64,000 bases of DNA from Hymenobacter siberiensis (lineage in GTDB: Bacteria > Bacteroidota > Bacteroidia > Cytophagales > Hymenobacteraceae): NCBI RefSeq assembly GCF_018967865.2, contig NZ_JAHLZY020000001.1, forward strand, positions 3,224,001-3,288,000. Reading direction: 5' to 3'. The translations under genes and the position numbers were made by a program. A model generated the notes under the pieces. That model was not told where the DNA came from and did no database searches. It saw only the letters and a list, made by a program, of their open reading frames with translations. This document shows positions 1 through 64,000 of the stretch, one piece after another. The stretch's first letter is position 1. Each line of letters opens with the position of its first letter.

Positions 1-2
1 GG

Positions 3-1340
3 GCCCTGACCATGGGCGTGGGCACTATTCTCGAAGCCCGAAAAATCGTGCTGCTGGCCTGGGGCGAGGGCAAGGCCGCCGTGGTGAAGCGCATGATGGA
101 ATGCGAGGTAACCGACACCTTGCCCGCCACTTATCTGCAGCGCCACCCCGCCGTGCAAGTGGTGCTGGACGAGGCCGCCGGCGCCGAGCTCACCCCGCGC
201 AAAACGCCCTGGCTGCTGGGCCTGCCCTGCAACTGGCACGATGCCGCCCTGGTGCGCAAGGCCATCACCTGGCTGGCCCGCACCGTGACCAAGCCCATCC
301 TGAAACTGACCGAGGAAGACTACAACGAGAACGGCCTGTCGGAGCTGCTGGCCCAGTCCGGGCCGGCCTACGACATCAACATTCGGGTTTTCAACGAGCT
401 GCAGCACACCATCACCGGCTGGCCCGGCGGCAAGCCCAACGCCGACGACACCTACCGGCCGGAGCGCGCCGCGCCGTTTCCCAAGCGCGTCCTCATCTTC
501 AGCCCGCACCCTGATGATGACGTGATTTCGATGGGTGGCACCCTGCTGCGGCTGGTCGACCAGGGCCACGAGGTGCACGTTGCTTACCAGACCTCCGGCA
601 ACATTGCCGTGTTCGATGACGAGGCCATTCGCTTCGCCGATTTCGTGGCCGACTACGACCAGGCTTTCCACCTGCCCACCGGCGAGCCGGCCGACAACCT
701 CTACCATCGCGTAGCCGATTTCCTCAAAAACAAGCAGCCCGGCCAGGTCGATTCCGACGAAGTGCAGCAGATAAAGGGCCTCATCCGGCGGGGCGAGGCC
801 AAGAGCGCCTGCCGCTTGGCCGGCATTCCCGATGCCAACGTGCACTTCCAGGATTTGCCGTTTTACGAAACCGGCCGGGTGCGCAAAAAGCCCCTCGGCG
901 ACGAGGACATCCGCCTCACCATGGAGCTGTTGAACCGCATCCAGCCCCAGCAGATTTATGCCGCCGGCGACCTTTCGGACCCGCACGGCACCCACCGCGT
1001 ATGCCTGGCGGCCATTTTTGAGTCCATCCACCGCCTCAAAGCCTCCGACACCGCCTGGCTCGACGACTGCTGGATGTGGCTCTACCGCGGGGCCTGGCAG
1101 GAATGGGACATCGACCAGATTGAGATGGCCGTGCCCCTCTCGCCACAGGAGCTCACGCGCAAGCGCCGCGCCATCTTTAAACACCAGAGCCAGAAGGACC
1201 GCCCCCTTTTTCCCGGGGCCGACCAGCGCGAGTTCTGGCAGCGCGCCGAGGCCCGCAACCGGACCACGGCCAAGCTGTATGACCAATTGGGCCTGCCGGA
1301 ATACGAAGGCATCGAGGCATTTGTGCGGTGGGAGTTCTGA
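3..1340 (+). CDS. nagB: Glucosamine-6-phosphate deaminase / PIG-L deacetylase fusion, 3' part
   Basis: The reading frame is open from the first bases of the window, so the 5' end lies outside it; the ATG at 12 is internal to a family motif (ALTMGVGTILEA) and is not the start. The first ~140 residues match the C-terminal part of NagB, which converts glucosamine-6-phosphate to fructose-6-phosphate and ammonia (AWGEGKA, then a GLPCNWHD segment). From about residue 155 a PIG-L/LmbE-type deacetylase domain begins, with the zinc-binding PHPDDD motif followed by SMGGTLLRL. The fusion of these two domains is a known Bacteroidota architecture. The NagX-like gene immediately downstream supports a role in amino-sugar catabolism in the cytoplasm. 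The gene ends with TGA. It is unclear whether the PIG-L half is an active deacetylase. Confidence 0.9.
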   Translation, partial: ALTMGVGTILEARKIVLLAWGEGKAAVVKRMMECEVTDTLPATYLQRHPAVQVVLDEAAGAELTPRKTPWLLGLPCNWHDAALVRKAITWLARTVTKPILKLTEEDYNENGLSELLAQSGPAYDINIRVFNELQHTITGWPGGKPNADDTYRPERAAPFPKRVLIFSPHPDDDVISMGGTLLRLVDQGHEVHVAYQTSGNIAVFDDEAIRFADFVADYDQAFHLPTGEPADNLYHRVADFLKNKQPGQVDSDEVQQIKGLIRRGEAKSACRLAGIPDANVHFQDLPFYETGRVRKKPLGDEDIRLTMELLNRIQPQQIYAAGDLSDPHGTHRVCLAAIFESIHRLKASDTAWLDDCWMWLYRGAWQEWDIDQIEMAVPLSPQELTRKRRAIFKHQSQKDRPLFPGADQREFWQRAEARNRTTAKLYDQLGLPEYEGIEAFVRWEF

Positions 1341-1364
1341 GGTAGTAGAACGACAACGTTAGCC

Positions 1365-1454
1365 CGTCATGCAGAGCGCAGCGAAGCATCTTTACCGCGC
1401 AACTAATTGATTTTACTATTGCGGTAAAGATGCTTCGCTGCGCTCTGCATGACG
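1365..1454. repeat. Palindromic intergenic repeat (copy 1)
   Basis: Two perfect 34-bp arms (1365-1398 and 1421-1454) flank a 22-bp A/T-rich loop. The arm starts CGTCATGCAGAGCGCAGCGA. It lies between two same-strand genes and belongs to the same family as copies at 2691, 29245, 47861 and 55178. There is no T-tract, so it is a repeat rather than a simple terminator. Confidence 0.9.
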
Positions 1455-1485
1455 TTCTTTGAAACCCATCCCCACCCGCCCGCCC

Positions 1486-2667
1486 ATGCAACGCACCACC
1501 CAGGCCGCCCTCGAAACCACCGGCACCCTGCCACTGGCCGAGGCCTCCCAGCCCGGCCGCCTCATCAGCCTCGACGTGTTTCGCGGCCTCACCGTGATGG
1601 CCATGATTCTGGTGAACAACCCCGGCGACTGGGGCCACATCTACCCACCCTTCGAGCACGCCGAATGGAATGGCTGCACCCCCACGGACCTCATTTTTCC
1701 ATTTTTCCTGTTCATCGTAGGCGTAAGCCTGGTGTATGCCTTGGACGGCACAAAGCGCCAGGGCGGGCCACAGGGCGCGGTGCTGCTGCGGGTGCTGCGC
1801 CGGGCGGCCGTGCTATTCGGCCTGGGCCTGCTGCTGTCACTCTACCCGAAATTCGACTTCAGCACCGTGCGGATTATGGGCGTGTTGGCGCGCATTGCGC
1901 TGGTGTTTCTGGGGTGCGGGTTCATCTTCCTGAAAACCAGCTGGCGCACCCAGGCATGGCTGATTATCAGCTTCCTGATTGGCTACGCGGTACTGATGCA
2001 GCTGGTGCCCGTGCCCGGCTTTGGCCCCGCCAACCTGGAGCCTACCACCAACCTCGGGGCCTGGCTCGACCGCACCATCTTCACCGAAGCCCACCTCTGG
2101 AAACAAAGCAAAACCTGGGACCCCGAAGGCTTGCTCGGCACCCTGCCGGCGCTGGCTACCGGCCTACTAGGCAGCCTCACGGCCCAATGGCTGCGCCACA
2201 AAGGCCCGGAGCCGGCCGCCAAAGTAGCCTGGCTGTTCGTGGCCGGCGGCGGCCTCAGCCTGCTCGGCCTGTGCTGGGCCCCGTGGTTCCCCATCAATAA
2301 AGCGCTGTGGAGCAGCCCCTACGTGCTTTACACCGGCGGGCTGGCCATGGCCGGCCTGGCGGCGCTCTACTGGATTTGCGACGTGCAGGGCTACCGCGCC
2401 TGGACGCGCCCGGCGCTGGTCTACGGCGTCAATGCCATCCTCGTGTTCTGCCTCTCGGCGCTGCTTTCGCGCACGTTCGGGCTGTTCCAGCTGGCCCTGC
2501 CCGGCGGCAAAACCGGCGGCCTGAAGGAGTGGCTGTATGAATGGGGCATCGCCCCCTACTTTGCCGACCCGCGCACGGCTTCGCTGGTGGGTGCGGCCAC
2601 GCTTATCGTTATCTGGTATTTTATTCTGAGCTGGATGTATAAGAAGGGCGTGGTGCTGAAGGTGTGA
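1486..2667 (+). CDS. NagX-like membrane acyltransferase (DUF5009 / HGSNAT family)
   Basis: A polytopic inner-membrane protein of 393 residues. It opens with the family signature RLISLDVFRGLTVMAMILVN followed by a conserved PTDLIFPFFLFIVGVSL helix, as in heparan-alpha-glucosaminide N-acetyltransferase and bacterial NagX/DUF5009 proteins. Around ten hydrophobic segments follow, and the tail is short and basic (YKKGVVLKV). The family is thought to move acetyl groups across the membrane onto amino sugars or to act in amino-sugar uptake, which fits the NagB-like gene just upstream. The ATG at 1486 was chosen because the earlier in-frame start would be TTG and would overlap the palindromic repeat. 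The substrate cannot be told from sequence. Confidence 0.82.
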   Translation: MQRTTQAALETTGTLPLAEASQPGRLISLDVFRGLTVMAMILVNNPGDWGHIYPPFEHAEWNGCTPTDLIFPFFLFIVGVSLVYALDGTKRQGGPQGAVLLRVLRRAAVLFGLGLLLSLYPKFDFSTVRIMGVLARIALVFLGCGFIFLKTSWRTQAWLIISFLIGYAVLMQLVPVPGFGPANLEPTTNLGAWLDRTIFTEAHLWKQSKTWDPEGLLGTLPALATGLLGSLTAQWLRHKGPEPAAKVAWLFVAGGGLSLLGLCWAPWFPINKALWSSPYVLYTGGLAMAGLAALYWICDVQGYRAWTRPALVYGVNAILVFCLSALLSRTFGLFQLALPGGKTGGLKEWLYEWGIAPYFADPRTASLVGAATLIVIWYFILSWMYKKGVVLKV

Positions 2668-2690
2668 GGGTGACCGGTTTCCCCTAAATT

Positions 2691-2797
2691 GAACGTCATG
2701 CCGAGCGCAGCCGAGGCATCTCACTCGGGATAGTAATCTAATCGAATGGGTTTACTATCCCAAGCGAGATGCCTCGGCTGCGCTCGGCATGACGTTC
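2691..2797. repeat. Palindromic intergenic repeat (copy 2)
   Basis: Perfect 32-bp arms (2691-2722 and 2766-2797) starting GAACGTCATGCCGAGCGCAG. An inner stem GGGATAGTAA/TTACTATCCC extends the fold. It ends 28 bp before the proC start codon. Confidence 0.9.
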
Positions 2798-2825
2798 TTG
2801 CGGTGTTTAGCAAGTATTCATCAGC

Positions 2826-3626
2826 ATGAAAATCCTCATCATCGGCGGCGGCAACATGGGCCTCACCTACGCCCGCAGCTTCGTGCGCGCCCACATCACC
2901 TCGCGGCTCGACCTACGCCTGCTGGCCCGCTCGCCCGAGCGCGTACCGGCCCTGGCCGCCCACGAAATCGGCACGGTCTGGGGCTCGCCCGCCGAGTGCG
3001 TGCCGGGGGCCGACATCCTCATCTTAGCCGTGAAGCCGCAGGACTCGCCGGCGCTGTTCGCGGCGCTAAAGGGCCTGGTGCAGCCCCAGCAGCTCATCCT
3101 GAGCATCATGGCCGGCGTGCGGATTGATACCCTGCGCGAGGCCCTGGGCACGCCCAAAATCATTCGGGCCATGCCCAACCTACCCGCCCAGATTGGCATG
3201 GGCATGACGGCCTTCACCAGCACCGACGAGGTGAGCCGCGCCGAGCTGGTACAGGTACAAAACCTGCTGAGCACCACCGGCAAGACAGTTTACGTCGAAA
3301 ACGAAAGCGCCATCGACGCCAGTACGGCCATTTCGGGCAGCGGCCCGGCCTACGTGTACTACTGCATGGAAGCCCTGATGGCTGCCGCCGCCCAAATGGG
3401 TTTCAGCGGAGCCGAAGCTGAGCTGCTGGTGAGCCAGACGTTTCGCGGCGCGGTAGAGCTGTACTCCCAATCGGGCCTGAGCTGCCAGGACTGGATTACC
3501 AAAGTGGCCTCCAAGGGCGGCACCACCGAGGCAGCGCTGGGAGCCTTCGGCGCGGGTGCCGTGCGCGAGGGCCTGATGGCCGGGGCCGGCGCGGCGCGGG
3601 ACCGGGCCGAGGAGCTAGGGAAATAA
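2826..3626 (+). CDS. proC: Pyrroline-5-carboxylate reductase
   Basis: ProC catalyses the last step of proline synthesis: NAD(P)H-dependent reduction of 1-pyrroline-5-carboxylate to proline, in the cytoplasm. At 266 residues it has the usual family length. The N-terminus carries the Rossmann dinucleotide-binding motif IIGGGNMG. Later come the conserved AVKPQ segment, IRAMPNLPA, and the ProC C-terminal dimerisation signature (SGSGPAYVYYCMEAL ... SKGGTTEAAL). The ATG start follows the repeat at 2691-2797. The gene appears monocistronic; no other proline genes are nearby. Confidence 0.96.
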   Translation: MKILIIGGGNMGLTYARSFVRAHITSRLDLRLLARSPERVPALAAHEIGTVWGSPAECVPGADILILAVKPQDSPALFAALKGLVQPQQLILSIMAGVRIDTLREALGTPKIIRAMPNLPAQIGMGMTAFTSTDEVSRAELVQVQNLLSTTGKTVYVENESAIDASTAISGSGPAYVYYCMEALMAAAAQMGFSGAEAELLVSQTFRGAVELYSQSGLSCQDWITKVASKGGTTEAALGAFGAGAVREGLMAGAGAARDRAEELGK

Positions 3627-3672
3627 AAAAGTCGCGGCGCTGGATTACCACCCCGGACACTTTGCTACATTA

Positions 3673-3789
3673 TAGGACTTACGCACTTCAAAAGCTATGT
3701 AACCTGAAAATCAACGACTTGCATTCAAGACGTATATTTGTTATATTGCTGTTTTTCAGTTGGTTAGTGTTTCAACTGCGTAAGTCCTA
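3673..3789. mobile_element. MITE-like element, 117 bp
   Basis: Terminal inverted repeats begin TAGGACTTACGCA at both ends (3673-3685; complement at 3777-3789) and continue imperfectly (cTTcAAA versus gTTgAAA) to about 20 bp. The element is flanked on both sides by ATTA (3669-3672 and 3790-3793), a plausible 4-bp target duplication; a TA duplication with shorter TIRs is also possible. The interior is A/T-rich and non-coding, so it would need a transposase supplied in trans. It lies directly upstream of the secreted-protein gene at 3819. Confidence 0.72.
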
Positions 3790-3818
3790 ATTAGCATTCC
3801 TTTTCTCCTTTCCTGGTT

Positions 3819-4532
3819 ATGCGCCTGCTACTTTGCTCCTTACTCCTCAGCCTGGCCGTCCCGGCCGCCCGCGCCCAGAGTGCCATCAGTGCCACCGCCC
3901 CTACCAATGCCGATGTACTGAACCGTGAGCTAGCCAAAGGCAAGGGCCAGCTTGGAGACATACCCGTGTCGGGCAGCTCATTCCTGCTGCCTTATTGGAC
4001 GCGCGGCACCGTGAAAATGACTGCTGGCACCGTGCCCCAGCCCTGGCTGAAGTATGACCTGCATGGCGACCGCCTGCTGTGGCGCCGCCCCAACGGCGAC
4101 TCGTTGGAACTGAATACCAGCGCGATAACTGAATTCTCACTCGGCGACTCGCTCCGCGGCACCCGCTGCTTGTACCGTCGCTACCTCGATGCCCATATCC
4201 GAGAGCTGCCGCTGCGCACGGCCTTTTTTGAGGTGCGGTACGATGCCGGCCGCTCCGCCCTGTTGCGAAAGCGTAGCCGAACACTTTTTCACGCCAATAA
4301 TGGACCTTCGCTGGCCGGCCGCAGCAGTGACCACTGGGTTGAAACCAGTGTTTTTTACCTCAAAAACACCGACAACACCATTGAGCCCATTCGCCTGAGC
4401 CCCAAGGCCGTGCTTGCGGTGCTGGGCAAAGCCAAGGCCCCCGCCCTGCAGGCCTACATCACCCGCGAAAACCTCGACCTAAGCGCCGAAGCCGATATTG
4501 TGAAGCTGCTGAAATACTACGATACCCTGTAG
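3819..4532 (+). CDS. Secreted hypothetical protein
   Basis: 237 residues beginning with a clear signal peptide (MRLLLCSLLLSLAVPAARAQ) with cleavage expected after AQ. The mature part is soluble-looking with no membrane segment. It contains a basic, Cys-containing stretch near the middle (GTRCLYRRYLDAHIRELPL) and ends DIVKLLKYYDTL. I do not recognise a family. A periplasmic or surface role is likely from the signal peptide alone. The MITE-like element sits 30 bp upstream, so transcription may start inside it or have been altered by it. A strong hairpin follows and separates it from the convergent acyl-CoA ligase gene. Confidence 0.75.
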   Translation: MRLLLCSLLLSLAVPAARAQSAISATAPTNADVLNRELAKGKGQLGDIPVSGSSFLLPYWTRGTVKMTAGTVPQPWLKYDLHGDRLLWRRPNGDSLELNTSAITEFSLGDSLRGTRCLYRRYLDAHIRELPLRTAFFEVRYDAGRSALLRKRSRTLFHANNGPSLAGRSSDHWVETSVFYLKNTDNTIEPIRLSPKAVLAVLGKAKAPALQAYITRENLDLSAEADIVKLLKYYDTL

Positions 4533-4542
4533 CCAACCCAGT

Positions 4543-4598
4543 AAACGAAACTGCCGGAAGCCGGGGCTGGTAGGCCCCGGCTTCCGGCAGTTTCGTTT
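4543..4598. terminator. Bidirectional hairpin terminator
   Basis: Perfect 25-bp arms (4543-4567 and 4574-4598) with a 6-base loop. One end is AAACG-type and the other ends in GTTTT, so the hairpin can work in both directions. It sits between convergent genes (3819 on + and 4630 on -). Confidence 0.85.
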
Positions 4599-4629
4599 TG
4601 AGCTAAGCCGGCCTGGAACGGAGCGGGAC

Positions 4630-6255
<1,626 letters not shown>

Positions 6256-6353
6256 AGGGGTACGGGGGTGGGATTTGGAGGAATTACAGAAGGGAACCGA
6301 AAGTTGCCCGAATATACACCCGCGACGGCTGCGGATACCCTTCTCACGGGCCA

Positions 6354-9107
6354 TTACTTAATATCGAACAGCAGACCCGCGTATACGATGCGGCCCTGGC
6401 TCCCCGCGCCGTACACCTGGAAGTTGGTGCTGTCGAAAAGGTTGGTGCCGCCCACCTGTACGGTGGTGTGCAGCTTGGGCACCGCGTAGCCAAACTGCGC
6501 ATCCACGACCTGGGCCGAGGGAATGGTGCCGGTGGCAAACGTGGACTCAAACACGTAGGAATCTACATACCGGTAGTTGGCGTTGTAGCTCAGCTTGCGG
6601 TCGAACAGCTGGCCGTCGACGCCCAGGTTGAACTTATTCTGGGGCGTGTTGAAGAACGACAGGGTACCGGGCTGAAAATCGGTGGTGATAAGCTCATTGT
6701 AGCTGTAGTTGCCGGTCACGGTCAGGGCCGGGCCGAAGGCATAGCCCACCGAGATGCCCGCGCCCTGGCTTTTCACGGTCTGGTCGACGTTGGTGTTGAT
6801 TTGGATAACGCGGGTGGGCAGCGCCGCGTTGGCGAAGCGGAAAGGAGCCGCGGCCCCAATCTGGGCGACGGTAGGCCGGCTGCCGTCGAGGTTGCCGATG
6901 AAGTTGCGGGTGGCAATGAAGTTGTCGTAGGCGCTGTAGAAGTAGTCGAGGTCGACGAACAGCTTGCTGGTGAGCTGGCCGCGGTAACCCACTTCGCCGC
7001 TGTTCACTTTTTCGAGCTTCAGCCCGGGGCTTTTGTACTCGAGGGCGGCCAAGTCGGCGGTGCGGGTGGGAGCCAGGATGCCGGGCAGCTGCGTGGTCAG
7101 GCCGGTGGTATAGCCCTGGAAGCCCGCGCCCACGTTGCCCACCAGAATGGCCCGGCCCACGTCGAGCCGGATGTACTGGGCATCCTGCGAGGCCGCCCGG
7201 AAGGCGCGGCTATAGCTGCCGCGGAAGTTGTGCTGCTTCTCGGCCCCCAGCGAATACACCGCCGAAACCCGGGGCGAAAAAGCGGTGCCAAAGTTCTGAA
7301 ACCGGTCGACACGGCCGGCGGCAGCGAGCTTGAGGTGGTCGTCGAGCAGGGTTTTGCTCACCTGGGCGTAGGCCCCGTACTCGTAGTTGCGAATCCGGCC
7401 GCTTTCGCGCGTGTCCTCCAGCAGGCTGCCGTCCGAGCCCAGGTCGTACTGCCGGTAGGAACCGCCCACCACCACGTCGGCCACCTCAGAGTTGAAATTA
7501 TACTGGGCGCTGCCCTCGGTGAGGACGGAGCGCAGGATGAGCCGCGCGCCCTGCCCGGGAATGGGGTTGTGAATGATGCGGTCGCGAGCGGCGGCAAACT
7601 CCGGCGTGCCGGGCTGCAGCACGGGCGCGGCGGTATTGGCCGTGGTGCGGGCCGTGAGGGCGGCTGCGTCGGCGTTGCCCCCGTTGGCGGCGAAGGCGGC
7701 GTTGTAGGCGGCGGCGTAGGTGCCGAAATAGCGCTGGGCGTAGGTCACAGGGTTGCCGGTGGCATCGAGCACGGGCTGGCCGGCGGCGTTCAGGGCCGGC
7801 TGGTTTTGCAGCACCCCGCCCAGGAAACCCAGGTTGTAGGAGCCATCGGTGAGCGGGTCGCGGCCGCCCGAAAAGTCCCGGGTCTGAAACGCCCGCACAA
7901 ACCAGTTGCGGCCTTCGATGGCCAGCTTGCCCTGGTGGGCACCGGCATCCACGATGCGGTAGCGGCTGGCCGCCTGGAAGGTGGTATTGGAGGCGGCGTA
8001 GCGGTAGCTGGCGGTGGCCTTGATATGGTCGGTGAGCAGCACCGACACGCTCGGGGCCACCTTCAACGAGTAGGTTTCATTTTTGCCGGTAATCAGGTCG
8101 GCTTCCGAGAAACCGGGCAGGAATACGGTTTTGCCGGCCAGAGCCCCACCGGTGGCCCCAAAGGTGTTGCCGGCGTCGCCGTACACGCTCACCGCGTCGT
8201 AACCCAGGTTCGAGCCGGGGGGGGTTGTTGGCCGGTTCGAGTAGCTTGGAGGTGGCGTCGAAGTTGTTGCCAGTGAAGTCGCGGGCCCGGATGTAGCCGC
8301 CCGCAATCTTGAACGCCACCCGCTCGCCGAGCTTCATGGCGTAGCGCAGCTGCCCGTCGAGCAGGTCGCGGTTGCCGCCGCGCAGGCGCACGGTCAGGCC
8401 GGTATCCTTGAAGGGGTCTTTCGAGTTGGTGAGCAGCACGCCGTTGAAGACGTTGGCCCCGGGCCGGGCCGTGCACCACCTCCACGCTGGCCACGTCGAG
8501 AATAGGCGTGCCGAGCAGGTTGCCGAAGTTGGAGCTCAGGCTGGGCAGCTGGGTGTCGGCGTAGTCGGAGAGCTGAATGACGCGGTCGGAGCGCGAGGAG
8601 CTGAAGCCCCGGGTGCTGAAACTGGTCAGCAGCATGCTGGAATTGCTCACGTCGATGGACTTGAACCGGGCCAGGCCCGACACCAGGTCGGGCGTGGTAA
8701 TTTGCTCCACCTAACGGGTGCTGAGCTTTTCCACCGTCACCGGCACGCGGCCAATGCTTTCCTCCACCCGCGAGGCCGACACCACCACTTGGTCGAGCAT
8801 GCCGCTGGGCCGCATTTTCACCACCAGGACTCCGCCGGGCCCGGCCAGTGGAATGCTCTGCGCGGCATACCCCACAAACGACACCACCAGCACCACGGGG
8901 GCTTTGGCAAAGTCGGCCTTCAGCTCAAAGGCACCCTGGTCGTTGGTGGCATCGCCGGTACCCGTGCCCCGGATGAGCACCGTGACAGCCAGGCAGCGGC
9001 CGGCCGCTCTCGTCCTGCACGGTGCCTTTGACGAGTTGGATATTCTGGGCCTAGCCGCTCAGCGGCAGCAACAGGCATAACAAGCTGTAAGAGAAGAGAT
9101 GACGCAT
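6354..9107 (-). pseudogene. TonB-dependent outer-membrane receptor, disrupted
   Basis: The parts together spell a typical SusC/CirA-like receptor of about 900 residues: signal peptide (MRHLFSYSLLCLLLPLSG), a carboxypeptidase-D-like repeat (GTVQDESGRPLPG), a plug domain (RVEESIGRVPVTVEKLSTR, VEVVHGP) and a long barrel ending IVYAGLLFDIK. Five lesions break it: a TAG at codon 19 (9051-9053), a frameshift near 8990, a TAG at 8711-8713, a frameshift near 8460 where about 11 bp of the usual GPASALYGANVF region is missing, and a frameshift at a run of eight G at 8217-8224. Two stops plus three shifts make true decay likely, though the G8 slip alone could be a sequencing error. The substrate is unknown. 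Confidence 0.88.
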
Positions 9108-9137
9108 CGGACAAAAGAGTAGGTGAAAATGATGCGT

Positions 9138-9145
9138 CAAACATA
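9138..9145 (-). promoter_or_regulatory. Putative -7 promoter box of the TonB receptor
   Basis: On the minus strand the sequence reads TATGTTTG, matching the Bacteroidota -7 consensus TAnnTTTG, 30 bp before the ATG at 9107. No convincing -33 TTG was found at the expected distance, so this is tentative. Confidence 0.4.
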
Positions 9146-9352
9146 GTATAGCATTGTCCTTACTTAAAGACATTTATCGATTAAGGATAAATAATAATTG
9201 GCAAACTGATATAGTACGGTGGAAACAGGCAGTTGCCGGGCTATTACTCGGACTCCTAACCATTAGCAACCCCCTCCCGGCGGAACGTCGGGCCCTATCG
9301 AACGAGCGGCCTGGTGCACGACCTTCAGTTTGATGGCTAGAATGAGCGGTAC

Positions 9353-12300
9353 CTACCTCTGCGCCGCCTCAATGGCCAGCTGCAACAGCGCCGAGCGCAC
9401 GCCCAAATCGCTCAGCTTGTTATTCCGACGCGTGGGGTGCACGCGGTTGGTGAGCAGCACCACCACCAGGTCCTTCGCCGGCTCTACCCAGAAATAGGTG
9501 CCCGTGAAGTCAGTATGGCCGTAGCTGCCGGGCGAAGCACTTTTGGCCGAGTTCACGGTGGGGTTGGCGGCGGGGCGGTCGAAGGCCAGGGCGCGGCGGT
9601 TGTCGGGGCAGAACTGGCAGCGGGTCCAGTCGGCCAGCATTGTTTTGTCGAAGAGCTGCTGACCGCCGTAGCGCCCGCCCCAGGCGTAGGTCTGGGCCAG
9701 CTTGGCCACGTCGTTGGCGTCGCCAAACAGGCCGGCGTGGCCCGAGAGGCCGCCCAGCAGCGCCGCGCCCTCGTCGTGCACGGTGCCGTGCAGCAGCTGC
9801 CGCCGGAAGGCCGAATCTACTTCGGTGGGCACGATGCGCTTGATTGGAAAGCGGTTCAGGGGCCGGAAGCCCAGCGTACTGGCGCCCAGCGGGCCATATA
9901 CTTCGCGCTGTAAAAAGGCATCGAACGACAGCCCCGTGCGGGCCTGCACCAGGGCCGGATACAGGACAAACGACAGGTCGGAATACACGTAGCCCGGCTT
10001 GGCATTCAGCGGCGACGCCCCAATGGCCTGGTAAAGACGCGTTGGCATGTCGCGGCGGGCCCACAGCCCCCGCGCCGCCGGCAGCGGAAACCGAGCCGAT
10101 GAATCGGTGCGGAAAAACCGGCGGCGCAGGTCGCCATTTCGCTTCACAAACGTTTTCCAGAACGGAATCCAGGCCTGCAGGCCCGCCTGATGAGCCAGTA
10201 CATCACGCATTTTCAGCGGGGCTTTGTTGGTGCCGCGCAGGAAGGAGAAGTAGTTGCCCAGGGTACTGTCGGGGCTGAATTTCTGGTCGCCTTCGAGCCG
10301 GAGCAGCGCGGGCGTGGAGGCCAGCAGTTTGGTCATGGAGGCCAGGTCGTAGAGGTCGTCGTTCTGCACGGGGCGCGGGCTCGTCAGTAATGAGGATGAG
10401 GAAGCAAGCGTACGTTTTTTCTCCATTCTCGCGGCCTTTCTGGCGGCTTTTTTGGCTTTCAACGTCACCGGCTGCTCGCCCCCCTCCAGGCCGGCGAAGC
10501 CCGCATATGTTTGATTGCCATAGCTTTTGCGCAGCACCACCGTGCCACGCCGGGCAATGAGCACCTGCGCCCCCGGAAACGCCTGGGCCGCCAGCGCCCG
10601 GCCCACGAGGCTGTCCACCCGGGCTTCGAGGCGGCCGTCCATATCCACATCCTCGGGGTTGGCGTAGCGCAGGCGGAAGCCGGCGGCCGTGCGCAGGCCA
10701 AAGCCGCGCGGGTACTTGCTGCTCACCGTAACCGGCAGCTGGCCCGTGGCCGCGATACCGCCAAAAATGGCCTGCGCGGCCAGATTCTGGGCATTGGCGC
10801 TTTCCTGGTACGCCAGCACCACGGCGGCGGCGCGGTCCAGGTCGCGCACCTTATCCACGGCATAGGCCGAGCCAAATACGCTGATTACCAGCGCCTGCTT
10901 ACGGTCCATCAGCTCCCGGAGCAGGGTGTTTTCCTCGGGCGTGATGCCGAAGCTGGTGGCCGGCAGCCGGCCCAGGTTTTGCAGCGCCACCAGCACAAGG
11001 TTGTAGGGCCTGAGGGCCGCCCGCAGCTGGGCCAGCTCGTCGAGCGAGGGCATGGCCGGGAGGTGGAAATGCGCGGTTGGCGCGTAGTCGGCCACGGCTT
11101 TCTGGAAGTCGGTGGTGTCGCGTGGGGAACCGCCCAGCACCAGCGTAGCAATGCGCAGCGTGTCGAGCCGCTGGAGCGGCAGCAGGCTCTTCTGGTTGCG
11201 CAGCAGCGTGATGCTCAGCTCGGTGAGGCGGTGGCTGAGGTACTGAGCGTGCGGGCCGTTCAGGTCTTCGTAGAGGTTTTTGGTATCGATGGGCCGGTAG
11301 TGGTTCAGGCCAGCCCAGTGCTTGAGGGCCAGCACGCGGCGGCAGTGCTCATCGATTTCCTTCTGCGAAATCCGGCCGCTGTCCACCGCAATGCGCACCA
11401 TCTTGAGGGCCAGCGGAATGTTCTTGCTGAACTCCAGAATGTCGTTGCCGGCCATGATGGCGCGCACATCGGCCTCGCCGGGCGGAAACATGCTGATAAC
11501 GCCGCGCATGTTCATAGCATCAGTGAAAATCAAGCCTTTGAAGCCCATTTCCTCGCGCAGCACGCCCGTGATGATGGGCCGCGAGAGCGTGCTGGGGCCG
11601 TACACCGTGTCCAGGGCCGGCACGTTGAGGTGGGCCACCATCACGCCGCCCAGCCCGCCGGCCATGAGGCTGCGGAAGGGCGGCAGCTCCAGCGTATCGA
11701 GGCGGCGACGGTCCACGCGCACGGTGGGCAGGGCCAGGTGCGAATCGGCATCCACGTCGCCGTGGCCGGGGAAGTGCTTGGCCACGGCCAGAATGCCGGC
11801 ATCCTGCATGCCGCGCATGTACTGGCGACCGTCGCGGGCCACGGCGGCGGGGTTTTCGCCCCAGCTGCGGAAGCCGATGACGGGGTTGGCCGGGTTGTTA
11901 TTCACATCGACCACCGGCGCGAAGTTGACGTGCATGCCCAGCCGCTTGAACTGCCGGGCTACTTCGTGGCCCATGTCGTAGAGCAGGGCGGTATCGGTTT
12001 CGCCGCCCAGGCTCATCTGGTAGGGGAATTTCACTACGCTATCCAGGCGCATGCCCACGCCCCACTCGCCATCCAGGGCCACCAGCAGCGGCACGCGGCT
12101 CTGGCTCTGGTAGCGGTTCAGCAGGCGCGCCTGCCGGCCGGGACCACCCTGGAAAAATATCAGCCCGCCAATGCCGTACTGCTGAATGAGCATCGAAATC
12201 GAGTCCTCATCAATGCGCTTGCGGTTGGAGTAGGCGGCTACCATAAAGAGCTGCGCGGCCCGCTGGTCGGGTGTGAGCACGCGCATCAGGCTATCGACCC

Positions 12301-12565
12301 AGGGCGAATGCAGGTAGCGGGTGAACGCGGGGGCACCAGCCGCCAGTTTTTTCTGCTCAAGGGCGGCCTGCGCGGCGGCGCGGCGGGCCGCCTCTACGCG
12401 AGGTAGGGCGAGGCGGCGCACGGGGCCTTGCGGCCGGCGCTGGGCCGAAACTAGAACAGGAGCTGCTAACAATGACAGCAGCAGGAAAATCCGGAGAAAT
12501 GGCAAGGGTGGGAAGCTATAGTTTATGCGAAAGTAGCGCTTACAGGCGCTTTGCGTTTTCAGCAA
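9353..12565 (-). CDS. GH3 beta-N-acetylhexosaminidase-like / serine hydrolase fusion
   Basis: About 1070 residues with a signal peptide ending VLVSAQ. Residues ~60-420 form a GH3 catalytic domain of the NagZ type: VAKHFPGHGDVDADSH around residue 265 carries the conserved catalytic His region and FTDAMNMRGV the nucleophile Asp. A GH3 C-terminal-like domain follows. From about residue 660 a beta-lactamase-fold serine hydrolase begins, with SMTK (SxxK) near residue 743 and YSDLSF as the second motif. This fusion is recurrent in Bacteroidota and suggests coupled cleavage of amino-sugar glycosides and peptides or esters, perhaps peptidoglycan, in the periplasm. The start is uncertain: 12565 is TTG, and another TTG lies about 22 codons downstream, just before the hydrophobic core. 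Confidence 0.88.
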   Translation of the reverse strand: MLKTQSACKRYFRINYSFPPLPFLRIFLLLSLLAAPVLVSAQRRPQGPVRRLALPRVEAARRAAAQAALEQKKLAAGAPAFTRYLHSPWVDSLMRVLTPDQRAAQLFMVAAYSNRKRIDEDSISMLIQQYGIGGLIFFQGGPGRQARLLNRYQSQSRVPLLVALDGEWGVGMRLDSVVKFPYQMSLGGETDTALLYDMGHEVARQFKRLGMHVNFAPVVDVNNNPANPVIGFRSWGENPAAVARDGRQYMRGMQDAGILAVAKHFPGHGDVDADSHLALPTVRVDRRRLDTLELPPFRSLMAGGLGGVMVAHLNVPALDTVYGPSTLSRPIITGVLREEMGFKGLIFTDAMNMRGVISMFPPGEADVRAIMAGNDILEFSKNIPLALKMVRIAVDSGRISQKEIDEHCRRVLALKHWAGLNHYRPIDTKNLYEDLNGPHAQYLSHRLTELSITLLRNQKSLLPLQRLDTLRIATLVLGGSPRDTTDFQKAVADYAPTAHFHLPAMPSLDELAQLRAALRPYNLVLVALQNLGRLPATSFGITPEENTLLRELMDRKQALVISVFGSAYAVDKVRDLDRAAAVVLAYQESANAQNLAAQAIFGGIAATGQLPVTVSSKYPRGFGLRTAAGFRLRYANPEDVDMDGRLEARVDSLVGRALAAQAFPGAQVLIARRGTVVLRKSYGNQTYAGFAGLEGGEQPVTLKAKKAARKAARMEKKRTLASSSSLLTSPRPVQNDDLYDLASMTKLLASTPALLRLEGDQKFSPDSTLGNYFSFLRGTNKAPLKMRDVLAHQAGLQAWIPFWKTFVKRNGDLRRRFFRTDSSARFPLPAARGLWARRDMPTRLYQAIGASPLNAKPGYVYSDLSFVLYPALVQARTGLSFDAFLQREVYGPLGASTLGFRPLNRFPIKRIVPTEVDSAFRRQLLHGTVHDEGAALLGGLSGHAGLFGDANDVAKLAQTYAWGGRYGGQQLFDKTMLADWTRCQFCPDNRRALAFDRPAANPTVNSAKSASPGSYGHTDFTGTYFWVEPAKDLVVVLLTNRVHPTRRNNKLSDLGVRSALLQLAIEAAQR

Positions 12566-13065
12566 GATTGCGCCCCCGCCCTACCTCTCCATGTAAACCC
12601 GGCAACTACATCAAGCCCGTACAAGCCGGCTAAATAGCAGCTGAACATTTATGCAAAATAGCATTATGTCTTGAAAGCCTATAGCATTCGGGGCAATCTT
12701 TCCACCTATTTTTTCCCCACAGCCACACTCAATCAACTCCTGCTCAGCAGCTTTTAACAAAAAAGAATGTATTGACCTTTCGAACTTATTTCTAAATTAA
12801 GCATCTGTGAATCAATTTTTTAAATACCGTTGATTTTATCACTGCATATATATTTCCTTTCGTCCAGTATTAAACACAAGCGGTTCGGCTCTATATTACA
12901 TCGTTTTACCCTGTTAAATTTGAATAATGCCGCACTCGTCAACTGGATTTATTTGGTGGCATGCTTGCAGCTAGTAGCAAGCCAAGTCATCAACTACACT
13001 TGCTCAGTCTTTTTCAAGTCCGCCCTTCTCCTTTTAAGTTTATTTCATAAAACATTCTTTTACAC
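12566..13065. other. A/T-rich intergenic region
   Basis: About 500 bp between divergent genes, clearly richer in A/T than its surroundings. It has no convincing coding frame; a 79-codon open frame near 12830-13069 lacks a proper start and resembles no protein. A TAAATTTG string at 12915-12922 fits the -7 box consensus and could serve the gene at 13066, with a 140-base leader. Confidence 0.55.
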
Positions 13066-14322
13066 ATGAACAATCTTTTACCATTTTCTGCACTTCGCAC
13101 CGGCTATCGGAAAGTAGCGCTGCTGGGCATTTTTGCTTTAATGGGGGGCTCCTTAAAGTCATATGCCCAGACAACTCCACTCTTTCAGACCTTTGGTGAT
13201 AATACCACGGCTGACAACAACTTCCCTTATAGTACATCAAATGCTACTAATATAGGCACCGGGGTCAGCATAGGCACCACCACCGTTGCAAGACAAGACG
13301 GTGCTACGACTACAGCATATGGAGTAAGACTTGCCAACAACGGCAATGGCAACTCGGGTAGCACCCAGGTAAATTTGGCCAGGAAGATTTTTGATAGCGG
13401 CTCCGGTGCAGTCAACCCCAACAATGTAAGCTTTGAGGTTGGCAGTTATAACGCGGGTGGAACTGACGGATTTAATACAACATCAACCATTGATGTTTTC
13501 GCGAGCGTTAACAATGGAAGTTTCAATAGAATAGTTAGGGTAATAGGTTCTGCCAACTCGCCTCAGTATAATTTTGGTGATAATCTACTTGGAGCCGCAC
13601 AACCAGTATTCACCAATTACACCGCCAACAATATAGCAACCGTCACCGATGCCAATCGAGTTACGAAGGTCACGGTAAATTTACCATCGTCTAATACTGC
13701 TGGCACGAGTGTGATAATTCGCATTGTTATAAGTGTCGCTGCACGGGCGCATATTCTAATCGATAACGTCACGCTCACTTCAGGAGACACCTCGAAACCT
13801 CTGCCCGTTGAGCTCACCCGCTTCGATGCCACGGCCAAAGCAGCCGGCGTGAGCCTGAACTGGGCCACGGCTACCGAGAAAAACAGCGACCGGTTTGAAA
13901 TTCAGCGCAGCGCTACGGGCGAAGCTTTCGAGACGCGGGGCACGGTAAAAGGCCAGGGCAGCACCACCATGGCGCACAACTACTCCTTTGTGGATAGCCG
14001 CCCGCTCGCCGGCACCTCCTACTACCGCCTACGGCAGGTAGACACCGATGGCACCTTCAGCTTCTCGCCGGTGGTAGCCGTGCAAACCGAAGCCAGCACC
14101 CAGGTAGCGTTCTACCCCAACCCCAGCGCGAACCAGCTCATCATGCCCGCCGGTGTGGGGGCAGTGCAGTACCGTATTTTCAATGCCCTGGGCCAGACCC
14201 TGCTCAGCGGCAAAGCCACTGATAATGACCGCCTCGACATCACCAGCCTGCCCACAGGCCCCTTCTTCCTGGAGCTGAGCGGCGCGGCCGGCCACCACAC
14301 CCAGCGCCTGATGCACGAGTAG
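13066..14322 (+). CDS. T9SS-exported surface protein
   Basis: 418 residues. The signal peptide ends in SYAQ. Residues ~36-240 are rich in Thr, Asn and Ser and look like an all-beta adhesin or binding domain that I cannot assign. Residues ~245-345 form a fibronectin-like module (PLPVELTRFDATAKAAG ... YYRLRQVDTDGTFSFSPV). The end is a type A T9SS sorting domain (VAFYPNPSANQL ... LPTGPFFLEL), so the protein should pass through the type IX system to the cell surface. The same fibronectin-like plus sorting module closes the metalloprotease at 37560. Base composition changes sharply near 13790: the first 720 bp are A/T-rich, the tail G/C-rich, suggesting a recombined passenger domain. Confidence 0.85.
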   Translation: MNNLLPFSALRTGYRKVALLGIFALMGGSLKSYAQTTPLFQTFGDNTTADNNFPYSTSNATNIGTGVSIGTTTVARQDGATTTAYGVRLANNGNGNSGSTQVNLARKIFDSGSGAVNPNNVSFEVGSYNAGGTDGFNTTSTIDVFASVNNGSFNRIVRVIGSANSPQYNFGDNLLGAAQPVFTNYTANNIATVTDANRVTKVTVNLPSSNTAGTSVIIRIVISVAARAHILIDNVTLTSGDTSKPLPVELTRFDATAKAAGVSLNWATATEKNSDRFEIQRSATGEAFETRGTVKGQGSTTMAHNYSFVDSRPLAGTSYYRLRQVDTDGTFSFSPVVAVQTEASTQVAFYPNPSANQLIMPAGVGAVQYRIFNALGQTLLSGKATDNDRLDITSLPTGPFFLELSGAAGHHTQRLMHE

Positions 14323-14367
14323 CGCCGGCCGTGGGCCATTGCCACGCCTCTGGTCCGCACTTATCCC

Positions 14368-14406
14368 AAAGCCCCGCTCCTACCGTGTGTAGAGGCGGGG
14401 CTTTTT
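14368..14406 (+). terminator. Rho-independent terminator
   Basis: Arms AAAGCCCCGC (14368-14377) and GCGGGGCTTT (14395-14404), followed by further T residues. It closes the T9SS cargo gene. Confidence 0.85.
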
Positions 14407-14415
14407 CTATTAGGC

Positions 14416-14454
14416 AGCTTATCATGTTCGCATCATGCCCGGGTAGTAGGTTTG
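14416..14454 (+). promoter_or_regulatory. Operator-promoter module A (ATCATG direct repeat + TAGGTTTG)
   Basis: A direct repeat ATCATG-TTCGC-ATCATG (14421-14437) preceded by AGCTT, then 9 bp, then TAGGTTTG (14447-14454), a match to the TAnnTTTG -7 box. The two half-sites are 11 bp apart, one helical turn, as expected for an OmpR-family response regulator dimer. An identical arrangement with the same 9-bp gap lies at 17075-17113. It precedes the operon of a His-rich protein, response regulator and kinase, implying autoregulation. Confidence 0.7.
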
Positions 14455-14584
14455 GCGGTTGCTACTGCCGGGTGCCTCCATTTATCGCCAGGCTTCTGCC
14501 GCTTGCCGGGTTGGCACGGTGCTGGCCGCTGTAATTTGCTCAGGCATACGGCACGCCTGCTTTTCCTGTCTTACTGCATTTGCT

Positions 14585-14908
14585 ATGAAACGCACACTTT
14601 TTTTTATACTGAGCCTGGGGTTGCTGTCGGGTGCGCAAGCGGCGGCGGCGCGTCCGCTGTGGGGCGGCTTGCCTGTGCAGCCGGCGCAAACCGGGCCGGT
14701 ACCCACACCCGCGCCAGCTCCCGAGCCGCCGGTGAAGGCCGTGCCGCTTAGCGGCCACCAGCCCAAGCCCCAACGCGTGGGCGACGACGGCCTGCCCACC
14801 GACCACCCCAACGGCCCGAACCAACCCAACCACGGCCGCCAGGCGGGCCGGGCAGCCCACCACGCCCACGGCCCGGGTCCGAGCCACGGCCACGGCCGCC
14901 GTCATTAA
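14585..14908 (+). CDS. Small Pro/His-rich secreted protein
   Basis: 107 residues. A signal peptide (MKRTLFFILSLGLLSGAQA) is followed by a Pro-rich stretch (PTPAPAPEPP) and a His/Gly/Asn-rich tail ending HHAHGPGPSHGHGRRH. No family is recognised. Clustered His in an exported peptide suggests binding of metal ions such as Cu, Ni or Zn in the periplasm, but this is inference. The stop is 21 bases before the response-regulator start, so it is probably the first gene of an operon with the two-component system. Operator module A lies 131 bases upstream. The ATG at 14585 was chosen because the signal peptide begins there. Confidence 0.72.
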   Translation: MKRTLFFILSLGLLSGAQAAAARPLWGGLPVQPAQTGPVPTPAPAPEPPVKAVPLSGHQPKPQRVGDDGLPTDHPNGPNQPNHGRQAGRAAHHAHGPGPSHGHGRRH

Positions 14909-14929
14909 TTAGCTCCCCCCAAGCGCCGC

Positions 14930-15604
14930 ATGACCGTTCTCATCGTCGAAGACGAACGCACCCTGGCCCGCGAGCTGGGCATTTTTCTCTATCAGCAGGG
15001 CTTTGCCTGCACGGTGGCCCGCACCGCCCGCGAGGCCCGCGCCCAGCTGGCCGATACGCCCTTCGATTTTGTGCTGCTCGACCTGGGCCTACCCGACGGC
15101 GACGGCCTGGCCCTGCTGGCCGAGGCCAAGCAGCAGGAGCTCGCGGCGGCCGTCATCATCCTCACCGCCCGCGGGGCCGTGGAAGACCGCATCAGTGGCC
15201 TGGAGCTGGGCGCCGACGACTACCTGGCCAAGCCCTTTTCGCTGCCCGAGCTGCTGGCCCGCATGCACGCCATCACGCGGCGGCGCTTCGGGCTGCACAA
15301 GCCGCTGGCGGCGGTGGGCGCGTTTGAGCTCGATTTGCAGGCCCGCCGGCTGCTGTTTGGCGGGCAGGAGGTGAGCTTATCGGTGAAGGAGTTCGACGTA
15401 TTGAGCTACCTCGTGCTGCACAAAAACCGGGTAATGACCCGCCTGCAGCTCACCGAGCACATCTGGGGCAACCTGCCCGAGTCGGGCTTCGATTCGAACT
15501 ACATTGATGCCCACATCAAAAACCTACGCAAGAAGCTGGGCCTGCACGCCGACGTGGACTGGCTCGAAACCGTGCGCGGCATCGGGTACCGGGTGCGGGT
15601 GTAG
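14930..15604 (+). CDS. OmpR/PhoB-family response regulator
   Basis: 224 residues. The receiver domain spans 1-115, with the acidic pair in LIVEDE, phospho-acceptor Asp51 (LLDLGLPDGDG), Thr in ILTARG and Lys in LAKPFSLPELLARM. The winged-helix DNA-binding domain spans ~125-224, with recognition region FDSNYIDAHIKNLRKKLG and the closing wing GIGYRVRV. It should be phosphorylated by the kinase encoded 126 bp downstream and bind direct repeats as a dimer. The two ATCATG repeats at 14421 and 17080 are the natural candidate sites. Receivers of this type often pair with metal- or envelope-stress-sensing kinases such as CusS. Confidence 0.95.
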   Translation: MTVLIVEDERTLARELGIFLYQQGFACTVARTAREARAQLADTPFDFVLLDLGLPDGDGLALLAEAKQQELAAAVIILTARGAVEDRISGLELGADDYLAKPFSLPELLARMHAITRRRFGLHKPLAAVGAFELDLQARRLLFGGQEVSLSVKEFDVLSYLVLHKNRVMTRLQLTEHIWGNLPESGFDSNYIDAHIKNLRKKLGLHADVDWLETVRGIGYRVRV

Positions 15605-15608
15605 GATT

Positions 15609-15681
15609 CTGGTTGTTGGTGCCTGGTGCCTGGTGCCTGGTTGTTGGTGCCTGGTGCCTGGTGCCGGGTGCCTGGTGCCTG
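15609..15681. repeat. GGTGCCT tandem repeat between regulator and kinase
   Basis: A low-complexity run made of the 7-mer GGTGCCT, interrupted by GGTTGTT and one GGGTGCC variant. It contains two copies of a ~29-bp unit. It starts just after the response-regulator stop codon and accounts for most of the 126-bp gap before the kinase gene, where tight coupling would be expected. Confidence 0.85.
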
Positions 15682-15730
15682 ACCAATTAAAGAACGTCCT
15701 ACCCTCATACCCGCCACCCTCCGACCCCCC

Positions 15731-17074
15731 ATGAAGCTCAGCACCAAGTTTTCCCTGTTCAATGCCGTGTCGCGGGTGGTTATTCTGCTGGTGCTGGCGG
15801 GGGCGCTGCCGCTGGCTATGAGCCACCTGGCCCGGCTGGCCACCGACCAGCGTCTGGCCCAGAAAAAGGAAAAAGTGCTGCGCCTGCTGCGCCGCAACGG
15901 CATTTCGGCTTTCATCACCGCCGAGCAGTCTTCCTATGGCAGCTACAACCTACTCAAGGAGGAGTTTATTTCGCTGGAGGCTATTCCGCCCGGGCCGGGC
16001 ATCAACGAGATTGAGGACTCGAAGCGGGCCGTGGAGGATGAAATTGTGGAGTACCGGGTACTGAGCTACGCCTTCGCCCAGGATGGCCAGAACTACCTGC
16101 TCGAAATAGGGCGCAGCACGGGCAGCATTGGCGAAACGGAGCGCAACTTCCGCCACTACGCGCTGTACATGCTGCTGGTGGCCGTGGCCCTGACCACGCT
16201 GGCCGATGTGGCCTTCTTCCGCTATCTGCTGGAGCCGTTCTACACCATTATCCGGCAGCGACTCAAAAATGCCCACCACCCCGCCGCGTTCAACTTCGCG
16301 CCCATTAAAACCAGCACCGACGACTTTCGCTACCTCGACGAGAGCCTGCGCGAGATGATGACCACCATCCAGGCCTCGTTCACGAAGGAGCGCAAGTTTA
16401 TCGCGGATGCCTCGCACGAGCTGCTCACGCCTCTGGCCGCCCTGCAGTACCGCTTCGACAACATGCTGGCCGATGAGTCGCTATCCGATGAAAACCAGCT
16501 GCGCGTGGTGGATTCGCAGCGCACGGTGCACCGCCTGCGCACCATCATCAGGTCGCTGCTGATGATTTCGAAGATTGAGAACGACCAGTTTGCCCGCGCC
16601 GAAACCGTGCCGCTGGCTCCGCTGGTGGCCGAAGTATGCGACGAAGTGCAGGACCGCCTGGCCGTGCTCGGCCTGACCCTGCACCAGGACCTGACGCCCG
16701 ATTTCACCGTGCTGCACGGCAACCGCAGCCTGCTCTTCACGCTGCTCTACAACCTGGTGAGCAACGCCATCAAGTACAACCGGGCCGGGGGGCGCATCGA
16801 CGCGCGGGGCCGGCCCACGCCCGGCGGTGGCTACGTGCTCGAAGTGCGCGACACCGGCGTGGGCATTGCCCGCGAGCAGCTGCCGCGCCTGTTTCTGCGC
16901 TTCGACAAGGGGGCCACGGCCGACCCCGACAGCTACGGCCTGGGCCTGAGCATTGCCCGCACCATTGCCGACCTGCACGGCATCAGCCTCGAAGTCAATT
17001 CAATTGAGGGGCTGGGCACGTCGTTTTTGCTCGGTTTCCCGGCCCCGGCTCCGGGCCTGGCCGAGCCGTTATAG
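15731..17074 (+). CDS. Two-component sensor histidine kinase
   Basis: 447 residues. Membrane segments lie at ~13-33 and ~141-163 and enclose a ~105-residue periplasmic sensor region, with a short juxtamembrane linker after the second. The dimerisation domain carries the phospho-acceptor His229 in DASHELLTPLAALQYR. The ATPase domain has the N box (YNLVSNAIKYNRAGG), G1 (VRDTGVGIA) and G2 (YGLGLSIARTIADLHG). It pairs with the response regulator upstream. The periplasmic part contains no obvious His cluster or metal-binding motif, so the signal is unknown. The TAG stop is directly followed by operator module B, one base later. Confidence 0.95.
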   Translation: MKLSTKFSLFNAVSRVVILLVLAGALPLAMSHLARLATDQRLAQKKEKVLRLLRRNGISAFITAEQSSYGSYNLLKEEFISLEAIPPGPGINEIEDSKRAVEDEIVEYRVLSYAFAQDGQNYLLEIGRSTGSIGETERNFRHYALYMLLVAVALTTLADVAFFRYLLEPFYTIIRQRLKNAHHPAAFNFAPIKTSTDDFRYLDESLREMMTTIQASFTKERKFIADASHELLTPLAALQYRFDNMLADESLSDENQLRVVDSQRTVHRLRTIIRSLLMISKIENDQFARAETVPLAPLVAEVCDEVQDRLAVLGLTLHQDLTPDFTVLHGNRSLLFTLLYNLVSNAIKYNRAGGRIDARGRPTPGGGYVLEVRDTGVGIAREQLPRLFLRFDKGATADPDSYGLGLSIARTIADLHGISLEVNSIEGLGTSFLLGFPAPAPGLAEPL

Positions 17075-17113
17075 AGCTTATCATGTTCGCATCATGTTGG
17101 AAAAGTAGGTTTG
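17075..17113 (+). promoter_or_regulatory. Operator-promoter module B (second copy)
   Basis: Same layout as module A: AGCTT, ATCATG-TTCGC-ATCATG (17080-17096), 9 bp, TAGGTTTG (17106-17113). The 22 bp from AGCTT through the second ATCATG are identical to module A, while the 9-bp spacers differ (cccgggtag versus ttggaaaag). That conservation argues for selection on a protein-binding site. It drives the two His-rich mini-genes, starting 30 bp before the first ATG. Confidence 0.72.
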
Positions 17114-17143
17114 AGCCATCATCAACCCCAAACCCATTTCCCC

Positions 17144-17284
17144 ATGAAAAAGCTGATGCTTTCCGCCGTTGCCATGCTGTGGACGTTTGCTGCCCTGGCC
17201 CAAGCTACCCCTCACACCGGTGGCCACCACGGCGGCCATCATGGCGGGCACCACGGCCACCACGGCGGCCACAAAACCAAGTAA
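17144..17284 (+). CDS. His/Gly-repeat secreted mini-protein
   Basis: 46 residues. A signal peptide (MKKLMLSAVAMLWTFAALAQ) leaves a mature peptide of ~26 residues made almost only of GGHH repeats (HHGGHHGGHHGHHGG) ending KTK. The repeat density suggests metal chelation in the periplasm; this is inference. It is too short for most gene callers, but start, signal peptide, promoter and paralogue downstream all support it. The N-terminus is nearly the same as that of the next gene (MKK, L/M-S-A, AML, TFAA, AQATP), so the two arose by duplication followed by divergence of the tail. Confidence 0.75.
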   Translation: MKKLMLSAVAMLWTFAALAQATPHTGGHHGGHHGGHHGHHGGHKTK

Positions 17285-17356
17285 GCCAACCCGACGGGCG
17301 CTGCAACGCCCGGCCAGCTCATTGCCCATTTCTTCCCATTCATTTTTTTGATTCCC

Positions 17357-17560
17357 ATGAAAAAGTATCTGATGTCCGCTGCTGCCATGCTGTGCACCTT
17401 CGCCGCTATGGCCCAGGCTACGCCTGCCACCCCCGCTACCCCGGCTACGCCAAACCCCACCCATGCTGACGGCAAGCAAGGCGGCCACAAGGGAAGTCAC
17501 AAGGGCATGCACAAGGGCAACCACAAAGGCAACCACAAGGGCATGCACGGCACCCGTTAG
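17357..17560 (+). CDS. His/Lys-repeat secreted mini-protein
   Basis: 67 residues. A signal peptide (MKKYLMSAAAMLCTFAAMAQ) is followed by an ATP repeat (ATPATPATPATP) and a tail of HKG units (GGHKGSHKGMHKGNHKGNHK) ending MHGTR. The tail alternates His, Lys, Gly and occasional Met, a composition compatible with metal binding or with interaction with anionic surfaces. It is a paralogue of the 46-residue gene 72 bp upstream and is closed by a strong terminator, so the two form a short transcript of their own under module B. Confidence 0.75.
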   Translation: MKKYLMSAAAMLCTFAAMAQATPATPATPATPNPTHADGKQGGHKGSHKGMHKGNHKGNHKGMHGTR

Positions 17561-17580
17561 GTTTTTGCCTCACGGCCAAA

Positions 17581-17609
17581 GCCCCTTCGCTGCGCGAAGG
17601 GGCTTTTTT
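17581..17609 (+). terminator. Rho-independent terminator
   Basis: Arms GCCCCTTCG (17581-17589) and CGAAGGGGC (17595-17603), loop CTGCG, then six T. It ends the His-rich mini-gene pair and separates it from the gene at 17635. Confidence 0.9.
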
Positions 17610-17634
17610 CGGTTATTTATCTTCCCGCTTTCAC

Positions 17635-18501
17635 TTGCTTCTGCTTTTCTCCTTGGGTTCTTTTTTTCGCTCATTCGCCGCAGCCGCTTTGCTGGCCGCT
17701 GGCCCGCTGGCGGCGCAGGCTGCCTTGCATTTTCCTGCCCCGGCCCCCGCCGACACCACCGATGCGCCGCGCCGCTCACTGAGCGCGGCACTCAGCTACG
17801 GCAGCAACTCCACGTACTTCGGGCGCTCGCAGGCAGTTGCCTTTCCCTACACGGCCGCCATGCTCACCTATTCGGCCAAAAACGGCCTGTACGGCTCGGT
17901 AGAACTATATAACCTGCTGAACACCGCCACTGCCCTCGACGAAACCGACCTGACCGTGGGCTGGGACCACGACCTGGGCAAAACCCTGGATGTATCGCTC
18001 AGCTATTCGCGGTTCTTCTTCCCCACGGGCAGCGAGCTGGTGAAATCGGGCGTGAACAATGCCTTCGATGCCGGACTAGGGCAGGATTGGGGCGCGTTTT
18101 ACTCGCGGCTGAGCGCCACCTACCTCTTCGGCAAAAGCACCGCCAAGGGCGACGGCTTTCTGGTGCTGGAAAACTCCCGCTCCTTCGAAACCAAGCGCGG
18201 CTTTGGCCAGCACGACTATTTCAGCGTCGAGCCGGTGGTGAGCATCGCGGCCGGTACGCAGTCCTTCACCGAAGCGGCCCTGAACAAGCGCAACGGCCCG
18301 GCTTCCGCCGCCGCCAAAAACCGCAACGTGCGCCGGTTCGGCATCGTCGATTACGAGTTTGGTGTGCCCGTGACTTACACCGTGGGCAAGCTGGCCGTGT
18401 CGGCCGGCTGGCGCTACGTGGTACCCGTGAACCTGCCCGCCGATGATGTGGACTCGCGGGCCCTGTCCATCTGGACGGCCGGGCTCACCCTCACGCTGTA
18501 G
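17635..18501 (+). CDS. Outer-membrane beta-barrel-like protein
   Basis: 288 residues with a signal peptide ending PLAAQA. The mature chain alternates short hydrophobic/aromatic strands (LSAALSYGSNSTYFG, GLYGSVELYNLL, DVSLSYSRFFF, FSVEPVVSIAAG) and ends in a strand LSIWTAGLTLTL, as expected of an outer-membrane barrel. No specific family is recognised. The start is uncertain: 17635 is TTG and no in-frame ATG lies near it. It follows the terminator of the His-rich genes, so co-regulation with them is possible but not shown. Confidence 0.65.
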   Translation: MLLLFSLGSFFRSFAAAALLAAGPLAAQAALHFPAPAPADTTDAPRRSLSAALSYGSNSTYFGRSQAVAFPYTAAMLTYSAKNGLYGSVELYNLLNTATALDETDLTVGWDHDLGKTLDVSLSYSRFFFPTGSELVKSGVNNAFDAGLGQDWGAFYSRLSATYLFGKSTAKGDGFLVLENSRSFETKRGFGQHDYFSVEPVVSIAAGTQSFTEAALNKRNGPASAAAKNRNVRRFGIVDYEFGVPVTYTVGKLAVSAGWRYVVPVNLPADDVDSRALSIWTAGLTLTL

Positions 18502-18573
18502 CCCCGGCGTGGCCTTTTTTCGGCCTGCCAACGTAGACGGTATTTCACGTAACTGACTTTTACCGCTCGTTTT

Positions 18574-19119
18574 ATGCGAATTTCTATTCATTCCATCGGG
18601 CCCGCCGGCCGGTTGTTGGCACTGGCCGCCACGGTGCTGCTGGGCGCGTGCAGCGGCCAGGCCCCGCTAGAGCAGGCCAGCGGCGGCAACGGCCTCTCCA
18701 CCACCGTGCAAACGGATACCACCGCCACGCTGCCTACCGAGGCCTGCGGCCTGCTCACGCCCGGCGAGGTGGCCAGCCTCACGGGCCGCCCGGTGCAGCA
18801 GCAGGCCCAAGGCGACGCCTGCCGCTTCGTGGAAGCCGACCAGCCCGCCAGCCCCGATGCCGTGGTAATGGTATCGTTCCGCCCAGCCGCCGCCTTCCAG
18901 ATTGCGCAGGCCGGCAACGATTTGAAACGGAGCATTTCGCCCGTCAGCGGCCTGGGCCACGAAGCCTATTATGATGACAGCCACGGCGACCTCTACGTGC
19001 AGCTGCCCACCCGCACCCTGGTTATCAGCATGCCGCGCCGCGTGAAAAGCTACTCGCGCGAGCGCATTGCCCCCGAGCTGGGCCGCCTGGCCATAGCGCG
19101 CCTGGCAGTGCGCCGATAG
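18574..19119 (+). CDS. Lipoprotein, DUF3558-like
   Basis: 181 residues with a lipoprotein signal (LAATVLLGACS; Cys ~29). The mature part resembles DUF3558/sporulation-type lipoproteins: ACGLLTPGEVASLTGRPV, then a Cys in GDACRF that could pair with the first, then VMVSFRP and the closing GLGHEAYYDD segment. Such proteins are periplasm-facing and of unknown function. An imperfect palindromic element starts 10 bp after the stop. Confidence 0.7.
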   Translation: MRISIHSIGPAGRLLALAATVLLGACSGQAPLEQASGGNGLSTTVQTDTTATLPTEACGLLTPGEVASLTGRPVQQQAQGDACRFVEADQPASPDAVVMVSFRPAAAFQIAQAGNDLKRSISPVSGLGHEAYYDDSHGDLYVQLPTRTLVISMPRRVKSYSRERIAPELGRLAIARLAVRR

Positions 19120-19128
19120 AACGGCCAA

Positions 19129-19337
19129 CTCCCCTCCTTACCAAGGAGGGGACATTTTCGCGACGCGAAAATTGGGGTGGTTGTGGGCGTCGGAGGCCGT
19201 TGAACTGAATGAAAAGAATGGCCGACAGCTGAAAGGCAAGGACACCGCCCTTACGCAAGCCGTTCAATACCACCCTCCGGTGGCACTACCCCAATTTCAG
19301 CTTCGCTAAAATGTCCCCTCCTTGGTAAGGAGGGGAG
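19129..19337. repeat. Long inverted-repeat element with 50-bp arms
   Basis: Arms at 19129-19178 and 19288-19337 begin CTCCCCTCCTTACCAAGGAG and differ only around a CGCGACGCGA/AGCGAAGCTG core. Each arm contains its own small palindrome (CCTCCTTACCAAGGAGG). The ~110-bp centre is non-coding. It is a different family from the GAACGTCATGC repeats. Confidence 0.85.
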
Positions 19338-19376
19338 TGTGTCGCTTCGTAGCTTGCGGCACATTCAACCCCGCTC

Positions 19377-21197
19377 ATGAAAAAACTTGCCCTGGCCGGC
19401 CTTGTCGCGGCCGCCCTCACCACGGCCTGCAACCAGACCAAAACCACCGAGACTGCCACGAGCAGCGCCAACAACGAAACGGGAGCCGCCGCCGACTCGA
19501 CCTCGGGCCTGCCGGGCCTGTTCAACAGCTACTGGGAAAAGCAGTCGCGCCTCGACCCGTTGTCGGCCACGGCGTATGGCGACAACCGCTTCAACGACCA
19601 GCTGCCCAACAACCAGACCCGCGCCTTCCGCGACACGCTGCGCACCTTTTACCAGGGCTACCTCACGCGGCTGCAAACATTTGACCGCGAGAAGCTGAGC
19701 GACAACGATAAAATCAGCTACGACATCTTCGAGTACGAGATGAACCACGGCCTGGCCGGCCTCAAGCTCAACTCCTGGATGATGCCGGCCAACCAGTTCT
19801 ACGGCCTGCCCATCTCACTGGGCCAGTACGGCTCGGGGCAGGGCAATCAGCCTTTTAAGACGGTGAAGGATTACGAGAACTGGCTGGGCCGGGTGCGCGG
19901 CTTCACGGCCTGGACCGACTCGGCCATTGCCAACTTCCGGGTGGGCATGCGCACGGGCGTAGTGCTGCCCAAGGTGCTGGTGCAGCGCATGATACCCCAG
20001 CTGCAGGCCAAAGACATTGTGGTGACCGACGCCACCCAGAGCCTGTACTACGGCCCCATTACCCGCCTGCCCAAGGATTTTTCGGACGCTGATAAAACCC
20101 GGCTCACGGAGGCCTATAAAAAGGCCATCCTGACGGAGCTGGTGCCCGCCTACCGAAAGCTGGGCACGTTTATGCAAAACGAGTACCTGCCCAAGGCCCG
20201 CGCCACGAGCGGCATCGACGCCGTGCCCGGCGGCAAGGAGATGTACGCCTACGACGTGAAGTACGAGACAACGACCGACAAAACGCCGGCCGAAATCTAC
20301 CAGACCGGTTTGAGCGAGGTGGCCCGCATCCGAGCCGCGATGGAGAAAGTCAAGGCCGAAGTGGGCTTCAAAGGCGACCTGCCGGCCTTCTTCAAGTACC
20401 TGAATACCGACGCCAAGTTCCGGCCCTACAAGAAGCCGGAGGAAGTGCTAGCCGCCTTCGAAGACATCCACCAGCGGATGCTGCCCAACCTGCAGAAGAT
20501 GTTCGGCCGCACGCCCAAAACGCCGTTTGAAATTCGCGAGACCGAGAAATTCCGCGAAGCCTCGGCCTCAGCCGAGTACAACCAAGGCTCGCCGGACGGC
20601 ACGCGACCGGGCATTTTCTACGTGCCGATTCCGGACGCTACCAAGTTCGCTACTACCTCGGGCATGGAGTCGTTGTTTCTGCACGAAGCCATTCCGGGCC
20701 ACCACTACCAGATTTCGCTGCAGCAGGAAAACACCGGCCTACCCAAGTTCCGGCGCTTCGGCGGTCAGAATGCCTACGTAGAGGGCTGGGCGCTGTACTC
20801 GGAAAGCCTCGGGCCGGAGCTGGGCCTGTTTAAAGACCCCTACCAGCGCATGGGCGCCATGGGCGACGAGATGCTGCGCGCCGTGCGCCTGGTGGTGGAC
20901 ACCGGCCTGCACTCGCGCCAGATGACCCGCGAGCAGGCCATCGACTACCTGCTGGCTAACCTGAGCACCACGCCCGACGAGGCCACTTCGGCCATCGAGC
21001 GCTACATGGCCATCCCCGGCCAGGCGCTGGGCTACAAAATCGGTCAGCTCAAAATCCGGGAGCTACGCGCCAAATACGAGAAGCAGCTCGGCAGCAAATT
21101 CAACCTCAGCACCTTCCACGACGAGCTGCTGAAGGATGGCTCGATGCCGCTGGCCGTGCTGGAAAAGAAAATGGACGCCTGGGCGGCAAAACAATAA
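19377..21197 (+). CDS. DUF885 peptidase-like lipoprotein (paralogue 1)
   Basis: 606 residues with a lipoprotein signal (GLVAAALTTAC; Cys ~21). The DUF885 domain fills the rest. Its zinc-peptidase-like motif is LHEAIPGHHYQ, with His near residue 439, followed by the conserved GWALYSESLG and the C-terminal AIERYMAIPGQALGYKIG. The family is related to zinc carboxypeptidases (M32-like fold) and usually predicted to be periplasmic. Paralogues lie at 21322 and 32382. It opens a long same-strand series of peptidase genes and a peptide transporter, consistent with digesting oligopeptides. Its actual activity is not known from sequence. Confidence 0.9.
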   Translation: MKKLALAGLVAAALTTACNQTKTTETATSSANNETGAAADSTSGLPGLFNSYWEKQSRLDPLSATAYGDNRFNDQLPNNQTRAFRDTLRTFYQGYLTRLQTFDREKLSDNDKISYDIFEYEMNHGLAGLKLNSWMMPANQFYGLPISLGQYGSGQGNQPFKTVKDYENWLGRVRGFTAWTDSAIANFRVGMRTGVVLPKVLVQRMIPQLQAKDIVVTDATQSLYYGPITRLPKDFSDADKTRLTEAYKKAILTELVPAYRKLGTFMQNEYLPKARATSGIDAVPGGKEMYAYDVKYETTTDKTPAEIYQTGLSEVARIRAAMEKVKAEVGFKGDLPAFFKYLNTDAKFRPYKKPEEVLAAFEDIHQRMLPNLQKMFGRTPKTPFEIRETEKFREASASAEYNQGSPDGTRPGIFYVPIPDATKFATTSGMESLFLHEAIPGHHYQISLQQENTGLPKFRRFGGQNAYVEGWALYSESLGPELGLFKDPYQRMGAMGDEMLRAVRLVVDTGLHSRQMTREQAIDYLLANLSTTPDEATSAIERYMAIPGQALGYKIGQLKIRELRAKYEKQLGSKFNLSTFHDELLKDGSMPLAVLEKKMDAWAAKQ

Positions 21198-21223
21198 GAA
21201 GTAGACACCTAAATATGTATGCC

Positions 21224-21262
21224 AAAAAGCCTCGCCCGGATTATTCCGGTGCGGGGCTTTTT
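21224..21262 (+). terminator. Rho-independent terminator
   Basis: An AAAAAGCCTCGC / GCGGGGCTTTTT stem with inner CCGGA/TCCGG pairing, ending in T residues. It separates the first two DUF885 genes into different transcription units. Confidence 0.85.
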
Positions 21263-21321
21263 AGCATAAAAAAGGGAATTCCACGCCTATTTATGTAGCT
21301 TGCCCGCCTATTCACCGGTCA

Positions 21322-23106
21322 ATGACGCGACTTTTTACTATCCTGCTGGCCGCATGGTGCTTAGTAGCCCACCCGGCCGAAGCCCAACTTTCGCCGGGCA
21401 ACTCCACTTCGGCGGCGCTGCTGACGGGCCTGTTCAACGATTACTGGGAGGGCCGGGCGCGGTTGTTCCCATTGGTGGCCACGTCGCAGGGCGACAACCG
21501 CTACAACGACCGCCTGCCCAACGACCAGACCCGCGCCTTCCGCCAGCAGCAGGTGCGCTTCTATCGCCGCTACCTCAACGACCTGCTGAACATTGACCGC
21601 GCCCGCCTCCGGGCCGACGACAAGCTCAGCTACGACATCTTTCAGTACGAGATGCGCAGCCGCATCGAGGGCCTGCGGCTGAATACCTGGATGATGCCCT
21701 TTGCCCAGTTTTACAGCCTGCCCACCACGCTGAGTCAGCTGGGCGCGGGCACCGGCGCGCAGCCCTTCCGCACCGTGCGCGACTACGACAACTGGCTGGC
21801 CCGCGTGGGCCGATTCCCGGTGTGGGCCGACTCGGCCATCGGCAATTTCCGGCAGGGCATGCGCACGTCCATAGTATTACCCCGCGGTTTGGTGCAGAAA
21901 ATGGTACCCCAGCTGCAAGCCCAAATCACCGCCGACGCCACCAAAAGCCTGTTCTACGGACCCATCACGCGCTTGCCGGCCAGCTTCTCGGAGGCCGACC
22001 GCGCCCGCCTCACGGCCGCCTATCAGCAGGCCATTGCCACGCAGCTGGTGCCCACCTACCGCAAGCTGGCCGAGTTCCTGCAGACCGAGTACCTGCCCCG
22101 AGCCCGCAGCACCGCCGGCCTGGCCGATGTGCCCGGCGGGACCGAGATGTACCGCTACAACGTGCGCCTGATGACGACCACCGAGCGCCCGCCGGAGGCC
22201 ATTTACCAAACCGGTCTGGTCGAGGTGAAGCGCATTCGGGCCGCGATGGAGGCCGTGAAAAAGCAGGCCGGCTACAAGGGCAGCCTGTCGGGCTTCTTCA
22301 ACTCGCTCGCTTCCAATAGTAAGTACACACCCTACAAGTCGCCGGAGGAAGTCCTGAAAGCCTTTCGGGGCATTCAGGCCCGCATCACGCCCAGCCTGCC
22401 CCGGCTATTTGGTCTGGCCCCAAAGTCGCCGTTTGAAATCCGGCAGACCGAAGCCTTCCGGGCCGCCACGGCCTCGGCCGAGTATAACCGCGGCACGCCC
22501 GACGGCTCGCGGCCGGGCATTTTCTACGTGCCCATTCTCGACGCGACCAAATTCAACGTTACCTCGGGCATGGAGTCGCTGTTTCTGCACGAGGCCATTC
22601 CCGGGCATCACTACCAATTGTCGTTGCAGCAGGAAAACACCGGCCTGCCCAAGTTCCGGCGCTTTGCCTCCTACCCGGCCTTCAGCGAGGGCTGGGCGCT
22701 GTATTGCGAAAGCCTGGGGAAAGAGCTGGGCCTCTACACCGACCCCTACCAACGCATTGGCGCGCTGGGCGATGAGATGCACCGCGCCCTGCGCCTGGTG
22801 GTGGATGTGGGCATGCACGCCAAAGGCATGAGCCGCGAGCAGGCCATCGACTACATGATGGCCAACGAGCCCATTTCGGAGCAGTCCGCCACGGCCGAAA
22901 TAGAGCGCTACCTAGCCATGCCCGGCCAGGCGCTGGCCTACAAAACCGGCCAGCTCAAAATCCGCGAGCTGCGCAGCCGCTACGAAAAGCAGATGGGCAA
23001 AACATTCAGCCTGAAGGCTTTTCACGATGAGATTCTGGCCGGCGGCTCGATGCCCCTGGCGGTGCTGGAGCGCCGCATGGACGCCTGGGCGGCCCGGCAG
23101 CGCTAA
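21322..23106 (+). CDS. DUF885 peptidase-like secreted protein (paralogue 2)
   Basis: 594 residues. An ordinary signal peptide ends AEAQ, rather than a lipoprotein signal. The DUF885 core keeps LHEAIPGHHYQ (His near residue 423), GWALYCESLG, and the terminal EIERYLAMPGQALAYKTG. It is collinear with the proteins at 19377 and 32382 almost from end to end, including GTPDGSRPGIFYVPI. Retention of all motifs argues that each copy is functional. The different signal suggests a soluble periplasmic location against membrane anchoring of paralogue 1. Confidence 0.9.
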   Translation: MTRLFTILLAAWCLVAHPAEAQLSPGNSTSAALLTGLFNDYWEGRARLFPLVATSQGDNRYNDRLPNDQTRAFRQQQVRFYRRYLNDLLNIDRARLRADDKLSYDIFQYEMRSRIEGLRLNTWMMPFAQFYSLPTTLSQLGAGTGAQPFRTVRDYDNWLARVGRFPVWADSAIGNFRQGMRTSIVLPRGLVQKMVPQLQAQITADATKSLFYGPITRLPASFSEADRARLTAAYQQAIATQLVPTYRKLAEFLQTEYLPRARSTAGLADVPGGTEMYRYNVRLMTTTERPPEAIYQTGLVEVKRIRAAMEAVKKQAGYKGSLSGFFNSLASNSKYTPYKSPEEVLKAFRGIQARITPSLPRLFGLAPKSPFEIRQTEAFRAATASAEYNRGTPDGSRPGIFYVPILDATKFNVTSGMESLFLHEAIPGHHYQLSLQQENTGLPKFRRFASYPAFSEGWALYCESLGKELGLYTDPYQRIGALGDEMHRALRLVVDVGMHAKGMSREQAIDYMMANEPISEQSATAEIERYLAMPGQALAYKTGQLKIRELRSRYEKQMGKTFSLKAFHDEILAGGSMPLAVLERRMDAWAARQR

Positions 23107-23148
23107 GCGGGCCTTATTCTACTACTGCTACTACACTACCTTTCCCTA

Positions 23149-24252
23149 ATGTTTGCCTCTACTGGTTACTCCTATCTGCCCCTTCCGCATGCGCTCAACA
23201 ACCGCGAACACCAAGCCCCAACTACTACTGGTTTACGATGGAGGCGGGCAGGCTTGCTCCTGACCCTGTTGTTGGGGGTGGCCTTCGTAGGCCGGGCCCA
23301 GGACATCGTTGCGGCGGGCGGCACCCTGAGTCCCGCAACCACCACCGTAACGGCGGGAACCAACTCCGGCACGTTGATTTTGCAGGGATTTTACGGCACC
23401 ATCCTACGCTACCAAGCCGATACCGGCCAGGGTTTTGTGGACGTGGGTGGCCCGGGCCGCAGCTATACGTTCTCGGATTTATTAACCACCACGCGCTTTC
23501 GTGCCGTGGTGCAAACTACTAGCCTTGTGGTGGTTACTTCCAGTATTGCCGTGGTCACGGTGGTGCCTCCCGACGGGGCCACGGGGCCAGCCGATAAGCT
23601 AAAGCCCAGCCGACAGGTCAGTCTAGCACCGGCCCTGGCCGTAAAATTCTCACCCCTGGCTACCCAGGACCCCAGCGCCAGCACGCTCCTGGTGGGGCTG
23701 GAGTACCGCCCCAGTCCCCGCATCGGCCTGGAGGCCAGTTATGGCCAGCAGTTTACCGCCCTGCGCATCACCACCCTGGGACTGCTCGCCGACCGCTACG
23801 ACTACCATTACCAGAAATTCAAGCTGGAGCTACGCCGCTATCTGCCCGCACGCGCCAAAAATCCTCACCAGGAAACCTACTTTTCTGTGCAGGCGTTTTT
23901 CACGCCCGAGCGCTACACCCGCTACGGCAACAACTACTACCGCGACGCAACTTACTACACTTACGACCGCAATTTTGTGAGCAAGGACATTTCGGGAATC
24001 GACCTAAAAATAGGCTCGGTATGGCATGTTGGGTCGAACTGGCTGTTGGAAGGTGGGATGGGGCTGGGTGGCCGGTTTGTGGTCACGCAGTACGACATGC
24101 TCAACGAGCACCGGGCCACCAACTTCACCGCCAAGCAAGTCAATCCCTTCAATCAGATTGAGGAGCCGGGCAACAAGGCCAGCATTGATGTAGAGCTGGT
24201 ATTCAAAGTCGGCTACGTTTTCCCCTTTCGCAAACAGGAGTCGGCGAAATAG
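23149..24252 (+). CDS. Secreted / outer-membrane hypothetical protein
   Basis: 367 residues. A hydrophobic stretch at ~31-48 (AGLLLTLLLGVAFVGRAQ) looks like a signal peptide, so the true start may lie downstream of the ATG at 23149. An N-terminal Ig-like segment follows (GGTLSPATTTVTAGTNSGTL). The second half has barrel-like alternating strands (IGLEASYGQQFTALRI, FKLELRRYLP, WLLEGGMGLGGRFVV) ending VELVFKVGYVFPF. I do not recognise a family; outer-membrane location is inferred from the strand pattern. Confidence 0.65.
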   Translation: MFASTGYSYLPLPHALNNREHQAPTTTGLRWRRAGLLLTLLLGVAFVGRAQDIVAAGGTLSPATTTVTAGTNSGTLILQGFYGTILRYQADTGQGFVDVGGPGRSYTFSDLLTTTRFRAVVQTTSLVVVTSSIAVVTVVPPDGATGPADKLKPSRQVSLAPALAVKFSPLATQDPSASTLLVGLEYRPSPRIGLEASYGQQFTALRITTLGLLADRYDYHYQKFKLELRRYLPARAKNPHQETYFSVQAFFTPERYTRYGNNYYRDATYYTYDRNFVSKDISGIDLKIGSVWHVGSNWLLEGGMGLGGRFVVTQYDMLNEHRATNFTAKQVNPFNQIEEPGNKASIDVELVFKVGYVFPFRKQESAK

Positions 24253-24336
24253 CCTCGCTGGCAAGTATCTTACCCCAATGCCGGCCCTTCCGGCCCGGCT
24301 TCGTTCCAACCTTTACTTCGCGTCCCCATTCCCTAT

Positions 24337-26610
24337 ATGCGTCAACTTCCCTTTGCTGCCAGCTGCCGGCTGACAGGCTTTCTGACCACCCTCGGCCTGG
24401 CTTTCACCCTACTTCCCACCCCTGGCATGGCCCAAACTACTGCTTCTAGCGCCACGCCGACCTCGGCCCGCGCCAACCAGCCGGCGCTGCTGGCGCCCTG
24501 GGCTGGGGGCCACGGTGGCGTGCCGGCGTTCGATAAAGTGAAGGTGGCCGATTTCAAGCCCGCGCTCGAAGCCGCGATGGCTGAGAACCTGGCCGAAATC
24601 AACGCCATTGCCAACAACCCGGCGGCCCCCACGTTCGAGAACACGATTGCCGCGATGGAGCGCAGCGGCCAGACCCTGACCCGCGTATCGGCGATATATG
24701 ACATCTGGAGCAGCACGCTGAACGATGCCGCTTTCAGTGCCGTGGAAACCGAGATGGCCCCCAAGCTGGCCGCGTTCAGCGACCAGATTACGCAGAACGC
24801 GGCCCTGTTCAAGCGCATCGAAACCGTGTATAACGCGCCCGCTACCAAGAAGCTGACGCCGGAGCAGCAGCGGCTGGTGGCAGTGGACTACAAGCAGTTT
24901 GTGCGGGCGGGCGCGAAGCTGAATACCACCGCCAAGGCCCGGGTTTCGGCCATCAATCAGCAGCTGGCGGGGCTTTTCACCAATTTCTCGCAGAACGTGC
25001 TGGCCGATGAGGCCGACTCGGTGCTGGTGCTGAAAACCGACAAAGACCTGGGCGGGCTGCCGGCCTCGCTGCGCGACGCGGCCAAAACCACGGCTGGCAC
25101 CCGCAAGATTGCGGCGGTGGGCGTCATCACCAACACGCGCTCCAGCATCGACCCTTTTCTGACGTACTCGGACCAGCGCGGGCTGCGCGAGAAGGCCTGG
25201 CGGATGTTCACGAACCGGGGCGACAACGGCGGGGCCCACGACAACAATGCCCTCATCACCCAGATTCTGCAGCTGCGGGCCGAGCGTGCCAAGCTACTGG
25301 GCTACGCCACCCACGCCCACCTGCGCCTCGATAATACCATGGCCAAAACGCCCGAAGCCGCCATGCAGCTGATGGAGCAGGTGTGGAAGCCTGCCGTGGC
25401 CCGCGAGCACGAAGAAGTGGCAGACATGCTGGCCCTGGCCAAAAAAGAAGGTGCCTCCGCCAACTTCAAAATTGAGCCCTGGGACTACCGCTACTACGCC
25501 GAGAAGGTGCGCAAGGCGCGCTACGACCTCGACCAGAACGAGGTGAAGCAGTACCTGCAGCTGGATAAAATGCGTGAGGGCATGTTCTGGGTGGCCGGCG
25601 AGCTGTTCAACTTCGCCTTCGTGCCCGTAACCGATGTACCCGTGTACCACCCCGACGTGAAGGTGTGGCAGGTGAACGACAAAACCACCGGCAAGCAAAT
25701 CGGCCTCTGGTATTTCGACCCCTACGCCCGGCCGGGCAAAAACTCGGGCGCGTGGATGAATGCCTACCGCAACCAGGAACGCATGGACGGCAAGGCCGTG
25801 ACCACCATTGTATCGAACAACTCAAACTTTGTGAAGGGTACACCCGGCGAGCCGGTGCTCATTTCCTGGACCGATGCCACCACGCTGTTCCACGAGTTCG
25901 GCCACGCCCTGCACGGGCTGTCGAGCAACGTGACCTACCCCACCCTTTCGGGCACCAACGTGGTGCGCGACTACGTGGAATTCCCCTCGCAGCTGCTCGA
26001 AAACTGGCTCGCGACGCCCGAGGTGCTCAACAAGTTTGCCCTGCACTATCAGACCGGCCAGCCCATTCCGGCGGCGCTGGTGGCCCGCATCGACAAAGCC
26101 AGCTCGTTCAACGAGGGCTTTGCTACCACCGAGTTTCTGGCCAGCGCCCTCATCGACATGAAGCTGCACCTGGCCGGCGGGCAAAAAATTGACCCCGACA
26201 AGTTTGAGCGCGAAACCCTGGCCGAGATGGGCATGCCCTCCGAGCTGGTGATGCGCCACCGCACGCCGCAGTTCTCGCACGTTTTCTCTTCGGATGGGTA
26301 CTCGGCGGGCTACTACTCCTACCTGTGGTCGGTGGTGCTGGCGGCCGATGCCTTCAGCGCCTTCACCGAAGCCGGCGGGCCGTATGACAAGGCCGTGGCC
26401 GCGCGGTTGCGCAAAAACGTCTTCACCGTGGGCAACACCGTGGACCCGGCCGCCGGCTACCGCGCCTTCCGGGGCCGCGACCCGAAGATTGACGCGCTCA
26501 TGAAGCAACGGGGCTTCCCGATGGCCGAAGCCAAAGCCAAAGCCGGCGGCAAGCTGGGCCCCAGCAAGCCGGCGGGTGCGCCGCCCAAGATGCCGGTTCA
26601 GCATAAGTAG
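24337..26610 (+). CDS. dcp: M3 family peptidyl-dipeptidase
   Basis: 757 residues with a signal peptide ending GMAQ. M3 metallopeptidase of the Dcp/oligopeptidase type, which removes dipeptides from peptide C-termini. The zinc motif HEFGH (His519) sits in TTLFHEFGHALHGLSS, with the downstream Glu region in NEGFATTEF. GYSAGYYSYLWS and NVFTVGNTVDPAAGYRAFRG are typical of Dcp. The signal peptide places it in the periplasm, unlike cytoplasmic E. coli Dcp. The tail is a low-complexity Ala/Lys/Pro extension. The S9 and POT genes downstream fit sequential peptide breakdown and uptake. Confidence 0.93.
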   Translation: MRQLPFAASCRLTGFLTTLGLAFTLLPTPGMAQTTASSATPTSARANQPALLAPWAGGHGGVPAFDKVKVADFKPALEAAMAENLAEINAIANNPAAPTFENTIAAMERSGQTLTRVSAIYDIWSSTLNDAAFSAVETEMAPKLAAFSDQITQNAALFKRIETVYNAPATKKLTPEQQRLVAVDYKQFVRAGAKLNTTAKARVSAINQQLAGLFTNFSQNVLADEADSVLVLKTDKDLGGLPASLRDAAKTTAGTRKIAAVGVITNTRSSIDPFLTYSDQRGLREKAWRMFTNRGDNGGAHDNNALITQILQLRAERAKLLGYATHAHLRLDNTMAKTPEAAMQLMEQVWKPAVAREHEEVADMLALAKKEGASANFKIEPWDYRYYAEKVRKARYDLDQNEVKQYLQLDKMREGMFWVAGELFNFAFVPVTDVPVYHPDVKVWQVNDKTTGKQIGLWYFDPYARPGKNSGAWMNAYRNQERMDGKAVTTIVSNNSNFVKGTPGEPVLISWTDATTLFHEFGHALHGLSSNVTYPTLSGTNVVRDYVEFPSQLLENWLATPEVLNKFALHYQTGQPIPAALVARIDKASSFNEGFATTEFLASALIDMKLHLAGGQKIDPDKFERETLAEMGMPSELVMRHRTPQFSHVFSSDGYSAGYYSYLWSVVLAADAFSAFTEAGGPYDKAVAARLRKNVFTVGNTVDPAAGYRAFRGRDPKIDALMKQRGFPMAEAKAKAGGKLGPSKPAGAPPKMPVQHK

Positions 26611-26641
26611 CCGAGCGTCGGTCAGTGCTTATCACAGGAGT

Positions 26642-26720
26642 TGTTTAGAAAGTCACAAAAGGTACTCAAACGGTCATGCAGCGCGCAGCGAAGCATGACC
26701 GTTCGGGGACTTTCTAAACA
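26642..26720. repeat. Small nested palindrome
   Basis: Outer arms TGTTTAGAAAGTC / GACTTTCTAAACA (26642-26654, 26708-26720) and inner arms AACGGTCATGC / GCATGACCGTT (26669-26679, 26693-26703). The core resembles the GTCATGC...GCATGAC ends of the larger repeat family. Confidence 0.75.
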
Positions 26721-26729
26721 GCTTCACAG

Positions 26730-26757
26730 GAAAGCCCCGTTATTGGGGCTTTCTTTT
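26730..26757 (+). terminator. Rho-independent terminator
   Basis: GAAAGCCCC (26730-26738) / GGGGCTTTC (26745-26753) with a 6-base loop and a T-tract. It lies downstream of dcp. Confidence 0.85.
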
Positions 26758-26887
26758 TGCCATTTTGCTGTCCATTGTAGGGTGCGGTGCCTGCCCCCTA
26801 CTTCGCAACCAAAGCAACCTACCCCGGCCAAACGCCGACCTTTCAAGCCTGATAATTTCAACTTTTAGCCTGCTCCTAATAAAGCCT

Positions 26888-29227
26888 ATGCACAAGTATG
26901 TACCGGCCCTACTCACGGCCGCGACCTTTTTCGTTTCGGCCGTGGCGATGGCCCAGCAGCTGCCCACCCTCACGGCCGAGGACTACGCCCGCGCCGAACG
27001 TTTCCTGAGCTACAACACCCAGCCGCTGGTGGACCACAGCGCCGGCCAGCCCAACTGGCTCGCGGGCGACCGGTTCTGGTACCGGGTGCTCACGGCCCAG
27101 GGCAGCGAGTTCATTCTCGTGGACCCGGCCCGCAAAACCCGCAACGCCGCCTTCAACCAGACCAAACTGGCCGCCGCGCTGTCCACGGCCACCGGCCAAA
27201 CCTACGAGGCGGCCCGGCTACCGTTTCGCACCTTTGCGTTTTCGCCCGATGAAAAGACCATTTCCTTCGCGGCCGGTGGTAAAAGCTGGAAGTATAACGT
27301 GGCGAGCGGCCAGCTGAGCCCCGAGGCCACGCCCGCCGCCAAACCAAACGCCCACGCCGAAAACGAAATTGAGTCGCCCAACGGCCAGCTGGCCGCCTAC
27401 ATCAAGGACTACAACCTGTGGGTGCGCGACACCAAAACCAACCAAACCACCCAGCTCACCACCGACGGCACCAAGGACTACGGCTACGCCACCGATAACG
27501 CCGGCTGGACCACCAGCGACAAGCCGGTGCTGCGCTGGTCGCCCGACTCGCGCAAAATTGCCACCTTCCGGCAGGACCAGCGGGCCGTGGGCGACATGTA
27601 CCTGGTGACCACCAACGTGGGCCATCCCACCCTCAAATCCTGGAAATACCCGCTGCCGGGCGACAAAGACGTGACCACCATCGAGCGGGTCATCATTGAG
27701 GTGAACAACCCGAAAGTGGTGCGCTTGCAGATGGCCCCCGACCAACACCGGGGCTCGCTGTCCGACGATATTTCGAGCAGCGGCACTTTTGACGATGTGG
27801 ACTGGAGCCCTGATGGCCGCGAACTGGCCTTCGTGTCGACTTCGCGCGACCACAAGGAGGAGAAGCTGCGCGTGGCCGATGCCGCCACCGGCGCGGTGCG
27901 CGACGTGTTTTCCGAAACCGTGGCCACGCAGTACGAATCGGGTCAGGGCGATATCAACTGGCGCTACCTGCCCAAGACGAAAGAGGTTGTCTGGTATTCG
28001 GAACGCGACAACTGGGGCCACCTTTACCTGTATGATGTCGGCAGCGGCAAGGTGAAGAACCAGATTACGAAGGGTGACTTTGTGGTAACGCAGCTGCTGC
28101 GCGTGGATGAGCAGAAGCGCCAGCTGTACTTCCTGGCCGATGGCCGCGAGCCGGGCAACCCGTATTTTACCCACCTTTACCGCGTGGGGCTCGATGGCAA
28201 AAATCTCACCCTACTCACGCCCGAAGCCGGCAACCACCAGGTGATGCTCTCGCCCTCGGGCCGCTATTTCGTGGACACCTACTCGCAACCCGACAAGCCG
28301 GGAGTGACCGTGCTGCGCGCCGCCACTGGCAAGCTGCTGGAAACGCTGGAGAAAGCCGACATTTCCCGCCTCACCGCCACCGGCTGGAAGGCTCCCACGC
28401 CCATCACGGTGAAAGCCCAGGATGGGCAGATTGACCTGTACGGCCTCATGTTCACGCCCACCAACCTGGACCCGAACAAGAAGTACCCGATTATCAACTA
28501 CATCTACCCGGGGCCGCAGGGCGGCGGCGTGGGCAGCTGGTCGTTTGCCTCGGCGCGGGGCGATAACCAGGCGCTGGCCGAGCTGGGCTTCGTGGTGGTC
28601 GTGATTGAAGGCAGCTGCAACCCCTTGCGTTCCAAGAGCTATCACGATGCCTGCTACGGCAACATGGCCGAAAATACCCTCTCGGACCAGGTGACCGGCA
28701 TGCGCCAGCTGGCGCAGAAGTATTCGTACATCGACCTGGAGCGGGCCGGTATCTGGGGGCATTCGGGCGGTGGCTATGCCACAGCGGCGGCCATGTTCCG
28801 CTACCCGGATTTCTTCAAAGTGGGCATCTCGGAATCGGGCAACCACGAAAACCGTAATTATGAGGACGACTGGGCCGAACGCTACATCGGCCTGCTGAAA
28901 ACCAATGCCGACGGCACCACCAGCTACGACAACCAAGCCAACGCCACGTTCGCCAAGAACCTCAAAGGCAAGCTCATGCTGGCCCACGGCCTGATGGACA
29001 ACAACGTGCCGCCCGCCAACACCCTGCTGGTGGTGGAGGCGCTCACCAAAGCCAACAAGAGCTACGACCTGGTGGTATTCCCCAACGCCGCCCACGGCTA
29101 CGGCGCCTACTCGCCCTACATGACGCGCCGCCGCTGGGACTACTTCGTGCAGAACCTGGCCGGCCGGCAGCCGCCGCACGACTACGAGATGAAGCCCCGG
29201 CCCGACCCGCGCAACGCGGTGCAGTAG
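26888..29227 (+). CDS. S9 dipeptidyl peptidase IV-like
   Basis: 779 residues. Signal peptide MHKYVPALLTAATFFVSAVAMAQ; the start at 26888 places it at the N-terminus. An N-terminal beta-propeller (DPPIV_N) spans ~80-500, and an alpha/beta hydrolase domain ~520-760. The nucleophile Ser626 is in GHSGGGY; the Asp is in HGLMDNNVPPAN and the His in NAAHGYG. The enzyme would release dipeptides from peptide N-termini, typically after Pro or Ala, in the periplasm. Two tandem signals, the dcp terminator upstream and a palindromic repeat downstream, frame it as its own transcript. Confidence 0.94.
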   Translation: MHKYVPALLTAATFFVSAVAMAQQLPTLTAEDYARAERFLSYNTQPLVDHSAGQPNWLAGDRFWYRVLTAQGSEFILVDPARKTRNAAFNQTKLAAALSTATGQTYEAARLPFRTFAFSPDEKTISFAAGGKSWKYNVASGQLSPEATPAAKPNAHAENEIESPNGQLAAYIKDYNLWVRDTKTNQTTQLTTDGTKDYGYATDNAGWTTSDKPVLRWSPDSRKIATFRQDQRAVGDMYLVTTNVGHPTLKSWKYPLPGDKDVTTIERVIIEVNNPKVVRLQMAPDQHRGSLSDDISSSGTFDDVDWSPDGRELAFVSTSRDHKEEKLRVADAATGAVRDVFSETVATQYESGQGDINWRYLPKTKEVVWYSERDNWGHLYLYDVGSGKVKNQITKGDFVVTQLLRVDEQKRQLYFLADGREPGNPYFTHLYRVGLDGKNLTLLTPEAGNHQVMLSPSGRYFVDTYSQPDKPGVTVLRAATGKLLETLEKADISRLTATGWKAPTPITVKAQDGQIDLYGLMFTPTNLDPNKKYPIINYIYPGPQGGGVGSWSFASARGDNQALAELGFVVVVIEGSCNPLRSKSYHDACYGNMAENTLSDQVTGMRQLAQKYSYIDLERAGIWGHSGGGYATAAAMFRYPDFFKVGISESGNHENRNYEDDWAERYIGLLKTNADGTTSYDNQANATFAKNLKGKLMLAHGLMDNNVPPANTLLVVEALTKANKSYDLVVFPNAAHGYGAYSPYMTRRRWDYFVQNLAGRQPPHDYEMKPRPDPRNAVQ

Positions 29228-29244
29228 AATAACGGTTAGCAGAA

Positions 29245-29353
29245 GGAACGTCATGCCGAGCGGAGCCGAGGCATCTCGCGTGTAGTAGTAATCCAGTCGA
29301 TTAGGTTTACTATTGCACGCGATATGCCTCGGCTCCACTCGGCATGGCGTTCC
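29245..29353. repeat. Palindromic intergenic repeat (copy 3)
   Basis: Imperfect ~38-bp arms (29245-29282; 29315-29353) starting GGAACGTCATGCCGAGCGGA, with about four mismatches, so this copy is older than copies 1 and 2. An ATG at 29344 inside the right arm is probably not used by the next gene. Confidence 0.85.
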
Positions 29354-29373
29354 CTATTTTTTGGCCTTGCCTC

Positions 29374-30783
29374 ATGATGCCTTCCACCGCTGCCGACGCT
29401 CCTGCATCTTCCACTACGGCCGCGCCGGTGCGCTTCCCGCGTGCCCTCCCTTTCATTATCGGCAGCGAGGTGGCCGAGCGGTTCAGCTACTATGGCATGA
29501 TGACCATTCTGCCCACGTTTCTGGTGGCGCAGTTTTTCAATCCCACGCACAGCGCGGCCCTCACGGCCGGGGCCGAGGCACGGGCCAACGCGCTGGTGCA
29601 CTCGTTTTCGGCCTTGGGCTACGCCCTGCCGGTGGTGGGCGCGCTGCTGGCCGACTGGGTATTGGGCAAGTACCGCGTCATTCTCTATTTGTCGATTCTG
29701 TACTGCGGCGGGCACGTGTTGCTTTCCGCATTCAACAATGATTTGAGCGGCTTCCGGCTGGGGCTGCTGGTGGTGGCCATGGGCATGGGCGGCATAAAGT
29801 CGAACGTGACGGCCAACCTCGGCGACCAGTTCACGCCGGCCAACGCGGTGCTGCTGCCCAAGGCCTACGGCTGGTTTCAGATGAGCATTGATGTGGGGGC
29901 GGCGCTGGCCACCATCCTCACGCCGCTGCTCTACCAACATTTCGGGCCGGCCGTGGCCTTCGGTGTGCCGGGCCTGCTGATGGCCACGGCGGCCCTCACC
30001 TTCTGGGCCGGGCGACGGCGCTACGTGCGCGTGCCGCCCACCGGCCTGCGCGCAGGCCTGCGCAAGGTGCTGGGCGCCGGCGAAGACCGGGCCGCCTTGC
30101 GCCGCGTGGGCGTGGTGTTTGCCTTCGTGCCGGTGCTCTGGATACTGAACGAGCAAAGCTCCTCGGAATGGGTGCTGCAGGCCACGCACCTCAACCGCGA
30201 GCTGTGGCCGGGCTTCCGGCCCCTGGCCGAGCAGCTGCAGCTATCGGGCATCATCTTTGGCATCGGGCTGAACCCGCTGTTCACGTACAAGCTGTATCCG
30301 GCCCTGGCCCGGCGTGGGCTGCAGCCTACGCCACTGCGCCGCATGGGCGCGGGCATGGTCATTGCCACGCTGGGCGTGCTCATTGTGGGCGCTATTCAAA
30401 CGCGGGTAGATGCCGGCAGCCATCCCTCGGCCTGGTGGCAGATTCTGGCCTACTGCGTGCTGGTGGGTGGCGTTATTATGGTAGCCATCACGGGGCTCGA
30501 ATATGCCTACACCCACGCCACGCGCTCGCTGAAAAGCCTCACCACGTCGCTGTGGGTGCTCACCATTGCGGCGGCCAACTTCGGGCTGAGCCTAGTGAAT
30601 GGCAGCATTGCGCGCGGCGGCTGGCTGGCCGGACTGCACGGGGCCAACTTTTACTGGTTCACGGCCGGGCTGATGGCCGTGAACGTGACCCTGTTTGTGC
30701 TGGTGGCTTCGCGGCTGCCCGAAAAAACATACGTCGGGGCCGAGCCGTTGGAGTCCCGAGCGGCCCAGAACCCTTCTGCATGA
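29374..30783 (+). CDS. POT-family proton:oligopeptide symporter
   Basis: About 469 residues with ~12-14 membrane helices. POT/PTR2 signatures are visible: ERFSYYGMMTILPTFLV in the first helix (ExxERFxYY motif) and ADWVLGKYRVI after helix 2, then GIKSNVTANLGDQFTP. The family imports di- and tripeptides with protons across the inner membrane. Starts at 29374 or 29377 are preferred to the ATG at 29344, which lies in a palindromic repeat. The position between dipeptidyl-peptidase and M28 peptidase genes fits uptake of their products. The last residues (AAQNPSA) come from a remnant of the same repeat family, whose half-site lies at about 30775-30795. Confidence 0.93.
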   Translation: MMPSTAADAPASSTTAAPVRFPRALPFIIGSEVAERFSYYGMMTILPTFLVAQFFNPTHSAALTAGAEARANALVHSFSALGYALPVVGALLADWVLGKYRVILYLSILYCGGHVLLSAFNNDLSGFRLGLLVVAMGMGGIKSNVTANLGDQFTPANAVLLPKAYGWFQMSIDVGAALATILTPLLYQHFGPAVAFGVPGLLMATAALTFWAGRRRYVRVPPTGLRAGLRKVLGAGEDRAALRRVGVVFAFVPVLWILNEQSSSEWVLQATHLNRELWPGFRPLAEQLQLSGIIFGIGLNPLFTYKLYPALARRGLQPTPLRRMGAGMVIATLGVLIVGAIQTRVDAGSHPSAWWQILAYCVLVGGVIMVAITGLEYAYTHATRSLKSLTTSLWVLTIAAANFGLSLVNGSIARGGWLAGLHGANFYWFTAGLMAVNVTLFVLVASRLPEKTYVGAEPLESRAAQNPSA

Positions 30784-30828
30784 CGTTCTTTAAATGTTCA
30801 ATTAATTTTTTCTCTCAATCCGTCCCTT

Positions 30829-32325
30829 ATGCTCCCACAACTTCGCTCCCTGCCGCGCCTGCTGCTGGCCGGCTTAGCCCTGGCCGCCCCCGTGGCTGCT
30901 TCAGCCCAAAAGAAGCCCGTTGCCAAGTCCACCAACGCCGAAAGCGCCATTCACGAAGCCGACATCAAGCGCGACCTGTTTGCGCTGGCCGGCGACCATT
31001 TCCGGGGCCGCGAGGGCGGCACTCTGGATGAGCTGAAAGCCAGCGTGTGGCTCGCCGACCGCATCCGCGAAACGGGCATGCTGCCCGCTGGCGACGACGG
31101 CACCTACTTCCAGTGGTTCAACCTGCAGCGCACGCGCCTGGGCAAAAACAGCACCCTGCGCATTGGCAACCACGAGATTAAGCTGAACGAAGACGGCGTA
31201 GTAACCGCCCCCACCAACGCCAGCATTACGGCCCCGCTGGTATTTGTAGGCAGCGGCTCGGCGGCCGAGCTGGCCAAAGTCGATATCAAAGGCAAGGCTG
31301 TGGCCGTGCAGATTTCCGGAGCGCCGACGGATGGCATCAGCTACCGGCGCTACGTATTTGGCAAATTTGCCGGACAAACGGCCGAGCTCGTGAAGGCCGG
31401 TGCGGTGGCCGTAGTATTTGTCTCGGATGCGCCATCGCAGGCCATCTACGACCATTGGAGTCATATTTACGAGCGCGGGCGCTACAGCCTGCCCGGCGCG
31501 GCCAGCACCAAAGTGGTGAACACCCCGCCCGTGATATGGCTGCCCGCCAGCGCCGCCAGCTGGGTGCAGCAGGCGGGCCAGCAGTTTACGACCGAGCTGA
31601 AGGTGGAAAGCTTCCAGTACCCGTCCGTGAATATTGTGGCCAAAATGCCCGGCACTGACGCGCAATTGAAAAAGGAGTACGTTCTCTTCAGCACCCACCA
31701 GGACCACGATGGCGTGCGTGCGCCCATCGCCGGCGACTCGATTTATAACGGAGCCGACGACAACGCCACCGGCTGCGCGGCCCTGCTGGCCATCATGCGG
31801 GCCTTTAAGCAGCAGCCGGGCCGGCGCTCGGCCCTGTTCGTGTACCAAGGCTCGGAGGAGCGCGGGCTAATTGGCTCAACCTACTTCTCGGCCCACCCCA
31901 CGGTGCCCCAATCCAGCATCGTGGCCGTGCTCAACGCCGAAATGATGGGCCGCAACGTGGCCGACAGCGCTGCCCTACTGGGCTCGACGCCGCCCCACAT
32001 GAACTCGTCGGACCTCGTAAAAACCGCGCTGTCTGCCAACCAGGCCGGCCCCAAATTCAAGCTCGATACCGAGTGGGACAAGCCTACGCACCCCGAGGGC
32101 TGGTATTTCCGCTCCGACCACTTGCCCTACGCCCGCCTGGGCATCCCGTCCATCATGTACACCTCGCTGCTGCATGTTGATTACCACACGCCGCGCGACG
32201 AGCCCAGCCGCATCGACTACGCCAAGCTCACGCGCATGACGCAGTGGATGTACCTCACCGGCTGGGCCGTGGCCAACCGCACCGCGCCGCCGGCGCGGGA
32301 GCCCGGCTTCAAGCTGGAACGGTAA
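30829..32325 (+). CDS. M28 family metallopeptidase, secreted
   Basis: 498 residues with a signal peptide ending VAASAQ. A protease-associated (PA)-like insert occupies ~130-270, and the M28 zinc-peptidase core ~270-480. Metal-ligand motifs in order: STHQDHDG, NGADDNATGCAAL, YQGSEERGLIGS and, near the end, HVDYHTPRDEPSRID. M28 enzymes are aminopeptidases or glutamate carboxypeptidase-like and would finish peptide breakdown in the periplasm or on the outer membrane. The TAA stop is followed 56 bases later by the third DUF885 gene, so they may be co-transcribed. Confidence 0.92.
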   Translation: MLPQLRSLPRLLLAGLALAAPVAASAQKKPVAKSTNAESAIHEADIKRDLFALAGDHFRGREGGTLDELKASVWLADRIRETGMLPAGDDGTYFQWFNLQRTRLGKNSTLRIGNHEIKLNEDGVVTAPTNASITAPLVFVGSGSAAELAKVDIKGKAVAVQISGAPTDGISYRRYVFGKFAGQTAELVKAGAVAVVFVSDAPSQAIYDHWSHIYERGRYSLPGAASTKVVNTPPVIWLPASAASWVQQAGQQFTTELKVESFQYPSVNIVAKMPGTDAQLKKEYVLFSTHQDHDGVRAPIAGDSIYNGADDNATGCAALLAIMRAFKQQPGRRSALFVYQGSEERGLIGSTYFSAHPTVPQSSIVAVLNAEMMGRNVADSAALLGSTPPHMNSSDLVKTALSANQAGPKFKLDTEWDKPTHPEGWYFRSDHLPYARLGIPSIMYTSLLHVDYHTPRDEPSRIDYAKLTRMTQWMYLTGWAVANRTAPPAREPGFKLER

Positions 32326-32381
32326 CGGGGTGAGCCCCGAAGTCCGCCTTCCGCTCTTTTTTCGTCTTTCTCTTCGTTGCC

Positions 32382-34184
32382 ATGAAACAGTTTCTTTTTG
32401 TCGCCGTGCTACTGGCCGGCGGTGCGGCGGCGGCCCAGCCTGCCAGGCGGCCCGCTCCGGCTTCCCGGCCTGCCGCACCGCCCTCGGCCCCGCTGGCGGC
32501 AGTGTTCGAAAGATATTCCGACCGCACTAACCAGCTGTTTCCGTTGGCGGCCACGGCCCAGGGCGACCACCGCTTCGACGACCAGCTGCCCAACGACCAG
32601 ACCCAGGCCCGACGCGACACGCTGAAGCGCTTCTACACGCGCTACCTCGGGGCATTGCGCACGTTCGACCGGGCCCGGCTCAGCGCCAACGACCAAGTGA
32701 GCTACGATATCCTGGCCTACGAGCTGGAGCAGCGGCTGGCCGGCTACCAGTTCAACAACTGGATGATACCCTTCAACCAGTTTTATGCCCTGCCCAGCAG
32801 CCTGGCCCAGCTGGGGGCGGGCACCGGCGCCCAACCCTTTGCCACCGTGGCCGACTACGACCACTGGCTGGGCCGCCTGCGCGGCTTCCCGGTCTGGGCC
32901 GATTCGGCCATCGGCAACTTCCGGCGCGGCATGAAGGCGGGCGTGGTGCTGCCCAAGGCCCTGGTGCCCAAAATGGTGAGCCAGCTGCGCGCCCTGGCCG
33001 TGGCCGACCCCGCCAAAAGCTTGTTCTACGGCCCCGTAAAGGCTTTCCCGGCCAGCTTCGCGGCGACCGACAAGGCCCGGCTGACGCCTTTGTTTGAGGA
33101 GGCCATTCGGCGCGACGTAGCGGCTCCGTACCAAAGGCTGGCCGACTTTCTGGAAACCGAATACCTGCCTCAGGCCCGGGCTTCGTCGGGTGTGGGTGCG
33201 CTGCCGCAGGGTGCCGCCCGCTACGCCTACGCCGCACAGGTAGGCACCACCACCACCCGCACCCCGGAGCAAATTTACCAGACCGGCCTGGCCGAAGTAG
33301 ACCGCATCCACGCCGAGATGGAGCGGGTGAAAGCCGAAACCGGCTTCAAAGGCGACCTGAAGGCCTACTTCGCCTTCGTGAACACCGACCCGCGATTCCG
33401 GCCCTTCAAAACCGAAAAAGAGGTACTCGATGCCTTTCGGGCCATTCAGGCGCGCATCGAGCCGGGCCTGCCCCGGCTGTTTGGCCGCACGCCCAAAACC
33501 GGGTTTGAGGTGCGCGCCACTGAGGCCTTCCGGGCGGCTTCGGCTTCGGCCGAGTACAACCGCGGCACCCCGGACGGCACCCGGCCGGGCATTTTCTACG
33601 TGCCCATCCTCGACCCGCTCACCTTCAACACGGCCGGCAACCCGGCCATGGAAACGCTGTTTCTGCACGAGGCCATTCCGGGCCATCACTACCAGGTATC
33701 GTTACAGCAGGAAAACACCACTCTGCCTAAGTTCCGCCGCTTCGGCGGCTACTCGGCCTTCAACGAGGGCTGGGGCCTGTATGCCGAGAGCCTGGGGCCG
33801 GAACTAGGCGTATTCAAAGACCCCTACCAGCACATGGGCCACCTGGGAGCCGAAATCCACCGGGCCCTGCGCCTGGTGGTGGACGTGGGCCTGCACACCG
33901 GCAAGCTCACCCGCGAGCAGGCCATTGCCTACATGCAGGCCAACGAGGCCATCAGCGAGCAGGGTGCCACAGCCGAGGTGGAGCGCTACATGGCCGTGCC
34001 AGGGCAGGCCCTGAGCTACAAAACGGGCCAACTCAAAATCAGTGAGCTGCGCGACCGGTACCGCAAGCAGCTGGGGCCGAAGTTCGATCTGCGCGCCTTC
34101 CACAACGAGCTGCTCGACGGCGGCTCGATGCCGCTGACGGTGCTGGAAAAGAAGATGAACGCCTGGGCCGCCCGACAGCAGTAA
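32382..34184 (+). CDS. DUF885 peptidase-like secreted protein (paralogue 3)
   Basis: 600 residues. A signal peptide (VAVLLAGGAAAAQ) is followed by a Pro/Ala-rich linker (ARRPAPASRPAAPPSAP), then the DUF885 domain with LHEAIPGHHYQ (His near residue 429), GWGLYAESLG and EVERYMAVPGQALSYKTG. It is closer in layout to paralogue 2 than to the lipoprotein paralogue 1. Three copies in 15 kb among other peptidase genes suggest different peptide specificities rather than redundancy, but no specificity residues can be named. Confidence 0.9.
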   Translation: MKQFLFVAVLLAGGAAAAQPARRPAPASRPAAPPSAPLAAVFERYSDRTNQLFPLAATAQGDHRFDDQLPNDQTQARRDTLKRFYTRYLGALRTFDRARLSANDQVSYDILAYELEQRLAGYQFNNWMIPFNQFYALPSSLAQLGAGTGAQPFATVADYDHWLGRLRGFPVWADSAIGNFRRGMKAGVVLPKALVPKMVSQLRALAVADPAKSLFYGPVKAFPASFAATDKARLTPLFEEAIRRDVAAPYQRLADFLETEYLPQARASSGVGALPQGAARYAYAAQVGTTTTRTPEQIYQTGLAEVDRIHAEMERVKAETGFKGDLKAYFAFVNTDPRFRPFKTEKEVLDAFRAIQARIEPGLPRLFGRTPKTGFEVRATEAFRAASASAEYNRGTPDGTRPGIFYVPILDPLTFNTAGNPAMETLFLHEAIPGHHYQVSLQQENTTLPKFRRFGGYSAFNEGWGLYAESLGPELGVFKDPYQHMGHLGAEIHRALRLVVDVGLHTGKLTREQAIAYMQANEAISEQGATAEVERYMAVPGQALSYKTGQLKISELRDRYRKQLGPKFDLRAFHNELLDGGSMPLTVLEKKMNAWAARQQ

Positions 34185-34229
34185 GACGTTCCTCCTTCTT
34201 CATTTCTCATTCAGTCAAGCCAAGCGTCC

Positions 34230-34868
34230 ATGCGCCACCTCACCGCCGCCGACATCGCCGGCTTCGAAAAAGTATACCGCCTCAACCTCGTCAACGGCCT
34301 ACCAGGCTTCAAGTCGGCCAACCTGGTGGGTACCGCTGCGCCCGATGGCATGACCAACCTGGCCGTGTTCAGCTCGGCCCTGCACCTGGGTTCCGACCCG
34401 GCCTTGCTGGGCATTATCACGCGCCCCACCACCGTGCCGCGCCATACCTACGCCAACCTCAAAGCCAGCGGATGCTACACCCTCAACCACGTACCCGAGG
34501 CCCTGGCCGCCCAGGCCCACTACACCTCGGCCAACTTCCCGGATACGGTTTCGGAGTTTGATGCCTGCGGCTTCACAGCCGAATACCGCGACGGCTTCCC
34601 CGCGCCCTACGTGGCCGAAAGCGCCGTTAGCATCGGCCTGCGGCTGCTGGAGGAGCACCACATCAGCAACGGCACCGTGCTGCTGGTGGGCACCGTGGAG
34701 CACGTTTATCTGCGCGACGAGCTACTGCGCCCCGATGGCACGCTGGACCTGGCCGCCGTCGGCACGGCCGCCATTTCGGGCCTCGATGGCTACCACGCCG
34801 TGCTGCCGCCCGTGCGCTTCGGCTACGCCCGCGTGGGGCAGCTGCCAGTGGCCGAGCGCCCGGCTTAG
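34230..34868 (+). CDS. Flavin reductase-like / FMN-binding split-barrel protein
   Basis: 212 residues. N-terminal NLVNGLPGFKSANLVGT and the hydrophobic SALHLGSDPALLGIITRPT match the flavin reductase-like (DIM6/NTAB) split-barrel fold, which binds FMN and often acts as an NAD(P)H:flavin oxidoreductase. YTLNHVPEALAAQAHYTSAN is also typical. Cytoplasmic, without a signal peptide. It may supply reduced flavin to an unidentified partner. A terminator follows. Confidence 0.88.
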   Translation: MRHLTAADIAGFEKVYRLNLVNGLPGFKSANLVGTAAPDGMTNLAVFSSALHLGSDPALLGIITRPTTVPRHTYANLKASGCYTLNHVPEALAAQAHYTSANFPDTVSEFDACGFTAEYRDGFPAPYVAESAVSIGLRLLEEHHISNGTVLLVGTVEHVYLRDELLRPDGTLDLAAVGTAAISGLDGYHAVLPPVRFGYARVGQLPVAERPA

Positions 34869-34889
34869 CTCAACCCGCAATTTCAACGC

Positions 34890-34926
34890 AAAAAGCCCGC
34901 TACCATTACGGCAGCGGGCTTTTTTT
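34890..34926. terminator. Bidirectional terminator
   Basis: AAAAAGCCCGCT (34890-34901) / AGCGGGCTTTTT (34913-34924) with further T residues, between convergent genes 34230(+) and 34950(-). Confidence 0.9.
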
Positions 34927-34949
34927 GTATTTTGGGCGATTGCCGAAAA

Positions 34950-35288
34950 CTAGTTTTTCGGCTGGGTCTGGTCTACCGAACCCATCTGACCGCTGGCATT
35001 TTGGGGCGAGGTAGCGCTGGTACCAGCCGGAGCCGAGTCCAGCTTCTCCTTCACGGAGCCTTTTTTAATGGCTACGGCCGAACCGGTGCCCGTGGCGGGC
35101 TCTACGCGCTGCTGGTTATTGATGCTGTCACGGTCCACATCCGATTTGTGCCAGCCGGGGGCGTTGGTGAAACCGTGTTTGAATTGCGGGTTTTTGCCGG
35201 GGCTCCAGTGGTATTCGCAGGACGAGAGCGAGGCCGCCAAAGCGGTGCCCAGCAACAGGGCCAGGGCGGGACGGTGAGAAAGCTTCAT
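34950..35288 (-). CDS. Small lipoprotein, hypothetical
   Basis: 112 residues with a lipoprotein signal (TALAASLSSCEY; Cys ~24). The mature part is polar (HWSPGKNPQFKHGF, then Gly/Ser/Ala-rich GTSATSPQNASGQMG) and probably disordered near the C-terminus. No family is recognised. Located by prediction in the periplasm, anchored to a membrane. Confidence 0.75.
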   Translation of the reverse strand: MKLSHRPALALLLGTALAASLSSCEYHWSPGKNPQFKHGFTNAPGWHKSDVDRDSINNQQRVEPATGTGSAVAIKKGSVKEKLDSAPAGTSATSPQNASGQMGSVDQTQPKN

Positions 35289-35415
35289 GAAATGTAGTGC
35301 TTGGAATTAAGTAGTGCAAAGTACGTTGATTTCGGGCGGAAGGCCAACGCAATACCGGCGGCGGCGCTACTTTCGGGTTATACTTCTTCTTACCGCCGCG
35401 TGTTCCCGCCAGCCC

Positions 35416-36579
35416 ATGTCTGATTCTGACCCCAAGCCGCCCTCCCGCTTCCGCCGTGCCCTGGGGGCCGTGGGGCGGGCTGCAATGCTGCCCGTGCGCG
35501 GGGCCAGCTACGTGGTGCGCGTGGGCCAGGCGCACCAGCATTTTTTTCTACCCGTGCTCAATGGGGCCCTCGGCGACCAGCTGGCTACCCGCTTCGACCC
35601 GCGCGCCATCCAGATGAGCTTCCGGCGGGGCGGGCAGGACGTGGCCGTGGCCGACCTGCACCTCATCGAGCCACACCAGAAAACGGTGGTTTATATCCAC
35701 GGTCTGATGGGCGATGAGCTCATCTGGCAAACCAGTTTTCAGGACCCGGCCGGCAGCCGCCGCTACGGCCCGCGCCTGGCCGAAGAAACCCACAGCCGCG
35801 GCCTCTACCTACGCTTCAATTCCGGCCTGCACCTCTCCGAAAACGGCCGCGAGCTCAACCGCCTCCTCACCGAGCTGGTGAATACCTGGCCCGATGCCAT
35901 CGGCGAGCTCGTGCTGGTGGGCCACAGCATGGGCGGGCTGATTATCCGCTCGGCAGGCTACTATGGAAGTGAGTTAAAAGTTAAAAGTGAAGAGTTAAGA
36001 GTTGTTAGTGATGAGTCGGCCACAACTTCCGACCAAAATCAACTCTTAACCCTTAACTCTCAACTCTCAACTAATAACTCCCCCTGGCTGGCGCATCTGC
36101 GCTCCATTTTCCTCATCGGCACGCCCAACGATGGCTCGTGGCTGGAGCAGAACTCGCACTTCACGGCGCGGCTGCTGGAACGCATCAACCTGTTTCCCAC
36201 CCGCTTTCTCAGCAAGGCCCTCAACCAGCGCAGCAACGGCATCAAGGACCTGCGCTACTCCATTCTGGTGGATGAGGACTGGCAGAATGCCCACGCCAAC
36301 GACCTCACGCCGCCGCGCACGCCCGTGCCGCCGCTGCCCGGCGTGAAATATCATATTCTGATGGGTTCCTGGCTACGGGCCACCCGACCCTCGGCCCTGC
36401 GCGAGTATTTCGGCGATGGGCTGGTGGGCCACGGCAGCGCCCGGGGCCACGCCACCTTCGGCGATGAAGCGGCCCTGCCCGCCGGGGCCAGCGTCCGCAC
36501 GGCCGTATTCAACCAGCAGCACCACGGCGGCCTGCTCACGCATCCGGAGGTGTTTCAGTACCTCAAGCAGTGGGCCTGA
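35416..36579 (+). CDS. Alpha/beta hydrolase (lipase/esterase-like) with inserted repeat
   Basis: 388 residues counted from the ATG at 35416; the earlier in-frame start at 35314 is GTG and would give an unneeded N-terminal extension. The alpha/beta-hydrolase fold shows the oxyanion segment VVYIHGLMGDE and the nucleophile elbow GHSMGGLI with Ser; the catalytic His is probably in QQHHGGLLTHPEV near the end. The protein resembles PGAP1/lipase-like serine hydrolases. A ~37-residue insert after the nucleophile elbow (from SELKVKSEELRV to NSQLSTNN) is encoded by a repeat element and keeps the frame open. Whether the enzyme tolerates it is unknown. Confidence 0.82.
   Translation: MSDSDPKPPSRFRRALGAVGRAAMLPVRGASYVVRVGQAHQHFFLPVLNGALGDQLATRFDPRAIQMSFRRGGQDVAVADLHLIEPHQKTVVYIHGLMGDELIWQTSFQDPAGSRRYGPRLAEETHSRGLYLRFNSGLHLSENGRELNRLLTELVNTWPDAIGELVLVGHSMGGLIIRSAGYYGSELKVKSEELRVVSDESATTSDQNQLLTLNSQLSTNNSPWLAHLRSIFLIGTPNDGSWLEQNSHFTARLLERINLFPTRFLSKALNQRSNGIKDLRYSILVDEDWQNAHANDLTPPRTPVPPLPGVKYHILMGSWLRATRPSALREYFGDGLVGHGSARGHATFGDEAALPAGASVRTAVFNQQHHGGLLTHPEVFQYLKQWA
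35970..36079 (+). repeat. GAGTTAA-type inverted repeat inserted inside a coding sequence
   Basis: Two imperfect complementary arms built of GAGTTA(A) units: about 35971-36009 and 36041-36078. They are much more A/T-rich than the flanks. The element sits in frame and adds about 37 residues to the alpha/beta hydrolase. Confidence 0.85.
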
Positions 36580-36612
36580 GGCGGCACTTAAACCGGGAAA
36601 CGGGAAACGAAA

Positions 36613-36636
36613 GAACGCCATGCTGAGCGCAGCCGG
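36613..36636 (+). repeat. Half-copy of the palindromic repeat family
   Basis: GAACGCCATGCTGAGCGCAG matches one arm of the repeat family, but no second arm follows. It is probably a remnant. Confidence 0.6.
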
Positions 36637-36806
36637 ATGCGCCAGTTAGTTGCTGATTGGATGCTTTTGAGCCGTTTTTTAGAACGAGCAACCAGGAACT
36701 CATTAAAACTCCCGGCACAAGCATTACCGGCGCAACAGCAATTATCAACATTGGCCCGGCCGGCCCGTTTAACATAGCAGTCACCACCGCCCCTTTCGCC
36801 GAATCC

Positions 36807-37223
36807 ATGCCCAATTCTGTTCCTGATACCATCCTGTTCGACGGCGTGTGCAACCTCTGCAACGGCTTTGTGCAGTTCGTTATCCGCCGCGACCCGGCGG
36901 GCCACTTCCGCTTCGCGGCCCTGCAAAGCGACGCCGGCCGGGCCCTGCTGATGGCCCACGGCCTCACGCCGGCCGCCGTCGCGGCCGCCCCCGAATCGGT
37001 GCTGCTGCTGAGCGGCGGGCAGTTGTACTCGCATTCGGACGCCGTGCTGCGCATTGCCGAGGGCCTGGGCGGCGTATGGCGGGTAGCGGGCCTGGGCCGG
37101 GTGCTGCCCGCTGCCTGGCGCGATGCCGCCTACCGCTTCGTGGCCCGCCACCGCTACCGCTGGTTTGGCCGACAGGAAAGCTGCATGCTGCCCACGCCGG
37201 CCCTGAAAACGCGGTTTTTATGA
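36807..37223 (+). CDS. DCC-family (DUF393) thioredoxin-fold protein
   Basis: 138 residues. The conserved N-terminal FDGVCNLCNGFVQFVIRRD gives the family its DxLCxxC-type motif; CNLC is the putative redox pair, followed by FRFAALQSDAG. It is related to thiol-disulfide oxidoreductases of the DCC family. The ATG at 36807 starts just before this motif; longer in-frame extensions upstream have no family look. No signal peptide, so it is likely cytoplasmic or membrane-associated. It has no operon partner. Confidence 0.9.
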   Translation: MPNSVPDTILFDGVCNLCNGFVQFVIRRDPAGHFRFAALQSDAGRALLMAHGLTPAAVAAAPESVLLLSGGQLYSHSDAVLRIAEGLGGVWRVAGLGRVLPAAWRDAAYRFVARHRYRWFGRQESCMLPTPALKTRFL

Positions 37224-37559
37224 GGCGCACCCAGCCAATAGGCCCGCAACCCTAATGCGGCCATTGGCCTGGTAGGACGGCCCTGAACGAGGAAGCATTT
37301 TGACTTTTTTAAATAAATAAATATTTTATATAATACATATTTATTCGCAACTGGGCGCCTTGATAGTGAGCCGGCCAATAACTTGCCTTGTGCGTGGCAG
37401 CGAGCAAAAAGGTGCCGTATATGCGATGTAAATACAGCTTCATTTCACTTCCTGACTTGTATTTTACTCCATATTATTCCTCATTTGGCAGGACTCACCC
37501 GCAATAGTGGTTTTGTACTGTACAGCTATCGTATAATACCCGGCCTGCGCTTGATTAAT
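37224..37559. other. A/T-rich intergenic region
   Basis: 336 bp, strongly A/T-rich around 37300-37350 (many TAAATAAATA-like runs). No coding frame is convincing. It leads into the T9SS metalloprotease and may contain its promoter, though no clear TAnnTTTG box was found. Confidence 0.5.
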
Positions 37560-40010
37560 ATGGATTTTCGATACGGCAAGATTTCTTTTGCGCTGATTTC
37601 TGCGCTATTGCTATGCCCCCGGGTGGGCAGCGCTCAAACCCCGGCCCCACTGTGGCAGCCAGCCCCGGCCGCCCGCAATGGCGACATGGCCCCGAAAACC
37701 TCCGGCAGCTGATTTATCCTCGATGCCACGCAGCTGGACGCCCGCCTGGCCAGTGCGCCTTCCGAAACCAGCCCCGCCGCCGCCGTCACCCTGGAACTGC
37801 CCTACCCCGACGGCACGCTGCACCGCTTCGCCCTCACCAAAGCGCCGGTGATGGCCCCCGCGCTGGCGGCCCGTTATCCGCAGCTGGCCACCTACGCCGG
37901 GCACGGGCTCGACGAGCCCACCGCCTCAGTGCGCCTCGAAACCTCACCCGCCGGAATACACGCCCAGGTGCTTAATCTCACCAGCACCCTCGTTATCGAA
38001 GCCGACCCCGGTACCGCCAACCGCTACCAGAGCCACTCCGACGCGCTGCCGGAGTTTGCCTGCGGGGCCTTGCCGGTGCCCGGCCGGGTGCAACGGCCCG
38101 CCGGGGGCACCGCGCCCACCCCACCCGCGCCATATGGCAGCCAATTGCGCGTGCTGCGGCTGGCCATGGCCGCCACCGGCGAGTACACCCAGCAGCTGGG
38201 TGGCAACACCATGGCCAATGCCCTAGCCAGCATGGTAACACTGGTGAATTCCCTGAACGCGGTGTATGAGCGCGACCTGGCCGTGCGCCTGCAGCTGGTA
38301 GGCAACAACGACCAGCTCATTTTCACCGATGCCACCACCGACCCTTATACCAACAACAACCTCGCAAGCTTGCTGACTGAGAACCAAAGTAAGATAGACC
38401 AAGTCATTGGCTCCGGCAACTACGAACTGGGCCATGTGCTGGGCTACCGCAGCGGCGGCTACTCGGGCGTGGCTTACGTAGATGTGACTTGCTACGACCC
38501 GTACAAAGCCAGCGGCGCTTCCACCGGGAGCTCAGCGGCCCTGATGGCCACCGTGGTAATCCACGAAATAGGCCACCAGCTCGGCTCCGAGCATACATTT
38601 AATGGCGACCAGGGCAATTGCGGCGGCGGTAACCGCAGCCTCACGCTGGCCTTCGAGCCGGGTGCGGGCAACACCATCATGTCGTACGACTCGCGCTGCG
38701 CCCCCGACAACGTGGGCGCGGGCATCGACTATTTTCACGCCGGCAGCCTGAGTACCATCGTGCCCAGCCTAAACTGCGGCAGCTTCACGACCACCGGCAA
38801 CCAGCCGCCCAGCCTGAGCGTGCCGGCCAGCAACACCTACACCATTCCGCAGGGCACCCCCTTCACCCTCGCCGGCAACGGCACCGACCCCAACGGCGAC
38901 GTCCTCACCTATTCCTGGGAAGAGCTGGACATAGGCAATGCCAGCGGCCTGGCCGGTGCGGCCACCGATGCTTCGGGTCCGCCGCTGTTTCGCAGCTTTG
39001 CGCCCGAGACCAGCCCGGCCCGCACGTTTCCCAACCTGACATCGCTGCTGGCCAACACGGCCTCGCTGGGCGAAATACTGCCCCAGGTGGCTCGCACCCT
39101 CAATTTCCGCCTCACGGCGCGCGACAACCACAGCGGCGTGACGGGGGCCAACGTGACCATGGCCGTGGCCTCGGCCGGACCCTTTGCCGTGACGGCCCCC
39201 GGCGCGGCTCTCACGGCGGCTGCCGGCAGCACCTACACCCTCACATGGAGCGTGTTGGGCACCGACCAGGCCCCAGTGAGCTGCCCCAATGTGCAGGCAC
39301 TTTTCTCGACTGATGGGGGCCTGACCTTCCCCACCGTGCTGCTGGCCAGCACGCCCAACGATGGCATCCAATCGGTGCAGCTCCCCAATGTGAATACGAC
39401 CCAGGGTCGCATCAAAATTCAGGCGCTGAACAACGTGTTTTTTGCCATCAATAATGCCAACATTACCCTGGCAGGCCCCTTGTCCGTGGAGCTGACTGCC
39501 TTCACGGCCGAAGCCCACGGCCCCACGGCGTACCTGAGCTGGCACACGGCTTCGGAGAAAAACAACGCTGGCTTTGCCATCGAGACTTCTGCCGATGGCA
39601 CGATTTTCCGCCGCCTGGGCTGGGTACCCGGCCCGGGCAGCAGCAGCACGCCCCGCAGCTATCAGTTCGACGATGTGGCCCTGGCCACCTACCCCGGCCC
39701 CACGGTGTACTACCGCTTGCGCCAGGTGGACAACAACGGCCCCGAAAGCCTGTCGCCGGTACGCGCCGTGCACGTGCCCGCCAGCGCGGTGGCCCGGCTG
39801 CAGATGTGGCCCAATCCGGCCGCTGGCACGGTTACGGTGACGGGCCTTGTAGCCGGCCAGCTGGTGCTGGTGCTGGATTTGTCCGGCCGGGTGCGCCTAT
39901 CAGCTATGCAAGCCGACAGCAGTACGCTTCGGCTGGAGCTGGCGGCCCTTGCGCCGGGCCTATACGTGGTGCGCGGCAACGGCACCACCGTGCGCCTGGT
40001 GGTTAACTAA
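37560..40010 (+). pseudogene. T9SS-exported metzincin metalloprotease with one in-frame TGA
   Basis: The frame starts at 37560 with a signal peptide (SALLLCPRVGSAQ) and runs to 40010, interrupted only by TGA at 37710-37712 (codon 51). After the stop the sequence still reads as the same protein, 765 more codons, in the same frame. The catalytic motif is HEIGHQLGSEHTF (metzincin HExxHxxGxxH), with reprolysin-like context. A fibronectin-like module (PLSVELTAFTAEAHG) and a type A T9SS domain (RLQMWPNPAAGTVTV ... LAPGLYVVR) end it. The codon before TGA is Ser in a low-complexity stretch, so the original residue is likely Trp (TGG). A restart at an internal ATG is possible but would lose the signal peptide. 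Confidence 0.85.
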
Positions 40011-40040
40011 TTGGTTATCAATCAACAATTAGCTGAAATA

Positions 40041-40166
40041 TAGTGGTGCGACGACCAAAAAGTCGTCGCACCACTAAACCCTTCCGTCACCGTGGTCTAA
40101 TCCAGCGTGGTACGACAACTAAAAAGTTGTCGTACCACGCTGGATTAGACCACGGTGACGGAAGGG
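40041..40166. repeat. Twin hairpins, including a perfect 42-bp-arm palindrome
   Basis: First hairpin: 15-bp arms 40041-40055 and 40062-40076 (TAGTGGTGCGACGAC). Second: perfect 42-bp arms 40079-40120 and 40125-40166 with an AAAA loop. The inner ends of the two hairpins are alike but differ at paired positions on both sides (G/C swapped with A/T) with pairing kept. The region is non-coding. Confidence 0.95.
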
Positions 40167-40211
40167 AAGGCATGGCCTGCTTTTTTCTATGCTACCGACG
40201 CGGCCAGTCAG

Positions 40212-40349
40212 CTACCTGAGTCGCTTATCAGAATCGGGTTTGAAGTCGCTCTCGCCAGCTTGCGCAAACTCTCTGATAGTAAGGAATGCAAAAACAATAA
40301 ACGCGGGAACCACCAAAAGAGTAAACAGTAAAATATCGGCGTTGTCCAT
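40212..40349 (-). CDS. Small membrane protein B (45 aa)
   Basis: 45 residues: one membrane segment (ILLFTLLVVPAFIVFAFL), then a polar, acidic/basic tail ending SDKRLR. The start codon lies one base after the stop of the 59-residue gene upstream, so the two are translationally coupled. No family is recognised, and it is too short for routine gene callers. Orientation and coupling are the main support; without homologues it remains tentative. Confidence 0.6.
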   Translation of the reverse strand: MDNADILLFTLLVVPAFIVFAFLTIREFAQAGESDFKPDSDKRLR

Positions 40350-40350
40350 G

Positions 40351-40530
40351 TTATTGTTGTTTTTTCAAGTTGAAGTATACCAGAAACAGCAACATGGTTG
40401 GGGGCCACAACCCAATAAATAGCGCCCGGTCATGGTCCTTCAAAACCAGGTAGTAGTACTCCGACACGAATATCAAAAACACGACTAGAAACAGAATAAG
40501 CAATTCTGATAGTTTGAATTTTCTTAGCAT
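40351..40530 (-). CDS. Small membrane protein A (59 aa)
   Basis: 59 residues: MLRKFKLSE, a first membrane segment (LLILFLVVFLIFV), a loop with SEYYYLVLKDHDR, a second segment (ALFIGLWPPTMLLFLVYF) and a basic tail (NLKKQQ). The region is A/T-rich compared with neighbours. Read with the 45-residue gene, it looks like a small two-gene membrane unit of unknown function. Both codons and the single-base coupling suggest real genes rather than chance frames. Confidence 0.62.
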   Translation of the reverse strand: MLRKFKLSELLILFLVVFLIFVSEYYYLVLKDHDRALFIGLWPPTMLLFLVYFNLKKQQ

Positions 40531-40785
40531 TCCCTTCTGAAAAATGATGATTTATTGCCAGTTTCTTGCCAGTTACGTCATTGCAAATAGCACACCTATC
40601 TCAAGCCACGCTCGCCTGGGATTGTTTCTGAAAACCCGTAAGTATCTATAAATTAGTTTCAGCAAGGAGCCTACCCCTGCGTTTATTTTGCTCAACACGC
40701 TAGGCAGTAGTCCTGCTCAGCCCCACCAGCCGAGGTAACAGGGCTTGGGAAATAGTTGGAACAAACCGTGAGCAGGGCCGGCTTA

Positions 40786-41761
40786 TCAAAAATGCACCTG
40801 CTCGGCGCGGCGCAGCCAGGCCTCGTCGATGCCAGCGCCCAGGCCGGTAGCGGAAGCCACCCACCACCGGGTCTGCCGCAAACATGAGCGGGGTATCGAA
40901 ATCGCAGTGCTGGATGGCCGGGTTGCTGAAGGCCAAGTGGGCGGCGGCCGTCATACCGAGGCGCGATTCGAGGAAGCCGCCCACTTGCAACGTGAGGCCG
41001 GCGGCCTGGCCCAGCTGCGCTATTTTTTGCGCCCGATGGAAGCCCGAGGACTTGCCCAGCTTGATATTCAGCATCTGGCAGGCTTGCAGCTGGATAAGGC
41101 GGGCCGCGTCGTGCTCGTCGCCGCAGCTTTCGGCGGCCATGATTGGAATGGGCGAGGCCGCCCGCACCCGGCCAGGGGCTGAAGCACGGCAATGGCGTTA
41201 TCGGCCGTCGCCCAGCCCTGGTTGGCGTCGATGCGCAGCGGGTGCGCGGGACCAATGCCCGCCCAGCTTCACTTTGATGGCCGGGAAGCCCTCCCGCTGA
41301 AAGCGCACGGCATCGGCCTGCATTTTGGCGGGCGGGCCGAGGCTCACGGTCATGTCGGTGGTGAGAACTTTGTCGTTTTTCCCACCCAGGAATTCATAGA
41401 GCAGCTGGCCCGCGTGCTGGGCCGCGGTGTCGTGCCAGGCAATATCGAAAGCGCTTTTGATGCTGCTGTTGCCGTAAATGATGCGGTCCAGCTCGGCGAG
41501 GTTACCGGCAAAATCCAGCGCATCGCGGCCCATGAGCGCGGGGGCAAAATACTGCCCCACGATGAATCAGATGTCCACGCTCTCGCCGCTAATGGTGAGG
41601 AAGGGGCTGCACTCACCGTAGCCGACGTGGCCATCGGCCGTGCGCAGGACCACAATGATATTCTCCACCGCCAGCAGCGGCCCGAGGGAAATCACGAACG
41701 GCTCGCGCAGCGGCACCAGCAGCCTATAGATACTGATGGCTTGCAGAGTGGTACCGGACAT
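40786..41761 (-). pseudogene. Dipeptide epimerase (enolase superfamily), disrupted
   Basis: Fragments in order match Ala-Glu dipeptide epimerases: IYRLLVPLREPFVISLG, GYGECSPF, then TGA (41567-41569) in frame, then FIVGQYFAPALMG, SAFDIAWHD, KVKLGGHWSR, a missing stretch, RIDANQGWAT, another deletion, ESCGDEHDAARL, LNIKLGKSSGFHRA, and GGFLESRLGM...FDTPLMFAADPVVGG, with a final deletion and shift before GAGIDEAWLRRAEQVHF. Several deletions shorten it well below the usual length (about 365 residues), so this is real decay, not sequencing noise. The catalytic lysine/aspartate set is partly lost. Confidence 0.85.
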
Positions 41762-41848
41762 GGGGCAAATGACGGGGCCGGAGCGGGATAAAGCAACCCT
41801 GCGGTTTTGCGCTTTCGGAGTTTCCCTGCTGGCACCCTGCTGGCGCGA

Positions 41849-41917
41849 CCGGGTGGGCGGGAACGAAACAGGGCACCCCGTGTGGTACCCTGTTTTGGTT
41901 TTTGGGGTGGCTGACCT
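41849..41917. repeat. 69-bp duplicated palindromic sequence (copy 1)
   Basis: Nearly the same 69-bp sequence occurs again at 42654-42722. The core AAACAGGGCACCCC... forms a hairpin with one mismatch here; the flanking TGGGCGGGAA and TTTTTGGGGTGGCTGACCT parts are shared too. It could be a duplicated terminator. Confidence 0.8.
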
Positions 41918-41962
41918 TTGCTGAAGCGTACTAGCCAAGGCTACTTACTGTTTGGTAAAGTC

Positions 41963-42301
41963 TCAGGCGAGTACGGCCGGCAAATCGGCAGGTTGGACCA
42001 TTCCCTCCAGTACCAAGCCCGTGGTGCAGGAACAAGTATTGCAAACCATGCCAGCATTTTTGACGCTAGCAGAAGGCTGATGCAGCGTTAGGCCCTGCTG
42101 GGCCAAGTAGGTTTGGGCCGCAGTTATGAGTTGTTGGGTGCCCTGAGCTTGGCCCCAACGGTCGGCACATTGGGTTTGGGCGTAGCACACCGCCACCAAA
42201 TTGGGGTCAGGGTCTTGTTTTTCGGAGGTGCAACTCACGGCTGCCATAGCGCACAGGCTGCCGAGCAGCCAATAAGCAAATCGAGTGGGTTTCGAGTCCA
42301 T
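41963..42301 (-). CDS. Small lipoprotein, Cys-rich C-terminus
   Basis: 112 residues with a lipoprotein signal (LCAMAAVSCTSE; Cys ~24). The mature part contains YAQTQCADRWGQAQG and a C-terminal CNTCSC cluster, which could bind a metal or form disulfides. No family is recognised. It may be secreted to the outer membrane. The region is bounded by the 69-bp repeat copies. Confidence 0.68.
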   Translation of the reverse strand: MDSKPTRFAYWLLGSLCAMAAVSCTSEKQDPDPNLVAVCYAQTQCADRWGQAQGTQQLITAAQTYLAQQGLTLHQPSASVKNAGMVCNTCSCTTGLVLEGMVQPADLPAVLA

Positions 42302-42440
42302 AAAAAAAAGAGGTAAGGCGTTCTATCTCGTTGACTTGCGAAGCAGCCTGAAAGTTGCACGTCGGTTTTTATTTAGGCACCAACTGGCATCCAATATACT
42401 TAAAAAGCCTTTTTTACTTGGATGTAATATTTCAAGAAGG

Positions 42441-42533
42441 TTACGCAACCGGTGCCTCCCCCTTCCCCGCCCCAGCCGCCGCCACGTTCACGCGCACCTC
42501 GCCGAAGCTGACGGGCAACACCAGGCTGGGACC
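42441..42533 (-). pseudogene. Remnant of the GH31 C-terminus
   Basis: Minus-strand translation reads PSLVLPVSFGEVRVNVAAAG...KGEAPVA then TAA, almost the same as the last residues of the GH31 gene at 43185 (PSLVVPVSFGEVRVNVVASG...KGEVPVV). No other part of a GH31 gene remains on this side. It is the tail of a duplicated or deleted copy. Confidence 0.75.
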
Positions 42534-42653
42534 AAAAGCGGCACCAGCAGCAGCCAAGCCCTGTATGCCACCACTGATGCCTGCAAGTACCAGGACTACG
42601 TGACGGACACGCCCGCCCCGCCCGCCGCCCCGGGGCCGCCCCAGGTGTAGCGG

Positions 42654-42722
42654 CCGGGTGGGCGGGAATGAAACAGGGCACCCCGTGGGGTGCCCTGTTT
42701 TGGTTTGTGGGGTGGTTGACCT
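42654..42722. repeat. 69-bp duplicated palindromic sequence (copy 2)
   Basis: Perfect palindrome AAACAGGGCACCCC-GT-GGGGTGCCCTGTTT (42671-42700) within a sequence shared with 41849-41917. With the TTTT following, it can act as a terminator for either strand. The copies are separated by the small lipoprotein gene and the GH31 remnant. Confidence 0.82.
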
Positions 42723-42759
42723 AATTCCTTTTTTCTACCAAATAGACCCATTTGGCAGC

Positions 42760-43137
42760 CTATGCAAGAGAGATTTCGCGAAAATCAAATTCGTCGCAAA
42801 CCAGATAGAAATAAGAATCCCGATGTTCGGCAATTCCTTCTGGCTGCACACGGTTGGGTGCAAAATCGAAAATCAATTTACTGCCCCATCGTTCCGCAGC
42901 AAAGGACTCTACCACCGTTGGCGTCATTTGCTCAGTGGCAATAAGACGAAACTCGTGAACCTTCTGAAAGGTCATTTCCAAATAAACCCACGCATCGTCT
43001 TGAAGCAGGGACATACAGTCTAACACAACTTTTATAGTTGGGGCAATTGCAGATGGCAAGAAGCAAAATGACACATCGCGCAACACAGCATCATGCAGTT
43101 CGCCATACTCTGTAAAAAAGTCTGTTAAGTTTTTCAT
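42760..43137 (-). CDS. Hypothetical protein, low GC
   Basis: 125 residues starting MKNLTDFFTEYGELHDAVLR, containing DCMSLLQDDAWVYLEM, an internal Thr/Glu-rich part and ending YFYLVCDEFDFREISLA. No signal peptide or membrane segment. I do not recognise the family, although size and composition resemble small immunity or accessory proteins. Base composition is clearly more A/T-rich than neighbours, suggesting acquisition. It lies between the GH31 gene and a remnant of a GH31 tail, so it was probably inserted or captured during a duplication event. Confidence 0.7.
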   Translation of the reverse strand: MKNLTDFFTEYGELHDAVLRDVSFCFLPSAIAPTIKVVLDCMSLLQDDAWVYLEMTFQKVHEFRLIATEQMTPTVVESFAAERWGSKLIFDFAPNRVQPEGIAEHRDSYFYLVCDEFDFREISLA

Positions 43138-43184
43138 TTCCTTAAGAGAGAAGGATAGATAAGTATAAAACCCCGCGCCATCGT

Positions 43185-45659
43185 TTACACAACCGGCACC
43201 TCCCCCTTCCCCGACCCACTCGCCACCACGTTCACGCGCACCTCGCCGAAGCTGACGGGCACCACGAGGCTGGGCAGGGTGAGGCCCGTTTCCAGGGTGG
43301 CGTCGGTGACGGGGGCGGGCTGGCCGTCGGCGGTGACGGCAATGGCGCCGGCCACGCCGTGCAGCACCACGCGGTAGGTGGCGTAGCTGGGCGCGTAGTC
43401 GCCTTCGATGGCCTGGGTGAGGACGAGGTCGGTGGCGGAGCCGGTGACGGTGAAGCGGCGCACGGTTTTGTGGCCTTCGAGGTAGGCGTAGCCTTCGCCG
43501 CCGTCGTCGTAGAGGACGCTCTCGGCGGTGCCGTTTTTGTAGTACACGTGCAGGGTGAGCTCGGTGACGGGGGTTTCGCCCACGTACTGCATCACCGGCT
43601 GCATGGGCACCACCGCGCCGGCCTTGATGAAGAGCGGAATGCGGGTGAGGTCGGCCGCCGCCCACACTTCGCTGCCGCCGGTCTGGGGCGTGTCGGTCCA
43701 GTAGTAGAACCAGTCGCCGCGGGGCAGGTACATCCAACGGCCATCGGCACCGGGCTGGGTGATGGGGCAGATGAGCAGGTTGTCACCGAGGCCGAACTCG
43801 GCCATGCGCAGGTAGGTTTCGGTGTCGTTCTGGTCCAGAAAGGTGAGCGGGCGTAGCATGGGCGTACCCTTGGTGGCGTACTGCCAGAAGGCGGTGTACA
43901 TGTAGGGCAGCAGGCGGTAGCGCAGCTCGATGAATGAGCGCACGACGTCCGTCACGGCATCGCCGAAGCTCCAGGGCTCCTGGTCGCCGTGGTCGCCGGA
44001 GCTATGGGTGCGGAAAAACGGGTGGAAGGCCCCCAGGGCAATCCAGCGGGCGTAGAGCTCGCCGGTGGGCGTGTCCACGAAGCCGCCGATGTCGCTACCG
44101 ATGAAACTGAAACCCGAGATGCTCAGGCGCTGGCACTGGATGTTGGCCAGCCAGAGGTGCTCCCAGCTGGCAATGTTGTCGCCGGTCCAGCCCGAGGAGT
44201 AGCGCTGGCCGCCGCTGTAGGTGCTGCGCGTGATGGTGAAGGGCCGATTGGGGTAGCTGAAGCGCTTCACGCCATCGTTGGTGGCGCGGGCCATCTGCAT
44301 GCCGTAGATGTTGTGGGCCTTCGAGTGCGAGGCCGAGTGGCCGTCGTAGTCGAAGCGCACATCGGGCGGGAAAGTGCCTTTTTCGAACACCGCCGGCTCG
44401 TTCATGTCGTTCCACACGCCTTTCACGCCGATATCCTGAATCAATTCCTGAAACAGGCCGGCCCACCACTCGCGCACGCGGGGCGCGGTGAAATCGGGGA
44501 AGTTGCAGAGGCCGGGCCACACCGAGCCCTTCATCAGCGGGCCATCGGCGCGGCGGCAGAAGTAGTCGTTGGCCACGCCCTCCTTATACACCGAATACTC
44601 GGGGTCAATCTTGATACCGGGGTCGATGATAACAATGGTTTTGAAGCCCTCAGCGGCCAGCTCCTGCACCATGCGCTTGGGCTCGGGGAAGTGCTGCTTG
44701 CTCCAGGTGAAGCAGCGGTAGCCCTCCATGTAGTCGATGTCGAGATAGAGGGCATCGCAGGGAATCTGGCGGTCGCGCAGGCCCGAGGAAATTTCCTTCA
44801 CGTTGCTCTCCGGGAAGTAGCTCCATTTGCACTGGTGGTAGCCCAGCGTCCAGAGGGGCGGCAGCTCGGGCGGGCAGGTGAGCAGGGTGTAATCCTGGGT
44901 CACCTCCATGAGCGTGGGGCCGTAGATGAAGTAGTAGTTCAGCTCGCCGCCCTGGGCCCAGAAGCTGGTGACGTCGGCGCGCTCGGCGGCGAAATCGAAG
45001 CTGGCCTTGAAGGTATTATCGAAGAAAATGCCGTGCGCGATTTTCTGGTGCAGCACGTGGTAGAACGGGATGTTCTTGTAGAGCGGGTCGGAGCCTTTCA
45101 CGTAGCCGTAGGTGTCGGAGCCCCAATTGGTGAAGCGCTTGCCGCGCAGGTTCATGTTGTCGGGCTTGTCGCCGAGGCCGTAGTAGTGCACGCCGGCGGG
45201 TACCTGCTTGCTCATCTTCACGATATCGTTGCCGGTATCGTAATCGTACTCCCAGTGGAAGCCTTTTTCGTCGTCGCTGAGAATGGTACCGGAGCGGTCG
45301 AGCACGCGGGCCTTCAGGTTTTCCTTCTGCACGATGCAGATGAGGCGCTCGGTGGTGATGCGGTAGTGGTCGGGCTTTTCGCGGAATTCCACCAGGGCCG
45401 GCTCCATGCGCGAGACGGCATCGGCGGGCACGGCGTAGGAGAAATCGGGCGAGAGCGGGCCGTCGGTGAGGTAGCGGAAGCGGATAATCTTGTCGCTGAG
45501 GACGTGCAATAAGAGCCGCACGCCGTTCTGGCAATTGAAGAGGAAGCGGTGGCCGTCGAGCTCGTCGGCCCGGATAATTTCGCCCGGATAATGTTCCTGG
45601 TGGCTTTGCGCCGCCAGGTCGTTTACCATGTAGTTATTTTCCTGAATCGTGGTATCCAT
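43185..45659 (-). CDS. GH31 alpha-glucosidase
   Basis: 824 residues with no signal peptide. N-terminal galactose-mutarotase-like domain (~40-240), then a GH31 (alpha/beta)8 barrel. The catalytic nucleophile is Asp418 in GVWNDMNEPAVF; GDNIASWEHLW carries the second acidic region, followed by the GH31 C-terminal beta domains. The family removes terminal alpha-glucose from maltodextrins and glycogen. The context of GH13, GlgB and a GT-like gene supports alpha-glucan use inside the cell. The tail sequence is echoed by the remnant at 42441. Confidence 0.93.
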   Translation of the reverse strand: MDTTIQENNYMVNDLAAQSHQEHYPGEIIRADELDGHRFLFNCQNGVRLLLHVLSDKIIRFRYLTDGPLSPDFSYAVPADAVSRMEPALVEFREKPDHYRITTERLICIVQKENLKARVLDRSGTILSDDEKGFHWEYDYDTGNDIVKMSKQVPAGVHYYGLGDKPDNMNLRGKRFTNWGSDTYGYVKGSDPLYKNIPFYHVLHQKIAHGIFFDNTFKASFDFAAERADVTSFWAQGGELNYYFIYGPTLMEVTQDYTLLTCPPELPPLWTLGYHQCKWSYFPESNVKEISSGLRDRQIPCDALYLDIDYMEGYRCFTWSKQHFPEPKRMVQELAAEGFKTIVIIDPGIKIDPEYSVYKEGVANDYFCRRADGPLMKGSVWPGLCNFPDFTAPRVREWWAGLFQELIQDIGVKGVWNDMNEPAVFEKGTFPPDVRFDYDGHSASHSKAHNIYGMQMARATNDGVKRFSYPNRPFTITRSTYSGGQRYSSGWTGDNIASWEHLWLANIQCQRLSISGFSFIGSDIGGFVDTPTGELYARWIALGAFHPFFRTHSSGDHGDQEPWSFGDAVTDVVRSFIELRYRLLPYMYTAFWQYATKGTPMLRPLTFLDQNDTETYLRMAEFGLGDNLLICPITQPGADGRWMYLPRGDWFYYWTDTPQTGGSEVWAAADLTRIPLFIKAGAVVPMQPVMQYVGETPVTELTLHVYYKNGTAESVLYDDGGEGYAYLEGHKTVRRFTVTGSATDLVLTQAIEGDYAPSYATYRVVLHGVAGAIAVTADGQPAPVTDATLETGLTLPSLVVPVSFGEVRVNVVASGSGKGEVPVV

Positions 45660-45882
45660 AAAGTAATTCTAAGCAGAAGGCAAAAACCGGGATGAAACCG
45701 GTTAAAAAAAGACCGGCCGGGCCGGCAAGGCACTTATGAAGCATGCAAGTTACTTTTTTCTGCGCCGCACAAACGGGTTTTTTCGGCAAATGCGACCCCG
45801 TTGCCGTAGCATTGGGAGTTAATTCACGGCCAAGCGCTACCCCCAGGGATTGGCCGAATGAATTTCCTTCCCTGCTTTGCCC

Positions 45883-47280
45883 ATGACTCCGCCCGAATTT
45901 TCCGTTTTGCTGCTGGCCTGGGACGACGCCGACCCCACCGTGGCCGTGCTCGGCGGCGCGGCCCTGCCTCCTACCCTGCCGCTGGTGTACCAGCTGGCCG
46001 CCCGGCAGCCGGTGCTGGCCGTGTACCCGCACCTACCGGCCGGCAAAGCTTCGCTTAAACACGCCGCCAGCAATGCGCCGAAAGCCACGACAGCGGCAGC
46101 TGATTCCGCACATTACCCCATTCATAAACAGAATTTTACGGATAACCCCACAGCTGTTTCGGCCGCTCCGGAAGCCGCTGTCGATGCACTGGAAGCGGTA
46201 GCGAACCGGCCGGGCATACAACTGCTGCCCACGGCGGCGGCGCAGAACAAAACGACCACACCGGCACGGCAATCGCGCATTATCGGCCTGACCGATTTGG
46301 CCGCCGCCGATGCTCCGGAAGCAACCGCGCCGGCCATCCCGGGCACTCCAGCGAAGCCTTTGGCTCCTTCGCGCCGGATGCTGCCCGCTGCTCCCGGCCG
46401 CAGCCAGTGGCCTGTCGGTGCTCATGCGCCCGCGCTGGCGGGCCAGTGGCAAGCGCCGGCCGCCCCGTATCTGGGGGCGGGTTCGGGGGCTTTTTTCCCG
46501 CCACCACCGCCCGCCCCGCCCCGGCCGCTGGTGGCAGCGCAGGGCACTGGCGGCGCGGTGCCAAAGGCGGCAGTGCCCGGTTTCGGGCCGTTGAATGGCG
46601 CGGCTGCGACCGTTGCGGCTATTTCAATGGCCAGGGCTACCATCCGGCCCCGGCTGCACCCGCAGGCCGGCGACCTGAATTTCGACCCCGACCCGGAGCT
46701 GCCGGCCGTGCAGCATCCGGCCGTTTTTGAGGAAACCACGGCAGAAATCGGCGCGGCAGAAGCCGCCGACCTGTCGGCTCCGGAAGACGACCTCGTGCCT
46801 GACGCCCCGGCGGCCGACGATGAAGCGCCGGAAGCTGCCGCCGTTCGCGCGCCCCTCCCGCCACCCGCCGCGCCCGCCGTGCTGGTACCCCACCTCGATG
46901 GCCTGAACTTCCGCATGATTCAATATGCCCGGCAGGCGGCGCAGCTGGTACAGGGCCGCACCGCCGATTTTGGGGTGATTTACGCCCCCAACTGGCCGGC
47001 GTGGCTGGCGGCGCTCGAAATCCGCAACAGCTCGGGCCGGCCGCTGGTGCTCTACCTCGCCAGCCTGGCCACCGACCTGCCCAACCCCGCCGAGCACGGC
47101 TACCAGCTCGAAATGGAACGCATGGCCATGCGCCGCGCCCGCCTCGTGCTGGTGCCCGACGATGCCCTGCACCACCGCCTGCTGGCCCTGTATGCGGATG
47201 CCACCGGCAAGGTGCGCGTAGTGGCGGCCACCGACGATGCCGCCGTGCAACGCGTGCTGGGCGAAGTGGCCGTGGACTAG
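45883..47280 (+). CDS. Glycosyltransferase-like protein with Pro/Ala-rich linker
   Basis: 465 residues; the ATG at 45883 was chosen over the TTG at 45877. The N-terminus (SVLLLAWDDADPTVAVLGGAA) looks like the start of a GT4/GT5 glycosyltransferase domain. Residues ~60-330 form a low-complexity Ala/Pro/Thr linker with no fold. The C-terminal ~135 residues (DGLNFRMIQYARQAAQLV, GVIYAPNWPAWLAALEI, RPLVLYLASLATDLPNPAEH) look like the Rossmann part of glycogen-synthase-type enzymes, but the sugar-nucleotide-binding half is missing. It may be a regulatory or degenerate member. Neighbours in alpha-glucan metabolism suggest a link to glycogen. Confidence 0.6.
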   Translation: MTPPEFSVLLLAWDDADPTVAVLGGAALPPTLPLVYQLAARQPVLAVYPHLPAGKASLKHAASNAPKATTAAADSAHYPIHKQNFTDNPTAVSAAPEAAVDALEAVANRPGIQLLPTAAAQNKTTTPARQSRIIGLTDLAAADAPEATAPAIPGTPAKPLAPSRRMLPAAPGRSQWPVGAHAPALAGQWQAPAAPYLGAGSGAFFPPPPPAPPRPLVAAQGTGGAVPKAAVPGFGPLNGAAATVAAISMARATIRPRLHPQAGDLNFDPDPELPAVQHPAVFEETTAEIGAAEAADLSAPEDDLVPDAPAADDEAPEAAAVRAPLPPPAAPAVLVPHLDGLNFRMIQYARQAAQLVQGRTADFGVIYAPNWPAWLAALEIRNSSGRPLVLYLASLATDLPNPAEHGYQLEMERMAMRRARLVLVPDDALHHRLLALYADATGKVRVVAATDDAAVQRVLGEVAVD

Positions 47281-47360
47281 GCCCGCAACGGCGGCTTCTT
47301 CGGGGAATGGCTTACTTTGCTGAAACAAGCCCTTTTTCAACTCCCCAAACTCCGCCCCAT

Positions 47361-47831
47361 ATGCAGCCTGAACACGAATTTGAAGCCGTATTGGAAGCCG
47401 GCGATGGCGATGGCGGCGTGTTCGTCGTTATTCCTTTTTCGGTGCCCGAAGTATTCGGTACGCGCGGCCGGGTGCCTGTGCAGGTCACCTTCGACGGCTA
47501 CCCCTATCAGGGCAGCATCACGCCCCTCGGCGACGGCCACCACGCCCTGCACGTCCTCAAGCAAATTCGCAAAGCGGTGGATAAAACCATCGGCGACACG
47601 GTGCGCGTGACCCTTTCGCGCGACGTGGTGGAGCGCAAAATGGAAGCCCCCGCCGACCTCGCCGAGCAGCTTGTCAAAAACCCCCAGGCCGCCGCCTACT
47701 TTGCCAAGCTGGCCTACACCCACCAGCGCGAGTTCGTGCGCTGGCTGGAAGGGGCCAAGCGGCCCGAAACCCGCGCCACACGCCTGGCCGAAACCGTGGA
47801 GCTGCTGGGCCAGGGGCGCAAGCGTCCGTAG
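47361..47831 (+). CDS. YdeI/OmpD-associated DUF1905 domain protein
   Basis: 156 residues. Residues 1-85 match DUF1905 (FEAVLEA, VFVVIPFSVPEVFGTRGRVP, VTFDGYPYQGS), and the C-terminal part has the YdeI-type bacteriocin-resistance/OmpD-associated helix (LAEQLVKNPQAAAYFAKLAYTHQREFVRWLEGAKRPETR). The start at 47361 was chosen where DUF1905 begins. Cytoplasmic. The function in this family is poorly known. A palindromic repeat follows within 30 bp of the stop. Confidence 0.9.
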   Translation: MQPEHEFEAVLEAGDGDGGVFVVIPFSVPEVFGTRGRVPVQVTFDGYPYQGSITPLGDGHHALHVLKQIRKAVDKTIGDTVRVTLSRDVVERKMEAPADLAEQLVKNPQAAAYFAKLAYTHQREFVRWLEGAKRPETRATRLAETVELLGQGRKRP

Positions 47832-47860
47832 AACGACACGTTAGAACATACTTGAAAGGC

Positions 47861-47951
47861 TGTCATGCTGAGCGCAGTCGAAGCATCTCTACCGGGCAAC
47901 GCAATTATTTACTATTGCGGTGGAGATGCTTCGACTGCGCTCAGCATGACG
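47861..47951. repeat. Palindromic intergenic repeat (copy 4)
   Basis: 34-bp arms (47861-47894; 47918-47951) with two mismatches, in the variant TGTCATGCTGAGCGCAGTCG. It ends 23 bp before the amylase ATG. Confidence 0.88.
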
Positions 47952-47974
47952 TTCTAAAAATCAACCATCCCACC

Positions 47975-49985
47975 ATGAAAAACCGCTTCCTGCTGCCGCT
48001 GCTGGCCCTCCTACCCTACCTCGCCAATGCCAAAACCGCCGCCATCGACCGTGTGAACCCCACCAATTGGTGAGCGGGCATGAAAAACCCCAGCGTGCAG
48101 GTGCTCATGCACGGGCCGGCCGCGGGCACGCTGGCCTACAGCATCAACTACCCCGGCGTGAAGCTGTTGAAAATCAACACCGTTGAGAATCCCAACTACG
48201 CTTTTCTCGACCTCGTTATCAGCCCCACGGCCAAGCCCGGCCGGGTGCAGATTACCGACAAAAAAGGCAGCCAGACCATCATGCAGACCTGGGAAATCCG
48301 GGCCCGCGACAAGTCGCCCAAAGGCCAGGGCGTGACCGACACGGATTTCATCTACGAGGCCATGATTGACCGCTTCGCCAACGGCGACCCGAGCAACGAC
48401 AAGTTCGCCGACATGCGCGATACCAACCTCGACCGCGCCAATCCCTTCTTCCGGCACGGCGGCGATTTGGCCGACGTGGCCCAGCACTTTCCCTACACAT
48501 CAAGGAGCTAGGGGCCACGGCCGTATGGCTGACCCCGGTGACGGAAAACAACCAGCCCCTCACCAACGAAGGCGGCACCATGCGCGCCTCCTACCACGGC
48601 TTCGGTTTCACCGACCAGTACAACGTGGACCGGCGCTTCGGCGGCAACGCGGGCTACAAAGCCTACGTGCAGCAGGCCCACGCCGCCGGCCTCAAAGTGG
48701 TCCAGGATGCCGTGTACAACCACGTGGGCAACACTCACTGGATTTTGCAGGACCTGCCCATGAAAAGCTGGCTGCACCAGTGGCCCACCTACACCAACAC
48801 CACCTACAAATACCAGCCCATCACCGACCCGCACGCCGCCCCCAACGACAAGCGCGTAACCCTCGACGGCTGGTTCGTGCCCTTCCTGCCCGACCTCAAT
48901 CAGCAGAACCCCTACGTGGCCAACTACTTAATTGAAAACGCCCTTTGGAACGTGGAGAACTTCGGCATCGACGCCTACCGCATCGACACCTACATGTACA
49001 ACGACCAGCCCTTTATGAACCGCTGCAACGCGGCGCTGCTGGCCGAGTACCCGCGCCTGCACATCTTCGGCGAGTCGTCGGTGAATAACGTCATCGACCA
49101 GGCCTACTACACCCGCAATAAAATTGATTTCCCCTTCAAGTCGAACCAGCCCGGCGGGCTCGATTTCGTGCTCGAAGGCGGCCTGCTAGGTGCGCTGAAA
49201 GAAGTGGGCACGCCAGCCGCCACCGGCTGGGACGGCGGCGCGCAGCACCTGTACCAGACCCTGGCTCAGGACGTGGTGTACGAGAACCCCAATAAGCTCG
49301 TCACTTTCCTCGACAACTTCGACCACGACCGGTACCTGTCCGTCATCGGCGACGATTTTGACCGCTACAAAATGGGCCTTACCTGGCTGCTCACCACCCG
49401 CGGCATCCCGAGTATGTACTACGGCACCGAAATCCTGATGAAGAACTTCAAGGACCCCACCGATGCCGAGGTGCGCAAGAATTTCCCCGGCGGCTGGCCC
49501 GGTGATGCGGAGAATAAATTCACCGCCGCCGGCCGCTCGGCCCGCGAAAACGAGGTTTTCGCCTTCGCAAAAAACTAGTCACCTACCGCCGCGACCATAA
49601 AACGCTGCACTCCGGCAAGCTGATGCAGTACCTGCCGCAGGATGGCCCCTACGTATACTTCCGCTACGATGCTACCGGCACCGTAATGGTCGCCTCAAAC
49701 ACCACCGACAAGCCCGCCAGCCTGCCCACCGCCTGGTTCACGGAGCGCATGGCCGGCTTCACGAAGGCCCGCAACGTGCTCACGGGCGAGAGTCTGAGCA
49801 GCGTTGCGTCGCTCCAGTTGCCCGCCAAAACGGCAGTGGTGCTGGAACTGGGGAAGCAGCTGTTTGGCTACCGCATCGATACCCCCCGGAACAAAGCAAA
49901 CTGCCCAACGCATCAGCCGGAACCGAACTTGAATGAGTTCACGAAACTCATCTCCAAAGCGATTTTCGTGAACGTTGAAAGGTGA
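47975..49985 (+). pseudogene. Secreted cyclomaltodextrinase/alpha-amylase (GH13), disrupted
   Basis: A signal peptide (LLALLPYLANA) starts at 47975, then a cyclomaltodextrinase N-domain begins RVNPTNW and hits TGA at 48071-48073 where homologues have NWW, so TGG to TGA is likely. The frame then continues. At 48495-48498 an extra AC shifts the frame (FPY then HLKELGATAVWLTP). At 49569-49574 a run of A is one base short. The three pieces rejoin as a full GH13: FIYEAMIDRFANGD, GIDAYRIDTYMY (catalytic Asp), IFGESSV (Glu) and TFLDNFDHDR. The final ~45 codons run past the normal end. The enzyme would have cleaved alpha-glucans outside the cell. Confidence 0.88.
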
Positions 49986-50134
49986 ACCAGTTCCTTAAAC
50001 TCTAGCTGAACGTTGGAACGCATTCACATGGCTTACAAACACCAGCCAACACCTGTTTAGGAAATTGAGGGTTCCTTTGCTTTCGGTAACGGGGCCGCAG
50101 TAAGAAAGCTCGAACCCCTTCCCCGGCAAGCCCT

Positions 50135-50590
50135 ATGCGCATCTACATGGCCTACCTGCTGGCGGCATTGTTGAGTTTTTACTTGGTGATGCTCTATTAC
50201 GGCGTCTCGGCCGGGTTTGCTAGCCCCGTCCCGGTTCTGGCCCTCGTCGGAACCTTAGTGCTCTCGGCAATGGCGGCCCCCGTTCTCGTGTACAGTCCCC
50301 GGGTCGGGCTCTGGCTAGGTGCCCTGGGCTGTGGCCTGCTCTTGCCCTACAGCGTGATGTTTCTCCGGGGCGTACTGATGGAATGGCATTGGCACTGGTT
50401 GATGCCCCTGGGGCTACTGCCTGCCGTACTCGTCTTGGTCAGCAGCTACTACACGGTGCGGGCGTTGCGAACGCGCCTCGTTGCCGGGCTCGCCTTCCCC
50501 GCGCATCCGTGGCTAAAACGGGGCTTGGTTCTCCTGCCCCTGCTACTGTGGGCAAGCTACCTCGTCTCCATTCGTTCGGCGTTCGGTTAA
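50135..50590 (+). CDS. Small polytopic membrane protein
   Basis: 151 residues with four to five membrane helices (YMAYLLAALLSFYLVMLYYG, VPVLALVGTLVLSAMAAPVLV, LGALGCGLLLPYSVMFL, MPLGLLPAVLVLVSSYYTV and GLVLLPLLLWASYLV). No family is recognised, and no operon partner is obvious. Confidence 0.65.
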   Translation: MRIYMAYLLAALLSFYLVMLYYGVSAGFASPVPVLALVGTLVLSAMAAPVLVYSPRVGLWLGALGCGLLLPYSVMFLRGVLMEWHWHWLMPLGLLPAVLVLVSSYYTVRALRTRLVAGLAFPAHPWLKRGLVLLPLLLWASYLVSIRSAFG

Positions 50591-50684
50591 CCCCAGTTTA
50601 CTGAACTCTATTTAGCAGCAGACACTATTTGAATAGCTTACAAGCGCTGGTTTATCAAAATGAGGGTCATACCTTTCGGACAAG

Positions 50685-51110
50685 ATGAAAAAGTGGTTTG
50701 TTGTCGTGTGCGCCGCGCTTCACTCCGGGCTGTTTTTTTCCCAGTGGGGAGCCGATAAACAGGAACTTGGAGAGGGGTACTACTACTTGCCCCGGTACGA
50801 AGCAGTCGATGTGGGGTACCCAGGCGGACCCGTAGTGTACAAATCGGCGCATAAGTACCTGTTTTCCCACATCCGGATTGACGGCGACCTGAAGGGCATC
50901 AACTCGAACCGCCGATTCATTCTAGCCGTGAGGCAACCACTCGCTGCTTCCGCGGCTAGCAAAGCCATCCCCATGAAACAACAAGACTTGCAGTACTTTA
51001 TTCTGGTGAAAGCCTCGGATGCGGTTTACGGGCCATACAGCAGGAAAGAATATGCCCGGCAGCGGACCATACTCGACGTACCGGCGCACTTGCAAGTGGA
51101 AGCAGAGTAG
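50685..51110 (+). CDS. Hypothetical secreted protein
   Basis: 141 residues starting MKKWFVVVCAALHSGLFF, a short N-terminal hydrophobic segment that may be a signal peptide or membrane anchor. It is followed by a soluble domain with GEGYYYLPRYEAVDVGYPGG, a central DLKGINSNRRFILAVRQP and DLQYFILVKASDAVYGPYSR. No family is recognised. Possibly a small regulatory or immunity-like protein. Confidence 0.6.
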   Translation: MKKWFVVVCAALHSGLFFSQWGADKQELGEGYYYLPRYEAVDVGYPGGPVVYKSAHKYLFSHIRIDGDLKGINSNRRFILAVRQPLAASAASKAIPMKQQDLQYFILVKASDAVYGPYSRKEYARQRTILDVPAHLQVEAE

Positions 51111-51217
51111 CACCACCGCCCATTCTTCGGGCATAAAAGCATGCCTTAGCCCCAGACAACAAGGTTCATCTTTACGGTGATATAAATAAGCGCGCTACTA
51201 CCTAGAGCTTCCAAGTG

Positions 51218-53266
51218 CTACCCCCGCGCCAGCACCAGCGCCACCCGGCTCGGCACGTACAGGCTCAATTGGTGCTCATACGTCTCGTACTCAAACGCCT
51301 CGTCGGGCCGGTCGAAACCGCCGAACCGGCTGTTGTCGGACGACAGTACCACGCGATATTTACCTTCCTCCGTCACCCAGAAGCGGTAGTCGGTCAGGCT
51401 TTTTTCGACGTGGAAATTGACCACGAACACCAGCCCGGCGCGCTCAAATACCAGCACTTTGTTTTCCTCGTCGTGCTTCAATAAAACGGCGGGGCCGGCG
51501 GCCAGCAGGTGTTGCGCTTTGGCCAGGTGAATCATCGCCTTATCGAACTCCCCCAGCTGGTGGAATTTCAGCTCCGGGTTGTCACCCAGGCTCCACTGGC
51601 GGCGGGCGAAGTGGTAGCTCCAGTCGTTGCCCTCGCGGGGGAAATCGACCCACTCCGGGTGCCCGAACTCGTTGCCGATGAAGGTGAGGTAGCCCTCGCC
51701 GCCCGCCGCCAGCGTGAGCAGGCGGATGAGCTTGTGCAGGGCCACGCCCCGGGCGGCAATGGGGTCGCCATCGGCGGCGTGCATGTGGGTGTAGATGCTC
51801 GCATCAATCAGCCAGTGCAGCAGCGTTTTATCGCCCACCAGGGCCTGGTCGTGGCTTTCGGCGTAGGCAATGGTTTTTTCGCCGGCGCGGCGGTTGGTGA
51901 GGGTATGCCAGAGGTCGCTAAGGGGCCAGTTCTCGTCGGGCGTATGCTTGAGCAGCTTAATCCAGTAATCGGGAATGCCCATGGCCAGGCGGAAATCGAA
52001 GCCAATCCCGCCTTCTTTGATGGGGCGGCACAGGCCGGGCAGGCCACTCATGTCCTCGGCAATAAGCATGCTGCCTTTTTTGAGCTCGTGGGCCAGCGTG
52101 GTGGCCAGCTGTAAGTACAGAATGGCATCCTCGTCGGCGGCCGGGCCGAAGTAATTGTCGTAGCTCATAAATGCCACGCCCTCGCCGTGGTGGTGGTAGA
52201 GCATGCTGGTCACGCCATCGAAGCGGAAGCCATCGAAGTGGTATTCTTCGAGCCAGAAGCGCAGGTTGGAAAGCAGGAACTGCTGCACCTCGGGGCGGCC
52301 ATAGTCGAAGAGCTTGCTGTCCCAGCCGGGGTGGTTGCCGCGCTCGCCCTGGTGGAAGTAGAGGTTGCCGGAGCCATCGAAATCGGCCAGGCCCTCGGCC
52401 TCGTTTTTCACGGCGTGCGAGTGCACGATATCGAGCAGCACGGCAATGCCGAGCCCGTGGGCTTCATTGATGAGAAACTTGAGGTCTTCGGGCGTGCCGA
52501 AGCGCGAGCTAGCGGCAAACAGATTGGAGACGTGGTAGCCGAACGAGCCGTAGTACGGGTGCTCCATCACGGCCATCAGCTGCACCGTGTTGTAGCCGCC
52601 GGCCGCAATGCGGGGCAGAATATTTTCGGCGAATTCGCGGTAGGTACCCACCCGGCCCTCTTCGGTGGCCATGCCCACGTGGGCCTCGTAAATGAGGGGC
52701 TCTTTGCCCGCCTTCGTGGGTTTGAATTTCTGGTCCGACCAGGTAAAGGGCGTGGCGGGCTCCCACACCTGGGCGGCGTAGTCCTTGGTGTGCTCGTCCT
52801 GCACCACGCGGCGCACGGTGGCGGGCAGGCGGTCTTTACCCCCGGCGGCCGTCACCACGTGCACTTTGTAGCGGCTGCCGTGGGCCAGGCGCTGGTCATA
52901 CTCGGCATCGGGCAAAAACACTTCCCACACCCCAAAATCAAGCTTTTGCAGCGGGTTGGCTCCACGGTCCCAGCCGTTGAAATCGCCCACCAGCGACAGG
53001 TAATCGGCCCCGGGAGCCCACTCGCAGTACACCCAGCCCCGGCGGCCGGCGTCGTGGTTCAGGCCCAACTGCTGGTGGGCGGTGGCGTAGTTTGCTAAAG
53101 AGCCGTGGTATTGTTCGATTTCGGCCAGGCGGGCCTGTAGGCGGGCCTGGCGCTGGCGCAGCACGGGTTCGTAGGGCGCAAGCCAGGCGTCGTTTTTCAC
53201 GAGGGCGAGCGGGGCCGGGCGGCGGGCCTTGGGGGCGGCGGATGCAGTGGATTTCGACGTAGCCAT
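51218..53266 (-). CDS. glgB: 1,4-alpha-glucan branching enzyme
   Basis: 682 residues from the ATG at 53266, after which family homology starts. The N-terminal CBM48-type domain has WAPGADYLSLVGDFNGWDR. The GH13 barrel has GFRFDGVTSMLYHHHG with the nucleophile Asp350, IAEDMSGLPG with the acid/base Glu and AESHDQALVGDKT with the third carboxylate. The motifs (YHHHG after the nucleophile and the long C-terminal domain) are those of eukaryotic-type (GH13_8) branching enzymes. It transfers alpha-1,4 segments to make alpha-1,6 branches in glycogen. Divergently transcribed from ggt. Confidence 0.95.
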   Translation of the reverse strand: MATSKSTASAAPKARRPAPLALVKNDAWLAPYEPVLRQRQARLQARLAEIEQYHGSLANYATAHQQLGLNHDAGRRGWVYCEWAPGADYLSLVGDFNGWDRGANPLQKLDFGVWEVFLPDAEYDQRLAHGSRYKVHVVTAAGGKDRLPATVRRVVQDEHTKDYAAQVWEPATPFTWSDQKFKPTKAGKEPLIYEAHVGMATEEGRVGTYREFAENILPRIAAGGYNTVQLMAVMEHPYYGSFGYHVSNLFAASSRFGTPEDLKFLINEAHGLGIAVLLDIVHSHAVKNEAEGLADFDGSGNLYFHQGERGNHPGWDSKLFDYGRPEVQQFLLSNLRFWLEEYHFDGFRFDGVTSMLYHHHGEGVAFMSYDNYFGPAADEDAILYLQLATTLAHELKKGSMLIAEDMSGLPGLCRPIKEGGIGFDFRLAMGIPDYWIKLLKHTPDENWPLSDLWHTLTNRRAGEKTIAYAESHDQALVGDKTLLHWLIDASIYTHMHAADGDPIAARGVALHKLIRLLTLAAGGEGYLTFIGNEFGHPEWVDFPREGNDWSYHFARRQWSLGDNPELKFHQLGEFDKAMIHLAKAQHLLAAGPAVLLKHDEENKVLVFERAGLVFVVNFHVEKSLTDYRFWVTEEGKYRVVLSSDNSRFGGFDRPDEAFEYETYEHQLSLYVPSRVALVLARG

Positions 53267-53411
53267 GATGCGGGAAGGTTTAGGCCAAAAGTAACGCGCC
53301 GCAACTGCCGGCCCAGCAGCGGCGGCGGCTCGGCGGCAAATTATACGTGCTGGCAGGCAATTTCGGTCCGGCAATAGCAATCCGCTGAAATATGGCGTTA
53401 TTTTGCCCAAT

Positions 53412-55163
53412 ATGAGATACCGTCTCCTGACCATTCCGCTGGCCTTGCTGCTGGCCTGCTCGTCCGAGCGGCCGGTCACGTCCACCTCGCGGGCCTTCGA
53501 GGGGTCGCTGGGCACGCCGCCGCCCAAGGCCGCCGCCCCCCGGCTGGCCCGCTACGCCATGGTGGTATCGGCCCACCCCGAAGCCTCCAAAATCGGCACC
53601 CAGATTCTCCAGCGCGGCGGCAACGCCTACGACGCGGCCGTGGCCGTGCAGTTTGCGCTGGCCGTGGCCCTGCCCGTGGCCGGCAACATCGGCGGCGGCG
53701 GCTTCCTGCTCTACCGCGACCGCAACGGCTCGGCCGGCTCGCTCGATTTCCGCGAAACGGCCCCCGCTGGCGCCACGCGGGATATGTACCTCGATAAGCA
53801 GGGCAACGTGGTGCCCGACCTGAGCACCGCCGGCCCGCTGGCCGTGGGCACGCCCGGCACCGTGGCCGGCATGGCTACGCTGCACAAGCAGTTGGGTAAG
53901 CTTTCGTGGGCCACGCTGGTGCAGCCGGCCGTGGCGCTGGCCACCCGGGGCTTCCCGCTCACGGCCAAGGAGGCGGCCGGCCTCAACCGCAACCGCGCCG
54001 ATTTCCAGAAATACAACCCCGGCAGTTCCCCGGCCTACCTACGCCCCGGCGGCGGCGAGTGGCAGGCCGGCGACACCCTGCGCCTGCCCGAGCTGGCCCG
54101 CACCCTCACCCGCGTGCGCGACCAGGGCCGCGCCGGCTTCTACAAGGGCGAAACCGCCCGCCTGCTGCTCAGCGAAATGAAGCGCGGCGGCGGCCTCGTA
54201 AACCAGGCCGACCTCGACAACTACAAGGCCAAGTGGCGCGAGCCCCTGCGCGGCCACTACCGCGACTACGACGTGATTACCATGCCGCCGCCCAGCTCGG
54301 GCGGCGTGGCCCTGCTGCAGATGCTGCAAATGCTGGAGCCCGTGGACCTGGCCCAGGCCGGCTACCACACACCCCTGGCCGTGCACTACATCACCGAAGC
54401 CGAGCGGCGCGTGTATGCCGACCGTGCCACCTACCTCGGCGACCCTGATTTCGGCTTCGTGCCCGTACAAAAGCTGCTCGATGTGGACTATAACCGCCAG
54501 CGGGCCGCCTCCATGCGCCCCAAAGGCCGCGCCACCGCCAGCGCTGCCGTGGCGGCTGGGGCCAAACTACCCGGCTACGAGAGCGACGAAACCACCCACT
54601 ACAGCATCGTCGATGCCTTCGGCAATGCCGTGAGCTGCACCACCACCCTCAACGGGGCCTATGGTAGCAAAGTAGTGGTGCCCGGCGCGGGCTTTTTGCT
54701 AAATAATGAGATGGACGACTTCTCGGCCAAAGCCGGCGTGCCCAACGCCTACGGCCTGGTGGGCGGCACCGCCAACGCCATCGCGCCCGGCAAGCGCATG
54801 CTCAGCAGCATGACGCCCACCATCCTCACCCGCAACGGCAAGGTAGCGCTGGTAACCGGCACGCCCGGCGGCAGCACTATCATTACCAGCGTGTTGCAAA
54901 GCATCATTGGCATTGTTGATTACGGCCTGAATGCCCAGCAGGTGGTGACCGCGCCGCGCCTGCACCACCAGTGGCTGCCCGATATCATCGACGTGGAAGC
55001 CGGAGCCCTGCTGCCCGTGGCCCAGGATACGCTGCGCGCCCGCGGCTACCACCTCAACCCGCGCCTGCCCTGGGGCAAGCTCGATATCATCCACATCCTG
55101 CCCGACGGCATGCTGGAAGGCGGTGCCGACCCGCGCGGCGATGACACGGCCCTGGGGTATTAG
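53412..55163 (+). CDS. ggt: Gamma-glutamyltransferase, lipoprotein
   Basis: 583 residues. A lipoprotein signal (LLTIPLALLLACSS) is followed by the large subunit (GGNAYDAAVAVQFALAVA, GNIGGGGFLLY, SLDFRETAPAGATRDMYLD), then the autoprocessing point: Thr394 of TTHYSIVDAFGNAVSCTTTL becomes the N-terminal nucleophile of the small subunit. GSKVVVPGAGFLLNNEMDDF closes the active site. Hydrolyses or transfers gamma-glutamyl groups of glutathione and gamma-glutamyl peptides at the outer membrane or in the periplasm. Fits the peptide-scavenging theme of the window. Confidence 0.95.
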   Translation: MRYRLLTIPLALLLACSSERPVTSTSRAFEGSLGTPPPKAAAPRLARYAMVVSAHPEASKIGTQILQRGGNAYDAAVAVQFALAVALPVAGNIGGGGFLLYRDRNGSAGSLDFRETAPAGATRDMYLDKQGNVVPDLSTAGPLAVGTPGTVAGMATLHKQLGKLSWATLVQPAVALATRGFPLTAKEAAGLNRNRADFQKYNPGSSPAYLRPGGGEWQAGDTLRLPELARTLTRVRDQGRAGFYKGETARLLLSEMKRGGGLVNQADLDNYKAKWREPLRGHYRDYDVITMPPPSSGGVALLQMLQMLEPVDLAQAGYHTPLAVHYITEAERRVYADRATYLGDPDFGFVPVQKLLDVDYNRQRAASMRPKGRATASAAVAAGAKLPGYESDETTHYSIVDAFGNAVSCTTTLNGAYGSKVVVPGAGFLLNNEMDDFSAKAGVPNAYGLVGGTANAIAPGKRMLSSMTPTILTRNGKVALVTGTPGGSTIITSVLQSIIGIVDYGLNAQQVVTAPRLHHQWLPDIIDVEAGALLPVAQDTLRARGYHLNPRLPWGKLDIIHILPDGMLEGGADPRGDDTALGY

Positions 55164-55177
55164 CAGTCAGAAAAAAA

Positions 55178-55288
55178 ACGTTATGCCGAGCGTAGCCGAG
55201 GCATAACGCGTGTAGTAGTAACTCAATCGTTCAACGACGTTAATTACTACCACACGCGAGATGCCTCGGCTACGCTCGGCATGACGTT
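55178..55288. repeat. Palindromic intergenic repeat (copy 5)
   Basis: ~45-bp arms (55178-55222; 55244-55288), beginning AACGTTATGCCGAGCGTAGC, with only a few mismatches. Located between ggt and the next gene on the minus strand. Confidence 0.88.
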
Positions 55289-55333
55289 CTTGCTTTTGGG
55301 CTTCTTCAACCCAACCGCTACGTTAACCGTAGC

Positions 55334-55705
55334 TTAGTGCTGCGCTACCCGCGAGCCGGCGATGTGGCGCAGATTGCCGGCCACCGAAATCAGCTTCTGG
55401 CTGAACTCGCGGGCTTTGTCGCCTTCGCCGCTGAAATTGTGGGTAGTGAGGGCGGCCTGGGCCGTCATCTCGCCGAGGTTCTGGAAGGCCTGCGACATGC
55501 CGGCAGCGTTGTTGTTGCTGATGTGGTTGCGCAGGGTTTCAAGCTCGGCTACCATGAGGCGGGTAGCCGGCTGGTCGATGTTGCGCAGGTGCTGAATCCA
55601 GTTTTCGAGATGGCTGATGCCCTTGCCGGGGTCTACCTGGAAGCCGGCGTTGTTGGTATCGAACAGCAAGCGAATGCTGGATTCTGCTTCAGTGAAAAAG
55701 CTCAT
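55334..55705 (-). CDS. Small hypothetical protein (paralogue of 55894)
   Basis: 123 residues, mainly helical, without a signal peptide: NWIQHLRNIDQPATRLMVAEL, then MSQAFQNLGEMTAQAALTTH and GDKAREFSQKLISVAGNL. It aligns with the protein at 55894 through a shared pattern: WI-x2-L, ELxxL, LGExT-x2-AA and DKxR-x3-Q-x2-L. Domain family not recognised. Possibly an antiparallel helical bundle. Confidence 0.72.
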   Translation of the reverse strand: MSFFTEAESSIRLLFDTNNAGFQVDPGKGISHLENWIQHLRNIDQPATRLMVAELETLRNHISNNNAAGMSQAFQNLGEMTAQAALTTHNFSGEGDKAREFSQKLISVAGNLRHIAGSRVAQH

Positions 55706-55825
55706 GGGGCAAATTTAGAGATGGGTTGGTACGGCAACGAGGCCACGAATGGAACATCCGACCGGCCTGCTTTCAGCCGCGAAGATACGCAGCCAAACAG
55801 GCAAAATGCTATTCAACGGCGGCAG

Positions 55826-55885
55826 CCCCGACAAGCAAACGGGCACTCCGGAGGAATCTCCGGAGTGCCCGTTTGCTTGTCGGGG
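55826..55885. terminator. Strong 28-bp-arm hairpin
   Basis: Perfect arms 55826-55853 and 55858-55885 with a 4-base loop (GAAT), starting CCCCGACAAGCAAACGGGCA. No T-run follows, so it may be a structural barrier or a transcript-stabilising hairpin rather than a classical terminator. It separates the two small paralogues. Confidence 0.7.
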
Positions 55886-55893
55886 CCGTTGGG

Positions 55894-56247
55894 TTAGCCC
55901 TTCAGCTGGCTGGCGGCCGTGCTCAGGGCCTGGCCGAGCTGGCGCAGCTTGTCCTGGGCATCGGGGGTGGCTTGCGCAGCTGCTTTGGTGGTGTGCTCGC
56001 CGAGGGTGCTCAGGCTTTGGGCCAGAGCGCCGGTGTCAGAAGCACCGCTCTGCAACGAATCATGCAGGTTTTGCAGCTCCGAGCTGATGCCCGAGAGTTG
56101 CGTATTGCCTTGCAGGGTTTTAATCCAGCCGGCAATGTTGGGGCCGGCGGCACCGGCGGCGGCGGCCAGGCCGCCTTGCAGGGCATTGAGGGTAGCGTCG
56201 AGCTGGCTGGTGCCCTGGCTGCTTTGCGATGTGGTGCTGTTATCCAT
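55894..56247 (-). CDS. Small hypothetical protein (paralogue of 55334)
   Basis: 117 residues: Ser/Gln-rich N-terminus (DNSTTSQSSQGTSQLDATL), an Ala/Gly stretch (GGLAAAAGAAG), GWIKTLQGNTQLSGISSELQ and ALAQSLSTLGEHTTKAAAQ, then DAQDKLRQLGQALSTAASQLKG. Amphipathic helices are likely. It is transcribed in the same direction as its paralogue at 55334, upstream of it. No signal peptide or known domain. Confidence 0.72.
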   Translation of the reverse strand: MDNSTTSQSSQGTSQLDATLNALQGGLAAAAGAAGPNIAGWIKTLQGNTQLSGISSELQNLHDSLQSGASDTGALAQSLSTLGEHTTKAAAQATPDAQDKLRQLGQALSTAASQLKG

Positions 56248-56400
56248 GGGAAAAAGAAGATTAGTTAGGTGAATTTATACCCTACTAACGCATCCGCCGC
56301 AAGGATGTTAACTTATTGATGAACAAAATTTTGGCATTTATTTATACGTGATTTAATAACAAACATTTCAGGCCAAAAGGAGTTGTGCAGCCGCCAGATG

Positions 56401-57471
56401 CTACTCCTCGCCGGGATGCAGCTCCTGCACGTCGGGGTGGCTATAGTTGACCACGATGACGGAAAACGGGTGCGGCTCGCCCTCGCGCTTCTCGATGCGG
56501 ATGGTGCCGGCATCGCGCAGCTTGTTGAGCTGGTCGCGGCGCTCGTAGTCGGGCAGCTCGGGCAGCTCGTCGGTGAGCAGGCGCATAAACGGGCCCAGCC
56601 ACAGCTCCGTCACGCGGCGCTGCTGCTTGGCTTCGAGCTTCTGAAACTCGGCCAGCATGAAGGCCAGCGTCCGGCGCTCGGTGTCGGTGGCCAGGCGGCG
56701 GACGGGGGCAAATTCAGATACTTCGTCGCGCGATACAAAAGGCCGGGCTGGCACCGGCAAAACGGGGCGCGGGGCACTGGCCGACGGCACGGGCGCTACT
56801 TTGGGCAAGGGCACGGCGGCAACTTCGCCCGCGCTGTCGGCGCGGGCGGCCAGGGCAGCAGCCGAGGGCACGCCGGCCATGCCCTGCTCGCGCAGGCGGC
56901 GGCTTTCCTCCAGGGTACGCTGGCGGTCGGTGCGGCGCTTTTCGAGCTGCTCCACGCGCTCGGGCGCAAGCAAGTCGCGGGCATCGATGAACTGCGCGGA
57001 ACCGATATTCTGGAGCAAATCGCCGGATACCGACTCGCGGAAACCGGCCACCAGCACCTGCCGGGCCTGCCGGCGCAGGTGCTGCAGCACGGGAATGTAG
57101 TCGCGGTCGCCGGCCACGAGCACGAACGTGCCGATATCGGGCCGGGTGTACATCACCTCCAGCGCGTCGATGCAGAGCTGCATATCGGCGGCATTTTTGT
57201 GGTCGGTGCCCAGCACGTTGCGGGTACTCACGCCCATCAGGTACAGCGCGCCCTGGGGGGCGGTGGCCAGGCGCTCAAAGTCGGCGTAGGCGTAGCTGAT
57301 GAGGCTGTCGAGGCCCTTGGCGCTCAGCTGCTCGCGCAGGGTGCGGATGATATCGAGGCAGATATCGTTGAGGTCGGGCGGGTCGTGAAAGTGGTTTTTG
57401 AGGAAGTAATAGACGTTTTCAAAATCGATGAAAACGGCGGCGTAAGGGGAAGCAGTCGGTTTGGGCAACAT
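56401..57471 (-). CDS. NYN-domain (LabA/DUF88-like) RNase-related protein with OST-HTH-like C-terminus
   Basis: 356 residues. Residues ~10-155 form a NYN PIN-like domain: YAAVFIDFENVYYF with the first acidic cluster, GTDHKNAADMQLCIDALE and LVAGDRDYIPVLQHLR, with Asp residues as metal ligands. A basic/Arg-rich helix follows (VEQLEKRRTDRQRTLEESRR), then an Ala/Pro linker, then a C-terminal winged-helix-like part (ERRTLAFMLAEFQKLEAKQQ ... YERRDQLNKLRDAGTIRI) resembling OST-HTH/LOTUS modules. Predicted as an RNA-processing or RNA-binding protein. Cytoplasmic. Confidence 0.85.
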   Translation of the reverse strand: MLPKPTASPYAAVFIDFENVYYFLKNHFHDPPDLNDICLDIIRTLREQLSAKGLDSLISYAYADFERLATAPQGALYLMGVSTRNVLGTDHKNAADMQLCIDALEVMYTRPDIGTFVLVAGDRDYIPVLQHLRRQARQVLVAGFRESVSGDLLQNIGSAQFIDARDLLAPERVEQLEKRRTDRQRTLEESRRLREQGMAGVPSAAALAARADSAGEVAAVPLPKVAPVPSASAPRPVLPVPARPFVSRDEVSEFAPVRRLATDTERRTLAFMLAEFQKLEAKQQRRVTELWLGPFMRLLTDELPELPDYERRDQLNKLRDAGTIRIEKREGEPHPFSVIVVNYSHPDVQELHPGEE

Positions 57472-57821
57472 GGTGCAGAAATACTTTGTCTTATCACGAA
57501 AAAAACAGCGCTGAGGGAAGACCAGAATAGTTGAACAACACGCACCCGAACAGCAAACGCTCCGGCTGTGGCTACCGGGAACATGCGCCTGACGGGCTTA
57601 TAACCTGAGCCGTAGTTTGCCGGCCCAGCTTTTACTTTCAGTGGATGAAGGTACGATGCCTTGCCGCTGCTTCGGTAACGGCTCCGGCATTGGGGGTGAA
57701 TCCGGCCCGCTGCCCGGCGGGTACGGAGCCGCCCGCACCGGCCGGTACGGGCGGCTGATTTAGCACAGTACATTTGCGCTCACGATGCACAAGCTAAAGC
57801 ATGTGCTACTACTCCTTCCCA
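57472..57821. other. Intergenic region between divergent genes
   Basis: 350 bp. The only strong structure is a GC-rich hairpin AGCCGCCCG / CGGGCGGCT (57727-57735; 57748-57756) close to the GNAT start. The stretch around 57690-57720 superficially resembles a cobalamin riboswitch core but lacks the full pattern. No gene is evident. Confidence 0.5.
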
Positions 57822-58355
57822 ATGCTGCCTTTCGATAGCGCCCGCCTGCACTTCCGCCCCCTCACCCCTGCCGACACGGCCGGGATGTTTGCGCTCGATT
57901 CCGACCCGGCCGTGCACCGCTACCTCGGCAGCATTGGCGGGCAGATGGTAAGCACGCTGACCCAAAGCGCCCAGACCATTGCCTACATCGAAGCCCAGTA
58001 TGCTGCCGTCGGCATCGGGCGCTGGGCCGTGGTGCTGCGCGAAACCGGCGAGTTCATGGGTTGGGCCGGGCTGAAACTGGTGGCCAGCCCCATCAACGGC
58101 CGGCACGATTTCTACGACCTGGGCTACCGGTTTTTGCCGCGTTTCTGGGGGCAGGGCTACGGCTTCGAGGCGGCCCGGGCCTGGCTCGACTACGGGTTCG
58201 ATGTGCTGCACCTGCCCCGCATCTGTGCCTACGCCGACACCCACAACGTGGCTTCGCGCCGCATTCTCACCAAAATTGGCCTGCGCGAGGAGCCGGAGGA
58301 GTTTTTGATTGAAGGAATGCCCTGCGTCTGGTTCGAGGCCGACGCGCCATACTAA
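57822..58355 (+). CDS. GNAT N-acetyltransferase (RimJ/RimL-like)
   Basis: 177 residues from the ATG at 57822; an in-frame ATG at 57801 is possible. The fold shows SARLHFRPLTPADTAGMFAL at the N-terminus, the acetyl-CoA-binding region LPRFWGQGYGFEAARA (Q/R-x-x-G-x-G/A motif) and ICAYADTHNVASRRILTKIG. The family acetylates protein N-termini, small molecules or antibiotics; the acceptor cannot be named. Divergent from the NYN gene. Confidence 0.9.
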   Translation: MLPFDSARLHFRPLTPADTAGMFALDSDPAVHRYLGSIGGQMVSTLTQSAQTIAYIEAQYAAVGIGRWAVVLRETGEFMGWAGLKLVASPINGRHDFYDLGYRFLPRFWGQGYGFEAARAWLDYGFDVLHLPRICAYADTHNVASRRILTKIGLREEPEEFLIEGMPCVWFEADAPY

Positions 58356-58376
58356 GCTTAAATACAATTCATTAAG

Positions 58377-59024
58377 CTACTGGCGTGGCCGGCGCAGCGC
58401 CACCCAATGCACCGCTGCCACCCAGGCCACGGCCGCCGCCCAGCCGGCCAGCACATCCGACGGGTTGTGCACGCCCAGGTACATGCGCGCCCAGCCCACG
58501 GCCAGCGCAAACAACGGCATCAGCCCCCAAACCCACCCGCGCCCCCGACGGCCCCACACCAGGAGCACCAGCGCCGCCGCAATGGCCGCCGTATCCATGG
58601 CGTGCCCGCTCGGGAAGCTGAACGTATGCTCGGGCCGAATGCTGGCCCAGAGCGCCGGCCGGGGCCGCGCCACCAGCGGCTTAATAACCTGCGTGAGCAG
58701 CATCGACCCGCCTACTGAGAGGAAAAACAGCGCCGCCGCCCGCCCCTGCCGCCGCCACAGCAGCCCCAGAAATACCAGCACCCCGAGGCCCACCATCGGC
58801 CAGGTATTACCGATGATGGTGAGCAGGACGGCCGCATTATCCAGCCCCGGCGTGGCGTGGCGGTGCCAGAATTCCAGCACGGGCGCATCCCAGAGCAACC
58901 CGCCGAAGCGCAGCACGGCAAAGGCCAGCCAGCCAAAGGTGATGGCCGCAACCAGCACAGTGAGCCGCAGGGCTCCGGGGGCTGGCACTGGCGTGGTTGG
59001 AACGGAGTGCGGGGATGCAATCAT
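58377..59024 (-). CDS. PAP2-family phosphatase (first of pair)
   Basis: 215 residues with about six membrane helices. The three PAP2 motifs are visible: KPLVARPRP (KxxxxxxRP), FSFPSGHAMD (PSGH) and GWARMYLGVHNPSDVLAG (SRxxLGxHxPSD type, with Ala-Arg here). The membrane enzyme removes phosphate from lipid or isoprenoid phosphates such as undecaprenyl pyrophosphate or phosphatidate. The start at 59024 (MIASPHS) is preferred because 59057 is TTG. A paralogue lies at 59173. Confidence 0.9.
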   Translation of the reverse strand: MIASPHSVPTTPVPAPGALRLTVLVAAITFGWLAFAVLRFGGLLWDAPVLEFWHRHATPGLDNAAVLLTIIGNTWPMVGLGVLVFLGLLWRRQGRAAALFFLSVGGSMLLTQVIKPLVARPRPALWASIRPEHTFSFPSGHAMDTAAIAAALVLLVWGRRGRGWVWGLMPLFALAVGWARMYLGVHNPSDVLAGWAAAVAWVAAVHWVALRRPRQ

Positions 59025-59095
59025 AGAAGCAGGCAACCGAAAAGAATGCACCGGCAAGTAACAATGCGGGCAGGCCCTTGTGGTTAATCGAATAC

Positions 59096-59150
59096 GGAGT
59101 CGTTGCGCCGGTCAGACCGCATAGGGCGGGCGGACCGGCGCAACGACTCC
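59096..59150. repeat. 18-bp-arm inverted repeat
   Basis: Perfect arms GGAGTCGTTGCGCCGGTC (59096-59113) and its complement (59133-59150) with a 19-bp loop, between the two same-strand PAP2 genes. No T-run. Confidence 0.8.
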
Positions 59151-59172
59151 AGACTTGGGTTAGGGCTAGCTG

Positions 59173-59904
59173 CTAGGCCGGGGCGCTTTGCGTTTCATCC
59201 GACGGCGACACCAGATTGGGGAAACGGTGGTGCAGGCTTTCGCGCCAGAACTGCCGCAGCTGGTGGAATTCGGGCGAAAACAGCATGTGCAGCCCCGCCA
59301 CCCAGCCCACAGCGCCGGTCCAGCCGGCCAGCACGTCGGACGGGAAATGCACGCCCAGGTACACCCGGCTCCAGCCCACGGCCAGGGCAAACAGCGCCCC
59401 CAGCGCCGAGGCCGGCCACCGGCCGCGCCACTGCCACAGCAGAAACCCCATGGCCGCCGCCCCGATGGCGTGCCCGCTCGGAAAGCTGTAGTAAAACGCC
59501 GGCTTCAGGCTTTGCCACAGCGCGGGCCGGGGCCGGGCAAACAGCACTTTCACCAGCAGATTCAGGGCCATGGCCCCGCCCACCGACAGGCCAAAAAACC
59601 ACGCCTGCCGGCGCACGCCCCACACGGCCAGCCCCACGGTGATGAGCACGGCCAACACGCCCATGGGCAGGGGGGCGCCGGCGGCGGTGAGGGCCAGCGC
59701 CAGCTGGTCGAGCGCCGGGGTGGCATGGGCGTGCAGAAACGCCAGAATCTGCTTATCGCCGATAAAGCCGCCGGACTCCCAAATGTCCTCGGCCACGTTC
59801 ACGAACACCACCCAGGGCATTATCAGCCCAGCCAGTAGGGCCAGCAGCACCATCTTGTGTGCTCGCAGGGCATGGCGCAGGCGGGACCAGAAAGAATTGG
59901 GCAT
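59173..59904 (-). CDS. PAP2-family phosphatase (second of pair)
   Basis: 243 residues from the ATG at 59904. Membrane helices at several positions; motifs KVLFARPRP, YSFPSGHAIG and GWSRVYLGVHFPSDVLAG are complete and match the neighbour at 58377 closely (AWLDYG-independent). The C-terminal ~35 residues are an extension absent from the first paralogue (FSPEFHQLRQFWRESLHHRF). Substrate unknown; a lipid or cell-envelope role is likely. Confidence 0.9.
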   Translation of the reverse strand: MPNSFWSRLRHALRAHKMVLLALLAGLIMPWVVFVNVAEDIWESGGFIGDKQILAFLHAHATPALDQLALALTAAGAPLPMGVLAVLITVGLAVWGVRRQAWFFGLSVGGAMALNLLVKVLFARPRPALWQSLKPAFYYSFPSGHAIGAAAMGFLLWQWRGRWPASALGALFALAVGWSRVYLGVHFPSDVLAGWTGAVGWVAGLHMLFSPEFHQLRQFWRESLHHRFPNLVSPSDETQSAPA

Positions 59905-59949
59905 GAATCAGTAATGTCCGCAGTGTTGAACCTTATTCCCTATCCCATC

Positions 59950-60984
59950 TCACCGCCCAAACTCCAGCACCCGGAACGTACCAGGCACAATGCTGGGCCG
60001 GGGGCGCGGGTTCTCGGTAGTGGGGGCCGGCGTGGAGCCGTAATCAGCCGTCACGGTATAGACGTGGCCGGTTTTCGGGTCGATGCTCATGGTGCGGGCG
60101 CCGCGCGCGGTGGGCACGCTACCCACTACCGCGTACTTGCCGGGCGCATCCTCGTGCAGCACGGTGAAGGTGCCCGAGCCGTTGGAAGTGATGATGTTGC
60201 GGGTGGCGGGGTCGAAGCCCGTGCCGTCGGTGCCTTTGGCGGTGGGCAGCACGGCGATTTGCTTGCCGGTTTTGCTGTCCGTCACCACCAGCTTCTCGTT
60301 GGCGCAGCCGCTGAAGAGGCGGTTGGTTTTGGCGTCGTAGGCCAGGCCGGTGGGCTCTTCGCCGGGGGCCAGCGGGTAGTGGTGGCGCACGGCCAGGGTT
60401 TTGGCGTCGAAGGCCACGATTTCGCTCTTGTTCTCGATGTTGACGAAGATGGTGCCGTGGCCGTCGCTCACGCCTTCTTCCACGTCGCCGCCCAGCTCGG
60501 CGGCACCCACGATGGCCCCGGTTTTGGCGTCGAGCACAGTGCTTTTGCCACCATCGTTGCTGAAAATGAATATCCGCTTCGAATAGGCATCATACAGCAG
60601 CGCATCGGGCTTGGGGCCGGTAGGAATGGGCGCGCCGATGGGCTTCAGAGTCTTCACATCAAACACCACGCACGTGTTGTTGCGCCCGCAGGTGATGTAG
60701 CCGCGATTGGTGCCCGGCACCACTTCAATGCCGTGCACACCTGGCGTATCCATAATGGTGCCGATGAGCTTACGGGTCTTCAAGTCGACCACCTCCACCC
60801 GCGTGCCGTGCGACACGTAGAGGCGCTCGCCGGCGGGGTCCACTTTGAGGTAGTCCCAGCCGCCCTCGCCGCCAATGCTGATGGTATTGAGTAGGTGGTA
60901 CGACGCGGCGGGCGCGGTTTGGGCGTGGGCGGCGGGGCCGAAAAAGGCCAAGGCCAGGGGCGCGACCAGCAACAGGTTTTTCAT
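59950..60984 (-). CDS. YncE-like beta-propeller protein
   Basis: 344 residues with a signal peptide (LAFFGPAAHA, followed by QTAPAASYHLL) after the ATG at 60984. Repeated ~40-residue blade patterns: GGWDYLKVDPAGERLYVSHG, VVDLKTRKLIGTI, DVKTLKPIGAPIPTG and VLDAKTGAIVGAAELGG. These are typical of YncE/NHL-type seven-bladed propellers, usually periplasmic ligand-binding proteins. It ends VPGTFRVLEFGR. No catalytic motif is visible. Confidence 0.88.
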   Translation of the reverse strand: MKNLLLVAPLALAFFGPAAHAQTAPAASYHLLNTISIGGEGGWDYLKVDPAGERLYVSHGTRVEVVDLKTRKLIGTIMDTPGVHGIEVVPGTNRGYITCGRNNTCVVFDVKTLKPIGAPIPTGPKPDALLYDAYSKRIFIFSNDGGKSTVLDAKTGAIVGAAELGGDVEEGVSDGHGTIFVNIENKSEIVAFDAKTLAVRHHYPLAPGEEPTGLAYDAKTNRLFSGCANEKLVVTDSKTGKQIAVLPTAKGTDGTGFDPATRNIITSNGSGTFTVLHEDAPGKYAVVGSVPTARGARTMSIDPKTGHVYTVTADYGSTPAPTTENPRPRPSIVPGTFRVLEFGR

Positions 60985-61151
60985 GAGGGAAGGGCTTATA
61001 ATGAAACCGATGCCGCGAAGGTGGCCGCCGATTCTGTAGCTGGGCTGAAGTGCGTGGCCACAACCGTAGTTGAACTGCCAGGCCGAGCCGATTAAGCGCC
61101 GCAACCCGCCGCAATTGCAGATATTGCCGGCCCCATCAACCCAACTTTGCC

Positions 61152-61516
61152 CATGCTGCCGTTATCTGTTCCGATTACGTGGCCTCGAAACGCTTCTACA
61201 CCGAAATTCTCGGGCTCGAAATCGTGGCCGAAACCTACCGGGCGGCGCGCGACTCGCACAAACTGGATTTGGCCATCGGCGGGCAGTACGTGCTGGAGCT
61301 GTTTTTCTTCCCCAACCCGCCGCCCCGCCCCAGCTACCCCGAAGCCGCCGGCCTGCGCCACCTCGCCTTCGCCATGCCCGACGTGGCCGCCGCCATCCGG
61401 CACCTGGCGGCGTACGAGGTGCCCTGCGAGCCGGTGCGCGTGAATGAGCTCACCGGCCGCCGTTTTACGTTTTTTCGGACCCCGACGGCCTGCCGCTGGA
61501 GTTTTACGAGGGGTAG
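61152..61516 (+). pseudogene. VOC/glyoxalase-family gene, truncated and frameshifted
   Basis: Family-like sequence starts at 61152 (HAAVICSDYVASKRFYTEIL), but no start codon lies in frame upstream, so the N-terminus is missing; GTG at 61179 is the only internal candidate. Conserved metal-region patterns follow: LGLEIVAET, GQYVLELFFFP, YPEAAGLRHLAFAMPDV and LTGRRFTFFR. Near 61478-61482 a base is lost, so the ending DPDGLPLEFYEG is in another frame, stopping at TAG (61514-61516), which lies inside an inverted repeat. The encoded enzyme would have been a glyoxalase/dioxygenase-like cytoplasmic protein. Confidence 0.72.
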
Positions 61517-61620
61517 AGACGCAATAGTTGGAGTCTCGTCGTTGCTGATGTTGTTTAGTTGGCACGGTTCGGCGCGGTTTCGGTCGTTCAACGACGAGAC
61601 TCCAACTATTGCATCTCTAC
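61513..61620. repeat. Inverted repeat with 32-bp arms
   Basis: Arms GTAGAGACGCAATAGTTGGA (61513-61544) and its complement (61589-61620) with one mismatch. It overlaps the stop codon of the broken VOC gene and precedes the amylase gene. A different family from the GAACGTCATGC repeats. Confidence 0.88.
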
Positions 61621-61686
61621 TCCATTCAGCCGACAACCACCATCCTTGGCGGCGCGTAGCGTTACACTCCACCGCTCCCGCTCAAG

Positions 61687-63051
61687 ATGCCCGACCACCC
61701 GCTTGCCGCCCGCTTCACGGTGGCCCACCCCGAATGGGCGGCCCACGCCACCATCTACGAAGTCAACGTTCGCAATTTCACGCCGGAAGGCACTTTTCGG
61801 GCCTTTGAGACCCACCTGCCGCGCCTGCAAAAAATGGGCATCGGCATCGTGTGGCTGATGCCGGTGCACCCCATCGGCAAGGTCGGGCGCAAGGGCGCGC
61901 TGGGCTCGCCGTATGCCGTGCGCGACTACTTCGCCGTGAGCCCGGAGTTTGGCACGCTCGACGACCTGCGCCACCTGGTGCAGACGGCCCACGCGCTGGG
62001 AATGAAGGTGCTACTGGACTGGGTGGCCAACCACACCAGCCGCGACAACGCCCTCATCGCCGAGCATCCCGACTGGTACCAGCACGACACCGCCGGCCAG
62101 CTGGTGCCGCCCGTGCCCGACTGGACCGACGTGGTGGCGCTGGATTACACCAGCCGCGCAATGCGCCGCTACATGACCGACGCCCTGTCCTGGTGGCTGC
62201 GGGAAACCGACATCGACGGCTACCGCTGCGACGTGGCCGGCCTGGTACCCACCGATTTCTGGGACGAAACCCGGCCCGTGCTCGACGCCATTAAGCCAAT
62301 ATTTATGCTGGCCGAATGGGACGAGCTCTACCCTTCGGGCGGGCTGAGCTGGGAGGAATTCGACTCCGATACGCGACTGCTCGAAAAGGCCTTCGACATG
62401 AGCTTCGGCCTGCGCCTGCATTACCTGCTCGACCGCATTGCCGAGGGCCACGCCACCCTGGCCGACATAGACACTTACCTGGCCGCCGAGCGCGAAAAAT
62501 ACCCGCCCACGGTGTACCTCATGCACTTCACCAGCAACCACGACGTGAACAGCTGGGACGGCACCGAGTACGAGCGCCTGGGGCCGCTGGCGCAGCCCTT
62601 CGCCGTGCTCACGGCCCTGCTGCCGGGCATGCCCATGCTGTATTCGGGCCAGGAAGCAGGCCTGAACCGCCGGCTGGAATTTTTCGGCCACGATACCATC
62701 GAGTGGGGAGATTTCCCGCTCCAAGACTTCTACACGCGTCTTTTTCAGCTCAGGAAAACCCATGCGGCCCTGGCCAACGGCGACCCCGCCAGCCAGCTCC
62801 GCCGCCTGCCCGGCCCGGCCGATACCTACGCCTTCACCCGCTCCAAAGGCGACGCGGCCGTGCTCTGCGCCGTGAACATTGCCGCCGAGGCCCGGGCGGT
62901 GCCCGCCGTGGCCGGCCAGTGGCGGGATTTATTCAGCGATGAAGCCATGACGCTGAGCCCCGGCCAGCCGCTTGAAGTGCCGGCTCACGGCTGGCAGGTA
63001 TTGGTGGCTGAGCCCGCTGCCAGCCAACCTTCGGCGTTGATTATCGGTTAG
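61687..63051 (+). CDS. GH13 alpha-amylase family glycosidase
   Basis: 454 residues with no signal peptide, so cytoplasmic. All four GH13 conserved regions are visible: DWVANHTS (region I), GYRCDVAGL with nucleophile Asp182 (II), MLAEWDE with acid/base Glu210 (III) and TSNHDVNSW with Asp286 (IV). It opens with ATIYEVNVRNFTPEGTFRAF and ends in a small beta domain. It would cut alpha-1,4 links of maltodextrin or glycogen. Contrast with the disrupted, secreted GH13 at 47975. Confidence 0.93.
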   Translation: MPDHPLAARFTVAHPEWAAHATIYEVNVRNFTPEGTFRAFETHLPRLQKMGIGIVWLMPVHPIGKVGRKGALGSPYAVRDYFAVSPEFGTLDDLRHLVQTAHALGMKVLLDWVANHTSRDNALIAEHPDWYQHDTAGQLVPPVPDWTDVVALDYTSRAMRRYMTDALSWWLRETDIDGYRCDVAGLVPTDFWDETRPVLDAIKPIFMLAEWDELYPSGGLSWEEFDSDTRLLEKAFDMSFGLRLHYLLDRIAEGHATLADIDTYLAAEREKYPPTVYLMHFTSNHDVNSWDGTEYERLGPLAQPFAVLTALLPGMPMLYSGQEAGLNRRLEFFGHDTIEWGDFPLQDFYTRLFQLRKTHAALANGDPASQLRRLPGPADTYAFTRSKGDAAVLCAVNIAAEARAVPAVAGQWRDLFSDEAMTLSPGQPLEVPAHGWQVLVAEPAASQPSALIIG

Positions 63052-63081
63052 CAAAGCTTGTCTTTCACAATAATATCTCCT

Positions 63082-64000
63082 ATGCAAACCCGTGAACTCG
63101 GCCGCTCCGGCCTCCAAATTTCGCCCCTCATGCTGGGCGGCAACGTCTTTGGCTGGACTATTGACGAAGCCACTTCCTTCGCCGTGCTCGATGCTTTCGT
63201 GGCCAACGGCGGCAATGCCATCGACACAGCCGACGCTTATTCCGTGTGGGTGCCCGGCCACGTCGGCGGCGAGTCCGAAACCATCATTGGCAAGTGGCTG
63301 CGGCGGCGCGGCCGGCGCGATGATGTCATCATCGCCACTAAAGTGGGCTGGGAGGTGAATGCCGACAACAAGGGCCTGAAAAAGGACTACATTCTGCGCG
63401 CCGTGGAAGGCTCGCTCCAGCGCCTGCAAACCGATTATATCGACCTGTACCAATCGCATAAGGACGACCCGACCACGCCCGTGGAGGAAACCCTCGAAGC
63501 CTACGCTCAGCTGGTGAAGGAAGGCAAGGTGCGCGTTATCGGCGCATCCAATTTCACTGCTGCCCGCCTGCAGGAGTCGCTGGCGGCCAGCACCAAACAC
63601 GGTTTCCCGCGCTACGAGACGCTGCAAAACCTGTATAATCTGTATGACCGGGCAGATTTTGAGCAGAACCTGGCCACGCTCCTGCTGCAGGAAAACATCG
63701 GCGCGATTCCGTACTACGGCCTTGCCGCCGGCTTCCTCACCGGCAAGTACCGCGACCAGGTCGACCTGCAAAAAAGCGCGCGCGGCACCGGCGTCGGCCA
63801 GAAATATCTCAACGACAAGGGCCTGACCCTGCTCACCGCTCTCGATGCCGTGGCCGACCGCCAGCAGGCCACCCTTGCCCAGGTGGCCCTGGCCTGGCTG
63901 ATGCAGGCGCCGGCCGTGACCGCGCCCATCGCCAGCGCCACCAGCGTGGGCCAGGTCACGGAGCTGCTCGAAGCCACCGAGCTGCGCCTCACGGCCGAGG
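63082..64000 (+). CDS. Aldo/keto reductase, 5' part
   Basis: The first 306 codons of an aldo/keto reductase; the 3' end lies beyond the window. It starts MQTRELGRSGLQISPLMLGG and keeps the AKR catalytic tetrad context: AIDTADAYSVW (Asp, Tyr), ATKVGWEV (Lys) and LYQSHKDDPTTPVEETL (His). IGASNFTAARLQE is typical of the fold. NADPH-dependent oxidation or reduction of carbonyl substrates, substrate unknown. Close to YajO/TAS-type reductases by the layout. Confidence 0.92.
   Translation, partial: MQTRELGRSGLQISPLMLGGNVFGWTIDEATSFAVLDAFVANGGNAIDTADAYSVWVPGHVGGESETIIGKWLRRRGRRDDVIIATKVGWEVNADNKGLKKDYILRAVEGSLQRLQTDYIDLYQSHKDDPTTPVEETLEAYAQLVKEGKVRVIGASNFTAARLQESLAASTKHGFPRYETLQNLYNLYDRADFEQNLATLLLQENIGAIPYYGLAAGFLTGKYRDQVDLQKSARGTGVGQKYLNDKGLTLLTALDAVADRQQATLAQVALAWLMQAPAVTAPIASATSVGQVTELLEATELRLTAE

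Follow-up and report, generated by a model that had tools for sequence, protein, structure and literature searches.

A putatively self-regulated two-component envelope module with basic exported proteins and a predicted outer-membrane barrel in Hymenobacteraceae

Introduction

Response regulators of the OmpR/PhoB family usually bind operators in which direct repeats follow one another with a spacing of about 11 bp. Hpn and Hpn-like proteins, the familiar His-rich metal-storage proteins, are cytoplasmic, and the amyloid exporter FapF combines a barrel with periplasmic parts, its amyloid substrates being encoded in the same operon. In Porphyromonas and Flavobacterium, the PorX regulator of type IX secretion (T9SS) is described as carrying a PglZ domain and lacking a canonical DNA-binding motif, with porX and porY unlinked (PMC10951265). 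The acid-shock protein Asr of E. coli is presented as a disordered chaperone that aids outer-membrane integrity (PMC10746267).

The locus described here lies in a 64,000-nucleotide stretch of the Hymenobacter siberiensis genome (contig NZ_JAHLZY020000001.1, positions 3,224,001 to 3,288,000; hereafter the window) and invites comparison with each of these systems. As in OmpR/PhoB-type systems (PmrA, CpxRA, the PhoB subfamily), it pairs a regulator of receiver and winged-helix domains with a HisKA/HATPase kinase, and its predicted binding site is a direct-repeat operator of 11-bp period over the promoter; its gene set, however, is new, and its scores lie below the NCBIfam cut-offs shown. The kinase has a PorY-family model as its best match, but the regulator is OmpR-type and adjoins the kinase. 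The exported proteins are small, basic and of low complexity like Asr, whereas the 67-aa protein scores 18.1 against the 50-bit cut-off of NF033636, and a barrel gene is linked to them; by this comparison Asr appears to be the closest functional analogy, not a relative. Short His/Gly-rich repeats are shared with Hpn and Hpn-like proteins, but the peptides here carry signal peptides and their His-richness is not kept in relatives. The predicted 12-strand barrel would have the fold of KdgM/NanC, FapF (compared here on fold alone) and PcoB, at low sequence identity. An open-access literature search returned no description of the module, and the best reading is that it is undescribed and that the His-rich peptides are a local variant of it.

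Results

Organisation of the locus

The locus comprises two transcription units (Table 1), the first consisting of operator A, M2, the response regulator (RR) and the histidine kinase (HK), and the second of operator B, the 46-aa and 67-aa genes and the terminator. Every part listed in the original prediction (operators, three exported proteins, RR, kinase and terminator) is present where it was placed, but the barrel gene directly downstream had been overlooked. The assignment of an OmpR-type regulator and its kinase likewise agrees with the domains (Response_reg and Trans_reg_C in the RR, HisKA and HATPase_c in the HK) and with the conserved residues, D51 and K101 being invariant in 18 regulators and H229 in 40 kinases; by domains, adjacency and conserved Asp, Lys and His, the pair is an OmpR-family two-component system. 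Scores stay below the cut-off of all NCBIfam models among the best 25 of 105, PmrA being the best of the OmpR-type models at 188 against 330. Membership of PorXY was rejected, given linked genes, no PglZ-type regulator and a kinase score of 224 bits against the PorY-family cut-off of 350.

Table 1. Features of the locus, in window coordinates.
Feature	Positions	Strand	Remarks
Operator A (putative), direct repeat ATCAT-N6-ATCAT, 11-bp period	14417..14437	+	geometry kept in relatives
-7 promoter box TAGGTTTG (Bacteroidota TAnnTTTG)	14447..14454	+	10 nt past second ATCAT of operator A
M2, 107-aa exported Pro/His-rich protein	14585..14908	+	conserved motif PPVKAVPxxxxxPKPQRV
OmpR-type response regulator (RR), 224 aa	14930..15604	+	domain matches
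Sensor histidine kinase (HK) of 447 aa; PorY-like; periplasmic sensor predicted to be alpha/beta	15731..17074	+	
Operator B (putative), identical to operator A	17076..17096	+	
-7 promoter box TAGGTTTG	17106..17113	+	10 nt past second ATCAT of operator B
46-aa exported His-rich mini-protein, GGHH repeats	17144..17284	+	
67-aa exported His/Lys-rich mini-protein, HKG repeats	17357..17560	+	
Terminator hairpin and T-run, between mini-genes and barrel gene	17578..17606	+	
Predicted outer-membrane 12-strand beta-barrel, 282 aa	17653..18501	+	alternative TTG start 17635

Counterparts of the terminator occur in the related loci L065, L067 and L119 (found by script) and L064 and L066 (by eye). Co-regulation of the window's barrel with the other genes is putative, because its gene lies past the terminator and has neither an operator nor a TAnnTTTG box of its own.

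A dedicated putative operator

Operators A and B share the sequence GCTTATCATGTTCGCATCATG, identical over 21 bases, and nine bases separate each from its -7 box, the distance being the same at A and B. The box has the form TAnnTTTG, which in Flavobacterium is the consensus reported for the -7 element of the main sigma factor (PMC9723704). From 14301 to 18700, the + strand has only two such boxes, namely those behind the two operators. At up to three mismatches, the 19-base operator core has two matches in the window against 0.00 expected (100 shuffles), and the composite pattern WTCAT-N6-WTCAT-N10-TAGNTTTG has two matches in the whole 4.83-Mb genome, both at this locus, while a reversed control pattern has none. 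Two further three-mismatch sites, elsewhere in this genome, were rejected as additional targets of the regulator, as by eye they sit in the loops of hairpin repeats. That the regulator has its own dedicated putative operator ahead of both transcription units is well supported by these patterns, and this placement makes autoregulation probable. The self-regulated circuit of the original prediction is borne out to the extent that the same putative operator precedes both units and that only two full sites exist genome-wide.

Fifty-two loci (643 kb) were scanned for WTCAT-N6-WTCAT followed by TAnnTTTG, with a gap of 4-24 allowed; the 33 occurrences, in 27 of the 52 loci, all lie on the operon strand and always have a gap of 10 nt. 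The full form is present in 20 of 29 ortholog loci (window included). Among the nine loci without it, L077 and L081 are contig ends, L069, L070 and L078 have GTCAT as the first half, L080, L084 and L086 have degenerate operators, and no operator was seen on inspection of L087. Across the genus, a 36-base operator pattern (up to three mismatches) matched 26 of 120 genomes, with no control matches. Co-occurrence in related genomes, named as a check by the original prediction, is clear in the 116 genus genomes common to the operator and kinase searches: 24 have both, 4 the kinase only, 2 the operator only and 86 neither, so that an HK ortholog is found in 24 of 26 operator genomes and the operator in 24 of 28 HK genomes (Fisher 1.4e-18). 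Two genomes (G124 and G152) carry a three-mismatch site and no HK ortholog.

Other genera of the family have TTCAT as the half-site, with 40 sites in 37 of 200 genomes; 39 of these lie 2.5-3.9 kb upstream of the kinase on the same strand, the exception (G066) being 26.5 kb off. In 84 other-genus genomes, the site is present in 37 of the 48 with a kinase match (11 are without it) and in none of the 36 lacking one. In the order's second family, TTCAT-N6-TTCAT is conserved and no clean -7 box accompanies it. Class-level loci have the repeat upstream of the first gene, one of them (L221) with the same 10-nt spacing and TACTTTTG, the others (L217-L220) with a -7 box that is not clean. At L119, a mini-gene, the barrel and an operator-like CTCAT-N6-TTCAT-N10-TAGGTTTA are kept and the RR/HK pair is absent.

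In some relatives the operator repeat is found a second time, followed by an imperfect -7 box, ahead of large secreted proteins. By eye, the ends of these proteins resemble T9SS sorting tails. A second operator copy before secreted proteins of this kind would fit a surface- or envelope-directed response.

The module in relatives

Searching 200 genomes of the family for the kinase yielded 29 at 70% identity or more, the window's own genome included (G193 over the core only); the remaining matches among those listed have 50% identity or lower, and kinases from outside the genus share less than 51% with that of the window, G035 excepted. The kinase tree, which has long branches, gives no firm division between orthologs and the Hymenobacter paralog; a neighbouring barrel gene is a better guide. 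All 29 ortholog loci (28 fetched, plus the window) contain barrel, RR and HK. In 23 of them the three stand side by side in this order, the barrel lying elsewhere in the locus in the window, L064-L067 and L079. Contiguity of barrel, RR and HK extends to other genera of the family (7/7, L105-L111), to the second family of the order (4/4, L112-L115) and to another family of the class (6/6, L217-L222, f23), these adjacency counts coming from loci picked by kinase or barrel match (by barrel match in the case of these 17) and thus from a non-random sample. A small exported basic protein precedes the three genes in the wider-spread loci that were read (all but L220), and in class-level loci an ApbE-type gene stands ahead of the small protein (identified by Pfam in L221 only).

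The usual arrangement behind the operator is one or more small exported proteins, then barrel, RR and HK. Among the loci examined one gene at a time, L068, L071-L076, L078, L085, L087, L088 and L091 have the order M1 - M2 - barrel - RR - HK, which is taken as ancestral. Given this order in relatives, the window is best read as a putative rearranged member, in which M2 has been kept with the regulator pair, and shrunken M1-like genes and a copy of the operator stand behind the kinase, followed by the barrel. The module recurs across Hymenobacteraceae and beyond, its constant features being the barrel and the basic exported proteins.

Small exported proteins

Among the 187 ATG open reading frames of 40-110 aa in the window, only three, the mini-genes, combine a signal-like N-terminus with at least 8% His. 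Differences at codon positions 1/2/3 between the window and its relatives are 7/4/16 (L067) and 11/9/24 (L119) for the 46-aa gene, 9/7/14 (L065) for the 67-aa gene and 10/11/25 (L065) for the 107-aa gene, and dN is below dS in 11 of the 11 pairs computed (10 mini-gene pairs and one barrel pair). Third-position bias together with dN below dS argues that the three mini-genes are very likely coding. They could be short, low-complexity frames that are not translated, their His repeats a by-product of GC-rich repeat DNA, and the bias is indeed weak in one pair (67-aa gene, L065 against L067, 25/21/27); however, signal peptides, starts and stops are kept, third-position bias is seen in most pairs, a promoter and operator lie upstream, and the mini-genes are unique among the 187 frames, which together make this explanation extremely improbable.

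We compared the composition of 44 listed small proteins, taking residue 21 as the mature start. All 44 are basic (pI 9.2-12.0, net charge +2 to +20), and their His content runs from 0% (the second protein of L105; L112-L115) to 41% (the 47-aa protein of L065). The window's 46-aa peptide is about 38% His when mature, whereas its exported counterparts from other clades contain 0-11% His, all listed ones being basic. No NCBIfam match was obtained for the 107-aa and 46-aa proteins, and weak Pfam matches of the small proteins, being below cut-off, were treated as chance. In relatives, M1 has about 130 aa and the motif NHGQxVxxxAxxTxLTGADKGAAxS; 34 relatives were recovered at E 0.001 from a collection of 5.8 billion proteins, all organism-named ones being from Hymenobacter in a search that favours close relatives. 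A terminator between M1 and M2 as a means of over-expressing M1 was rejected, as a hairpin with T-run is absent from 11 of 12 full M1-M2 gaps; L088 has one weak hairpin in this gap, and a scan of the 160 nt after M1 in L082 gave no hairpin with T-run.

No part of the small proteins is conserved more widely than the M2 motif, which extends to another family of the class. It reads PPVKAVPxxxRKxKPQRV in loci of ancestral order, with a broader consensus, read by eye, near [VI]K[EAVS]V[AP]xxx[RKH][QK]xKPx[RK][VI]. A single search expression found it in 30 of 62 loci, the window included.

Sensor domain and a proposed metal response

Within the sensor of 40 kinases there is no conserved His or Cys, and no column with His, Cys or Met in at least 10 of the 40 except M30 at the membrane boundary. 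The domain is acidic, with 17 acidic residues in 110, of which D39, E78 and E125 are invariant in the 40 kinases. No solved sequence covers the sensor region at E 1e-10, and the fold-search list was filled by the kinase core.

These features bear on the proposal that the locus answers metal (Cu, Zn, Ni or Co) by flooding the periplasm with His-repeat peptides that buffer it. Besides the low His content of the relatives' proteins and the sensor without conserved His or Cys, the heavy-metal models score 144.1 against a cut-off of 279.2 (RR, TIGR01387) and 107.4 against 292.55 bits (HK, TIGR01386), the window's barrel has three His and two Met in 282 aa, and no transporter occurs among the five flanking genes scanned. 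A metal-resistance system was rejected as the general explanation on these model scores, His content, sensor residues and flanks, and we regard a metal response as unlikely. Chelation as the whole response, as in the original prediction, is unsupported, because the barrel is constant (29 of 29 ortholog loci), His is variable, and neither His nor Cys is conserved in the sensor. Metal buffering is possible as a local elaboration, not the core, and metal binding by the 46-aa peptide may be a local specialisation of the window.

The predicted outer-membrane barrel

In the fold comparison, KdgM ranks top by Z with NanC close behind, many other 12-strand barrels being nearly equal. Sequence identity is 8-13% to KdgM, NanC and PcoB and 5-6% to FapF, a Pfam scan of five barrels gave no match, and the score against the TorF-porin model is 15.4 (cut-off 47.15). 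Profile searches matched 30 of 291 genomes of the order and, with a broader profile, 28 of 395 genomes of the phylum; named homologues, mostly annotated hypothetical, include Pontibacter, Rufibacter, Nibribacter, Belliella, Cecembia and Aquiflexum. The barrel is found without RR/HK in 12 of 62 loci, nine of which are weak matches.

The rank of KdgM and NanC would suit a solute channel whose charged substrate is sensed by the kinase, with the small proteins as accessories. Many other barrels, though, score nearly as high, the operons read contain no enzyme or inner-membrane transporter (the ApbE-type gene of class-level loci apart), and the small proteins are left unexplained, so we consider solute uptake rather unlikely. 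Export of the small proteins through the barrel for matrix assembly at the surface, after the manner of FapF, would be a further reading, but hydrophobic residues are scarce in the small proteins, and this we judge very unlikely.

Discussion

The account that we favour, and hold to be reasonably probable, is a dedicated, self-regulated envelope module of RR and HK, operator, basic exported proteins and a 12-strand barrel, which is His-rich in one Hymenobacter clade. The phosphorylated regulator would bind the 11-bp direct repeat and putatively activate its own operon and the mini-genes, giving positive feedback; activation of both promoters is suggested by the repeat taking the position of the -33 element. 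The exported proteins may then act in bulk, as basic and disordered proteins that protect the outer membrane or the cell surface, a role suggested by their composition and the analogy with Asr; the barrel may partner them in the outer membrane or be their channel. The ancestral operon would have been split in two in the window's clade, the first small protein would have shrunk to 46-67 aa and become His-rich, and its His-richness may add metal or proton binding.

CpxP acts as a feedback ligand for CpxA, and M2 could similarly serve as a feedback or signal ligand of the kinase, its basic motif binding the Glu/Asp-rich sensor and tuning signalling. The wide conservation of the motif and the invariant acidic residues of the sensor are consistent with such a role. 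The motif search, however, missed 16 of the 46 full-set loci (some at contig ends, some with the motif or a variant visible by eye, as in L110, L217 and L067 through L151), the motif is not clear in the order's second family (L112-L115), and charge complementarity alone is weak; a ligand role for M2 therefore seems doubtful to us. Also speculative, and improbable as a whole, is an extension to a widespread Bacteroidota signalling module that encodes its own basic ligand or effector, an M2-type protein, which the acidic sensor kinase would detect via or at the barrel; this would close an envelope-sensing loop with hardly any targets besides its own genes, with the clade's His-rich peptides re-tooled so as to couple the loop to metal or pH.

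Returning to the favoured envelope module, the finding is real, and its general form is more interesting than the metal form first proposed. A recurring Bacteroidota module gains a testable definition, with a regulator, its predicted DNA site and, in the window genome, a predicted regulon of two promoters, and with a barrel and small basic exported proteins, none of whose scanned members matches a Pfam family above cut-off. The locus also shows how His-rich peptides can arise near a regulator whose relatives adjoin proteins that are not His-rich. With its own genes as its sole predicted targets, the regulator would offer an unusually clean system for the study of envelope sensing by Bacteroidota kinases.

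Operator copies beyond the core arrangement

Seven loci from relatives that carry the kinase (L068, L071, L072, L073, L075, L076 and L080) have another copy of the operator repeat 3' of the kinase gene, this one with an imperfect -7 box; the place of the mini-genes behind this repeat is taken there by open reading frames for secreted proteins of 307-923 aa, whose ends appear T9SS-like on inspection by eye. An additional operator with its -7 box is found in L085 (position 4295, oriented) 5' of a 139-aa exported protein that resembles neither M1 nor M2, the small exported proteins of the module.

Operator-like sites also occur away from the regulator pair. One locus (L119, genome G065) retains a 47-aa His-rich mini-gene and the barrel without the response regulator/kinase pair, and the operator-like repeat CTCAT-N6-TTCAT-N10-TAGGTTTA is present upstream of the mini-gene and barrel. 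In G152 (L145), a genome without a kinase ortholog, an operator at 3 mismatches precedes a large secreted protein. An operator-like 19-mer sits in the loop of hairpin repeat elements (GTCATCCTGAGC...GGTCCTTCGC) in L003 and L004.

Related pairs and neighbouring genes

A related response regulator/kinase pair without the barrel is encoded in L092, L093 and L094 (G000:C1:2570299-2571639), with kinase identity of 45-50%; small basic exported proteins are encoded 3' of the kinase in L092 and L093. The kinase match in L091 (G193) falls into two separate pieces. In three class-level loci (L217, L218 and L221), an ApbE-type (FMN transferase) gene, confirmed by Pfam in L221 only, follows the operator-like repeat and precedes the gene for the small protein.

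Regulator-kinase spacing at the site of the window's GGTGCCT repeats differs among relatives, and the adjacent DUF885 genes of the window probably represent a tandem duplication.

Further features of the window
Feature	Position	Strand
Single ORF fusing a glycoside hydrolase family 3 part with a beta-lactamase-type part	9353-12565	-
GGTGCCT tandem repeats between regulator and kinase	15612-15682	
Two DUF885 genes, side by side	19377-23106
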